Of a stretch of 64,000 nt of DNA, positions 1 through 64,000 are shown piece by piece. The notes below the pieces were generated by a model, which worked only from the letters and a program-made list of their open reading frames with translations, did not search any database and was not told the DNA's origin. Origin of the DNA: Gossypium raimondii (Eukaryota > Streptophyta > Magnoliopsida > Malvales > Malvaceae); assembly GCF_025698545.1 (NCBI RefSeq), contig NC_068565.1:186001-250000 (forward strand), given 5' to 3'. The translations under genes and the position numbers were made by a program. Positions within the stretch are counted from its first letter, which is position 1. Each line of letters starts with the position of its first letter.

Positions 1-75
1 TTTAATCTTCTTCGATGAACTGAAGCATGGCCTCCAATGAAAAAATCAGGCCAGTCCGAACGAACCCAAGCCGAA

Positions 76-1337
76 TCAGTCATTTGTTTGGGAAGTATCT
101 CTCGTCTCCTCTGCAATCACCATGTCTCTCACCGCCGTCGAGATGTCCTCCATCCAAAAGGTATTTTCCGATTTGCTATTCCCCTCCCTTGCAATAAAAT
201 GCGCCACCCGATTAGCTTCCCTTCTTGCATGTTTGAATCTAATTCGATGAAAAGTCCTCCCAATTGATTTGATATCTGTAATGACAGAATCCAAATATGC
301 TCGATCAAAACCTTCCTGGTTGATTTTCTCAATTACCGTCCTAGAGTCCCCTTCTACCTCCACTTTGGTAAACCCGGTCTCTTTAGCAAAAAGAAGCCTT
401 TGAAAGCAGGCTATAGCTTCTGCCAAGAACGCATCTAAGATATTGCCATGGTGAGTAACTCCACTTCCAATTACCTTTCCTCTTTCATTTCTAATAATAA
501 AACCCGAACATGAACTCTTCGTTTGGCTTTTGTAGGCTGCATCAAAATTCAGTTTAACCCACGAAACTTGAGGAGGTCTCCAACAGTCTGAACCCACCGC
601 CTTCACTACAGGTAATTTCTCATTTAACACTCTCAATTCATCAACCATACTTAAGATTTTTGCTATTGAATTCTGCTTTGTTGTTGAAATACCTTCCATC
701 ACTTGTTTGTTACGAGCCCACCAGATTGCCCAAATCGCTATGATAACCTTTTCCCAGATCCTCTCTTCCTTATGTTGGACTAGGTGAAAAAACCATTGCC
801 AAAAAGTCTCCAAATTCAGATTACTACCCCAGGAAATACCTATCCCAGTCCATATTTCTTTGACACTATTACATTCTACAACCACATGTAGAAAAGACTC
901 TGAAGCCGTATTACACCGAGGACAAATTGCAGAAGTTCTAATCCTCCGATTAAAGAGCACTTGGTCTGTTGGCAAGAAGTCTCTTAAAGCTCGCCACATC
1001 GTTATTTTGATCTTAGCAGGTATAGATAGAGACCACAATTTTTTAACACCATTTGGGTATCTTATGATATTTCCGTAGTATCACTTTAAAGCATGAGTTC
1101 TTTATAACCACTACGTACAGTATACTGACCCGTTTTCTCCCCACGCCACACTTGACAGTCTTTACTTATAGCTTTAGAAAGAGGAATGCACTTGATCGCC
1201 TCCACCTCTTCATTGGAAAAAAGGCTGGTAATTATCTCTTCTTTCCATTTTTGATTTTCCTGATCAATTAGTTCATTCACTGTTTGGACTGAATAATTAG
1301 TGTATTGATCTTGTTCCCAGCCAATTGTGGCAACCAA
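76..1337 (-). pseudogene. LINE copy 1 ORF2, zf-RVT and RNase H part (broken)
   Basis: The segment 1086-1337 holds the pre-zinc-binding region ending QYTVRSGYKEL. The segment 76-1038 is a 320-residue frame with the zf-RVT zinc-binding motif (CPRCNTASESFLHVVVEC) followed by an RNase H domain. The RNase H shows the first Asp in LNFDAAYK, the Glu in FLAEAIAC, the second Asp in EGDSRTV and the C-terminal REANRVAHFIAREG motif. The catalytic set looks complete. The two segments are in different frames. An RNase H at the C-terminus is typical of a large group of plant L1 elements. Confidence 0.88.
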
Positions 1338-1423
1338 CGATCATACCAAATCGAAATATTCTCACATGTTCCAACCCTCCATCCCATTCGACTTTCCAGC
1401 AAACCTCGTGCCGCATAAATACT

Positions 1424-2837
1424 TTACCAAGTATACGGCGGGTGATTCCCAAGTCTTGCTTCCCAAAAGCTTGACCGATGGTAATAGTTGGCTTTATAAA
1501 TTCTAGCTAACAATGAATCTGGATTAACTACTAACCGCCATCCTTGTTTAGCTAACAAAGCGATATTAAATTTCCCTATGTCACGAAAATTTAATCCACC
1601 CCTCTCTTTAGCTTTGCATAATTCAGCCCAACAGCTCCAATGTAAACCTCGACGATTACCTCCCTTATTCCACCAGAATCTATTCATAACTTTTTCCATA
1701 TCAACACACAACGACTTCGAAAAGAAAACAAGACATGGCGTAAATCGGGATAGCCTGTAGCACAGCTTTAATAAAGACTTCTTTACCCCCTTGAGAAAGC
1801 ATACGACTCCCCCATCCCTTCACCCTTTTTCTCAACCTATCAACTATATTTTGAAACGCCTCTTTCTTCATTCTCCCCACCATAGTAGGCAATCCCAAAT
1901 ACTTTTCCATACTCGAAACTGTTCTAACACCCACACTATTAGTTAAAAAATCTCGACTTTCAACAGAACAATTAGAGCTAAAGAAAATTTGAGATTTTTC
2001 CAAATTAATCTTCTGACCTGACGCTTTCTCATAAGCCTCGATGAAGCCCATCAGCAGTCTACATCCATCTTCGTTCGCATCACCAAATATTATGCTATCA
2101 TCCGCAAAAAATAAGTGAGTTACCCTCGGACCTCCCCTGCACACACGAGCACCCTTAATCAAACCAGTCTGCTTAGCTTCCTTTAGAATTATTGAGAAAC
2201 CCTCTGTACAGATAAGGAAAAAATATGAACTCAATGGATCCCCTTGTCTAAGACCACGTCTTGGTTGAAAATGCTCACTCAATCTTCCATTAACCATAAC
2301 CGCATACTGGACTGAAGAGATACAATGGTAAATTAATTCCACACACTTTTCATCAAACCCCATATTTCTCATCATACCCACAATAAAATCCCACTCAACT
2401 CTGTCATAAGCTTTGTTCATGTCTAATTTTAACTCAAAAGAGTCATTCTTTCCTTTTCGTCTATTTTTGAAAGAGTGAAGGATTTCATAAGCCGCAACAA
2501 TGTTATCAGTAATAAGTCGACTAGGAACAAACGCTCATTGGGCTTCATCAATACATCCATCCAATACTCTTTTAAACTTGTTTGCAATAGCTTTCGCAAT
2601 AATTTTGTAGAGCACCGTACATAAGCTTATAGGCCGAAAAGACGTCATACAATCTGGCGATGAAACTTTGGGGATTAAAATAATGAATGTAGAATTAACC
2701 TCATTTAAACTAGCCTCCCTGTTAAGCACATCAAGACAGAATTTTGTGACATCCTCACCTATAATTCCCCAAAACCTTTGAAAGAACACAGCTTGAAAGC
2801 CATCAAAACCTAGTGCTTTTGTTCCCCCCATTTCCAT
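1424..2837 (-). pseudogene. LINE copy 1 ORF2, reverse transcriptase part (broken)
   Basis: The first fingers motifs (FRPISLCTVLYKIIAKAIANK) lie at 2535-2837. The palm lies at 1701-2420, with RRGLRQGDPLS and the catalytic FADD box in HLFFADDSIIFG. The thumb and the FWWNKGG motif lie at 1424-1711. The catalytic aspartates are preserved. A TGA interrupts the frame after CIDEAQ, exactly where plant LINEs continue into AFVPGR. A small indel near 1705 then shifts the frame within the CFLLPKSLC motif. Confidence 0.88.
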
Positions 2838-2861
2838 GACCGCCCTGCTAATTTCTTCAGC

Positions 2862-4169
2862 TCAAAAAGTTTCCAGTAGCATCCTGTTCATCTCTGTCGT
2901 TATTGTTTTCTGCACCCCTTCAAATATTTCTCGAGCCCCCTTGCATCCCTCACTGGAAAACAACCCTTTAAAGTAATCAATAGCAATCCGCATCAGATCA
3001 TCTTCCTTCTTCTTCATTGACCCATCTGCATCCTTTAATCCAACAATCCTATTTTTACGACGCCTACTCGAAGCACAATTATGGAAAAAACTAGTATTAC
3101 GATCTCCATATTTTAACCAATTCGCTCTACCCCATTGTTCCCAATATAACTCTTCCTTATCCATTTCTAAATTAAGCTCTAATTTGGTTTGAATCGTTGC
3201 CTCGATGATCTCATCTAAAGGTTCTTCCGCTGTCAAATTACGCAAACGCCTTGTTAAAATCTTCATAACCTCCACTCTTTCCTTCTTCAATCGACTTATC
3301 CACCTTTTCAGACCCTCCCCCATCATATTAAGCCTTTCAGGTATTGTCACATTTTTATTGGAATCCCACAAAGTTTTAACTTGCTCAAAACATGAATCTT
3401 CTAATAACCAAGCCGTTTCAAATCGAAACTGACCTCCCAACCTAGAGGAGTTGCCTGAGCCAATTGATAAATCAGTGTCCAAAAGTAAAGGGCAATGGTC
3501 TGAAATTGAATTATCTATATGAGTAAGACCGTAGGATGGGAAAATCTCAAACCAAGCTCGGTTCGCCACCCCGCTATCAAGACGTTCTCTAATATTTTTA
3601 ATCCCAAAATTTCTTCTTTCCCACGTATCCCAGCAACCATTGTACCCCAGATCCACTAGGTTACATTCTTCCAAAATAGACTGAAAAGCCTCCATCTGCC
3701 TATCATCCCGTAACCGACCTCCCTGTTTTTCTGAACTAAACAGAATCTCGTTAAAATCCCCTATAACAACCCAAGGAAAGTCGTTATTCACACCCAATTG
3801 TCGTAATAAGTCCCAAGATTCAAACCTCCTTCTGCTGTCAGGAATGCCATAGAACCCCGTTAGCCTCCATTTTGTACCATCCTCATTATTATCAACAACA
3901 GCATCAATATAATTTTCTGAAAAACCCAAATCAGTAACGTTCACCGTATTACACCAGCTCAAAGAAAGATCCCCTCTTGATCCCTGGGCTGAAACATCAA
4001 ACCCATTCACAAAACCATACTTTCTTCTTATCCTTTCCATCCTACTCCTCTCCACTTTCGTCTCCATAAAGAAGACAATTTGGGGATAATATTTTTTCAG
4101 CACATGCAGAACTCTCCGAACCGACCGTGGGTTCCCCAACCTGCGGACGTTCCAGCTAAAAATTTTCAT
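2862..4169 (-). CDS. LINE copy 1 ORF2, endonuclease part
   Basis: This is a 435-residue open stretch that starts at the natural ORF2 methionine. It shows the exonuclease-endonuclease-phosphatase signature motifs of LINE endonucleases: SWNVRRLG at the N-terminus, the metal-binding Glu in METK, TGFYGIP, GDFNEIL and SDHCPLLLD. The linker with WGRANWLKYGDRNTSFFH, which plant LINEs keep before the RT, follows. It ends at an in-frame TGA just before the RT begins. The endonuclease would nick target DNA for target-primed reverse transcription. All the signature residues I can name are intact here. Confidence 0.9.
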   Translation of the reverse strand: MKIFSWNVRRLGNPRSVRRVLHVLKKYYPQIVFFMETKVERSRMERIRRKYGFVNGFDVSAQGSRGDLSLSWCNTVNVTDLGFSENYIDAVVDNNEDGTKWRLTGFYGIPDSRRRFESWDLLRQLGVNNDFPWVVIGDFNEILFSSEKQGGRLRDDRQMEAFQSILEECNLVDLGYNGCWDTWERRNFGIKNIRERLDSGVANRAWFEIFPSYGLTHIDNSISDHCPLLLDTDLSIGSGNSSRLGGQFRFETAWLLEDSCFEQVKTLWDSNKNVTIPERLNMMGEGLKRWISRLKKERVEVMKILTRRLRNLTAEEPLDEIIEATIQTKLELNLEMDKEELYWEQWGRANWLKYGDRNTSFFHNCASSRRRKNRIVGLKDADGSMKKKEDDLMRIAIDYFKGLFSSEGCKGAREIFEGVQKTITTEMNRMLLETF

Positions 4170-5299
4170 AATGCTCGGCTGACCTGCCTAGCAGATTCAG
4201 CCGTTTGAGCGAATTGACCTTCCTCTGCCCCATTTTTCCACCTCAACTCCTGATCAGGAGACCCAAAGGAATCATTATTGGGCCTAGGTCTCTTTTTCCC
4301 GTCTCCTACAATAATTGGCAGATCTTCTTCGGAGATACCAACCTCCATCAAATCTGTCTTATAGCCTTCATCAATCAGGATCTGTTTAGACTTTCCATAT
4401 AAATTTAACCCCAAATTTACTCCATCATTCCTCATTAAATTATTTCCAAACATCATGTTTCTATCTTTCTCACATTCATTTCTAGCAATTTCTTAATTTC
4501 CTCCCCAAAATTCTCTTGAATCCCTTAACCAGATACTACTTCCTGCCGCTACCCCCCACCGTGGTGGAGCTTTCAACGAAATATCCCACTCTAGAGGAAG
4601 CTCCTTCCTTCCTTCCAGCAATCTTTTGGGACAACAGTTTTCACTATGTCCTAGTTTTCCACATAAAAAACAAAAATTTGTCAGCCTTTCATATTTAAAA
4701 GAAACAAAACTCTTTTTTTGCCACAACAAGTTTCTTCTTCCTCTTCAGAGATTGCCGGATATCTATTTTAACTCTGATTCACATATAATTCCTTAACCCT
4801 CCCGCAATAGCTTTGACATCATAATCCATAAAATTACCAATGAAATATCCAAACTGTTTAGCTATTGTTGATGTGAACATTCCAGGTGGTAAATTATGGA
4901 TTTGAATCAGAATTCTGTGAACAACAAATCCACTTCCAAGGGGTCTTCACCATGTTTTAAATGATGAAAAACAAGTAAGTGATTGTTAAAGGTCCATGGG
5001 GCACCATTAACCACCCTGTCAAAATCCATTTCACAATAAAATTGAAAAACAAAACGTTTCTCCCCCACCTCCGTAATAGAGATTCCCCCCAAAGGGTGCC
5101 ACAAGTTTGCCATCACGGTCCTCATTGACTGGAAATTGATTGTAGTTGCTGTTAGAAAACATCCTACTAAGCACAGTTCTAAGAAAGGTTCTCCCTCCCC
5201 CACTTCCTCTTCAATCTCCCAAGCCTTCATCTCCCTACTATCCCCTTCCTCCGTTAACCGTAGATCTACTAACGCCTCTTCCATGCAAGCCGATAACAC
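4166..5299 (-). pseudogene. LINE copy 1 ORF1: DUF4283 plus CCHC zinc knuckle protein (broken)
   Basis: ORF1 of plant LINEs encodes a nucleic-acid-binding chaperone-like protein. The segment 4907-5299 carries the DUF4283 core, with LVGCFLTA, MANLWHPLGG and GAPWTFNNHLL. The segment 4493-4729 carries a CCHC knuckle CFLCGKLGHSENCC with all four zinc ligands in place (C-x2-C-x4-H-x4-C). The segment 4166-4456 is the charged C-terminal tail just upstream of ORF2. The pieces lie in separate open frames, so ORF1 is no longer continuous. Confidence 0.85.
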
Positions 5300-5358
5300 A
5301 ATACTCTCACTAACACACTAAAACAAACAGAAACCTAATGCTACACAAGGAGCATACT

Positions 5359-7223
5359 ATCAAAACCTAATTCAAAAAAAAAAATTTAAACTTAAATAGG
5401 AGCAACTTTAATCAATTACTAAATGAACATAATTTATGCATTCATTTATTGTCTAAATATTTTATCATATTTAAAACTATCATATTTGAGACTTATTTTA
5501 AAATATGCTTAAATTTTTATTTTCTTTATAGATGTGGAATTTATTTTATATTTAAAATTAAGATTCAATTATTAATATCAATAAAAATTTTCATTAAATT
5601 TGTTGATGTAATATTTTAAAATAAAAAATTCATTCAGTGATTAGGTAAAAAAGTACTGTAATTAACTTAATTCAACATAAAAATTTAATAGTGTAAAAAA
5701 TTGAATTAGCATTTTAAATTAGAAAAGTAGGTTGATTAAATTATTAGGTAAAATACACCCAATGTTACTAAACTATTAATAAGTTTATGTTTTAGTCACT
5801 CAACCTCAAAAGGTTACAAAATGTTATTGAACTATTCAAAAAATTTTATTTAAGTTATTGAACTATTCGAAAATTTTTATTTAAGTTATTGGGTTGTTAA
5901 GTTTCTTTTTTAAAGTTCGGCTACTGAGCTTCAAGTGACGATTCAATTATCAGTACGGTGAATTTGTACCCATCAATAAGTAGAAGAACATATCTTAGAT
6001 CCAAGTCAGTCTGATGGTCAATATTAGAGACTGAGAAGAAAACTATTTGGAATTTCGTTCGCAGATTCGTGACATTCAAAATTATTTCATAAAAATAAAA
6101 TTTAATTGTAAAAGAGAAGGGAAATGAGAGTTTTTTTTATTGGTGCAAACAGTACAAACAAAAAATGTCATATAGAAACAATTTTAACAGCCTAATGACT
6201 TAAATAAAAAATTTTAAATAATTCGGTGACCAAAATGTAGAGTTACTAATAGTTTAGTGACATTGGTTATAGTTTGCTCCTTTTTTTTTTTATTGATACG
6301 ATATTAGAGTGGGGAATAGAAATCACAAAATTTAAAATTGTGTCAAAAAGTGTCTAACAAAAGCTTTAATTATCAATTAATACAAGTCAAGAACTAATAT
6401 TTTTTACATTAACATATATAGATAAAATGAAGGGAAAGGAGTGAAAGTTGAGGAATGGGGCACTATTTTTTTTTTCTTTTTGGTGATGAATAAGAAATTA
6501 CAAGATACAACCTACATCAACAAACTCAAATCCACAAACGGGGATATTTCAATGACGTGCAGTCTTTAATTTTTCAAGTGAGTCAACTTGGCCAACCTAT
6601 CAGCTTCCTAGTTCTCTTCTCTAAGTATGTGACAAATAGTCAAATGATAAATCTGAAATAATAATTAAAGAATCTTCCTAATTAAAGTCAAAATAGATCT
6701 TTTTACGAGACTTTTCTAAATGACTGTAATCATCTCAAAGCTCTCGGTCTGGATCAACACATTGTCAAAACGTCCACCAATTAAAATGATTAATCCATCC
6801 GATACTCCGAATGAGGCACTATTTTGTGTTTGGTAGAAATGGACCTTTTTGAGTTCATTGAGTAAATATTAATTGAGTGGCTTTATTGTATTCCATGTGC
6901 TTTCTTCACCAATCAGTTCCATAATCAATGAGATTTACAAATAATATCAATAATTCATTTCTATTTACGACTTCAATCCAATTTTAAAAAAAAAACAGAA
7001 TCAAAGACAAAATACAATTAATAAAATCCAATTTATTTTCACAATTAACAAAATTCAAAATCTTTCAAATAAAACAACAAAATTCTAAATCCATTCCCAT
7101 CTCTCAAAAACAAAGGACCAAAAGCCAAAAAATTTTGAATAAACGACAATCCTTCAAAAAAAAAAACATTAGCAAAAAACAAACAAACGAAGCTGCTTTG
7201 ATAATAAGGAACAGAGTATGCTT
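5359..7223. other. AT-rich intergenic region with one inverted-repeat element
   Basis: There is no supportable gene here. The region between the LINE and the cold-shock gene contains the inverted-repeat element at 5747-6280. An unidentified moderately complex stretch lies at about 6470-6830, where I see no domain. The AT-rich sequence after 6900 contains the 3' flank of the cold-shock gene. Confidence 0.6.
5747..6280. mobile_element. MITE-like element, family A, copy 1
   Basis: The left end GGTAAAATACACCC and the reverse complement of the right end share about 55 bp, including ACTAAACTATTARTAA and a TTTTGGTCACTC-like block. These are terminal inverted repeats around a non-coding interior of about 530 bp. 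Related copies lie at 44170-44550 and 60497-61215. No transposase is encoded, so it is a non-autonomous DNA element. Its superfamily cannot be assigned because no clear target duplication is seen. Confidence 0.7.
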
Positions 7224-7678
7224 TTAACGATCACTGTTTGGACAGTCTCTTGCAAAATGCCCGGAGCCTCCACAGTTGTAACAAGACAAACCCCCCCGCC
7301 GCCGCAGCCCTGTCCACAGTCCCTCGCCATATGCCCTATCTCCCCACACTTAAAGCATCCTCCTCCGCCGCCTCCATAACCTCCTCTTCTTCCTCTACCA
7401 CCAGATCCACCTCCGCCACCACAGCGTCCAGATCTTGTGGTGCCACGAACAGGGTTCCCATTAGGGCCGGTGACATCAACAGCCTTGGTACGACCTCCTT
7501 CAGAAGAATCGATAATGAACTCGACTTCTTCACCGTCGGCGAGGCTACGAAAACCGTCGGAACGGATCGACGATTGGTGAACGAACAACTCCTCGCCGCT
7601 GCCGTCCGGTGTTATGAAACCAAATCCCCTTTGGTCACTGAACCACTTCACCTTCCCAGTCACCCTACTCTCACCCAT
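7224..7678 (-). CDS. Cold-shock domain/glycine-rich RNA-binding protein (GRP2/CSP type), with frameshift
   Basis: This is a single-exon gene. Residues 1-70 form a cold-shock domain with RNP1-like RGFGFITP and RNP2-like LFVHQSSI. A Gly-rich linker follows, then a CCHC knuckle [14 protein letters not shown]. Plant CSPs of this type bind RNA and DNA, act as RNA chaperones and are often cold-induced. In the family a second knuckle follows. Here the frame leaves it at a run of seven C's (7291-7297 on the plus strand) and would read on to 7169 with an unrelated tail. The adjacent frame downstream still encodes [14 protein letters not shown] and a TAA at 7224-7226, so the sequence looks like a 1-nt loss in the homopolymer. 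A sequencing or assembly error is the main alternative to a real mutation. The start lies 75-80 bp below a TATA box. Confidence 0.85.
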
Positions 7679-7752
7679 ATTCAGATCTCAAAGAACAAAA
7701 AAACCCCAAAAATCAAATGAAAAAAGAATGACGAGACAGGGAACAGGGACAT

Positions 7753-7759
7753 CTTTATA
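7753..7759 (-). promoter_or_regulatory. TATA box of the cold-shock protein gene
   Basis: The minus strand reads TATAAAG about 80 bp upstream of the ATG at 7678. This is a normal distance for a plant promoter with a short leader. Confidence 0.5.
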
Positions 7760-8490
7760 TTGCAGACATTGCAACGCAAATGGTGTGGTTGCCACGTCTG
7801 CCTTCGAAAAATATCTTAATAAAAAATTAATTAATTTAAATGTATGTCTTCTTTCTTATCGCAGACAAAACGAACGGTGGGGAATTTGGAATTCTGGATC
7901 AGGTGAAATATGGTCAGATTATATTTGTCTGAAAGGAATATGAAACTGTCCCAGATTTTAATAGGTACAGTTGAAAAAGACTTCCTATCTATCTGTCCCA
8001 ACGATAATATCACGAAATTAATTTTTTATATTATATAGATTATTCGACAGGAAAACTAAATAAACAGTATATATAATTTAAATTTTTCTTTATTTGAATA
8101 TTTAATTTATTTGTTTTAAAAATAATACAGATAAATAAAATGTCAAGTTAAAATGCATTACCTGTTAAAAATACAAAAATATAATATTTTAATTAAACTA
8201 ATAATATTCATTCTTTTTTATTTATTTCAAAAACATTAAATTAATTACCTTTTCTGATTGAGTTTGAGTTGGCGTAGTTGATATTGCAATTATCAGTGTA
8301 ATAGAATCAAGTCGAGTTCAAGATGCAAGAAGCTTAAACTTCATTCAAGTCAGAAGTTAGTTTTTTTTAAGTTCGAGTTTGATTTGATATGTTTAAAACT
8401 CGATTATTTATGATCGAGATCAAATTTGAATTGAAAACTTTCAATACTAATTAAACTCGAATTAAGTATTAAATTACTAAAATTGACAAT

Positions 8491-8863
8491 AAAGGTATCA
8501 TGGAGGCCCTTGTAATAGGAGTTGGATTGCATTTTACTCTTTCAACTCAAAAAATGGGCAAATTAGTCCCTATATATTAGATCAAATAGCAAACTAGTCC
8601 TATTGTTAAGAATTTCATCTATTTTTATTGTTAAAAACAAGACATTGTACGTCAACATCAGGTATACATGGCACGTCACATATAATTGTTTGATTATTTC
8701 ATCAGCAACCCTAATTTTTAACAGTATAAATGGATTAAATTTTTAACAAAAAATACCAATTTTCTCTTTGATCTAACATAAAGGGACTAATTTACCCATT
8801 TATGAGTAAAGGAGGCAAAATGCATTTTTACTCCCAATACAAAGATCTTCGTGATACTTTCCC
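8491..8863. mobile_element. MITE-like element, family B, copy 1
   Basis: The left end reads GGTATCATGGAGGCCCTTG. The right end is its imperfect reverse complement (CAAAGATCTTCGTGATACTTT). The interior contains the conserved block GGGCAAATTAGTCCCTATA followed by a GTTAAAAA-rich centre and a mirrored ACTAATTTACCC. The element has no coding capacity. Other copies are at 8936-9295, 18180-18481, 42762-42935, 47055-47340 and 58245-58400. Confidence 0.7.
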
Positions 8864-8935
8864 CTAAAATTGACTCTTTTGAGCTTGATTGAATGGTTTT
8901 CAAGCTAAATCCAAGTAACTTGTGAAGTTGTAAAA

Positions 8936-9295
8936 AGATCTCGGAGATCATTGTACTAGGAGCCAAATTGCATGTTGCTCACTCGAATCTAAAAATGAGC
9001 AAATTAGTACTTATATGTTAAATAAAAAAGCAAATCAGTCATTTTGTTAAAAGTCATCTATTTTTATTGTTAAAAATTGGTTCTGTATGTCAGCATAAGG
9101 TACACGTGACACATCACATGCAACTAACTACCTAATTATTTCGTCAGTCACACCAATTTGTAACAATATAAATAGATTAAATTTTTAACAAAAAAAATTA
9201 ATTTGCTCTTTAATCTAATGTAAAAGGATTAATTTAGCTATTTTTAAGTAAATAGTGCAAAATAAAAATTTAACTCTAATGTAATACTTTTACTC
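8936..9295. mobile_element. MITE-like element, family B, copy 2
   Basis: This is a more diverged copy of the element at 8491-8863, in the same orientation and about 70 bp away. It shares the AGGAGCCAAATTGCAT start block, the GAGCAAATTAGTACTTATA block and the GGTACACGTGACACATCACA centre. Confidence 0.65.
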
Positions 9296-9508
9296 TCTTG
9301 AGCTTGATTCGATAATTTTTAAGGTTGATTCGATAATTTTTGAGCTAAATCCGAGTAACCTGCAAGCCTAAAAATAAGATTATCCTATTTAAAATCGGTA
9401 ACATTGGTGTCAATAATGCTAGATGTATACTTATATACGATAAATTTGAATGAAAGGTAAAATTTGAAACTTACAAAACTGAAACTATTTTTTTTTGCAG
9501 TAAAAGCA

Positions 9509-11437
9509 TTAATGGAATCTTTTACCTCTCGATTGATACAGTTCCAATCGACTTTTAGCTTCTGGTAATAAATCATCAATGTCGGGATCTCCCAATAAAT
9601 GAGCTTGTTTCGATGCCCATTCAAGTACTATAAGCACTTCATCTTGGGCAAGAACTTCACTGTCGGGTATATTGTAAGCAATGTAACAAAGAAGTGTCAA
9701 CGACGGGAACTGCACCATTTGTTCTCCAAAATAAACCAATTGAATCAAATGTTTCACCCCGCCGGCTTCAACGATCGCTTTCGAATGGTTAACGTGGAGG
9801 AAATTTTTTGGTGTGGCAAATTTGTTAAGTGCCATGACGGCTTCCATTGAAACCTCGGGTTCAGTTTCGTCAAGTAGTTTCACTAACGGTGTGACAATCC
9901 TTGTTTCGGTAGCTCGAAAGGTCCTCGCTAGGTGCCCGATTGTTTTGATGCATGGCACGAGGAGTTCCGTGTCAGTTTTTTCGATGATTTTGAGTAATTG
10001 ATCAACGACGGCCCTGGCTGCTGGTGAAGTCGGTTTGAAAGATGAGCGTCTCAAGTCTGCGTTTTGTTCGGCAACAGCCGTGATTTCCACTAACGCCATG
10101 GCCGAGTAGTATTTAACGTCGTCCGTGCTTTTTTCTAATAGAATCGCAAAACACAATAAAGCTCTCGATTCAGTTATGCTACGACATATCGAGAGGTTTC
10201 CCTTGCAAAGTTGCCACAAAGCCCTGGCTGCCATTGCTTTCATTTGTGCTTTAGTGGCCGGGTCTTCGAATTCTCTTCCTTTAATGCTAGTACCAGATAT
10301 CGAAACATGGTGCGGATGGTGGTTCGATTTAGCGTGCGGGACTTGTTGGCCGCCTTTGGGATGGTTAGCTTGATTGTTCGGTTGTGGTGGTGTCGGGTTC
10401 TTCCCTTTCAAAGTATTGGCAACCACATTTTGCATTTGGGTAGGTACGGCTCGGTTCCCCAACGAGCGATTTATATTACTCTCGGTTTCCTCTTTCTTAT
10501 GAGAATCGGGGCCCTTACTAGCTACGAGAACCGAATGAATCGAGGACACCCCTTGCTTGTTCACAATCGTATACTTACTATGTTCCTCGACGGTCTCGAA
10601 AGCAATATGGCTTACGAGAAACCGAATTATATTGTTTTGTGAGAAATGGTCTTGGCATTTAGGGTGATGAGCAGCTAATTCCGATACGGCCCAAGCCACA
10701 ATAGATTGAACTTTCATTTGACCTTCTTTGAGGATTTTCGCAAACACTGCACAAACTCCAGCATTTACAATCTGTTCGACACTTTCTGCGTCACGTCCGA
10801 GCAACCCGATCGCCCTTGCCGCATTCTCTTGACCCTCGAGATTCCCTTCCTTAGCCAATTTCAATAAAGGAACTACCCCACCTTCCTCGATAATCAACTT
10901 ACCGTATCGATCATTATCCCGAGCCAAAGACACTAAGGAAGCCGAAGCATCGGCCCGTTCTTCTAACGTACCTGTATAAAGATTAGCTATTTGTTCCCAT
11001 ATAAGACATAAAATCGGTTCGTTCGCTGCAATGGGAGGAAGACCGAGATATTCATCATCACGATTATCTCCCGACACGGCCAAAAGCCACGAAACATCCC
11101 CGATAGAATTCTCAAGTTGCATCGATAGTTTCCTAAAGGCCGCGGCAGGGATAATGGTGAAAAGTCGTCCCAGAAAACCGGTTGCACCACACTTTAGGAC
11201 AAGAGTTAAGGCCTTGTCGAGGACTTGTTCGGTTTCATCGACGATTCTACGTGTCGGCCGTTCGTAAATATCGTTGCTCGCTCGTGCAACTTGCCGGAGT
11301 AAGCCGGCTAACTTTTCGGTCTTACCTTTAATCTCTTGACAATCTTGTTTGAACGATTGTGCTTCATCCGCCGCCTTTGTCACCATATCTGCCACTTGTA
11401 TTGGCCTCGCTAACAGTTGTTTCACTACGCCCGCCAT
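9509..11437 (-). CDS. Armadillo Repeat Only (ARO) family protein
   Basis: A 642-residue single-exon protein starts at MAGVVKQLLARPIQVAD, the conserved N-terminus of the plant ARO family. The open frame could extend 24 codons upstream, but those residues do not fit the family start. The N-terminal helical region (residues 1-130) includes NDIYERPTRRIVDE and FTIIPAAAFRKLS. It is followed by armadillo repeats from about residue 170 to 620, for example GGVVPLLKLAKEGNLEGQ and RIVTPLVKLLDETEPEV. A charged low-complexity insert (about residues 330-400) separates two repeat blocks. AROs in Arabidopsis act in polarised growth of pollen tubes and root hairs and bind Rho-GTPase regulators at the plasma membrane. 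The length of about 650 residues and the lack of introns fit the family. The frame is intact. Confidence 0.93.
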   Translation of the reverse strand: MAGVVKQLLARPIQVADMVTKAADEAQSFKQDCQEIKGKTEKLAGLLRQVARASNDIYERPTRRIVDETEQVLDKALTLVLKCGATGFLGRLFTIIPAAAFRKLSMQLENSIGDVSWLLAVSGDNRDDEYLGLPPIAANEPILCLIWEQIANLYTGTLEERADASASLVSLARDNDRYGKLIIEEGGVVPLLKLAKEGNLEGQENAARAIGLLGRDAESVEQIVNAGVCAVFAKILKEGQMKVQSIVAWAVSELAAHHPKCQDHFSQNNIIRFLVSHIAFETVEEHSKYTIVNKQGVSSIHSVLVASKGPDSHKKEETESNINRSLGNRAVPTQMQNVVANTLKGKNPTPPQPNNQANHPKGGQQVPHAKSNHHPHHVSISGTSIKGREFEDPATKAQMKAMAARALWQLCKGNLSICRSITESRALLCFAILLEKSTDDVKYYSAMALVEITAVAEQNADLRRSSFKPTSPAARAVVDQLLKIIEKTDTELLVPCIKTIGHLARTFRATETRIVTPLVKLLDETEPEVSMEAVMALNKFATPKNFLHVNHSKAIVEAGGVKHLIQLVYFGEQMVQFPSLTLLCYIAYNIPDSEVLAQDEVLIVLEWASKQAHLLGDPDIDDLLPEAKSRLELYQSRGKRFH

Positions 11438-12691
11438 GGTCAGCGGACACGGAAACAATAACAAAATCCAAGTTACGGCAACGATCCCTTTTAAGACAAG
11501 ACAAAACAAAACAAAACACTTGTGTCTGGTTTTAACGACAAGACGACGATATGTCTGAATCTAATTGATAATTTATTTTTCTTATGTATTTTTTTGCAAA
11601 AAAAAAATCATAGTTAAAGAAATGTAAGGTATTTTTGTAAAAGAGGTATTGGTGAAAGCATGGTTTTTTCCAAGGTGGCGCGGCCAAGGAGTAACTGGTG
11701 GCGCCGCCAGTTAATGGAAAGGAGGAGACAGATAGAGATTTGTAATGGTCAAACGAGGTTTTCTCCATGTTTGATGTCCAAAAATAAAAATTACCGTTCT
11801 TCTTGCGTTATAATAGGAATTGAAGTGGTTAATCCATAGATTTTTTTTTTTGGTGAAAGTTTATCCATAGATTTTTAATTACAAAATTATAGTACCTATT
11901 ATCAATATTAAAAAGTCTTTTAATAAAAAGTTCGACTGGCCAGTTTTTACGGATGACTAACTTGTTTGTGAACCCAATTACTCGTTTCTTTTTCATATAT
12001 TAATTTGAAAATTCCATATTTTTATCATCAGTCCAAAGTCCAATAGTTTCTTTACTACTATACAGCAAATATTTACATTTCACTAAATTTCAACTCGAAT
12101 TCCTCTCTTAAAAATAATCACGTAACGAATGACAAAAATAATCAGATCTTAAATAATATAATTTTAAAAGAAAATTTCAAGTAAAATAATTATGGTTAAA
12201 ATTGATATTGTCAAAATCTTCCTTTTACGAATACTTTATCATTGATTCTTTCCTTTTCAGTTTTAATTTGAAAAGTTATGCTGCCCCGTGTTTTTTAAAA
12301 AATTTAAATTTAACAATATAATATTAATAGCTTGAAGATGTAATTAAAGTATTTTGAAGTTTAGAGACTAATTCAAAATGAAGATCATAGTTTAGAGATG
12401 TCTCATGCAATTAACTCTTTTTAAAGAAATTTACAACTGTAATTATAGTACAAATCTACATGTTTGATTAACTAAAAGTAGAATCTATTGGATACAAAGT
12501 ACAACAAACTGAAAATCGGAATATATTAAGACTTAGACTAGAATCTAGAATGAAGTAGCACATGGTGCGACTTAAACCCAAAATAATTTGGGAGAGAACC
12601 CACGAATAGCATCTGCGGATGATAGAACTCGAACATGCACGCTATATCCAGAAAGCCTCAACCTTTGCCGACACTTCCAAAACGGCACAAA
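11438..12691. other. Intergenic region, ARO promoter side
   Basis: No gene is supported. The first few hundred bases are the presumed ARO 5' flank, including a GC-rich patch near 11680-11710. The stretch 12300-12425 resembles one end of the inverted-repeat element at 28247-28735 (AGTTTAGAGACTARTT block followed by a CATGCAATTAACTC-like end), so it is probably a fragment of that family. Confidence 0.5.
12300..12425. repeat. Fragment of an inverted-repeat element related to 28247-28735
   Basis: The order AATAGCTTGAAGATGTAATT, then GAAGTTTAGAGACTA, then AGATGTCTCATGCAATTAA matches the right-hand end of the element at 28247-28735 block by block. The opposite end is not visible here, so the copy is partial. 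Confidence 0.45.
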
Positions 12692-15002
12692 TTAGATGAT
12701 CTTAAAATCACTTATCTGGATGTTTTGGACCTCAAGCTTCTTATAATCACTGCGGTTTCTAGCCACAAAGAACTTTCCAAAGTTGTATGGTTTATATTTG
12801 GGTGGGTTTCCCTCGTTCACAAGCTCCTCCAATGGCTTCACCATCACGTAGTGAGAAGGGAAAAAGAAGACTGGAATCGAAAACCTTTCCCGTTCCGAGT
12901 TCACCACCACCCTATGCTCCAAGCTCTCGTAAGCTTCGTTGCTCCAAACCTGAAAACCCAATATTATTCGATCATCTTTTGCAGTTTCGTGTAAAACCAT
13001 TGTATTTTTCATCAATGCAATAGTACCGACTACAAAAGCAAATCGTTATGAACTCGGTAAATATACCTGATAATAAGCAATTTTTTTACAGAAAATACTA
13101 ATGTTGTCAATGATTGGACTAAAATTTTTAAACTAAAAAAGCAACAGGATTTAATTTGAACTTTGTTTAAATAGAAGGATTAAATCTCAAACTTTACCAA
13201 AATACAAGGACCGGCAATCATATTTTGACCGCTTAGTTAATTTTCAGATTTGGATATTAAATTTACTACCATTTTGTCTTATAGTCTGGCTCAGGCTAAG
13301 CAGGACCGGTAGCTCGAACTTTGGATGAATCTATAAGCAAGAGCTTGAATAAATTAGCCAAAAATGAAATGAAGTTACCTGAATAGTATCACCAACATTG
13401 ATGACCAAAGCATTTGGGGTCGGTTTAACAGGAACCCATACATCGTCCGATTTTCTCCTCACTTGTAATCCTCCGACATCATCTTGAGCAACAATGGTTA
13501 AAGCACCGGCATCCTTGTGTCGACCTACGCCGAGTGCTAGCTCAGGGCAAGGGCATGGAGGATAGTGATTAAGTCTCATCATGGTTGTATGGTCTTCAAA
13601 GTAGCCATTGAGCCTATTAGATGGCAAGCCTAAGCTCAAAGAGATGAGTTCCAATAGCTTGTAACCTAGCTTTTCAACCTCTCTTGCATACGTCTGGCAT
13701 ACTTCCCTAACCAACATTAACAAGCTGGATTAACACAAGGCGTAAATGAGGCACTTGTGCAAATAAATTCTTCGGATTTTGCTTGAAAGAAAGCTCATAT
13801 TCAGCTCGATTATCGTTAATCTCAAGCTAATATTGAGCAAATTGAATTTAAATACCCTAATGGATTAACTTGTGCCTAGTCCCATGTTTTAAATTAGTAT
13901 TCAAATATAAATAATCAAACTAATTAAATGAACTTAATCAAGCAAGCTTGGGCAATTCCATTTTTAGCTCAAATCAATTTGTTAAAGAAACTAATAAGAT
14001 TTGTAATTTGTAAAACATGGGTCATTTTTAAATCAACAAGCCCAAGATTGCTATAGGCTGCTTTTATCTTCAAACTGTCAAATTCTACATTTGAACAGTG
14101 ATAGATATTGGTGTAATCGAGCCAAACCGAACTTGAATATTGGCAAGCTCGAATTTGACTCGAAATTCGAAGCTTAATACTCAACTCGAACTCAATCAAG
14201 CATCTATTTTAAAGTAGTTCAAGATATAATCAAGCTACTAGAACTTGAGTTCGATTAAAGATCCTTTATCAATTTTCGCAAAGCTCAGTATAACTCACCA
14301 ACCATTTGAGCCAAATATTATTGAGCTCAAATTTAGCTTGATTGATAGCTTCAGCTACTAAGCTCAAGCTCGACTTAATAATTACTGACTTAAATTCGAA
14401 TCTTTTCCTATTCAAACTCAAATAGATAGCACCAGTGTTATTTACACCCCTAATCATAGATTTAGTCATCTCTGTCAGCCAATTTATCAAACACACCAAA
14501 TGCAACATAATAAGAACATTAAAGAAACGCTCCAATGAAAGACTAATTACCTAAACTGAGGAGGAGTCTCAGGCCACTGATTACTCAACGCCCTTATTTC
14601 ATCATCCTCAGTCTCAGGCGAAGCTGGTAAAAAAGAAGGGTCTTTTATCAAGAAATCAAACACCTCTTTCCAGTCTCTAACGTTCTTAGTATGCTTGCTT
14701 TCATGGTACCCCATAGCATTCACTTCATCTCGTTTAACCTTACGTTTTTCCTCTACGGGTTGATCGAAGAATGCTTTAGCTGCTACCTTAATCTTTTCGA
14801 GCAATTCCAAAGGCACCCCATGGTTGATCACTTGAAAAAAACCCCAGTTTTTGCAAGCGTTTCCTATCTCTGAAACGAGTATGTTGATGTCTGTAGTGTG
14901 GGATAGTGAAAGATCGATTAATGGGATTCCTTCGATTTCGATGGTATCGAGGTTGGCTCGGTGTTCGATGGATTGAATGAAAGCTTGATCCACTTCTCCC
15001 AT
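12692..15002 (-). CDS. 2-oxoglutarate/Fe(II)-dependent dioxygenase, DOXC type, 3 exons
   Basis: The exons are 14551-15002, 13379-13706 and 12692-12949, all with GT-AG borders. They join in frame to a 345-residue protein. The N-terminal DIOX_N part contains GIPLIDLS and NWGFFQVINHGVP. The catalytic double-stranded beta-helix has Fe ligands H214 and D216 (GRHKDAGALT) and H272 (LEHRVVVN). The 2OG-binding RxS is R282-F283-S284 (RFSIPVF). All are intact. The closest proteins I recall are the Arabidopsis At3g19000/At3g19010 group, once called flavonol-synthase-like, whose substrate I cannot state. The enzyme is expected to be cytosolic. Intron 1 (13707-14550) is filled with a CTCGA-rich interspersed repeat. 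The ATG begins the family start MGEVD. Confidence 0.92.
13790..14460. repeat. CTCGA/AAGCTTGA-rich interspersed repeat in dioxygenase intron 1
   Basis: Dense imperfect copies of CTCGAACTTGA-type and AAGCTCAA-type words occur on both strands. Similar material lies at 8265-8480 and 30075-30370. There is no coding potential. It probably derives from an old non-coding element inserted in the intron, but the ends are not clear. Confidence 0.4.
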
Positions 15003-15534
15003 GGAGACTAGATTGATGATGATGGAGGAAAAAAAGACAGAAAAAATAATTTTAGGTGCTGTCTAATAAATTGGAAATTGAAAATTTTACTGTTAGAGAA
15101 AATAAGTGTGAAAAAAATTTAAGTATTAAATTTAAATTATAAAATTGTTCTATATATTATTTAAAATTAACTGTGAATAATTAAATTATTTTGCTTTATT
15201 TTAAATAAAAACTAAATTTTGAACATAATTTTTTATAAAATGATATAATATTAAAATAAATAAAATTATTTTTAATCTATTTATTATTTTTCTATTTTAT
15301 AAAAAATATTAAATTATTTTTATTTTAAATTATCAAACATACATAAAACATTAAATCATTTAAAACATTAATTTTAATTAATTTAATGTATCATTTGAGT
15401 ATGAATTTATATATATAAAAATCACTTAGTTTTATATACATTGAACATGGACAGTTTTACTAAAGAAAAAACAAACTGTTCTCTCTAGAAACCTCTTTTC
15501 TCTGTTCATCGAAGTTCTAACTTTTGTTGCTTTC

Positions 15535-15570
<36 letters not shown>

Positions 15571-16261
15571 CTTTTGCTAGCTCTTTCTTTTCAATTTACT
15601 TCACGAAAAACTATTTAATTAAACTTTTAAATTTTTAAATTGTATTAATTAATTTTTAATAGTCTTTGATCATTATAATGTTGACATGACACTCTGTAAA
15701 ATAAAATTATAAAAATATAGCGAACATATATACATTTGACTAAATTTCAACTCAAATTGATCCCTTAGTTATAGCTGGCAAAGATGGATACTCTGTATTC
15801 TAAGTATTTAGGTTTGAAATCTGCCATGGATACTTATATGTGTGAATCTTTTGTCATACATACATTTTAATTCGACTGGGCAATTTTACTCTAGATTATT
15901 ATAATTTTAGTTTATTTTATTGTAATTGTTCAGTCAATCAATTTTTAATCTAAATTGGTCTAGTTTTTAATTTATTTCTGTTGTTATTGTTTGATTATGC
16001 ACTTTATTTTGGAGTAGTTTAATTTTACGTTTTGTAATTGCTTGAATATATATTTTGTAATTGTAAATTAAAAAAATCACATAATAAAATATTTCATTAT
16101 TGTAAAAGAAAATTCAAATGCAACATCAACTTTCAAAAAAACAAAAAGACGAAAATAAGTAAAATGAAATACCACATGAAAAGAAAACATATATGGTATC
16201 TATAAATAGCCATGAATTTTTATTTGAGCTTACCACGAATGCATTGGGTAAGTTAATCACT
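15003..16261. other. AT-rich intergenic region
   Basis: I see no gene. The region holds the dioxygenase promoter on the left and the 3' flank of the dirigent gene on the right. A (TA)n microsatellite lies at 15539-15569. Confidence 0.6.
15539..15569. repeat. (TA)n microsatellite
   Basis: About fifteen uninterrupted AT dinucleotides. Confidence 0.9.
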
Positions 16262-16831
16262 TTAGTAATGCATCACTACAACATTGTATTCAATGAGAGC
16301 ATTACCGGTAGTCATATTAAACGACCGTAACTTAGCCGACGCCACCCCACGAGCCATTCGGAAAACGCCTGAACCACCTACAATAGGCATCTCACGGTGG
16401 GGAACCGCCGGATTCCTCCCAAGTACAGTAAGAGTGCTGCCGTTGAACTCGCCGGTGGTAAACACCAAGTTAAACGACATCAACAGGCTCAGTTCGTCTT
16501 GCCCAGAAAATGCGTACAGCCCTTGAGCTCGACCCAACTCTTTGGATGTCGGATTCATCCTTTCTGTTAATGGGTCATCCATGATGAAAACGAGACCAAA
16601 TGAGGTTGGCGATTTGTCGGTGTCGGGTCCGTGGGCGACCCGGACGGCGGTTCTGTTGTGTTTTCCAGCAAATCTGTCGTGGAAGAAGAAATGGAGCTTG
16701 GTAACCTTTTGTTTTGCGTATGGAAGCTTGTCGAACCATTCATCTACTTCCTCGGCACCTTCTTTGACGCAATACGCCATTGGCATGGCTACCAAGAAAA
16801 TCACTAGTAGTAGAATAGCCAGATTTTCCAT
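16262..16831 (-). CDS. Dirigent family protein
   Basis: A 189-residue intronless protein starts at MENLAILLLVIFLVAMPMAY, which is a signal peptide of about 22 residues. The mature part is an allene-oxide-cyclase-like beta barrel. Dirigent landmarks are KLHFFFHDRFAG, the GLVFIMDDPLTE strand, GRAQGLYAFSGQDE, FTTGEFNGSTLTVLGRN, REMPIVGGSGVFRMARG and the terminal EYNVVVMHY. Three N-glycosylation sequons (NRT, NGS, NMT) fit a secreted apoplastic protein. Dirigents steer stereoselective phenoxy-radical coupling in lignan or related phenolic synthesis. The exact product cannot be read from sequence. An in-frame ATG 22 codons upstream at 16897 lies only a few bases from the TATA box, so it would fall above the transcription start. 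The inner ATG is therefore preferred. Confidence 0.93.
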   Translation of the reverse strand: MENLAILLLVIFLVAMPMAYCVKEGAEEVDEWFDKLPYAKQKVTKLHFFFHDRFAGKHNRTAVRVAHGPDTDKSPTSFGLVFIMDDPLTERMNPTSKELGRAQGLYAFSGQDELSLLMSFNLVFTTGEFNGSTLTVLGRNPAVPHREMPIVGGSGVFRMARGVASAKLRSFNMTTGNALIEYNVVVMHY

Positions 16832-16901
16832 TTCTTTTCTTTTCTGTTCTTTCTCTCTTTTTCTTTTCTCCCCCAAACAAAATGGAAGTCTATGCACGCC
16901 T

Positions 16902-16908
16902 TAATATA
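16902..16908 (-). promoter_or_regulatory. TATA box of the dirigent gene
   Basis: The minus strand reads TATATTAAG about 72 bp above the chosen ATG at 16831. It lies only a few bases above the alternative upstream ATG and so decides the start. Confidence 0.5.
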
Positions 16909-16911
16909 AGA

Positions 16912-19196
16912 TACCCCATGGCACGTTTTGATTAAAAAAATAATATCTATATTCTGTATAATATATATAAAAAGGATTAGTTTAGAAAAAAATTAAACAC
17001 ATAAAAATATTATTTATTTTTCATCATATTGTTAAATTCATTTTTGAAAATAAAAATTAAAATAAAATAAAAGTTGTGATTATACATTTAAAAATAATTA
17101 TAATTTAATAGAAGTTGAGATAAATATTACACATTTAAAATATTATAATTTAATTTATGATTATTAGTTAAAAATGTTATATTAATTTTAAAATATATAT
17201 CTTAAAATTTTTAATTATGATTTTTAAAATTATTATAATATTTGAATGGATTAAGTGTGTACCAAATTTATCCCATATATTTTCCCTTTCTTTATATGTA
17301 TACCATATTTTAAATAAAAAATTTGGGTAGAGGGGAAATTTTCCATTTTTTGAATGGGTCTTTGTTGTTTCTTATTATTAAATTGATCCCAATTAAAGTG
17401 CAAATTACTAATAATGGTGTTGTTATACCAAATCAGTAACTTAGCCGCCACTTGAGCATGTCATACCTCCTCCCCACTTTAAACCTCATTTTTTCTTGCA
17501 AGTTGAGTGCTGTGTGATTGGCTTTACATCATAATTAATAAAAATAATATATTATATAATTTAATTAATATTATTTTGAATAATTAATTCAATTTAATCC
17601 AATTTTATTTTTTTTTAATTCAAATTAGATACGACCGTGAACATTTTAGTAGTGTGGCTGGTGATGTTAGGTTAAAATTGTTGTGCCTATGTAGGTTTGT
17701 TGATGACTTGTTTTGAGTTTGAATTTTAAAAGTAAAATAACATTGAATTTAAATTTAAATTTAAATTTAAATTTAATTTTGTTTTTGTTTATAATGGTGA
17801 TTTTATTTTTTCACACATGTTCAATAATTCAAAGTAAAAATAATTTGATAGAGTTTTTCCATAAAAAATGTGAAAATGATAAGTCAATAATAATTATTTA
17901 TTACTTAATTGAGAGTATTTTCAATTAATTTAATTTAATTTTAATATTTTAATAATATATTATCATAATAAAAAATTACTTTTTTTGTTTAGAATAAGGT
18001 GAAATGTTTGAAAATTAAGGATAAAATGTAAAAAAATTATAATTTAAAATCTATATTTATGAAACAATCAAATTATATTCCATAATTAAATTTAAGTAAT
18101 ATATCAAATAAAATTTATAAAATAAATTTAATGTTGAAATATGCTCTAGTAGCTCTACAATTTACATTATGGTTGTGGTAAAAGGTACCATAGAGATCCT
18201 TGTATTATATTATATTTACCCCATCAACTTAAAAAAATGGGTAAACTAGTTCATGTATATTAGATCAAAGCAAGTTTGTCATTCTGTTAAAATTTTGTTC
18301 ATTTTTGTTGTTAAAAATTGATCTTTGTACGTCAACATGAGGTATATGTGGTACATCACATGTCACTGTCTACTTATTCCATCAACTTAATTTAATGTAA
18401 AGGGACTAGTTTGCCTATTTTTTTAGTAGATGGAGTAAAATGCAATCCGACTCTTAATTCAGGACCTCCATGGTTCTTTTAGCGATGGTTGTAGAGACAT
18501 AAGTATTTATTAGGATATTACGGGTTAACTTTGTAAAAAGAGTGACATTTTATTTATTTTTTATCCGAATTAATGTTTTGTTAACTTAAAACGCCAACTC
18601 AATAATAATAATATAATATACTTGCTATCATAATAATCGATATCATCACCACATACAAACCAACTTGTCATTTAAAAGAAAATAAAATATCAAAATTGAA
18701 ACCATTATTGATGAGACTTGCATCATAATAATCAGTACCATCATAACACACAATTCAACATTGTTATTTGAAATAATATATATATTAGGTCAAACGATTC
18801 ATATAAATTAATTTATTTGAAATTCATGAATATTTCTTTTAATAATATTATCAATAAAATTTGAACCCAGTCTCTAAATCATCATTAGGAGAAAATTCTA
18901 TGCTCGAACTTGCATAAACAATTAGACGCAACGAAATTTGGAAGATGTCCTCCACATACCTCCCATCAAATATAATAAATATCCAAAATCATGTAATTAT
19001 AATAATCCAAATCCATAAATTGCTTTAAACTGAAATTTCAGTTCATTAATGACGGAAACTAATGAAAAAGCCTATCTTATTCCATGGTTAGTTCTTAAAG
19101 AACCACCAAAACCACTAACCATTTAAAACAAAACAAAGCAGCATAAAATGAAGCTTAAAACTTCAGACATGCACCACTGTGGCTGTCTTTTTAATT
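16912..19196. other. AT-rich intergenic region with one family B element
   Basis: No gene is supported. Contents are a short AAATTT-type tandem tract at about 17748-17777, a family B inverted-repeat element at 18180-18481, and the 3' flank of the cyclophilin gene on the right. The small open frames here are AT-rich and show no domain. Confidence 0.6.
18180..18481. mobile_element. MITE-like element, family B, copy 3
   Basis: The left end AAAGGTACCATAGAGATCC and the right end GGACCTCCATGGTTCTTTT are near-perfect inverted repeats. The interior carries the same blocks as the copy at 8491-8863 (GGGTAAACTAGTTCATGTA, GTACGTCAACATGAGGTA). This is the cleanest copy of the family in the window. Confidence 0.75.
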
Positions 19197-19712
19197 TTAG
19201 AGTTGTCCGCAATCGGCAATAACAACTGGCTTAGAAGTTCTTCCACCACTAGACCCAACTTTCTCAATGTCTCGAACCACATCCATTCCTTCAACAACTT
19301 GTCCAAACACCACGTGCTTCCCATCGAGCCACTCAGTCTTAGTCGTGCAAATGAAGAACTGCGACCCGTTGGTTCCCGGTCCGGCGTTCGCCATCGAGAG
19401 AATCCCCGGTCCGGTGTGTTTCTTGATGAAGTTCTCGTCCTCGAACTTGGCTCCGTATATCGATTCACCTCCGGTGCCATTTCCGGCGGTGAAATCGCCT
19501 CCCTGGCACATGAAGTTGGGGATCACGCGGTGGAAGGTTGAGCCTTTGTAGTGGAGAGGTTTCCCGCTGCGTCCGACACCTTTCTCCCCGGTGCAAAGGG
19601 CACGGAAGTTCTCCGCCGTGCGTGGAGTGCAATCGGCGAAGAGCTCCATTACGATCCGGCCAGCTGGTTGGCCGCCAATCGTCATGTCGAAGAATACCTT
19701 TGGATTTCCCAT
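19197..19712 (-). CDS. Cytosolic cyclophilin-type peptidyl-prolyl cis-trans isomerase
   Basis: A 171-residue intronless cyclophilin A-like protein. Catalytic residues are R62, F67 and Q70 ([15 protein letters not shown]), with W128, the cyclosporin-contact residue, in [12 protein letters not shown]. The plant-specific loop insertion GVGRSGKPL (about residues 45-53), typical of CYP18/CYP19 cytosolic isoforms, is present. There is no signal or transit peptide. It catalyses proline isomerisation during protein folding and signalling. Length and lack of introns match the ROC/CYP18-3 group. The coding part is GC-rich compared with its flanks, as is common for these genes. The frame is intact. Confidence 0.97.
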
Positions 19713-19798
19713 TGCTGTAGATACGATTTTTCTCGGTGAAAAAATGAGGCAATAAAAGATTAGTCGAAATGGAAAATTAATTTTGATGGTTTGTTAGG

Positions 19799-19805
19799 AT
19801 TTATA
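19799..19805 (-). promoter_or_regulatory. TATA box of the cyclophilin gene
   Basis: The minus strand reads TATAAAT about 90 bp upstream of the ATG at 19712. Confidence 0.5.
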
Positions 19806-21274
19806 CGAAAAGGAGGGAGTTTAAATAGCGGGAGAGGGTTCTGGACCAATGATAGCTCGACACGTGTATATAAAAAGTTTAAAGATTCAAACTCGCATAT
19901 AATTCTGCTATTTTATTTTGAAAAAAAAAAACAAATTTATTTTAATCTAATTATTTACTTGACACTAACTTATACACATTATTATCTAATAATTATATCA
20001 AAATGACTATCAATAAAAATTTCTTTTTTAAAAAATTGAGATGTATTTATTTGTTAATTTATTTAAATGTTTTATTTTTTTTAGTTTTATGTGTATAAGT
20101 TAAAATCAAAACCTGTTTGACGGGAGATTATCTTCGTCGAAATTTGTGAAGTGCCGGTCGTGAAAATGAATGGCCTTTCGATTAGTCGGTATTGTTTTGG
20201 GTAGGGTGTTTTGTTTATCGACTTTGTCGAATACTTAAAAAGACACAAGGGTGTAGCCAAAGGGACAGGCAAGGGCCGTAGCCCCCTTAGCGGAATGGAT
20301 TAATTGCTATTTTAATACCTTGTAAACATAAACAGTTTAGTTTAATCCTTTTTAGCTTGTTTTAAATAGAAAAATTGTAATTTTGACTCCTTTCAAAGTT
20401 AAAAAGTACAATTTAAATAATTTTAGTACAAAATTTTAGCTTTAACTCCATCTGAAATGTTTTAGTGCCAATTTAGCATTATTTTTTAGAAGTACTTTTG
20501 AGATAAAAATATTACTAAATAAGATACTTTTAAATTTTTCAAAAATGCTTTTGGGACAAAAATAATTTGTAAAAGCATTTTTTTAGCCAAAAACAAAAAT
20601 TAACTTTTGAGAAACAATGATAAACCAAGTCTTAATTTTATCTAATCTCGATCACCTAATTCTTGTTTTGCCATTGAAAAGACAACGAATTTATAAAACA
20701 AGAGCATTTCATTGGGGTGCTTCAAAAGATGAACCATGTACTTTAACTAGGGATATGTGAGATCCAGATAATTCAAATGTCACAAAAAAAAGTCAATAAT
20801 ACAAAATAACTCGAATAAATTCAACTTGATTTAAAAAGTGTGTTTAGAAACAAATCAGGTGAAGTAATTAGTTAAAGTTCCACATGGTTCTGATTTGTTT
20901 CTTGCTAGGCATTTTCTCCTACCACATGCATATTCCCTTTGTGAAGATTCATTTCGTAAAGTTTACTAAAGCATTGAATTTGGACACTGTTTTGCTTAAG
21001 TTTCTTTTTTCCTTTTGTTCTAGTTATGGTAATGTCTGTTCATGCCTACCTAATCAATGTTTCAAAGACCATTTATACAGTTACCATTCTCCTCATCAAT
21101 TCATTTAAGATTGGTATCCCACACTAACTTAGACATCATGATGTTACCTAACAGGCAAAATAGAATACAGCTTCTTCTCTCTTTGTTTCTGGATGGATAT
21201 TTCCCATAATGTTACGTGTTTGTTCTCGGAGGCAACCTGAACGACGCCGTTTTAAGTAAAATGCTTAAATAAAA
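19806..21274. other. Intergenic region between cyclophilin and tRNA-Leu
   Basis: No gene is supported. The stretch 20190-20480 contains a moderately complex non-coding sequence (with GGGCCGTAGCCCCCTTAG) that looks like a fragment of an interspersed repeat. Its family could not be identified. A 74-codon open frame at 20884-21108 shows no recognisable domain. Confidence 0.5.
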
Positions 21275-21358
21275 TGTCAGAAGTGGGATTTGAACCCACG
21301 CCCTCTCACGAGGACCAGAACTTGAGTCTGGCGCCTTAGACCACTCGGCCATCCTGAC
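21275..21358 (-). tRNA. tRNA-Leu (anticodon CAA)
   Basis: The minus strand folds as a class II tRNA. The acceptor stem is GTCAGGA paired with TTCTGAC. The D arm carries the A-box region GGCCGAGTGGTCTAAGG. The anticodon stem CCAGA/TCTGG encloses the loop CTCAAGT with anticodon CAA. A long variable arm (CCTCGTGAGAGG) is followed by a T arm with B-box GGTTCAAATCC. It is 84 nt including discriminator A, has no intron, and CCA is not encoded, as expected in nuclear genes. All stems pair well, so it looks functional. Confidence 0.96.
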
Positions 21359-22247
21359 TATTTGTTCGTTTCTAAAATAAATATTTTATAGTTGAATGTT
21401 TTAGCTTGTTTTCTCCACTCACACTTTGCTATTGTTGAATGGAAGCCAAGTCCTTCTATGAGATAAACCATAGCCCACCAGCTCGAATGCATTCAGTTTA
21501 TTATCTAACTGGCTTGTTGTAAGTTTCTTAGATCCAACATAAATAATCATTGATATCTATTTTCAATAAAAACAAAGAGTAAATCCAACCCAAGTGTGAG
21601 TGACTAATAAAAAAGTCTACCATATAGGTATTCAATTTTTATTAAGCTTTTTCATATATTTTGAGGATCTTTGAATGATCATGGCCTTATAGCGTGGTCC
21701 AAATGTGTCAGATACAGGTATTGGGTATTGTTGAGGGGGATTAACTCTCTTGGGAGAAATCTTTGAAGTGTCGTCTATCGAGCAATCGACCGAACTCTCA
21801 GACAAAGGTATTATACTCGGTTTTAACCCCTTTGATCTCTCTTTAGAGTAGAGAGACAACCCAAAGATAAAACCGAACATAATCACCCCAGACACACCAC
21901 CTTTATTCGAATATCCATTTGACTGCTCAACAAATGACACTTCAAATACTTTTCCTGATAGAAAGTCAGCCCCCTCAATAAGTATCAAATTTGAATGTCT
22001 TTTCCCTCCCAAAATAAAACAAAAGGAACGAAAGAAAAATTATTCTCAATCCATACAGATAAACGTAAATGTCATAACATGCAAGAAACTTAGGTACATT
22101 TAAAAAAAAAAAAAAAAAAGAAGAAACTTGGGCGATTGATGAATCTAATAATAAGTTTTTTCTTTGCTGATGCAAGTCATGGACTTTTTTTGCTCTTATT
22201 CTTCATAAAACGTAAGTCGCCACACACAGAATACCCGGCATCGCGCT
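21359..22247. other. Intergenic region between tRNA-Leu and the aldo-keto reductase
   Basis: The only open frame of note is at 21632-22012 (minus), listed separately. A poly-A tract lies near 22101-22120. Confidence 0.5.
21632..22012 (-). CDS. Hypothetical 126-codon open frame
   Basis: The frame starts MGGKRHSNLILIEGADF and contains one hydrophobic segment (GVIMFGFIFGLSLY) followed by a Ser/Pro-rich tail. I recognise no domain. Composition is more balanced than in the surrounding sequence, but there is no sign of a promoter or splice partner. It may be a chance frame or a decayed fragment of a membrane protein. Confidence 0.18.
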   Translation of the reverse strand: MGGKRHSNLILIEGADFLSGKVFEVSFVEQSNGYSNKGGVSGVIMFGFIFGLSLYSKERSKGLKPSIIPLSESSVDCSIDDTSKISPKRVNPPQQYPIPVSDTFGPRYKAMIIQRSSKYMKKLNKN

Positions 22248-25200
22248 CTAAGCATACAGATCGATGCCCCAAAACTTGGCAGGTTGATTGGTCCGATATT
22301 TCCGATCAATGGCTTTGATTTTGTCCATGTCTTCTTTGGCTAACTCGAAGTCAAAAACCTCGAAATTCTCCTTCAATCTCTCGAACTTTGATGTCTTTGG
22401 AATTACTACCGTGTTTCGTTGGATTCCCCACCGGAGAACGATCTGAGCCACGGTTTTCTTGTACTTCTCGGCTAGCGCCTGAAACCAAAGGACATATGTA
22501 CATTAGAAATAAACTTAGATGACCAAAACATCAGGTGGATAGTTTTGTACCTTAAGGACGGGATCATCCAAACATGACACTGTTCCAAACCATTCTGCAT
22601 TAGCAGCAGCACCTCCTAATGGAGTGTGAGCGGTAACACAGATTCCGTGCTTCTGGCAAAATTTTACAAGACAATCACGTTGGAAGTAAGGATGTGTCTC
22701 AATCTGGTTTACAGCAGGCTTCACCTTGGAGTAAGCTAGGCAATCTCTTGTTAAAAAGATGTCATAGTTGCTGTATATGGAATTTGTATCAGATGTAAGT
22801 CTAAGGTTAAAAAAGATTTATGGACGCAACTCGATAGTCAAGACAGAATTTGAGACCTGATCCCGATGCTACGAACTAAACCCTTGGAAACCAAATCTTC
22901 CATCGCGTGCCAGGTAGTCTCCAACGATATAGTCGTGTCTATGTCCAGGACTCCATCCTTGTCCAAAGGACTGTCCGTTTGACCGACTCCTGCAGGCATA
23001 AAAAAATACAGCCAAAATCGAAGAGTGAGTAGTTTCCCAGTTGTTTCTGATGAGAGCCCTTTTAACCATCCAAAAAGAGTACGTTCAATCTTTTTTAAGT
23101 TTTCCATATATTTGAAGGGTAATCTTCCCATAACCGTATCCTATGCTTACTAAGAGAATTTAAACATGAAATTTACGAAGAAAAAATTACCTGAATTGAG
23201 TAAAATGTATGCTAAACAATTAAAGAGGATAGTCGGGAATTACCAGTGTGCTTTACAGCAACGGGAAAGTGAACTAGATACAAATCCAGATAATCCAATT
23301 GAAGCTTCTTAAGACTGTCTTTACAGGCCTCAAGAACATGCCCGTGATCAGAATTCCAAAGCTGCAATCGAACTGGATAAGATAAGAACTACAAGATAAT
23401 GAAGTACGAAGAGAAAAAAAGAAGATTTAAAGTTTCCATTGATCTAGCCTTGGTTGTAATAAAGAGGTCCTCTCTCTTAACAAGCCCAGTTTTGAATGCT
23501 TCAGACAATGCCTCACCAACTTCTGCTTCATTCTTGTAGTCAGCTGTAAAACACGGTATAGATGTTAGAGAAACATTAACACGACATAATGTCATTGACA
23601 ATACATGACATAAAATCAAATAATTCTTGTACTGAAATAAATACTAAATCTTAAAACATCCAACCATCTTTCGATTTCCCAATCTGTGAAACTAAAGAAC
23701 TATGGAACTCAAACCCAAGATAACTGCAGACATGGAGGAGAAACATGAACACAACATGTATGCCACTAACAATACATGACAATACAATCAAAGAATGTCT
23801 GTACTGAAATAAAGACTAAATCTTCAGATAACCAACTGTCTTTCGATTATCCCAATTTGTGAAACTAAAGAAATATGGAACTCAAACCCAGTTAACTGCA
23901 GACATGTCATAGAAACACGCCACCAACAACACAATCAAAGAATGTCTGTACTGAAATAAAGACTGTATCTTCACATAACCAACCATCTTTCGGTTATCTC
24001 AATCTGTGAAACAAAAGAAATATGGAACTCAAACCCATATCATAGAAACACGAATACAACATATATGCCACTAACAATACAATCAAAGAATGTCCGTACT
24101 GAATTGAAGACTGCATCTTCACATAACCACCCATTTCTCGATTATCCCAATCAGTGAAACTAAAGAAATATGGAACTCTAACCCAGATAACTGCAGACAA
24201 CTGAGACAACCGAGGACACATTGGAGACACATGAATAATGCCACAAACAATACATGACAATAAAATCAAAGAATGCCCATACTGCAATAAAGACTAAATC
24301 TTCACACATCCATCTGACTTTCAATCAGTCAAACTAAAATACTACAGAACACAAACCTGAGACAAACAGCGACTTGTCGGAGGAACATGAACACAACATA
24401 TATGCCACCAACAATACACAACAATAAAATCAAGGAATGCCTATACTACAATAAAGACTAAATCTTCACACATCCAACCAACTTTCAATCAGTCAAACTA
24501 AAGTACTACAGAACAAAAACCCGAGACAGCCACAGACACATTGGAGAGACACCAACATGACATATATGTCACCAACAATACACGACAATAAAATCAAAGA
24601 AAGCCTATACTACAATAAAGACTAAATTTCCATATATACAACCAACTTTCAATCAGTCGGAGGAACATAGACATGACATATATGCCACTAACAATACATA
24701 ACAACACAATCAAAGAATGCCTGTGTAACAATAAAGACTAAATCTCCACATATCTAACCAACTTTCAATCAGTCAAACTAAAGTCCTACAGAACACAAAC
24801 CCAAGACAACCACCGACTGTTTGGAGGAATATGAACATGACATATATGCCACTAACAATACATGACAACACAATCAATGAATGCGTATATTGTCCAACAA
24901 CCGTCTCTTAGATTTCCCGATCTATGACCCTATAGTACTATAAGACTCAAACTCGAGGCTTCGCTTAGACGGTTCATGCAACCATACTTTAGCAGTCCCT
25001 TAACTCTATCCCCCAAATCATATAAACAAATAAACATATTAGCATAATAAAATCATTTTATTGTCCATAAATCTTCTTAAAATGTTATCATTTCCATAAT
25101 TATTGTGATTACTTTTTTTTTCCAAAACACTTTAACTGAGAAACTTCATCCAGTCACTAACATCCAGAATTTAACCAAAAAAAAAAAAAAGATCTCAGAT

Positions 25201-25427
25201 ATAATGAAACAGTATGAAAATTGCAATGATTTCATCACACTCTAATAAATGATTAAATAAATAAATAATAATTAAAAAAAAGAGCCCAAAGTACCAGCAC
25301 AATCAAAATGACGATAACCAAGCTTGATGGAGTTGATGATGAGGTCTCTAACGTCTTTTCCATCCATACGCCAAACACCTAAACCAACCACTGGCATCTT
25401 AAATCCATTGTTCAGTGTGATCGCCAT
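22248..25427 (-). CDS. Aldo-keto reductase, NADPH-dependent aldose-6-phosphate reductase type, 6 exons
   Basis: The exons are 25295-25427, 23449-23543, 23244-23361, 22857-22989, 22551-22770 and 22248-22478. They join in frame to 309 residues. The catalytic tetrad is D42, Y47, K76 and H107, within [21 protein letters not shown] and [12 protein letters not shown]-binding features near the C-terminus include VVIPKTSK. The sequence matches the plant group of sorbitol-6-phosphate dehydrogenase/aldose-6-phosphate reductase, including ETHPYFQRD and FWGIDLYA. Outside sorbitol-making Rosaceae these proteins are widespread (Arabidopsis At2g21250/At2g21260) and their physiological substrate is less certain. 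Intron 2 begins with GC instead of GT (AAG/GCTAGA at 23448-23447). Intron 1 (23544-25294) is enlarged by a minisatellite. No frame damage is seen. Confidence 0.94.
23611..24900. repeat. Minisatellite in aldo-keto reductase intron 1, about nine units
   Basis: The phrase AATCAAAGAATGYCTRTACT (and variants) followed by AATAAAGACTAAATCTTCAC recurs at about 23613, 23785, 23931, 24080, 24262, 24426, 24590, 24706 and 24870. Spacing is 115-182 bp. Units also share ATATATGCCACTAACAATAC and CAACCAACTTTCAATCAGTC. The array is imperfect and lies wholly within the intron. Confidence 0.9.
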
Positions 25428-25733
25428 TTCCCCCCCTTTGGTCTCTGTAAATCAAATCTGCTATCTCTACGAAGGACTTGAAACAGTGAAATTAAAAAGG
25501 AGAATTCTTTTGTTTGCCGATTTTTTAGTTGGGCCTGCTGCCACCTGTTTACTCTTGGCTGCTCTATTTTGCCTTTATCCTATCTTCAGATCATAATCAA
25601 TGATAAGAATCGTCTGATTTGGGACTCTTGATCGGCTCTTTGGCCCAGACCCACTTAAATTTTATTTAATTTATCATAAATAAATTAGGCTTTTTTTATA
25701 AAAATAATTAAATAAAAAAATGTATGTAAACAG

Positions 25734-26159
25734 ATTAATTATAAAATGAGATATTTTCTATAGTGAATATTGGTATCCCTGGCACCACCCTATTTTTTTT
25801 TTTTTAAATAATTTTTTATTAATGTCGTCTGACATAGTGGTGACATTTGACTAAAATGTAATAAATCAAAACATTCAATGAATGATATAAAAATTTCCCT
25901 TTTAGATTGACTATTGTAAAAAAGAAACTTGGGGCAACCCAATGTCACGTTTTAAGGATAAACCCTTTTTTTTTCATAACAACTAATTTAAAAGGAAGAG
26001 TTTTCCCTGAATGTTTTGGTTTATCACACTTTAGTTCACTGCTATCGCTATCAAAAAGCGCCGATAAAAAATTATTATTTTTAATTAGGGTGGTGCTGCC
26101 AACTAATCAGGCGACAACGATATTCACTTTAGAGAAAACATCCTATTTCGTAATTAATT
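25734..26159. mobile_element. Inverted-repeat (MITE-like) element near the aldo-keto reductase promoter
   Basis: The left end and the reverse complement of the right end share about 75 bp. The arms contain ATTAATTAYRAAAT, TTTTCTMTARAGTGAATAT and GGCACCACCCTA blocks. The element is about 425 bp and has no coding capacity. It starts about 300 bp upstream of the reductase ATG. Confidence 0.65.
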
Positions 26160-26271
26160 TGTTTCTCATATATTCTTATATTTAATTGTTTTTTAGTATT
26201 ACTTTTATAAAAAAACCAATAATTCACTAATAATAGAGAATAAGTATAAATTAATCAAATATGCTGAATTT

Positions 26272-27580
26272 AAAATGTCAATTTGTGCTATTAGTCCCTT
26301 TATTATGCGTAAATTGTGAATTTAGTTCATATACTATGACTTAGTTATTTTTAATTTATTTATTTTAAAATTTAAAATTCCAATGTTAGCCTAAAACAGT
26401 AGCTGTTAATTTTATATTCTCACATGTGTGATTATATGTTAATTGCAAGCTTGCTATTTTTACATAATTCTCACAAAAAACACATGATTTTAGTTAATGA
26501 ATTTAAAAGTTATTGTGGAATGAAACTTTAAATTTCAAAAATATCAAGATTAAAATCAATAAATTTGAAAAATATGAATTAAATCCATAATGTTGTGGTA
26601 TCTAAGGAATTTCAATAGTAATAGATACAAAAGCATCATCCTTTAAAACTAACATTTATGTACCTAGGCAATACTAGATTTACCAAAATCTCAACACATA
26701 CATCGACAAAGACCAATCTTTATTTAGACACATTGATGCTGTCTATATATAAAAGAGTCCCTAATACACTAGGGACATAGCTTAATGCCTTAATCCTCTC
26801 TATGTGAAAGGCTCCAAATTCAGGCACTTAATTGAATCTAGCTTGGCTTCTTCTTCAAATCAAATTCTAGCTTTTTTCAAGTTTGGCTCCTATTTCTTAA
26901 GTATCACTGACTTATTTTGTATGTGTTAAGGGTTATGCTCTAGTACCTAAACCTTGGCTTTCAAATTTTTAAATTTACAAGTATACAATTTTTTTCCATT
27001 AACTTGACATTCATAGCCCCATTTTCCCCGCATAATATATTGACCAATCTTTACATTCATCCAAAGTTTCGAGTCTTCTAAGGAAATAATCTATTAGGTA
27101 TGTTGTCAAATTCGAATGTCTTCTTTGGAGACCTAGCCCAAACTGGGAAGGAAAAAAATATAATGATTGCTTTGTGCTAGTAGCAAAAAGACTCCTCTAA
27201 TCAAGCATGTGATTCTTCGAAATTAAGCAAAAGAAACAATAATTTTGAAGTAGAAAATGATGATCGATGCAATTTTTATAATAAATTCTGAAGAACAAGG
27301 AAATATAGCAACACACAATAGTCCTACTAAAGCGCATCGAGAGCATCTCCCTAACATGCGCTTTTTCCCACTTTTAAAATATTACTTGGTTCTACTAAAT
27401 ATACAAGTTTATGCATAGTTCAAAACAATATTCAATCAAACTTATTTAACCGCTGCCATTTTAGATTAGGATTGGAATTTTAAAATTAAAAAAAGTATAG
27501 GGGCTAACATTGATTGATAAAGTATAAGGACTAAATTCACTACTTACTCAATATGTAGGGACTAATAACATACTTTGGCC
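26272..27580. mobile_element. Large non-coding inverted-repeat element
   Basis: The left end (GTGCTATTAGTCCCTTTATTA, then GTGAATTTAGTTCATATACT) matches the reverse complement of the right end (TTATTAGTCCCTACATATTG, then GTGAATTTAGTCCTTATACT). The interior of about 1.2 kb has no domain. A TATATATAAAAG box occurs near 26740. It could also be two facing halves of separate elements. Confidence 0.45.
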
Positions 27581-27633
27581 TATCATAAAATATAAAAATT
27601 ATTTCAAAAAAGAAAAAGTGTTCATTGTACTAG

Positions 27634-28242
27634 TGTCACGGACTTAGAGTTTTCCCACGGATCCGTGCGGCCTTAGGCAGTTTCTTTGCTTAAAAACGCC
27701 TAAGTCAGCCTAACTTGCAGCGATAAAGGATTCAACAGTAAAAACGCCTAAGTCAGCTTAACTCGCAACGATAAAGGATTCAACAGAATTCACTTAAGGT
27801 TTCCATGAAGAACAGCAAAAGAATGAAGTAAGAACGAGCCTTGAAAGATGAACAAAAGCAAGAACACTTGAGAGAAAAGTTTGAGTGAATACTCTCAAAA
27901 TTCTTATTAACAACTGAATGAATTACAATGAGCAAAGAGGCCTCTATTTATAGTTGAGCCTCCCTAAAATCAACGGTGTAAATCACAGTACATCAATAGC
28001 TACAATTAAAAGCTGTATACAATTAGAACTCTAAGCTTAGATAATCAGCTATATACAATTAAAACTCTAAGATTCCATAATTATATCTTCTAGATCACTT
28101 CCCATTTTTACCGGGCTCTTGAGATGGGCTTTTAATCTCTTCAGGCACCGGGCCAGATTGGTTGGGCCAAATGACCTCCCTCGAATACGATGGATCGCAC
28201 AAGTTTGTCATGGTTGCGTGCTCCCATGCGCAACCCATGACA
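27634..28242 (-). mobile_element. Solo LTR of an LTR retrotransposon (fossil)
   Basis: A 609-bp block starts TGTCA and ends TGACA, the inverted ends of an LTR. It is flanked on both sides by CTAG (5 bp ACTAG if the final A is shared), as expected of an integration duplication. A CTATAAATAG box on the minus strand (27943-27954) gives its orientation. A short internal tandem repeat lies at about 27693-27786. No internal domain or second LTR is found, so it is a solo remnant. I infer a Gypsy-type source only weakly. It sits in or at the edge of the inverted-repeat element at 28247-28735. Confidence 0.75.
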
Positions 28243-28246
28243 CTAG

Positions 28247-28735
28247 ACACCACCAAACTATGACCCTTATTTTAAATTAGTCCCTAAATTATCAATGTTG
28301 TATCAATCAGGTCTTTTTGTTATTAAAATTGGTATTTTAACTATTAAATGACACACCAAATCTTATGTAGCTAAAATTAAAGAAAAAGTTTTAAAGAAAA
28401 ATAGAACGTTGTTGCATAACTTAAAAAACCTTAAAATAAAGTAAAATTGAAAAAAAAGAGTCAACAATAAAGCTTTTGTAAAAAAAAAAACATTGAAAAT
28501 CTCGAAATTAAGGTTTTAAAAATTCATTTTACAATATTCATTTTAATTAAAAATTTAATTTTAAATTATGTCACATAAGATCGATGTGTCATTTAAAAGT
28601 TAAATTAGCGGTATTAGTAATGGAAGAACCTAATTAATATAACTTAATAGTTTGAGATGTAATAAGAATGATTTAAAGTTTAGAGACTAGTTTAGAATGG
28701 ATTCATGATTTAGGGATGTTTCGTGGAATTAACCC
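28247..28735. mobile_element. Inverted-repeat element interrupted at its left edge by the solo LTR
   Basis: The left arm (ACTATGACCCTTATTTTAAA, TTAGTCCCTAAAT) pairs with the right arm (GTTTAGAGACTAGTTTAGAA, GATTCATGATTTAGGGATG). The bases before the LTR would continue the left arm, which suggests that the LTR landed in the element. A related fragment is at 12300-12425. There is no coding capacity. Confidence 0.5.
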
Positions 28736-29011
28736 AAAGACAAAAAAAAATCATTTAAAAAAAATAGCCAAAAAAATAGAAATAAAACCTTGGAAATCGG
28801 CATATGCGAAATAAAAATCCAAAATGGGCCCAATTGCATAAATTGCCCACTTAACCAATTACCGCGCAAAATTAAAATGGCTGATTTCCTTCCCTCTTGT
28901 TTCCTTCATGCGCGGCAACAAGAAGCGGGGAGATAACAGAGAGATCAAAAGCTTTCGACTGGTTTTTTCGTCAGATGTACACGACACCGTTCTGGTCCAG
29001 TAAACCCGCAA

Positions 29012-29884
29012 ATGTCTTCTTCTTTCACCGGCGATGAAACGGCTCCGTTCTTCGGCTTCCTCGGCCGCGCCGCTGCTCTTGTCTTTTCCTGTAACTAATC
29101 CTTACCTCTCAATATATCATTATTATTTTTAAATATTAGACCCCTTTTTAATTATTTTGATATTAAATCTGTTTTAATTTGACATTTATTTCATTTTCTG
29201 ATAGTATTTTTTTTGGATCACTAATAGCAATATTTAGCGAATAAATTGAAAAAAGAAGGATCATAAGATTTTAATTTTTATTATGAATTTTGTATAAATT
29301 CGGTGGTATTTAGTATTGATATTTGAATTTGAGATATGAATAGTTACGAAATAAGTAATTCTGTTGATTGAGCTGAGTAAATATTATTTGTTTACATTGG
29401 AATTATATGACGGAATTTGCGTGAATTAGTCTTTTACATGTAAAGATTACTGAAAACTTGTACTTTCATTGTAAATATTGTATAATTCAGTGGTTCGAAA
29501 TAGATATTTGAATATGGGATATGTATATTTATGAAGTATAAGTTATTACTTTGATTCTGCTGAGTAAATATTGCACTCTGAAATTCAGAAGGGTTTGAAT
29601 TGAAGCAAAGAAGTTAAATTAAACTTGTGAATTCAGGTATGGCGAGGCTAAGAGCGGCGCTGGTATGGCGTCGATGGGTGTGATGAGGCCTGAGTTGTTA
29701 TGGCCAGTGTTTTGGGTATTTATGGATTGATCATTGCTGTTATTATCAGTACTGGGATCAATCCAAAGGCCAAATCGTACCATCGTTTCGTTGGTTATGC
29801 CCATCTTTCATCCGGTCTTGATTGTGGCATCGCCAGGCTTTCTGCCGGAATGGCTATCGGAATTGTTGGTGATGCTGGTGTCAG
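29012..29884 (+). pseudogene. V-type H+-ATPase proteolipid subunit c, broken copy
   Basis: Exon 1 (29012-29090) encodes [18 protein letters not shown] and part of the first membrane helix. It is followed by a GT donor. Exon 2 (29637-29884) resumes with the expected acceptor and carries [41 protein letters not shown] and [15 protein letters not shown]. Compared with the highly conserved plant protein, about 13 nt are missing at the start of exon 2 and about 25 nt after MRPEL, both shifting the frame. Unusual substitutions occur (R for A in helix 1; D and R in the LACGLAGLS motif). The exon with helix 4 and its essential proton-carrying Glu is not found downstream. The retained intron shows it came from a genomic duplication, not from retroposition. 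Confidence 0.85.
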
Positions 29885-32800
29885 GTATGGTGCTTTGATC
29901 CCTCCCATGTTCTTAACTTAGATTGCACATTCTTGGCTAATTGATTAACACCAGAATGTTGTGTTGGTGGGAAAGTTTTGATTTATTCTTTTCATTTGTT
30001 GCTTTATGGTCCCATGGAGTTTATTAGTATAGTATGTTCTCTCCATATTTGGTTTACATGTGTAATTGAGCCTATCAAAACTCAAGCAGTAAGAAGCTGA
30101 GGTTCAATGGAGTTTTATTTTCAAGGTCATAGCTTGATTTGAAACAAACTAACTTGAGTTTGATTTTATGCTTGATTAGGCTAGAGCTTGAGTTCAAAAA
30201 TAACAAATATATATTATAAAATAAAAAGTTTGATTAGTCTTGCTTGATACTTCAGTCTAGTATTAAGACGCCCCAGTTCAACTACTTCGATAATTTTAGC
30301 TCTTGATAGTAATCAAACTGAATTTAAACAATTTTTTAATCGAATATGAATAGCTTGTAAATTTAGGTGTCTCATTTACACATTAATTTGAGTTGGATAT
30401 TAAAATCTATGTTGTCCTCAACTTTGGATAGGGTTCTTAGTTTGATATGCCCTTGAGATTGCTCATCCTATGTTGCTCCGAGTCTTCTTTCCTTTAAGTT
30501 CCTATGTCTGACATTTGTGTTGAACACATTTTTGATCATGAGTGTAGGGATATGATCATCAAAATATGTGTAAAACTAAGAAAAAAATGGAACCATGGCA
30601 TATGCATTATTATATCCGAGACACACACCTGAGTTGTTATCATATGAAATTTTCCAATCGTTATCATCTTGTGTTCTCGAGCTGAGTAAAGATGCTCGCA
30701 ATCTGGTTTAGTAGGGTGCTATATGTTGGCATATCTGCAAAATAAGTTTGAGTTTCAGGTAAGGAACTCTGTAGAATGAGATAATTTATTTTACAAAACT
30801 TAGGTCTTTAAAATTGTACTAATTTTCAATTGATTCGACCAGGTTCAATTCAAACAACTTTGATTTGAGATAGAATTTGTAAAAACTTCAATATTATTAT
30901 TAGGGTTTGTCTTTGATACGTGATATAGCATTTGGTTTGAAAGAATTTTTAAGTTTTCATTTTCTATTTTTGGAGAATTGAAAATATATTTAATAAATAA
31001 AATAGATTTTTTCAATAATGAAAATAGTGAAAATGTTTATTTTTCAAAATAAAATGAAAACAATTAAATAATTAAATTAAAATATAATTTATTAAAATAT
31101 ATTACAATAGTAAAATAAAATGCAACAAGATAAGAAAAGGTTTAAAGGTAATGTTTCTAAAGAATTTGAACTAGGGTAAATTTAATGCATAAAATGAAAA
31201 TTAAAAATCTCTTATTTCCATTTTTTTTCTTTTTTCAAAACATTTTATTGAAAATAATGAAAACATGTTTCTTATTATTCTCTAATTTTCATATATTTTA
31301 ATTTTCAAAAACTATTTTTAAAATTTTAACCAAATATATTTTCTTTACTATTTTTCTTTTCTAGAAAAATAAAATAACCTTTATTTCCTGAAGCTAAATG
31401 CACTAACTTTTTTTGTAAAAAAATAAATAAATGCACTAAATTTTTTCAATTTTGGTTTATGTGAAATGTGATATTTTAATATTGTATAATTTCATCACTT
31501 AAATTTTCTTAAAATGTAACTATTAAGTGATGATGTGACACAATATCATTATATGGACTAGAATTGAGAAAAATTGTCAAGTTCTATTATTAATGTGGAT
31601 AAATACAATTTCAAAGATTAAGTTGGATAAAGTTATTAAGTTTAGAGATTAAATCTTATTTTATCTTGTAATTATGCTAATAATTATTATGAGTTAAATG
31701 ATATTATCTCAATTACAAAAATACAATAAAAATAAGAAAAATTCCTTAAATTATAGTAATAAAATCAGACTACTTATGTAGTTTTAGTTTTTGTTTTGAA
31801 AATTTACCCTTTTAACATATTGCCTATTTTTCTAATAACTTCCTAAATTTTTAAAGATAACTATATATATATATACCTTTTCAAGAAAATTTAGTGGATG
31901 TAATTACAGCTTCCCTTTTAAACAAAATTATCTGCTTAAAATCACTATTTTTTTTCAAAATGTATATTTTGAAAAAATTATTATTTTCAAAAATACTATT
32001 TTATTACTGATAGAGTGAACGTCATGAATTCTGGTTTATATATTGTGCATGGATTGAAATATATAATTTTTAATACTAGTGGCCTCAATTTAAAACACGT
32101 GGACAGGGTGGTGGCCCAAAGCACGATCCCAAAATTGATGGATGAAAATCGTTTGAAGGCTCATTGTTTCTTTTTAGTTTTACCTCCCCACCTTTGAATC
32201 TCATTAATTAAGTGAACCTTGTTAAGAAAACAATATCTATGGTGACTCATGTACATGGGTCAATTGTCATACAGGTCAAACGATTTTAAGAACACGACAT
32301 ATGACCTGTCAGTCACGTCCAAACACACATGTAAGAGGTGCACTATAACTAAAGCTTCCAAGCCTTCGTATGTAGGCACTTGCCAATGGATATATAAGAC
32401 CATAAATAAAATTAGATTGACAATGACTGCGAGATTTCTATATGGTATTACGACAATATTTTTCAACAAAATTCAACACTTTCTGAAACCTCTTAATGTG
32501 TGAATGGTCATAATCCTCCTATCACTCATATTGTATAAAATATTAAAATAAATTTATTTTAAAAATTAAGATTGTATTATTAATTTTTCATTTGAAAGGT
32601 CAATATCTTTTATTATTTAGTTGAACTTTTCCCCGTTCACATATTTTTCAGTCTTTTACTTGCCACCTTTAATGGATAATAATCCAATTATCCAAAAGAA
32701 AGGAAAGATAATCCAAAATAGAAAAAAGGATTTTGGATGATAGTCTAATGGTATTCCACAAAACTTTAAATGTAAGATGCATAAGAATGCCAATTTTTAA

Positions 32801-34137
32801 TTTAATTTCTAAATTTAAATTCCATAAAAAACGTGATAGTATAATCCTTTGAAATTATATCATATCACCACTAAAATATTTAAAAATATAAAATCCAAAC
32901 AAAAACAAAACTTATAGAATATATAAGAAATGGTAATTAAAAAAAACATTAGCTAAGATGATCTAATCTTAAAGTGTCAAATCATCACAAATTAGGGTTC
33001 TGTTTGATTGCCAAGAAAATATTTTCCGTAAAATGATTTCGGAAAATGTTTTACTTTTTCGTAAAATGATTTCTTGGAAAATATTTTCGGGTTTGATTGA
33101 ATCATGTAAAATATTTTTCATTGCTTATGATTTTTGAAAATATTTTTATATTTTAAATTATTTTTACATAGATTTATTTATAATAATACTCAATTATAAA
33201 GCTACAGATTAATCGTTATAAATTGAAAAAACTAATATCAACTAAATTATTTGTAATTGTGTTAAAAAACAAGTATTGAATAATTAAAAAACAAGTTCTT
33301 GGAAAATCGATAAATGTAAGCGTTTTTTACGGAAATGAAGGAAGGAATGAAGGAGGCGATAGAGAGGAGAGCACGGAAAATGTCTTACGGAAATTGAAAG
33401 GGTAAGACATTTTCCCTAAAATGTAACCCATTTTCGCTTGTTTTGGAGTTCATTTTCCAAATGGAAAATGTTTTCCGCCAATCAAACGCTGGAAAAGTTG
33501 GAAATGATTTTCCGGAAAATCAATTCCGTCAATCAAACAGACCCTTAATGGAATTAAAAATGTATGGACCAAATAGAGAAAATTACCAAATTTCAAAAAT
33601 AATATGAACCAAAAAAAAATTTAAAGATCAAATTGAAAAAAATACCAAATTTATGTACTAAATGTTACTTTTTTTTACTATATAGAATACTGCTAACTTC
33701 AATATGCTGATTGCTCCAACCACGAGTATTATGGACCCTGCTACTTAATGATCATTGTATCATCCACATCTTCATCAAGCGCGTTGATGATTGTTTTTTA
33801 TAAAAAGCCACCATAAAAAAATTAGTGAACAAATCATGGTGACAGCAGCTTAGCACTCACGGATTTATTACCCACCGTAATTAAACAACACACATTCGCC
33901 TTGACATGCTAACACGTGTTTGCCCGAAAATATGAACAAATTGTCTAACTGATTTATTTTAAATTCATAATTGTTGAAAAAGTCTAAAACGATTTGGTTC
34001 ATTCAAAATAAAAATTTGTTTTAAAATTTAATGGATCTTTCTGTTCGGAATCTTTTCCAAAAAAAGTAAATACATCGATGTGCCAACAAACTTTAATTTT
34101 TTAATTGTTCTTTAAACACGTTATCATATAATTAAAT
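29885..34137. other. Intergenic region with a Tourist-like MITE
   Basis: No gene is supported. The stretch 30075-30370 is the CTCGA/AAGCTTGA-rich repeat. The stretch 30920-31380 has weak inverted similarity between its ends. The Tourist-like element lies at 32995-33544. The remainder is AT-rich. Confidence 0.55.
32995..33544. mobile_element. Tourist-like MITE (PIF/Harbinger type)
   Basis: The left end GGGTTCTGTTTGATTG and the right end CAATCAAACAGACCC are terminal inverted repeats. The 3-bp TTA on each side (32992-32994 and 33545-33547) is the target duplication typical of PIF/Harbinger. Sub-terminal TTTTCCGTAAAAT/GGAAAATGTTTTCC repeats fill the arms. It is 550 bp with no open frame, so it is non-autonomous. 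Confidence 0.8.
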
Positions 34138-34148
34138 AAATATTTTTA
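34138..34148 (+). repeat. Target-site duplication, left side of LINE copy 2
   Basis: AAATATTTTTA is repeated at 39715-39725 directly after the LINE tail. Confidence 0.8.
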
Positions 34149-34224
34149 CAGTATGCTACCCTAGCACGTTTGTGTCTGCCGCCTCTGGCAAGATTTTAGG
34201 TTTTTTGTTCTTCTGTCTTTCTTT

Positions 34225-35411
34225 TTGGCTTACGGCGTTGTGTCCTTGAAAATTATTGAGAATGAATTAGCCCAATTATCGATCAACGAAGAGGAAGATG
34301 TTATTAAAATTCAAGAAAATCCAGGTACGAAAAGAAGTGAGGAGTTTTTTCAATTAGTGGGGTGTTTTCTTACAGCGAGTATAATTCACTTTCCAGCTAT
34401 GAAAAGTACTATGGCAAATCTATGGCATCCTATTCGAGGAGTTTGCATTCGGGATCTGGGGGAAAAAAGGTTTTTGTTCCAATTTTTTTCATTTTATGGA
34501 TATGGAGAGGGTTTTGAAAGGCTCCCCATGGACCTTCAATAATCATCTATTGATACTTTATAGACTGCGATGGAGGGAGGATTCGTTGCAGGTCTCTTTA
34601 GTGCTAACCCTTTTCTGGGTTCAGATACACGAAGTGCCTATTGGTTTGTTTTCTGAAAATTTAGCAGTGAATCTAGGGAATTTTTTGGGGTATTTTATGG
34701 AATATGATGTGTCAAATTTAGGGAAAGAAAATAGAAACTTTATGAGGGTTAGGGTCCAAGTTGATATAAGACGTCCTTTGAAAAGAAAGAAGTTAATCGG
34801 ATTTTGTGGAAGACAATCATATGTTTGTTTTAAATATGAAATATTGACTATTTTCTACTTCTATTGTGGAAAACTGGGCCATAATGACTCGTTTTGTGAG
34901 GCAAAAATGATGACTGGAGTGGAAATAGCTGAAATGGGGAGGGATTTATCAATAAAAGCACAATCCCAAATAGCTCTGACTATGAATAGTGTCTGGCAAC
35001 GAGAGGAAGAGGAGGGGGGTTCAGACGGGATTCAGGAGGCAAACAGGAGATTTATGAATAGACCACAGGAAGAGTTTTGGGAAGGCTGTTGATCCAGTTC
35101 TCAGTATTAATTTGGAAGGTGGTTTATTATGTGATGATGCAAAGCAGGTTAGCTCACTGACAGACCATGGTCAACATGCGATGGATCATGACTTGGAGGA
35201 TGTAGCCTTAGTAGGAGAAGAAGGTAAAAAAAGATCTAGAAGGGAGAGCGACGACTTATCAAAGACTGAGGAGTTAAATTCTCCGGCAAGAAATAGGAGA
35301 TTAATGGATCTTAATCATTTGTCATCGGCGGTGCCAAGAGGCAAGCCGACCGGGCATTATGAAAATAATAAGTTGGAATGTCCGTGGATTGGGGAGTCCA
35401 CGGACAGTTAG
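34225..35411 (+). pseudogene. LINE copy 2 ORF1: DUF4283 and degenerate CCHC knuckle
   Basis: The DUF4283 halves are at 34225-34542 and, after a frame change, 34496-35092. The zinc knuckle reads YFYCGKLGHNDSFC. The first Cys ligand has become Tyr, so the knuckle would not bind zinc normally. In copy 1 the same position is Cys. The Lys/Glu-rich tail runs to the start of ORF2 near 35359. Confidence 0.82.
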
Positions 35412-36575
35412 AAGACTTCGGCACTCGCTGACGACTTGTGATCCCCACATAGTCTTCTTTATGGAGACTAAACTTTGCGGAAAACAGATGGAAAGAGTTC
35501 GACGGAGATGTGGTTTTGTGAATAGAATTGAGGTGGACGCAGAGGGAACTAGAAGAGGGATATGTTTGGCATGGAAGAATGATGTTAATATTTCTTTAAA
35601 AATTTTCTTTAAAAGGCATATTGACGCGATAGTCCATGACGATGAGAGGGAAGTTATGTGGCGTTTTACAGGTTTCTATGGTACCCTGTACGCACAAGAT
35701 AAAGAAGATTCATGGGCTGTTCTGAAAAAACTCTCTAATGGAGATAATATACCATAGTTAGTATGTAGAGATTTCAATGAAGTCATGAATGGAAATGTTT
35801 CGGAAGGCGCTGGAGTTTTGTCAATTGAATGATGTGGGTTATTCGGGCAGATGGTTCACATGGGAAAGAGGTAATCTCTCAAAAACGAATATATGAGAAC
35901 GGTTGGATAGGGGGTGGCAAATAAGAAATGAATTTCACTATTTTCAGACGTTAAAGCTCAACATTTGGTTCATTCTTTTTCTGATCATTGTCCCATTTTA
36001 ATTGATACTAAAAAGAAAACAAGACGACAAAATGAGAATATATTCGGAATTGAAAACTGGTGGTTTTTGGAGGACTTATTCGTTGCTGAAGCTGAGCAGC
36101 AGTGGAAGATGACACCAGGTAATTTTTTGCAGAAGACGAAAATCCTAATGAAGGGGCTGGAAAATTGGGCTGGAAAAATACGAAACAAGAAAAATAGAAA
36201 AAGAAATTTTTAACAACAAAGCTATCTAAGCTACTCGATGCTGAAAGGGATGACATTAACATGGCGGAGATGATCGATACGAAGATTCAACTAAATATGG
36301 AGTTTGAGAAGGAGGAAAGATATTGGGAGCAAAGGGCTCGATTGAATTGGTTAAAATTAGGTGACAAAAATACAACTTTTTTCCATAGCCAAGCAACCCA
36401 AAGGCAGAGAAAAAACAAGATCAGGAGGTTACAAAATGCACATGGAAAGGATACAAGAGATCCTCAAGAAATAGAAGAAATAGCAAGATCCTACTTCCAG
36501 AATTTATTTGCTTCAGAAAATCAAGAGAATCTCGACTATTTACTCTTGGGTATTGGTCGATGTATCTATGAATAG
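35359..36575 (+). pseudogene. LINE copy 2 ORF2, endonuclease part (broken)
   Basis: The segment 35359-35757 starts MKIISWNVRGLGSPRTVRR and retains METK and TGFYG. A stop follows at 35758. The stretch after it retains recognisable GYSGRWFTWERG and SDHCPILIDT pieces in separate frames. The linker RLNWLKLGDKNTTFFHSQ lies at 36261-36575. The GDFNE motif reads CRDFNEV, with the Gly changed. Confidence 0.82.
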
Positions 36576-36604
36576 GAAAATAAAAAGCTGACTGCGCAAT
36601 ATAC

Positions 36605-38089
36605 ATGAGAAGAAATCGCGAGGCTTTGTTCGAGATGGCATCCACTAAGGCACCAGGCGAAGATGGATTCCCAGCTTTATTTTATCAGAAGTGTTGGCAT
36701 TTTATTGGAGATGATGTAGTTTCCTTCTGTCTACAACTCTTGAATGAAGATATGAAGGTTAGTTCAATTAATACAACTCATATTGTGCTCGTTCCAAAAA
36801 CTAATAATATGGCTAATGTGACACATTTTAGGTCAATTAGTTTATGCAATGTCATTTATAAAATAATGGCAAAAGCTATATAGCGAACAAATTTAGAGGA
36901 GTGATTGATAAATGCATTGATAGTGCACAAAGTGCCTTTGTGCCAGGAAGATTAATCTCAGATAATGTTCTACTTGCTTACGAGATATTGCATTCCCTAA
37001 AATAGAAAAGAGTGGGGAAAAAGGGCTATATAGCTGTAAAATTGGACATGAGTAAGGCTTATGATAGAGTTGAATAGAATTTTATTAAAGAAATAATGTG
37101 TCAAATGGGTTTCGCTCAAAGTTGGATTGATACTATTATGAAATGCATGACTACCGTTTCTTACAAGGTTGTGGTAAATGGAAATATCGGGGTGACATTC
37201 AGTTCATCAAGGGACTTCGACAAGGTGATCCTTTGAGTCCATTTCTTTTCTTAATATGTGGGGAAGGCCTTTCCAGTCTTATGAGAAAAGCAACAAATGA
37301 AGGTTTTTTGAAGGGTGTCAAAGTAAGCAGAAGAGGACCACATGTATCACATTTATTATTTGTAGATGATTGCATTCTTTTTGGGGAGGCAACATGTAGA
37401 GGGGCTAATACAATCAAGGAAATCTTAAGTGAGTATAAAAGAGGTTCGGGACAGTGTGTGAGTATGGACAAATCAACTATTTTTCTCAGCAAAAATACGA
37501 CGGCAGAAGAAAGAAGTCAGGTGGTAAACTTGCTGGGAATCCGAAGCTCAAATGAACCAGAACGTTATCTAGGTTTGCCGACCATGGTAGGACGAAAAAA
37601 GAAGGCTTCTTTTCAAGCTTTGAAACATAGACTAAGACGGCGTATTGATACCTGGAGCATTAGATTTTTATCGCAGGGCAGGAAAGAAGTTTTCATCAAA
37701 GCTGTATTACAGGCCATCCCGACATATTCAATGGCTTGCTTCTTACTCCCAAAAATTTTATGCGGAGAAATAGAAGGAATTATCGCGAATTTTTGGTGGA
37801 AAAAGGGTCAAGGTAAAGGGGAATTCATTGGTGCTCTTGGAATAATCTTTGCAGTTTAAAAGAAAATGGAGGTTTGGGTTTTCGTAATCTCAGTCAGTTT
37901 AATATTGCGTTATTAGCCAAACAGGGGTGGCGTCTTTTTAATTATCCAAATTCACTTTTAGCCAGAGTCTTTAAAGCAAAGTATTATCCACAGTCTGTTT
38001 TTTTAAGTGCAGAGTTGGGGAATTTACCTTCTCTTACCTGGAAGAGTATCTGGGCAGTAAAGAGACTCCTCTTTCAGGGGCTAAGTTGA
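36605..38089 (+). pseudogene. LINE copy 2 ORF2, reverse transcriptase part (broken)
   Basis: The segment 36605-36883 carries PGEDGFPALFYQKCW and the FRSISLCNVIYKIMAKAI motif. The segment 37143-37859 carries KGLRQGDPLSPF and HLLFVDDCILFG, where the catalytic box is FVDD rather than FADD. Thumb motifs (RYLGLPTMVGR, FIKAVLQAIPTYSMACFLLP, FWWKKG) follow. The segment 37874-38089 continues in another frame with NIALLAKQGWRL. Confidence 0.85.
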
Positions 38090-38281
38090 AGAGTTGGGAG
38101 AGGAAACAATGTTTTCATTTGGACAGATCGGTGGATTCCAGGGATTGAACCTAGTACATGGCAGAACGGAGATGAAAATAGGGAGCTAAAAACAGTATCA
38201 GATTTAATTGATGTAACAAATAAGAAGTGGAAAACGGAGGTCATTATTAGTACCTTTCAATCGGATATAGCTAAAAAAATT

Positions 38282-39379
38282 TTGGAGATACCACTTGCAG
38301 AAACGGACAGTGAAGACTTGCGCGTTTGGAAAGGTGAACCGACCGGAGAGTTCTCTGTACGGAGCACCTATAAACTATTACAAGAAGTTGATTCAATTTC
38401 TAATAACTTATTACAGACCGATTTTAAAGAATTCTACAGAAAGTTATGGGATTTACAACTTCCATAAAAAACTCTACTGTTTGTCTGGCGAATATCCTGG
38501 AACTATATTCCTACACTAGCCAACCTACGATACAAGCGAATAACCACAAATGTGAGATGCCCTCGATGTGGCTTCGGGGAAGAGGACAACTTTTATGTAT
38601 TCCAGCAATGCCTTACAAGTACTGAAGTTTAGCATAATATTAACATGGATTGGGTTACATCATATTCAGATCAAAATACCAGAACATGGCTTACATGGGT
38701 ATTTGCAAAAGGAACTAAGGAACAGTGTCAGATGTTTTGCTGCGCTTTATGGATCATATGGAGCTCACGAAATCAAATGGCACATGAAAAAAAACACGCA
38801 TCAGAAAGGGACCTTGCACAGAAAATAGAAAGCTATATAGCAGAACTTGAAGAAGTGGGTAAAGAAAGACGTACCTTGAAGACTGCCAGAATATAGAGAC
38901 ATACGGAGGACACAACACAATTTGATGCAGCTTTTGATGCAAACAGGTCTAGATCGGAGTCGGGGGTCATTGTACGAAATCGGATAGGAGAGATAAGAGT
39001 CTTAAAAACAACCCTTCATTCCAATGTCTCATCTCTATTTCTTGCAGAGGCATTCACTTGTCTACAGGCAATCAAGCTGGGTATTTCACTGGGCCTCCGA
39101 TCAGTCACAATAAGGGGAGATTCGAAGACAATCATTAAAAAATGTCAATCGGCAGAGATGGATAAATCGATCATTGGAGCAATTATGAAAGATATCAAGA
39201 GTCATAGTTCGCTATTTCAAGAAATAGATTTTCAGTTTATTCAAAAATCAAAGAACTTCCAAGCCCACAAAATAGCGAAGGAAGCATTAGCAAATGGGGA
39301 AGAGAGGTACCTGGTTAGAGATGAGTCGATCTACAACGAAGGAGCCATGGAAGAGGAATGGTCAAGAAACCCGGATTGA
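38282..39379 (+). pseudogene. LINE copy 2 ORF2, zf-RVT and RNase H part (broken)
   Basis: The zf-RVT region is split over several frames (38282-38640). The RNase H region is mostly one frame from about 38900 to 39379. It shows QFDAAFDANRSRS, LFLAEAFTC and IRGDSKTI with the catalytic acidic residues kept. The C-terminal REAN.VAH motif is degenerate (NFQAHKIAKEAL). Confidence 0.82.
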
Positions 39380-39714
39380 AGAAAATTTCAAAAAGAAAGA
39401 GAATTGAAAATGGTAACAGGATTGAAGAAAGAACGTTTTGGAAACTGTTATCTGCCAAACAGATGTGACGATTCAGCATGAAAATGAGAGATTTTAATTC
39501 GTCCAGGCTGTCTGATTTGACTGGGTAATAATGTTAGGTTTTGTGTTTTTTTCATTTTTTCATTTCTATTTTATTAGGCTAAAATTCTGATGGGTAAACT
39601 TTGTAGCCCACCTATTGCTTTAGGGTGTTTTCAGCAGACTGCAAACCCAATTATATTGGGTATTATTGTGTTTTGTTTCCATTATTTATACTAGCCCAGT
39701 TATATCTTTCAAAA

Positions 39715-39725
39715 AAATATTTTTA
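39715..39725 (+). repeat. Target-site duplication, right side of LINE copy 2
   Basis: AAATATTTTTA is identical to 34138-34148. It directly follows a run of A's that serves as the short poly-A tail. Confidence 0.8.
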
Positions 39726-40530
39726 AAATTAATTAAAATCAAATACATAATTTTATTAATTAATTACTATATTGTGATTATGATTTTAAAATTTTGATAT
39801 TTTTAGTTGAGTTTTTTTTGGTAACTCATACATGTATTTTTAGTTTAGATTTAATTGTTTTTAAATGTTATCGTGTAAGTTATGTTTGATTTTATTTTAA
39901 TACGATTTAGATGTATTTTGATTATTAATTGATTGAGAGATTTTCTAACTCTTCTAGAATAAGTTTATGAAATGTTGTTTGTCCAAAATTGATAAATCAT
40001 TCAGCAAATTTTATTTTATAAATTTTTGTTTTAAAAATAGAGTCCACATAACTCTTGAAATTTTCTAAATGAGAATACTACTACTTGAAATATTTAAAAA
40101 ATTTATTGCATTTAATAACAAAATTATTTATATTATATTTGAATTATTTTATGAGAGTTAAAAAATTGAAAAAAATAAAAGAGCGAGTATGAAGATTTAA
40201 ATACTCGCAGCGCGTCATTGTTGTGTGTGCTCTAGGCAATTTCTTTTCTCGTAGTTTCTCCGAGTCTACGAAAAACAAAAATAGCTGCTTTGCTCCTCTG
40301 TTTTCAGCTTCTCCATTTATCAACAATCCTTTTTTTTTTTTTTCCGATTTATCATCTCTAGTTTCAATCACTCTTTCGTTGTAATTGAAATGAATAGTTA
40401 TTTGTAGAATCATTGAATCCTTTTTTTTTTTGAAAATTTTTATCAGTTCTCTTCATCGTTCTGTGAAAGAATGCCGTCAAAGCGAATAAAGTAAGGAGTT
40501 AAACACAAAAAAGGAAACAAATAAGCCAAA
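39726..40530. other. BBX gene 5' flank and leader
   Basis: AT-rich sequence runs to about 40180. A TTTAAATA box at about 40195, followed by the less AT-rich 40200-40530, could be promoter and 5' leader of the BBX gene. No open frame of note lies on the plus strand. Confidence 0.4.
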
Positions 40531-42630
40531 ATGCGAACGCTTTGCGACGTTTGTGAGAGCGCCGCGGCGATCATTTTCTGTGCTGCCGACGAGGCCGCTC
40601 TTTGCCGTTCCTGTGACGAAAAGGTCTCTTCATTTTTCCCTCTAACTTTTCAGTACTAGTGATTAATCGATGAGTATCTATAGATATGTCCATAGTTTGA
40701 TTTATTTGCACACTTGTATTTGACTTGAAATTCTTGGAATTGAAATTAGTGAAATCATCTCAAGAGTTTTGTTAAAAAAATTAACAGTAATTTGATTAAA
40801 TGTGAATTTACTGGGAATTTTCAGGTTCACATGTGTAACAAGCTTGCAAGTAGACATGTGAGAGTTGGGTTAGCTGACCCCAGTGATGTCCCACGCTGTG
40901 ATATATGCGAAAATGCACCTGGTATGTATGTATGTATGTATGTATGCATGTATGTATGTATCAAGGCGAATCCGGGAAAATTTTAGTGGGATGGAATTGA
41001 ATTATAAATTTTTTAGATGTCAAAACTTATAATTTCAATATTTTTTATAGGACTAAAATGATTTTTTTTCCATTTTGGGGGGGCCAAAGGGAAAATTTAC
41101 CATATATAATTTTATAAATTTATTATTTATAGGGAGATTGAAAGGTTAACTTTCCATGGGGGCCAAGGTCCCTGCCTGCCCCCTAAATTTGCCCTTGTAT
41201 GCATGTATGGATGGATGGATGATTTGATTTCCTTTTTCTTATTGAGTAGTATAATTATTGTGAAAACATTTTCTTTTTTTGGAAATTTCTTCATTTGTTG
41301 ATTTGTGTATGTAGCTTTCTTTTACTGTGAAGTAGATGGCAGTTCCCTTTGCTTGCAATGTGATATGATTGTACATGTTGGAGGTAAAAGGACCCATGGG
41401 AGATATCTCTTGTTGAGGCAGAGAGTTGAGGTTTGTAACTCTTTTGTAGACTGTTTTTTTTCACTGTTTTAATGGTATGGTTGTCATCCCACTTCGGTAA
41501 AATCTGGGATTGCGTATGCTCTTTACATTCAAGTCAGCTTTAAGTTGGATTCCGTTATATTGTTGTTGTTGTTATTGCATGTTCGAGTTTATCACATGAT
41601 AGGCTATTATATTATCTGCATATGGAGGTTTTTACTGCAGCCAATTGGTTTTAGCCTGCCAAAGTTCTTCCCCTTTGTTGTAGTTTTCAGGGGATAAGCC
41701 TGCTCATTTGGAGGAACTCAGGTTGCAACCGGTTGATCCAAATGATGTAAGGAAGCCTACATCGGTTAAATCCGGGATTGCGTATGCTCTTTACGTTCGA
41801 GTCAGCATTAAGTTGGATTCCGTAATATTGTTATTGCATGTTCGAGTTTATCACACGATAGGCTATTATATTATCTGCCTATGGAGGTTTTTACTGCAGC
41901 CAATTGGTTTTAGCCTGCCGAAGTTCTCCCCCTTTGTTGTAGTTTCCAGGGGATAAGCCTGCTCATTTGGAGGAACTCGGGTTGCAACCGGTTGATCCAA
42001 ATGATGTAAGGAAGCCCACATTGGTTAAATTTGGGATTGCGTATGCTCTTTACATTTGAGTCAGTTTTAAGTTGGATCCTGTTATATTGTTATTGTTGTT
42101 ATTGCATGTTTGAGTTTATCACACTATAGGCGATTATATTATCTACCTATGGAGGTCTTTTACTGCAGCCAATTGGTTTTAGCCTGCCAAAGTTCTTCCC
42201 CTTATTGTAGTTTCCAGGGGATAAGCCTGCTCATTTGGAGGAACTCGGGTTGCAACCGGTTGATCTGAATGATGTAAGGAAGGACCAAAAATGGCAACCT
42301 AATTTTGCAGGGAGAGAGAACCAGCAAAATCATAGACTCTCTCTTGTTCCGGCGCTTGACGGTAATGGTGATGGAGATGGAAAGGTAGGTAATAAGTTGA
42401 TTGATCTAAATACCAACCCCCAACGGCTGCATGACCAGGCTTCAACGATTCAGGTATCGGTTTCCAAAGTTCTGTCCTTTATTTTTACTTGCTGTTTTTT
42501 CCAAAAACCTTATTAATTTGGTAATTGTTTCATGTTTAAGGAGCAAGCCATGGATGTTTCAAGTGACAATAATCATGACTCTGCAAGTGTGGTCCCTGTT
42601 GGATCCTTCAAAAGAGAGCCTGATAAATGA
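40531..42630 (+). CDS. BBX19: Double B-box zinc-finger protein, BBX19/BBX18 type
   Basis: The exons are 40531-40623, 40825-40921, 41315-41430, 42211-42453 and 42541-42630. They join in frame to 212 residues. B-box 1 (about residues 5-42, [14 protein letters not shown]...) and B-box 2 (about 56-93, [14 protein letters not shown]...) keep the Cys/His/Asp zinc ligands. There is no CCT domain, as in class IV BBX proteins. The C-terminal [10 protein letters not shown] motif matches Arabidopsis BBX19. These nuclear proteins act in light signalling and flowering by binding other regulators. Exon 4 ([16 protein letters not shown]...) is preceded by two further copies of its first 63 nt at 41684-41746 and 41943-42005. 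Each copy has a TAG acceptor and a GTAAGG donor in phase 0. Including them would add 21 or 42 residues without a frame change. The symbol is by similarity; BBX18 is the alternative. Confidence 0.9.
40922..40961 (+). repeat. (GTAT)n microsatellite at the BBX intron 2 donor
   Basis: The intron starts with about ten GTAT units, one of them GCAT. Most 4-nt steps therefore recreate a GTATGT donor consensus. Confidence 0.85.
41494..42280 (+). repeat. Three tandem copies of an intron 3/exon 4 segment in the BBX gene
   Basis: Units start at 41494, 41762 and 42021 (periods 268 and 259) with CGGTWAAATYYGGGATTGCG. Each contains intron sequence (GTATGCTCTTTAC, ATTGCATGTT, CCAATTGGTTTTAGCCTGCC), then the acceptor, the 63-nt exon module and the GTAAGGAAG donor. 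Units look more than 90% alike by eye, so the event is recent. The third unit is the one that reads on into the rest of exon 4. Confidence 0.92.
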
Positions 42631-42761
42631 TCTAGGTATTATCTCTGGCTTATGTTTGTTCACTTGTTAAAGAGCATTGCAAACATTTGGTTCTGAGGTT
42701 TTTTTTGTTTTATGGACATTTCCTGATACTTTTATATTATATTATATATATTTGAATGATA

Positions 42762-42935
42762 GAAGTACCATAAAGGCCCCTATACTAAGAGTTGGATTGC
42801 ATTTTGCCCCCTCTACTAAAAAAATAGGCAAATTAGGCCTTATACATCAGATCAAAGAGCAAACTGGTCATTCTATTAAAAATTCAATCAAATTTCTATT
42901 GTTAAAAACTGGTCCCTGTACGTCAACATGAGATA
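42762..42935. mobile_element. MITE-like element, family B, copy 4 (partial)
   Basis: The left half only: GAAGTACCATAAAGGCCCC, then GAGTTGGATTGCATTTTG, AGGCAAATTAGGCC and GTACGTCAACATGAGATAC. It stops at the family's midpoint. It lies just downstream of the BBX stop, possibly in its 3' UTR or terminator region. Confidence 0.65.
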
Positions 42936-43366
42936 CACTATCTCTCACATGAAAATGCCTTTTGCTTAAGGCATATCCCTTATTTTAGAAAATAAAATGC
43001 CTGTGATCTAAAATTGATAAAGTGTGCAAATAATTAATTGGATTGCCCAAGCAGATTTACTTTCTTTCACATGAAAATGCCTTTTGCCTAACGCATTCAT
43101 TATTTTTTTCCCTTAGAGCTCAATATGTTATGTTTGATGAACTGTAATCGACTAGTAGGGGAAAGAAAAAGAATGTTAACATTGTCATATTTGGTGGATT
43201 TTTTTTGTATTAGTCTGTTGGGATCATATTTGTTCTGAATGACTTTGGAAATTGTTAACTGATGTGAACTATGAATTTAGAAATGAAATTTTCTTCACCG
43301 TTGTCAATCTCGATGAAGTCAGCTTGACATGATTGCAGCTACTGTGTGGGTTAAATCACTATTTGG

Positions 43367-43645
43367 GGTTTGAATTTGGCAACTATTCTCATATTGGTGC
43401 TTGAATCTTTTTTGTCCAAATTAGGCCCTAAACTTGACAATTATTCTCATAATGGGGCTTGAATTTTTCTTTGTCTAAGTTAGTCCCCGAATTTGTTTGT
43501 ACATTAGGACCTGAACTTGGTAATTGTTCTCACATTGGAGCCAGAAGTTCAGGCCTCAATGTAGAAACAATTGTCAAATTTAGGATCTAACTTGGACAAA
43601 AAAAAAATTCAGATCCCAATGTGAGAATAGTTGCCAAATTCATGT
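43367..43645. repeat. Foldback repeat
   Basis: The left arm TTTGAATTTGGCAACTATTC...TTTTTTGTCCAA is the reverse complement of the right arm TTGGACAAAAAAAA...GAATAGTTGCCAAATTCA. In the centre a TTAGGCCCTAAACTTG unit is repeated in both orientations. It could be a small DNA element or an inverted duplication. Confidence 0.6.
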
Positions 43646-44169
43646 AACTAAAACATAATACATGTTACTAAGATTGAAATTTAATGACAGACAGTTGGAA
43701 ATTATATTCACTGGTGTTTAAGTGGCATTTAAAGAAGTGAAAAAACTGTAGCATTGTGCGGTTCCTGACTTATATAGTGCCATAAGATTTCCTAGGCTTT
43801 TGTCTTGGGGTCAAGCTGTGCTAATTATCTTCATGAGAAATGGTGGCTAATGATAGAAACAGCTAAATAACATTTGAACACAAAACATGGTAACATGTTG
43901 GCTTTTGCTTGCTTACCTGTCTTGTTGATTTGGAATCTTTATAGTTAGGTATGAGTAAGACAAAACTAATCTAGTTGTAACAGAGGTATACAAAAATTAT
44001 ACTGTTTTTATTTATCTGTAGCAAGGACAAAAACTTTGATGAAAAGAGACTACAGTTTTCTGTCTGTGGTTGATAGTTCCTTTGTTTTCCTTGTAGTTTT
44101 CTTATATGTTACCCGGACTCGAAGTTGTTTGTTATAATTATTTGGAGGATCATATATAACTTTATTACA

Positions 44170-44550
44170 CATGTTTTTGAACAACTATTTGAAATATTTC
44201 ATTTAAGTCATCAGGTTGTTAAAATCATTGTTATATAGTCTTATTTGTTCGCACCATCTACACCAATCGAAAATTTAAACAATTTTCTTCTTCGATCTCC
44301 AACACTAACCGTCAGATTGACTTGGATCTAAAGTATGTTCTTCTACTTGTCAATGGTATTGATCCATCATACTGGTTGCCGAATTATCACTTGGAGCTCA
44401 TTAGCCGGACTTTAAAGAAAAAAATGTAACAGTTCAGTGACTTGAATGAAATCTTTCGAATAGTTCAATAACCATTTTATAATTTTTTTAAATTGAGTGA
44501 CCAAAATATAAACTTACTAATAGTTTAGTGCCTTTTAAGTGTAGTTTACC
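44170..44550. mobile_element. MITE-like element, family A, copy 2 (left end lost)
   Basis: The right end AAACTTACTAATAGTTTAGTGCC...GTGTAGTTTACC is the reverse complement of the left end of the copy at 5747. Inner blocks match as well (TTGACTTGGATCTAAAGTATGTTCTTCTACTTG against the mirrored sequence near 5980-6020). The left terminal repeat is not visible. Confidence 0.65.
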
Positions 44551-45469
44551 TTTTTCCTTTCTCTCTTGAAGTAGCGTTATCCAACACCCATATCTAACGG
44601 ATATCCCGACATAAGTATATGAATGTACTTCAAATGACCCTCTGAACACATGAGTTTCTTTGGATACAAATATTTTCCATATGTAGGCTAATCATGTGTG
44701 ACTTTCCTTGCAAAACATTTCGAGTAATAAAACCAGTATTGTGGTGCAGATATTGGTGGACACATGGTTTAAAGGCTCTCTGCTTCTTCTGTTACATTCC
44801 TTGCCCCATGAACAAGTAAAAAAAAAAAAAAGAGTCAACTTTTGGAGAGGAGCTTTACCATGTAACGTAGTGAAGGTATGTGACATTTTACACTTTTATA
44901 TACAGCCTTGAGAATGCCATTGGTTGCCAAAAGCTGATAACTGATATATATGTATATATAAAGATTTTATATTTTAGGTAACACACCTTACGAATGAATC
45001 GAATGTTGCCACTTAATTAAAAAAAAAAGAGTTGTTTGCGTGTTTTCTTTTATTTTTTTTAATTAGGTATTTGACCCGATAGATTGAAATATGTCACAAG
45101 TCTTTATATTTTTATTTTTAGAATTTAGTCTTTTCATTTTTCAGATTTCAAAATTTAAGTTCAATTGTTAATTTTGTTAAAATTATTTTATTAAATTTAG
45201 ATTTATTACAACATATTTTTTTGTTACATGGCTATTTAATGAGTTTTTTTAATTTCAAAATATCACATCAATAAATTTAAAAAAAACAATATAACAATTA
45301 GACTTGAATTTTAAAATTTAAGAAGTCGAAAATTAAATTCCTAAAATAAATAAAACAATATAACCTACCAATTTACTCTAGTATGAACTTAGAATCCTTT
45401 TCATACGTAATGTTCGGAAGAAATGGGTTAAACTTTAAACATAGCGTCCAATAGTTCTTTAAAAAAAAT

Positions 45470-45545
45470 TTCCATTGCCAGGACTCGAATCCGAGTTTTT
45501 TTTGGGTGAGAGTCAAGTATCCTAACCACCTAAACCACAACAAAT
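45470..45545 (-). pseudogene. tRNA-Glu(CTC)-like relic
   Basis: The minus strand follows plant tRNA-Glu closely: a GTTTAGGTGGTTAGGATAC D arm with A-box, an anticodon loop CTCTCAC with anticodon CTC, and a B-box GGATTCGAGTCC. The anticodon stem has an A-C mismatch. The T-stem side has been replaced by an A run, and the acceptor stem depends on G-U pairs. It is probably not functional. TCTACAACGGA, like the original 5' end complement, occurs again just outside at 45545-45555. Confidence 0.65.
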
Positions 45546-47054
45546 CTACAACGGATATTAAAATTACTCATTAAGTGAATTTTCTTATACCCTAGTAAAG
45601 CCAGACAAGTGGCATTCATGGGAGTAACCCTTCCCGAACCTTAAACGATTATGCTTGCACACGGTCCACAGCTCATCCCTCGTGACACATTTCTCGTTGT
45701 ATCCACCTTGTCATAATCGTCACGTACAACCTCGAGGAAAGGAATGTTAGAGAAGAAGAACGACCATGTAGGATCATGCAATACGCCCAACAATTGTCTT
45801 GGAATGACACTAATGATCGTGTCATGCATTGAGGTTATGAATCAACACAATTAACTTTAAATATCTAGCAGTGTATTGCAAGTATAATAGGTTAAATTAT
45901 AATATTTATAATGTTACAATGGAACACCCGAGTATTTCAAGTATCGAACCTAAGAGAGTTTGAGGACAAAGTAATCAATATGCAACAAGTATGCAAATAG
46001 AAAATCTAGCTAACTACTCGCTAGGTACCATATTACGGCAATTCATAATCAAGCGTTAATACACTAAATTAACTAAATAACAATAAGAAGGATTAAATTG
46101 TAAAACATGCAAAATTATGCTCAAGACACACAAGCGACTGGTTGACTTTCGTTGTTGATTAGTATTTGGATTAGGGATCTAAAAAGGTTTAAACTTCTAA
46201 TGGACTCAATTTTTTCTCTCGGTCACCATTTTACCAAATTAAATGATTTAGTCCATTTTATCTCTCGACCTCACTGAATTAACTCGGGATAATCAAATTG
46301 GTGCTCAATAGGAACTCCTTTCAGTCTCACCTATCTAAATATTCATCTAGAGGCATCAAATCACCATGGATTTAGTCCAATTTTTACAATGTAGTCTCTA
46401 TGCAAAAAACTAACTAAACAATATTTCTATCAACCAATTACCATGGATTTAGTTACCTAATATCTTTTTTTTTTATTTAAACAATAACCCAACACATACT
46501 CAAATCATACATTAAAATAAACATAAGATTAGGGTTTAAAAAGCTTAGAAATTTCTTGGTGGTTGTTTGAAAAAGATGATGACAACAATAATGGGGATGA
46601 AAAATACCAACAGAGATTAGATGGAGCTGAAATTAACTAAACTACAACTAAAAACAAGAAAAAGCTAAAAACTAAACCCTAAAACATGAAGCCCATTCTG
46701 AATGATGTTTACCTCAAGGTTGGGCCATCGTCGTCTTCCTACATCAACTCAAATACATCGTTAGGTTCCCCGTGGCACCGTTTAGTCAATTTTGGTCTTA
46801 AAATGATCAAAACTCAACTAAAAATATTTATTAACGGTAGAAGTTAAAACTCGACAGAAAGCGTAGAAAAGACACTTAAATTGCTTAAGAATAAGATCCT
46901 CAAGTGTACTGAAAAGTCTAATTTGACGTATCAAATTATGAAAGATCTATTAACAATTAGCCAACAAGCACAACCATGCAAGCCATTGTATTGTCGACTA
47001 TGTGGCACTATGGAACAAATGGTGACCCACTATATACTAAAAAAAAATGGTACT

Positions 47055-47340
47055 TTCTGTTAAAAATTTCATCTATTTTTACTGTTAAAAACTGACATGG
47101 CTAATAGAATGACCAAACAATTTCACGTGGCATGTTATGTATACCTCATGTTGATGCATAAAGACTAATTTTTAACATTATAAGTGGATGGAATCTATAA
47201 CAGAAAGACCAAATTATTTTTTGATCTAACGTACAATTTGGTTGACAATCATGATACTCTTACTAAAATTCGTATTACTAAAATTCAAGACAAAGTACAA
47301 TTCAACTCTTAATACGATGACAATCATGATACTTTTACCT
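47055..47340. mobile_element. MITE-like element, family B, copy 5 (left end lost)
   Basis: It shares the centre TTCATCTATTTTTACTGTTAAAAA, the GTATACCTCATGTTGATG block and a right end of the CTCTTAATACGATGACAATCATGATAC type with the other copies. The right part is locally duplicated (AATCATGATACTYTTAC occurs twice). Confidence 0.55.
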
Positions 47341-48067
47341 CAAATTATCATATTTTCGCAAGAATATTAGATAATTTAACAAAAGTGAGTAGCAACCTAT
47401 ACGAGAGATGATAGTAATACGAAAACATTAGCTTTGAATTTTAGTGTAGTTAGTTTGATTATATTTATGATTTTTTTATATATATTCCTATCTTTCCAAT
47501 ATTTTTTATGCTTATAGAAGAAATTGAAACATTAATTATGTTAACAAATACATCATTCAATTGCAATGAAGACTTTAAAATAAAAGAAATTAAAAAGACT
47601 TAATATGAATCCAATTTTGAAGGTTGATACTCATTACGACCTTGGTACTTTTGAACTGTATTGCTTCTAACACAAGTTAATGGACTCAAAATAACAAGAA
47701 TAAAACTATTCATCAATAATAAATAATAATACCTCAACCCCTTAATTAAGAGAGTGCTAGAGTTAGTAGGATATTAATTCAGTTAAAATAATATATATAT
47801 TTACAAAGTAAATCATTTTATTATGAGAGTTTTTTTGTTTTTATATTTTTATAAAAAATCAATAAAACTCAAAATCATGAAATTTAAATTAAAAAAACAC
47901 TATAAATTTTAAACCTCAACATTACTATTTCAACCAATTCTTATTTTTCTTCTAAATATGAATTTTTTTAATAAATAATAGATTAACACACCCAATAGAG
48001 GATGTAAAAGAAATTATGTATAACATATATAATAACCAAATGTATTTTTGTTTGAAATGTTAAAATT

Positions 48068-48143
48068 TTATAATGTGTTTTCTTAGGGAAATTTTTTACC
48101 TTAATTTATAATGTGTTTTCTTAGGGAAATTTTTTACCTTAAT
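48068..48143. repeat. Perfect 38-bp tandem duplication
   Basis: The 38-bp unit starting TTATAATGTGTTTTCTTAGG and ending ACCTTAAT occurs twice in a row without a visible difference. Confidence 0.9.
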
Positions 48144-48823
48144 TTTAATTTTAAATTAATTTTATAGATATAAAATATAAAAACATAAAATAATTTATTA
48201 TTTTGTGAAAATTATTTAATCATTTTAATTAAGTTGATGAGCAATTTATTTGCAACACCAACTCAATTACAAAATCAAATATAATATAGAAATGGATACT
48301 TTTAGGTAATTTTTATTCACAAAGACCATGAGGTGTCAAATAATAATTTCTTTTCATTTAGCTTAGGTATTAATTAATGATGTTTGAATTGGATTAAACT
48401 GACCCGATTGAATAGAAAATCGATCAAGCACCGATTTAAAAATGACATTAAATATCTTTTAAATATTTTAAATTTTAATAAAATTTTAATCACCTCCGAT
48501 CCAATTAAAAATATTGGTATTCGTGTAAACTTAATATAAAATCTTTAGAAAACTTGACGTCACAAGTCAAATAATATTTTCTTAAGCTTATTTTAAGTAA
48601 AACGATATTAAATACAGGTAAACTATCAAAAAAAGAAATTTACAAACTAATAAATAAAAGAACAAATTAAATATATTCCAAAAAAAGCTGCTCATAAGAA
48701 AAATTCTCCAAAAACACACACCGTTCGAGTTCGACGATTTGAAAATTCTCTCTCTGTATATCGCTTTCTTCGTTTTTTCAGCTGTTTGAATCCATCGTAG
48801 AAACCTCCAATTTTGTCGTTTTA

Positions 48824-51800
48824 ATGGAGGCAATCAGAAAACAAGCCTCCCGGTTCAGGGAACAGGTCGCCCGCCAACAACAGGTTCCCTCTCCCTTTCT
48901 TAATTTCCTTTAGATCCGATTCAAAACTTCGTTTCTCAGCTTCATCCATGATCTCGCTGTCTCTAAATTGTCACTCAATTTGTTATTCGTTTTGTATTAT
49001 TCGATTTGCTTTGTCTGTTTAATTTCGTGATTTCGATTATGCTCTCCTTTCGAATTTTTTTAAACTAAACTTTGGATCTATTCCCATGCGCCTTCGCGCG
49101 TTTATGATTAGTGAATCGTTTCGATAGAATTTGGAAATAATTAACTGTTATACGAATATGAAATGAAAAATTATCATCTGAATTTAAAATTTAAAGTTGG
49201 AGAATGGAATTGAAAATCCGTTGTATGTTGAATATATTCCAGAAACCTTTCAGTATGTTCTATTTGTTTATTATAAGCAGCTTAACACGTCAATTCAAAT
49301 GCTTGATTGTGTAATTTTTCTCTTTTGAACTCCTTCCATAAGTTTCGCTAACAATGGCTCTGTAGTCTGTAATGTGTCTCTAAATTTTCACTCAATTTGT
49401 TTATTTGTTTTGTATTACTCGATTTGCTTTGCCTGTTTAATCTTCGTGATTTCGTTATGCTTTCCTTTCGAATTTTTTTAAACTGAACTTTGAATCTATT
49501 TCTATGTGGCTTCACACTTTTATGATTAGTGAATCGATTCAATAGAATTTGGAAATAATTAACTGTTATGTGAATATGAAATGAAAATTTGTCATCTGAA
49601 TTTAAAATTTAAAGTTGGAGAATGGAATTGAAAATCCGTTGTATGTTGAATACATATTAGAAACCTTTCAGTATGTTCTATTAAGTTTATTGTTATTATA
49701 AGCAGCTTAACATGTTAATTCAAATGCTTAGACTGTGTAATCTCTCTTTTGAACTCCTTCGATAAGTTTCACTAACAATGACTGATTATTTTCATGAATG
49801 TTACTTCAGGCTGTTCTCAAACAGTTCGGTGCCGGGGGATACGGAGGTTCGGACAATTTAATTACCGATGAAGCAGAACTTCAACAACATCAGAAACTTG
49901 AGAAGCTCTATATATCAACGCGTACAGCCAAGGTTGTTTAGTTGTTCTCTAGTGTCAACTTTTGCCTCGTTTGATTTCTTTATTTATATTAGTTGATTTT
50001 GCTTTTACAGCATTTTCAAAGGGATATTGTTCGTGGCGTGGAAGGATATATCATCATCGGGTCCAAACAAGTTGAAATAGGTGTGTTGGTGAAGCATTTG
50101 TTAACATAGAAATTCCACTTTGAATAACGTTGTTTTGTTTGTATACATTTTTTTCTGAAGAAACCAAATTATCCGAGGATAGCAAGAAATATGGTTCGGA
50201 AAATACTTGTACTAGTGGCAATACGTTATCAAAAGCTGCATTAAGTTTCGGACGTGCTCGTGCTCACATGGAGAAGGAGCACGGGAATCTGTTGAAAGCT
50301 CTTGGCACACAGGTTCCGTTACAATTTTTAAATTTTTTAAATTTTAGGTTTCTATATTAATGAGTCTGTGGAAGGAGGCTTGTGTTTAATATGCAATTTG
50401 ATAACCTGTACATGGATTATTCTTTTGGAATTTGTAGATTTTTTTTTAACCTTCTCCCTGATTACTGTCAACAATATAATCATCTAAGTCATATTTTGAA
50501 CGGTTTGATTTGTTAGGTTGCTGAGCCACTAAGAGCAATGGTTATGGGATCCCCTTTGGAGGATGCGAGACATCTTGCTCAGCGTTATGACAGAATGCGA
50601 CAAGAAGCCGAATCTCAGGTTTTATATCTTACTGATTTGTTGGATATGTGCTTGTATTAACTTCCTATGGATATATAGTCATTCATGCATATATAGTTCT
50701 GAACACAATTAGGTTCTAAGTGTGACAGACTTGAAGCAAACTAATTGGTTGTGAAGATGGGGATTTTTTATAGAGAGATGGCGAAAGTTATATTCCTTCT
50801 GTTATCTCTACAGAGTTGGCTTTGTGATTTATGATCATGCTATAAATATTTACCCCTTGTGAACCTAGACAGACAATTGAAGTCTCCAAACGCCAAGCAA
50901 GAATGAGGGAAATGCCCGGAAATCACGATCTTGTCATGAAATTGGAATCAGCAGAGACAAAACTGCATGATCTGAAGTCAAACATGTCAATATTGGGAAA
51001 GGAAGCGGCTTCAGCGATGGCCACTGTTGAAGGTCAACAGCAGAGGTTAACACTACAGAGACTTATTGCTATGGTAATCCGAATTTCCTTATGTTAAACC
51101 CGCCACGTAGACATTCATAAACTGCAGGTAACTTGATTTTATCTTTGCATCGAAGGTTGAAGCTGAACGTACATATCACCAACGAGTCCTTCAAATACTC
51201 GATCAGCTTGAAAGTGAGGTATACAGTTTGTGCCACCGAGGCATTTATCTTGACATTCTTTCACTGCAGCTAAACTACTATATTACAATTGACACAATTT
51301 CCTCCACCTTCCCTATAGATGATATCAGAGAGGCAACGACTTGAAGCACCACCTGCACCTAGTGTGGTGGACATGCCTTCACCCCCACCGTTTGAGGAAG
51401 TTAATGGAGTTTATACTTCTCAAACGCATAATGAGTCAACAGACTGCATGGGATACTTTTTAGGCGAGGTTTGTATATAATAGCATTGACACATTTGAAT
51501 TACCAAATTACTATAATCTGTAAGATAGCCAAGTAAGTGATGTATTATGCAGGTTATGTATCCATATAACGGCGAATCCGACACGGAATTGAATCTGTCA
51601 ATTGGAGACTACATAGTTGTGCGAAAGGTTTAACCATATTCATATATGACTTTGAAGCATTTATTTTTGTTTCCTCGACTCAGTTACTAGGGTATAGAAT
51701 TCGTTTGGTTCAGTTTTAAAATACCAAGATAACTAGGAAAACGAATACAAAACGAACCAAAACGAATTGGCTCGGTCGATTATTTCGGTTTTTCATGTAT

Positions 51801-52078
51801 ATTGGGTTTGGTTGGGTTGGATAATATTGAAATTCTAACCAAATTATATAACTGAATAAAAACCGAATGAACCAAGTTTGACCGGTTTCAGTCATTTTTT
51901 AACATTTTACTCACCCGTACTTGGTATTAATAAGTATTCGTTTTCAATATACTCTTGGCAGGTGACAAATAATGGGTGGGCAGAAGGAGAATGCAAGGGC
52001 AAAGCAGGTTGGTTTCCTTTTGCTTACATAGAAAAAAGGGAACGTGTTCTTGCCGGTAAAGTAACAGAAGTTTTCTAG
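48824..52078 (+). CDS. SH3P2: SH3 domain-containing protein, SH3P2 type (BAR-SH3), 10 exons
   Basis: The exons are 48824-48883, 49810-49932, 50011-50080, 50161-50312, 50517-50618, 50873-51073, 51156-51218, 51319-51468, 51553-51627 and 51962-52078, all GT-AG. They give 370 residues in frame; Arabidopsis SH3P2 is about 368. Residues 1 to about 270 form a BAR-like helical membrane-binding module, with MEAIRKQASRFREQVARQQQ, KLEKLYISTRTAKHFQRD and YHQRVLQILDQLE. A Pro-rich linker (PSPPPFEEV) leads to a C-terminal SH3 domain (VMYPYNGESDTELNLSIGD, NGWAEGECKGKAGWFPFAYIE). Such proteins bind phosphoinositides, dynamin and ATG8 and work in clathrin trafficking, cell-plate formation and autophagy. The frame is intact. 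Confidence 0.96.
48960..49791 (+). repeat. 416-bp tandem duplication in SH3P2 intron 1
   Basis: The segment starting TCTCTAAATTGTCACTCAAT at about 48960 recurs at about 49376 with matching order throughout (TTTTGTATTAYTCGATTTGC, GTTGGAGAATGGAATTGAAA, CCGTTGTATGTTGAATA). Copies differ by scattered substitutions and small indels. Both lie within intron 1 and take up most of it. Confidence 0.92.
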
Positions 52079-53269
52079 ACTTAAATTCTGTTTTGTTTGC
52101 TGTTTCCTTTTTGTGATATAATATGTGGTCTCCATCGTTGCGTTAATATATTTGTATGTGATATATAGAATAAATGCCAATTTTGTCACCGATTTGTGAA
52201 TACCTTTTATATACTATTTATTCAATTTATTTTATTTTAGTGACATGAGTTTATGTATCATTTTGTCATGTGCCTATAATTGTATTTAAAACTTCATATA
52301 TTTTATAAACTTTAACAATGCTAATATAAATTTGGTATTTGTCATGAACATTATATTGTAATAATTTAAAAAAATATTACGTATAAAATTAAATATAAAT
52401 GATTTGTGCAGAATGTATATTAGATCAAGAAGTAATTATTTTCTTGTAAATGAACAATTTTATTGATTATTAGCTGGTTATTACAGCAATTTGAAAGTTT
52501 TGGATTTTAATTATACAATATTCTCTAATTTATTTAATTGAGATTTAATTATGGATAGAAATTGTGGATTTAAGGGGTTTAAACATTTAATATCCTCTAA
52601 TTTAATTAATGAGATCTAAAACTTTACGTATGGAAGTTATTGATTTAACTTGCTTAAGCCTTCAAAAATTAGTAATCTATTATTTTTTTCTTGTCTTCAG
52701 TCTAAAAGAGTTTATCTGTATGAGCCAATTAAATCAATTTTTAAATATTTTATTCTTTGAATTTTAAATAATTTATTTAATTAAATTGAACTAGTCTCAG
52801 AAAATTATAATTTAGTTTTAGTCTCTAAAAATTTTCCTCGTCACGTAAAAAATAATATCAAATTTTTATTTGATAATTTTCGATTAAAATCTCAAATGAG
52901 TGAGATTTTTAATAAAAAAATAAAACTTTTTTACCATTGACACCGCTCTTTCCACCTTCTATGTTTCTTCATTTATAGATTTCCACATACGTATATAATG
53001 GGTAAAGTATGGTCCTGATAAAACGTAAAGCAGAACAAATTAGTGAATGAATGATAAAAACTAAATTATCCCTATTGTCAGCCTGACCCGTCATTGTTCT
53101 TTTAAGTACCTACGTTCAATACTTGCATCTGGCACATTAATATGAGAATAAAACATCCAAATATTCTTTAATTACACGAAAATATTCAAAAAGAATCTGA
53201 TCAAATCACACTGACACTTCAATCCAAGCAACATAATTCTATCGCATCATTATTTAGAAATCGAACTTA
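52079..53269. other. Convergent intergenic region between SH3P2 and squalene synthase
   Basis: AT-rich sequence of about 1.2 kb with the 3' ends of two tail-to-tail genes. I see no gene or element. Confidence 0.6.
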
Positions 53270-56200
53270 CTAGTTATTAGGCCAGTTTGGGTTCAGGTTA
53301 ACCAAAAAGATGGCGAATATGATGAAAAGCAAAACAACCTGCATTGGGTTTAAAATATACTAAGAATTAGTCGATGATTTCAAATTATAATATAAACACG
53401 ATTGAAAAATGTCAAAATAACTCACCACAAACGGAGTGTAATTGGACTGATTCTCGATTATGTATGATTTCCTGATCAAAGACAAAAAAAGAAGTTGATA
53501 TATATGAGGGAACGGAAACTAAAACCAAAACAAAATTTATGAAATCAGGAACAACTGCAAACCTTTTGTTTAGCACACCCGAGTCTCGGCAAGTCTTCAG
53601 GATTGAATCGAGTCGGCTCACGGTTTTTTGTGCATTAGGATCGTTTTTGTCGACCTACAACGGCCAAATGCATGCATATGTTGACAATGATATGGAATTT
53701 GGAAAGGAACATGACACATCTGATGACAGTTTTCGGGGTTAGATACTTACCTTGGCTTTCAAAATGTAAGAAAAATCATAGAAAGCACCATAGACATCAG
53801 TCATTGATTTTGTTCGATCAATGACTTTCGCAGTTAAACCTGGAAATGAGGCCGAGATGAAATGAACATCGACCTGAAATACTTGACTAAAACTTAAGGT
53901 GTAAAGTTGATCGATCAAAGATCGAAGAAAACAATTCTAAAGACTATCTTACCGCGCCTCATTTTCACGACACCTCGGAAGACTTTGATGTTGTTGTAAC
54001 ACAAGGCTAGTGTTCCGATAGCCATGATCTAAGTATAAGCAAGACATCGAAAAAATTGGAGATGAGTTTGAATAGGACATTAATATTCGAAAACTCTGAG
54101 TTGATTTATCGCATTTCAAGCAAAAGATTAAAGACTGAAATGCAACTGAATGATATGCATGAATGAAGATAACAGATGGAATAAGAATTCTCTCCAACCT
54201 GAGGGATAGCACAAAATCGGAAAATTGCAGGGTCACGTAAAGCGGACATGTATTTCAGGCAATCATCAACATGTAGTAAAGCGTTAGTGACCATGTCGTT
54301 CAAGCACTGCACCGCCTTGACCGAGTTTTCCTCGTCTTTCAAGTCCTGCAGGTGAAAATATAAGTCATACACATAGGGAAGTTACTCGAATGAAATTTGG
54401 TTACAACGCATACCTCAAGTTTCTTGACGTATTTACTCCAAATCTGGCGTGGCCAAAACATGCGTGACTTCGGTATTTCATTGATATCCTCTAGATAATC
54501 TCGGATAATATTTGTTTTCTGTAGTTTGGTTAGATCCAAAATACATAGTTTTAGAATCGAATCTTCAAACATTAAAATCGAAGCATGAAACACATTGGTT
54601 CATTCGTATATTGCAGAGCAAATACCTGAAGAAACAACCCCATTGAATTGGAGAGCGATTCCGGAGCCAAATCTTCTGATCCATAGGCATGGAATAGCTT
54701 GGACAAACCTAATCCGACAAGTCCGGCTACATAGTGACAATATTCATCATAGTCATCAACTGTTTCGACCTGCGAAATAAAAAGACGAGTATTCATAAGT
54801 TTTATCACGTATCGAGCAAACTTAGTGGCTAAGTCGGAGAAATCAGTTCTTTTATATGGTATGAGACAATCTAGCAGAGATTAACCAGTAATAATACGGA
54901 ATATGAATAGTCAGTGCCAAGTAAATCATGATCAGAATATGAAAATATCCACATCAGTAAAACTTATTCCGGTTTTTAGATAGTTTTTGTCGAAGGGAAA
55001 ACCGCGAAATTTGTCAACCAAAATATAACCGAGTCTTTCGTTCCAACCCCTCAATGGGAAAACTTGACAAGGATAATAAGTAACAAACCTCCTTGCAAAT
55101 AAATTTGGCCATCCCTGCTCCCATTCTTAGTGTAATATCCTCAATTGCCTCCTGATAACTGCAATAAACAATCGAGAACTACCGATTATTTATCGAAAAT
55201 TGACAACCAATAAAAACTTGATACATGAATTTAAGATAACAAATGTTAACTAACCCTTTTTCGAGTTCCAGAAAAGCAGCAGACACGTGATGAAACTGAT
55301 CCATGAGAACTTTGTATTCCTTTGTACCACCTGAAATGAGAGAAAGTTATGCAACTGAAAAACGAAGAATCTATTTCAGCACAGAAAGTTTATGTTACTC
55401 TGACTCTTCATTTTTTTCTAAAACACCTGTGTTTGATACCTTGTATCCAACCGATATCTGAAGACGGGTACAGTGTGTGATCCTATAAGGACTCTCCTAG
55501 TACATGGAAATCTTAAAAAGAAGTTGAATATACCTATGTCAGGCACATACTTGCATCCGCTGCTACTCACAACTAAGTCTGAGTAACATAAGGTAACATG
55601 AGCCACTTAACATATTGCCAATGCTAAAGTGCTCGTTACAACATATTTGGACATGAAAATTTCAAAAAAGTTATAACTGGTATGTCAAACAAATACATAC
55701 CCGAGGCCAAATAACATGGTAAATTGCTATTTTTCAGCTATTTCCAGAAAGATTAAAGACACTCTGTATATTAAGGAGGCAAATTTTCAACAAGCTCACA
55801 AGAAAAGTGCCAGTCGGGATCATATATGTGACGATAAAAATCTATAAGAATTGGAACTTTGACATCTGCTGCAACACTAGTATCATCCTCTGCAACAGAA
55901 AAAACGAACCATCCCAATCAATGCCATGAATATATCAATGAACAGTTCATAAATAGTTCAGTTTCTATTTGTTTATTTTCATTTATCAAGCTAAATAAAT
56001 GAACATAAACAAGAATTTGAGGCTCATTTATCAAGCTAAAAGAATTAACACGAATAATTTTAAAAAATATATATAGAACAAAGATTCCTTTGTTCAAGCT
56101 CGGTTCTATATGTTTATGTTTGTTTATCAAGCCAAACAAATGAATATGAATATATCGATGAACAGTTCATAAATAGTTTGGTTTCTATTTGTTGATGGTT

Positions 56201-57313
56201 GTTTATCAAGCTAAATAAATGAACATGAACAAGATTTTGAGGCTCATTTCTTAACTGAACCGAACACGAACCTAACAAGAACAAGTTTAAAAATAAACTA
56301 ATATGAACAGAGACTCCTCTGTCCAACCTCGGTTCATTCACAGCCGTGAATATATTGATAAACAGTTCATAAATCATTCTGGTCCTGTTCGTTTATCAAC
56401 TAAATAATATTCGTGAATATATTGATAAACAGTTCATAAATCATTCTGGTCCTGTTCGTTTATCAACTAAATAAATGAATATGAACAATATTTTGAAGCT
56501 CCATTTATTAAACTGAACCGAACACGAACAAGTTCAAAAATAAATGAACATGACCAGAGATTCCTTAGTTCAAGCTCGGTTCATTTACAGCCATGAATAT
56601 ATCCATGAATAGTTCATAAATCGTTCTGTTTCAGTTTGTTTAGCTTCGTTTATCATGCTAAATAAATGAACATGAAAAATATTTTGAGGCTCATTTATTA
56701 AACTGAATCGAACATATACAGAGATTTCGTCGGTTAAGCTCGGTTCATTTACAACCATGTTATTAGTTAAATAGCTTGCAAAAGAAATTGAAGTGGATCA
56801 AGAATCACATGCAAAATCTTACAATAATTAGTGTGTAGAATTATCATGTAATGAAGCCAATACGTGAAAATGATTGATAATAATTTAGAAAATTCAGTAA
56901 GAAAAAAAGTATAAATGATGGAAAATAATATGAGATTGAAAAAAGGAAATTAAAATTAAAAAAAAAAAAAAGAACAAACCAACAGTATCAAGAGCTCGAA
57001 GAACCAAATAAAATATGCAAACCTGCAAAAAAATCAAAACAGCATAACTCAAGAAATAAATAAAAATTACAAAAAGCATCGAGAGAAAAAAAAAAAAAAA
57101 GAAGCTAAATTCGCTTACTGCATGCCTAAGCTCTGTATCGAGCTGCTGAATAACAAGAGCGAAACTACGAGAAACTTTGTGAAGCATAGAGAAACAAAAA
57201 CCCCAGTGAGGCTCCGATGGGATCTGTTTCTCGGCATTTCTCGCCGCCATTTTCAATTTCAACAACGGATAAAAATCATCTGGATGTTTCATCAGTGCTC
57301 CCAAACTCCCCAT
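53270..57313 (-). CDS. SQS1: Squalene synthase (farnesyl-diphosphate farnesyltransferase), 13 exons
   Basis: The exons are 57119-57313, 56980-57022, 55800-55889, 55255-55330, 55089-55158, 54626-54769, 54414-54518, 54199-54345, 53953-54028, 53751-53839, 53563-53654, 53426-53471 and 53270-53338, all GT-AG. They join in frame to 413 residues, the usual plant length. It joins two farnesyl diphosphates to presqualene diphosphate and reduces that to squalene with NADPH, the first step committed to sterols and triterpenes, on the ER membrane. Motifs are [11 protein letters not shown], the first Asp-rich DTVEDD at 77-82, [14 protein letters not shown], and the second Asp-rich DYLED at 213-217. A C-terminal membrane anchor ([13 protein letters not shown]) starts at 392. 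Intron 2 is enlarged by a minisatellite. The frame is intact. Confidence 0.97.
55920..56760. repeat. Minisatellite in squalene synthase intron 2
   Basis: TGAATATATYGATGAACAGTT followed by CATAAATAGTTYGGTTTCTA recurs at 55926, 56147, 56347, 56414 and 56594. Shared parts include CAAGCTAAATAAATGAACAT, TTTGAGGCTCATTTAT and TCAAGCTCGGTTCATT. The units are about 180-220 bp. The 67-bp step between 56347 and 56414 is a nearly exact local duplication. Confidence 0.88.
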
Positions 57314-58244
57314 TTTGTTTTTGAAATTTTTAAACGCTTCAAAATCAGATCCAAAACAACAAAAAACAATATCGATTTTAAGGATCGAAGAAGGTTATTA
57401 GATTTCTATCTTAAGAAGATGGTGGCGCATTGGATTCTTGCATTTGATAGTTTTTTCCTGGTGTCACTACCATACCAAAAAAAAAATAAGAGCTGTATTG
57501 AAATTTTTTATTGAAGTGCAAATGTTTTGGTGGGTTTTCAAAATCGATCTTGGGGTTTAATTTTGAAGAAAATAGTTCGGGAAAATGACATCTGAATTTG
57601 GATTTTTGGGATTGCTTTCCTCCTCTCTTTTTTCCCTTTTTTGTAAATTCGCAAATTTGTGTGTTTAACAAAAATTGTGGAATACAAACGGACTACTACT
57701 GTCACGGGGAAAAGGTTAGGAACATGGACCATCAAATTTATAATAATAATAATTTAATTATGAAATAAAATATAATAAGATATGAAGAATATATGTCTAT
57801 ATAAAATTCAATTTTATATATTAGATTATGATATATGCCGAAGAAATAATATAAAAAGGACAGATTTTTAAATTTAAAATTAGTGATAAATATCATATTT
57901 ACACATTAATTTTAATTTAATGTACAATTTGATACTTAAATTTTGATTTGATGTAATTATTCCCAATAAACTTAAATTATGGTTCATATGTGTATATGAA
58001 ATTTTAATTTTGATTTCATTGTACATATTTAAAGAATACTTACATTTATTTTCATATCGATTAATATAATAGTTTTATATGTAATATATCAACATAAAAT
58101 GATGTTGATTCGATAATATTTTAATGATCTATGAAAATTAAATCAAATCAAATTTTATGTATGATATTACACATTAAATCAAAATTTATGTATAGTATTG
58201 ATATTTATCCCTAAAATTGTAGTATTTTCTGTTCAAATATTGGA

Positions 58245-58400
58245 TAAAAGCATCATATAGGCTCATATATTAAGAGTTAGATTGCATTTTGCTCCCCATA
58301 CTTAAAAAATGAGCAGATTAGTCCCTATACATAAAGTCAAAGAATAAAGTAATTATTTCAGTTATAATTTTCATTTATTTCTACTATTAAAAATAATAAT
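58245..58400. mobile_element. MITE-like element, family B, copy 6 (partial)
   Basis: The left half only: AAAGCATCATATAGGCTC, GAGTTAGATTGCATTTTGC, GAGCAGATTAGTCCCTATA, CATTTATTTCTACTATTAAA. Confidence 0.6.
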
Positions 58401-60496
58401 ATTATACCAATAAAAATATGTACAATTAAAGGATAATATTAACATTGTAATTAATTATTTTTAATTATTCAATTTCAAATTTTACAGTAATTAAATTGTT
58501 TCGATCTTTTTAAAGGGACTGAATTATTGAATATCAAAATTAAAAAATAATTTATGTATGAAACTTTTTGAAAAATGATTAAAAAAGTTATGCACGTTTG
58601 TCAAAAACACTTTCGTCTCAAGTCACCATTCTTTAGGAAACAGACTTCAAATTGGAAACCTACAGCTCATATTTTGTTTTTCGCAAGCCAATTCAAAACC
58701 CGTGCAATGGTGCATATAAATATTATATTATTTTTTAATTATAAGATAAATATAAAGTCCTAAAAATAACACGACTCGAATTTATATTACAATTTGAGCA
58801 GTGAACAATTTTAACTATCAGAGCAACACACAAATTTTTTATTAAATATAACCACTGAATGTACCAAAAAATTGAAACCCACTCTTATAATAATAATAAA
58901 TATATGAGTTGAAATGTATTTAATTATTATTATTTATAGAAAAATAGTGTAAACATTTTATAAAGAAAATTTGTATTAAATATTTATGTTATATTTAAAA
59001 TCTTTTATTTATTTAATGTCACAAGTTTAGAGGTAAATTTAGAAAATCTTTTAGCTGGAAATAGAATTGAATTATAATTTTAAGAGATTAAAATATAATT
59101 TTAATATGCATCAGTTTATAATTTCATATTTTTATAAAATTAAAATAATCATTTTAAAAATTTAAAATATAATTTAATAATTTTGAAAAGAGAAAATTGC
59201 ATTTTCTTTTTGAAAGTCATTTGCATTTGCCCCAGACAAATAATACCAACTCGAATGAAAAACAATTAAAAAACATTTTTATAAAAAAGAAAAATAAAAT
59301 TAAGCATAAAAATTATTTTTAAACTTACAATTTTATCATTTTATTTAAATTTTATATGATTTTTAATAAATACATATTTTATATTTTTAATTCATATAAT
59401 AATTTAATATAGAATTAATCATGTACGATATTACTTCATTATAGATGTTACTAATGCAATGCTTTCAAACTATGAGTTTGTGCATTTTCTTAACATTTTA
59501 ATAAAATATATTTGAAATGGATGAAATTAAATTGGTCGATTAAATTAATTGAATCGAGAATCGGTCCACATATTAATTTAGAGAATGGTTTTGAACCAAT
59601 CAAGAATCGATATAAATCACTTGAAACAATTAAAATTTGATTAAATCAATAGTCAAACTGAATTTTTTTAATTTTAATGTTTTTAATCAAATTGATGGCA
59701 AGAACCATTCAATCACAAATCTATTTTTAAAATATTAGTTTTAATATGAAAATAAGAAATAATTTGCCAAAAATCGTTGTACTTTCTATTTGAAAAAAAA
59801 AAAGGTTGTTGGGATCATGTTAAAATTGCATATCAAATAGGTGTTTTATAATCTTTGACTTTCTCCACAAATTCCTCAAGGTTTCTCTCTCCAGGGGCTG
59901 ATGGTTATTGGGATCAGGGGCTTGGCCACGAAATTTTTTAAAAATTTCTTTTACTTTTAAAAGTTTTTAAAAATTTTAAATAGATAATCGAATTTTGTTT
60001 TGAAAAATCCCATCGTGCTTTTCAGAAATTTTAAATATTTTAATGGAACTTTTCTAAACAATTTTTATAATTTGTGATTAAATCTTTTAATTAGGCATGT
60101 CAAAATTTTTAAAATTTTTATTAGATCCATAATTTTTAAAAAATTTAATAGACTCAAACTTAATATCAAGATCGACATTGTTTCTCTCGCTTTAATGACG
60201 GTTAATTCTTTAATTCAAGAAACACACATCTATTGTGATAAATCTTTTAACTTAAAATAATTTGAATTTGTGTAAACCATAAATTTACGGTAGACTGTAT
60301 GATTATTTGTTAAAGATATATTAGAAGATGTTCAAATATTAACTCAGTTGATATTAGCATTGTTGTCAAAGTATGAGGACGTGATTCAAGTGCTTTGAAG
60401 CATATCTATCCTCTTATTTGAGGGTAAAAGAGGTTATAAATAGCTCTAGGTATTGTATATAAAAAAATCCATTGTAAAAGAAGAAGAAGAAGAAGA

Positions 60497-61215
60497 TAAA
60501 CTGCACCTAAGGTCACTAAACTATTTAAAAGTTTTCACTAAAGTAATTGAATTGTTAGAATCATTAATATATGACCTTCTTTATTCCTACTGTTTGCATT
60601 AATCAAAAGTTCTCATTTTCAGGAGTAAAACCAAAAATTTTCTTTTGGGAGGAGGGAGATTAAGTTATATATTTTTATGAATTAAAATACAATTTCACAA
60701 TTGTATTGACATATATCTTTTTAGTTTTTAGCATGACTAAATCAAAAATTTATTATTTTGAGGGGTCAAACTAGAATTTTACCATTTATTTACTTACAAA
60801 TTTTATAAACTTTTAAGGGCTAAAAGCACAATTTTTCATTTAGAGAGGTCAAGCCCCTACCTCCTACCTCCTACCTCCTACCTCCTCCCTTCGCCCTACT
60901 CATCTCATTTTATTTCTACAGTTTATTTCTTTTTTTATAAAATAATTTTAAATGTCACAAATTTGTGAACTAAAAATTTAAATAGCTTTTTCTCTAACCT
61001 ACGACACTAACTATCAAATCAAATTAAATATAAAATATATTATTCTACTTATTGATGAATAATCTACTATATCAGTCGTTAAATATTCGCTTTGAGTTTA
61101 TTAGCTAAACTTAAAAAAAATAATTCAATAACTTAAAATTTTTTAAAAATAATTAAGTGACTTAAATAAAAAATTTTAGAATAATTTAATGAAGACTTTT
61201 ATAACTCTAACTAAA
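60497..61215. mobile_element. MITE-like element, family A, copy 3, with a nested insert
   Basis: The left end AAACTGCACCTAAGGTCACTAAACTATT matches the family A terminal repeat. The right part carries AATTAAGTGACTTAAATAAAAAATTTTAGAATAATTTAATGA, split here as in the inner part of copies 1 and 2. An unrelated block at about 60606-60900 interrupts it (GAGTAAAACCAAAAATTTTC ... CAAGCCCCTACC) and resembles material at 41050-41190 in BBX intron 2. Confidence 0.55.
60855..60888. repeat. (CCTACCT)n microsatellite
   Basis: Four to five CTACCTC heptamer units in a row. Confidence 0.85.
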
Positions 61216-61249
61216 ATTTATTTAGATTGAAGGATTGCCGCCATTTATG

Positions 61250-61480
61250 ATACTGCAATGAGTAAAATGTCCAAGAAACCAAGAATGAGTGTAGGTGCTC
61301 GGTTAAGTGGAATTATTTCTATCTTCGGATATGAGAGACTGCGAGTTCGATTGTCGCAACATCCTTTCTCTTCAGTGTTTTTAGCCCTTTTTAGGGTTTG
61401 GTTAGCCTCCTCAGGGCTTAGGCTATAGCCTTTCCCATCTTCATTAAATGCCTGCTTATTTTTAGTGTTACTTTTTAGCT
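61250..61480 (+). mobile_element. Possible tRNA-derived SINE
   Basis: A TGCTCGGTTAAGTGG stretch resembles a pol III A-box. About 35 bp later GCGAGTTCGATTGTCG resembles a B-box. A non-tRNA body (TTTTTAGCCCTTTTTAGGG...) follows. The spacing fits a SINE head. No clear tail or target duplication was found. Confidence 0.35.
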
Positions 61481-62206
61481 GATCGTATCAATGATTAAAT
61501 CTGATAAAGCTCTATTTTATTTCATCATTTCTTCAAGTAGCTCAACACTATCAAATCGCCAAAATCTTCTACAGTCTTGTACACACCCTCACCTTCCCTT
61601 TCACACTATCCTTCTATGATAAGGAAGGTTCTAAGCCTTTCTCAAACCTGTTTTCTTTTTCTTAATAAAGAGATAGTGGCTAAATTTTAATTTTAATTCC
61701 TCTATTATTTTGAGATTATATATAACAAAAGTTAATTTTTAGTATTAATTTTTATATTTGGTTAAATTTTAAAGTTAAATATTTGATTTGTAATCTTTTA
61801 TATAATTTTTCTTACAATGTCATTAGTTAAATTTTTATTCATTTTAAAATATTGAAATGATTTTTAAAAATTATGAACACAATTAGAATTCCTATTAATT
61901 TCAAGTTGACGATAATGTTATTTTTATTATATGAATAATAAGATTATTTTATTTAATTTTAAAATATAAGACTAATAAATTTAAAAAATTATAAAAATTT
62001 CAAATGTATGAAAACTATAGAAATATGAGTATTTTAACCCTATATTTAACCCAAAAATAATTAATCTAGTGAGCATATATACATTGACATATATTCCATG
62101 TTTGAACATAAAAAGCCTTCCTCTTTTAACTCTAAAAAGTTGGTATATTTTCCATATTTGGTCGTAAATTGTTACCATACAAGCTCTCCTTTTTGGTTAT
62201 AAAAAG

Positions 62207-62414
62207 ATAGTTTCATTTCATTAGGCTTTTTCATGGGCACGGTGAAACAACCAGTGGTTTAAAGCAAAAAAGAAAATCCAAAAATGGGACAAACAAGTGA
62301 AACTCAGAGTATAGTTTCATTTCATTAGGCTTTTTCATGGGCACGGTGAAACAACCAGTGGTTTAAAGCAAAAAAGAAAATCCAAAAATGGGACAAACAA
62401 GTGAAACTCAGAGT
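62207..62414. repeat. Perfect 104-bp tandem duplication downstream of the MEI2-like gene
   Basis: The units 62207-62310 and 62311-62414 both begin ATAGTTTCATTTCATTAGGC and end GTGAAACTCAGAGT. I see no difference between them over their full length. They lie 350-550 bp past the stop codon, possibly in the 3' UTR. Confidence 0.93.
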
Positions 62415-62760
62415 TTAAACAATCAGAATATACAGAAGATAATAATAGAACTGTCACTGAGAAATACCGAAAGCTGCAATTTCCCATAAAATCTAATCTA
62501 AAGACATTGCAGAGAGACACAACAACAAAGAGCCGACCAGTGAGACCCCATACCAGGGTGGACCCCACCACCTGTTCTTTCTTTTTTCATTATACCATAT
62601 CAAGAACCAGGTGACAAAGTCCACCCCCTTTGTTCCCATCGTCAAACCAAAAACATAACCAGAAACTGAACGAACAAAAGAGTTGAAATGAAAAAAAAAA
62701 AAAACCAACACTGTGTAGTTCTGTTTGTCCCCAACATCACCATGTCATGTCATGAGCTAC

Positions 62761-63504
62761 TTAAGATTTGGAGTTAGTACACCAAGAGCCTATGCATCTT
62801 CCTACAACAGTTTCTTCAACAGGTTGCTCTGAACCATCACGTGCTGGGTTGAAGCACAACGGCTGAAAATCTTCACATGGAAACCCCATTTTTTCGAAGT
62901 GCTTCAGTAGCTCGTTAATGCCCTGTTGAATAATGTTTCATTCACCATAACAAGTGTGTGAAAATATTGAAATTATACATTGACTGTTTATATATATACC
63001 TGGAGTTTAGCACAATATATTTGACGAATCTTGTTTGACATGAAACACTCCCATTGCTTATCGTCACATGCATCATAAAACTTCCTGGCAGCTATTGGTG
63101 TGGTGAAGTTTACAAAAGCATAGCCTTTGTTTGACCTGGTGCTGCAACAATGGTGAACTAAAGTAAAGGGAAGAAATTGCAAGTAATGTATGTATAGCCT
63201 TTTTTTGATTTAGTGCTGCAACAATGGTGAACTCTTAGGGAAATTGCAGATAATGTATGCATAGCCTTTGTTTGATTTAGTGCTGCAACAATGGTGAACT
63301 CAAAGGGAAGTGATAAAATTGCAAGTAAAGTTTGTATGTGTGTATGAAGGGATGTGAAATTTGGTAAAAACATACACAAAGTCTATAGGAAGATACAAGA
63401 AATCATAAGCTGACAATGAAGGTTCTTCATTATTTGCATTGGATTTTGCCTCTCGATTTGTAACCATGCAATGCTGGTCAAGAAATTCCTTCAACATCTC
63501 TCTT
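62761..63504 (-). CDS. MEI2-like C-terminal RRM protein, 3' part (last three exons)
   Basis: The exons are 63376-63504, 63000-63141 and 62761-62922. The upstream part lies beyond base 64000 across an intron. The encoded part is the characteristic MEI2 third RRM (RRM_2): TREMLKEFLDQHC, EEPSLSAYDFLYLPIDF, NKGYAFVNFTTPIAARKFYD and KIRQIYCAKLQGINELLKHF. It ends RCIGSWCTNSKS. The short tail fits the MEI2 C-terminal-RRM-only (MCT) group, but the N-terminus is needed to separate it from full-length MEI2-like or TEL proteins. The family binds RNA and acts in meiosis and meristem development. The middle exon's acceptor at 63142 and the flanking sequence are repeated twice more in the intron upstream. 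Frames are open through all three exons. Confidence 0.88.
63121..63340 (-). repeat. Three tandem copies of an exon-start/acceptor segment in the MEI2-like gene
   Basis: Units begin (plus strand) at 63121, 63194 and 63262 with TAGCCTTTGTTTGAYYTRGTG, then CTGCAACAATGGTGAACT. The first holds the real exon start (minus strand TTGCAG/CACCAGGTCAAAC). The other two copy the same TTGCAG acceptor plus about 20 nt of exon-like sequence. Confidence 0.9.
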
Positions 63505-63537
63505 CTACAAAAGAACCACAAATGGAAAATTCTCAAT

Positions 63538-64000
63538 TTTAGTTCCTTGAAGTTTTTAAAATTATAATTCCCAAAGATGAAAAAAAAATCAGTTTAATCC
63601 TTTTAAAATTCTAAAATAAATATATAAAAATAAAATTGTACTTTTGACCCCTTAAAATTTTCATAATATACTTTTGGGCCCTCAAAAGGCAAATTATCAA
63701 TTTAGTCCCTTGAAGTTTTTAATATTACATTTTAATTTAATAGTAAAAATACACTTTGACCTCCATAGAGATGAAAATTTCAGTTTAATCCCTTAAAATT
63801 CGAAAATAACAAGCATATACAAAGATAAAATTACACTTTTGACCCATTAAAGTTTTATAATTTATTTTAGCCCCAAAAGGAAATTATCATTTTAGTCCCT
63901 TTAAGTTTTAAAATTATAAGTTAATTTAAATGGTAAAATACACTTTGGCATCCCCAAAGATAAAAAATTCAGTTTAATCCCTTTAAAATTCTAAAATAAC
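63538..64000. repeat. Tandem repeat in the MEI2-like intron, at least three units
   Basis: TTTAGTYCCTTGAAGTTTT followed by CAGTTTAATCCYTTAAAATT recurs at about 63538, 63700 and 63890 with a spacing of 160-190 bp, and continues to the window edge. Confidence 0.8.

Follow-up and report, generated by a model that had tools for sequence, protein, structure and literature searches.

A tandem triplication across an intron/exon boundary in a BBX19-type gene of Gossypium raimondii may supply two new introns and two optional exons

In a double B-box gene of the cotton Gossypium raimondii, the end of the third intron and the beginning of the fourth exon stand three times in a row. Do the two additional copies serve as optional exons, or are they idle intron sequence? 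We addressed this question with the whole stretch of DNA around the gene (the window: 64,000 nucleotides, C1:186001-250000, on contig NC_068565.1) and with the genome that contains it (750,779,957 bases in 281 contigs). Positions count from the first letter of the window, all features of the gene lie on its forward strand, and a slash within a motif marks a splice site or a junction.

If the extra copies are left out, five exons join in frame into a predicted protein of 212 amino acids. These are exon 1 (40531..40623, from the ATG at 40531 to the start of B-box 1), exon 2 (40825..40921), exon 3 (41315..41430, with the end of B-box 2 and the donor GAG/GTTTGT), exon 4 proper (42211..42453, 243 nt), and exon 5 (42541..42630, with the stop codon). 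Comparison with paralogues supports these exons: exon 1 is 93 nt long in the five paralogues that we traced, exon 4 is also 243 nt long in the paralogues on C13 and C11, and exon 5 is also 90 nt long in the paralogue on C13. The sequence-only reading of this DNA had called it a BBX19-type gene with a second B-box, and indeed the longest predicted form (254 amino acids) contains two zf-B_box stretches (PF00643, E 8.9e-13, which passes the Pfam cut-off). A CCT domain is absent among the three Pfam matches of this form with E up to 0.1. We tentatively take the gene to be BBX19 rather than BBX18. Searches with the 212-residue protein gave no confirmed relative in microbial and viral contig collections, and plasmids gave no match.

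Tandem Repeats Finder reports one tandem array at 41488-42282 (period 259, 3.0 copies, 90% matches, score 1322), and a second, separate repeat search recovered the same array. From the repeat searches, the alignment, and the junctions, it consists of unit A (41488..41755, 268 bp), unit B (41756..42014, 259 bp, with a 9-bp deletion in its intron part), and unit C (42015..42282, 268 bp). Each unit holds the tail of intron 3 (196, 187, and 196 bp in A, B, and C) followed by 72 nt of exon 4, that is, a 63-nt block plus GTAAGGAAG. The tandem triplication at the intron 3/exon 4 boundary is real. The sequence-only reading had the three copies right, but it began the array at 41494 and gave the repeated part of the exon as 63 nt. 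Both internal unit junctions read GGAAG/CC in the alignment, and private substitutions and three indel events distinguish the units. Such identical junctions would fit one original duplication, after which unequal exchange or a further round of slippage took place. Outside the array, a 44-bp direct repeat (42931-42974 and 43053-43096, 86% alike) starts about 300 bp past the stop codon.

A protein search of the genome gave 73 matches, many of which are other B-box genes, and we compared the six closest gene copies: two on C13 and one each on C2, C11, C12, and C10. Exons 1-4 were traced in five of these and exon 5 only on C13. All six copies have a single exon 4 start, with one unit, so for these closest paralogues the specificity of the array to this gene within its own genome is supported. 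In the five traced paralogues intron 3 measures 83-97 nt; here it runs for 253 nt to the first acceptor (41431..41683), or for 780 nt if the third acceptor alone is used. The nearest paralogue, on C13, has five exons of identical length, also encodes 212 amino acids, and is separated from this gene by a dS of 0.32-0.38. Because each of the six copies has a single unit, the triplication looks like a gain in the C1 gene after its split from the C13 paralogue.

The second copy on C13 (C13:2503000-2508500, at about 3140-3740 of that region) is truncated at its 5' end and lies about 7.5 kb from the complete copy; the 5.5 kb region that we read around it showed neither exons 1-2 nor the beginning of exon 3. 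The C10 paralogue (L030, 451-453) has ATC in place of the ATG start and an exon 4 that ends in a stop, and it is possibly a decaying gene. A further B-box match (C1:275772-275975, reverse strand) lies outside the window, about 47 kb away and on the strand opposite to this gene.

Where did the intron part of the unit come from? Up to the first acceptor, intron 3 is 170 nt longer than in the C13 paralogue (253 vs. 83 nt), and a stretch at 41452..41650 (borders approximate) has no clear counterpart in the C13 intron. A genome search with the intron part (query 41431-41660) matched the three units alone, at one candidate locus. Within the window, 41488-41660 has just two matches beyond the units, of 19-20 nt each. 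We rejected a transposon origin of the unit because its intron part matches only the three units; very common words are passed over in that search, so a high-copy element is only partly excluded. We also considered that the array begins on its left where a foreign insert begins, and dropped this idea because similarity to the C13 intron ends earlier in the alignment, at about 41452.

The copies also bear on when the array arose. Their intron parts differ from each other at 12/187, 17/195, and 18/186 sites (6.4-9.7%), and the corrected distances (A-B 0.067, A-C 0.093, B-C 0.104) are about 0.2-0.3 of the dS between the C1 and C13 genes. With intron differences of 6-10%, the array is not very recent, and the earlier description of it as recent stands only in a relative sense. 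An ancient polyploidy occurred in the cotton lineage about 60 million years ago. If the C1/C13 pair dates from that event, then the array would be about 10-20 million years old and common to many cottons.

We then come to the splice sites. The three units have acceptors at 41684, 41943, and 42211, and in all three GAT/GTAAGGAAG closes the 63-nt block, as the sequence-only reading had noted; the acceptors and the GT donors of units A and B are intact. In unit C the same GAT/GTAAGGAAG is coding (Asp-Val-Arg-Lys, where GTAAGG encodes Val-Arg) and lies inside exon 4 proper, at 42273/42274. Both C13 copies have GAA GTA AGG AAG at the equivalent coding position, and GTAAGG is missing at the equivalent position in the C2, C11, C12, and C10 paralogues. 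Since GTAAGG is coding in unit C and in both C13 copies, the candidate donor is coding sequence that is older than the duplication. On this comparison, the candidate donor GAT/GTAAGG is exon 4 coding sequence turned into a cryptic 5' splice site. The module had been described as a copied phase-0 exon. Its phase is indeed 0, but it is not a copy of an exon: the unit spans the boundary, its donor is the coding GTAAGG, and the native donor of exon 4 (42453) lies outside it.

By its computed pairing, the strength of GAT/GTAAGG as a donor is moderate. It has a T at position -1, which none of the 20 donors of six annotated family genes has (19 have G and 1 has A). Its fixed-register U1 energy (-1.0) is better than that of 7 of these 20 donors, and 16% of the 6026 GTs in the window equal or beat it by the same measure. 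A GT at 41886, within the potential new intron A-B, outscores it (-2.8 vs. -1.0); joined to the acceptor of unit B, it would give an intron of 56 nt. Such an intron is short for a plant.

If these sites are used, the array contains a potential exon 4a (41684..41746; 63 nt or 21 residues; acceptor TTGTTGTAG, donor GAT/GTAAGG), a potential new intron A-B (41747..41942, 196 nt), a potential exon 4b (41943..42005; 63 nt or 21 residues, with acceptor and donor read in the sequence), and a potential new intron B-C (42006..42210, 205 nt). The four inclusion combinations are all predicted to be open and in frame, as claimed: 212 amino acids with neither exon, 233 with 4a, 233 with 4b, and 254 with both. 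The stops that had been described for read-through were confirmed as well. Past the donor of copy 1 there are 69 open codons and a stop inside copy 2, and past the donor of copy 2 there are 17 open codons before the stop. Including both exons would divide the 780-nt intron into introns of 253, 196, and 205 nt, all of them T-rich (36-44%).

We propose that a segment across the intron 3/exon 4 boundary of this BBX19-type double B-box gene was duplicated in tandem and that further expansion then produced three units, whose junctions are identical. Both upstream units would have inherited the pyrimidine tract and the 3' splice site of intron 3, and the coding GTAAGG of exon 4 would have become available there as a cryptic 5' splice site. 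Two new introns (of 196 and 205 nt) and two in-frame 63-nt exons could arise in this way. The spliceosome would take the acceptor of unit A, which is nearest to exon 3, use GTAAGG as the donor, and join it to B or C, so that the mRNA gains one or two 21-residue linker blocks directly after B-box 2. Of the readings that we weighed, we lean towards this one, in which a tandem duplication of the boundary put a cryptic coding donor to work and some mRNAs include 4a, 4b, or both. Some use of the extra exons in mRNA is likely. For the protein, the effect is probably a tolerated extension of the linker: identity to the C13 paralogue is 14/21 in the unit C block and 54/89 in the tail, as against 99/102 in the B-box part, and a linker that varies more than the B-boxes probably tolerates additional blocks. 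Published exon counts could agree with such a gene. Cotton DBB Group II genes generally have 5 to 7 exons (PMC12787989) and GhBBX genes have 3 to 7 (PMC8196430), and 5 + 2 exons would match these maxima; neither text, in the parts available to us, names this gene, and exons in untranslated regions could also explain the numbers.

Alternatively, units A and B might be dead intron sequence, with exon 3 joined directly to 42211 to give an ordinary 212-residue protein. We consider this possible but rather unlikely. The moderate donor with its T at -1 would fit, as would the fact that the single form has the same length as the C13 paralogue. The substitutions are also compatible with it, as the extra blocks are without significant constraint. 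Among the three copies, 4 of 63 exon columns and 23 of 186 intron columns are variable (p = 0.24, with ten gapped intron columns excluded), so exon variability is about half the intron rate and the difference is non-significant. Private changes in A and B alone give 2/126 in the exon and 12/372 in the intron (one-sided p = 0.27). Copy A carries two amino acid changes, at a rate close to that of its intron (2/63 vs. 5/186). When the changes are polarized with the C13 paralogue, copy A shows replacements of Pro by Ser and of Gly by Arg, copy C one of Pro by Leu, and copy B no derived change at the sites where the copies differ. In a neutral simulation, both extra copies stayed intact in about 36% of cases; its rates come from few events, any indel counts as breaking, and only AG, GT, stops, and indels are checked. 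Because intactness is this frequent under neutrality, it is weak evidence for use, and these comparisons are compatible with selection on the extra copies as well as with its absence (p = 0.24). What argues against dead intron sequence is the splice sites: there are three near-identical acceptors, that of A is the nearest to the exon 3 donor, and we saw no sign that A and B are weaker than C.

It is also conceivable, though we think it improbable, that the extra acceptors mainly yield unproductive mRNA and that the triplication lowers or tunes output via nonsense-mediated decay. The read-through stops of A and B lie 497 and 394 nt upstream of the last junction. Furthermore, the acceptors are paired, with a 7-nt shift: TAG/TTTTCAG/ in unit A (41684..41690) and TTTCCAG in units B and C (41943..41949 and 42211..42217). 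In each of the nine combinations that we computed, splicing to the distal site brings in a premature stop, 185-292 nt upstream of the last junction. A private change of copy A, at 41721, creates CAG/GTTGCA inside the block; used as a donor, this site would end translation prematurely in the two combinations that we computed. There may be a parallel in Arabidopsis, where the BBX19 isoform AT4G38960.4 lacks 7 nt, has a premature stop as a result, and rises 2.6- to 6.5-fold in upf mutants (PMC5306368). By analogy, the Arabidopsis loss is possibly at the same site as the tandem acceptor here, which occurs three times; if so, then a splicing switch has been copied three times. This matching of positions is our own. 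The main text of that study gives no sequence for the missing 7 nt and counts the exon concerned once as the 6th and once as the 5th; besides the 7-nt loss, the isoform has a different 5' end and includes a portion of the third intron (PMC5306368). In the cotton genome, the distal CAG is present in four paralogues and absent from the C2 paralogue and the truncated C13 copy, and this patchiness speaks against strong general conservation. In-frame 63-nt exons seem at least equally easy to make, and a strong loss of output should have met negative selection over the age of the array. A combination of the two ideas, in which three TAG/TTTYCAG/ decay switches in series and optional 21-residue blocks together would set the amount and the length of this regulator of light and flowering, with a setting that may differ from one cotton line to another according to the number of units, is speculative, and we give it little credence.

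False expansion of the array during assembly is very hard to credit, as the copies differ by the substitutions counted above and by indels, which is above the expectation for haplotypes or sequencing errors. We also considered mutually exclusive exons controlled by competing RNA structures and rejected them: the one inverted pair reported within 40800-43200 lies outside the array.

The duplication with a cryptic coding donor, which we favor, closely resembles a known case in potato. In the available text on the potato RdRp intron, a tandem duplication over an intron/exon boundary activated a GTAAG, as shown by 106 junction reads (PMC4974935). There, as here, the unit combines the 3' side of an intron with the 5' side of the next exon, the 3' splice signals are inherited, the 5' site is (here, would be) an exonic GTAAG, exonic sequence is added, and the copies differ by point changes. 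In contrast, the potato gene carries two copies with a single new intron, its splicing was shown, and related species were compared, whereas the cotton locus has three copies and two possible new introns and is known from the sequence of one genome. Two other models are related but differ as we understand them. In the AGGT model of Rogers and in ATP2A1 (Rogers 1989 and Hellsten et al. 2011, as described in PMC4974935), an intragenic tandem duplication also supplies the splice sites of a new intron, but what is duplicated there is an exonic segment with AGGT, and the peptide stays as it was, while here the 3' site existed beforehand and the peptide would grow. Tandem exon duplication (Kondrashov and Koonin 2001, as cited in PMC2674458) likewise produces in-frame, exon-like blocks that are optionally included, but here the duplication took in no complete exon together with its native donor. 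What we found is the content of a boundary duplication: a unit of intron and exon sequence, a 5' site in coding sequence, and single-unit relatives in the same genome; the donor at 42453, which a complete-exon duplication would include, is outside the unit. The locus is a candidate for a further case of intron gain by boundary-crossing tandem duplication, here twice. Among the papers listed in our literature searches, no title or opening of an abstract describes the array.

If the extra copies are spliced, then this gene would be another plant case with the potato RdRp layout and a GTAAG donor, with two new introns in series, and it would offer a natural system for asking how a hexamer of coding sequence turns into a splice donor. 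In Arabidopsis, BBX19 affects flowering time (PMC5306368), so the different lengths of the cotton product would be open to testing for an effect.
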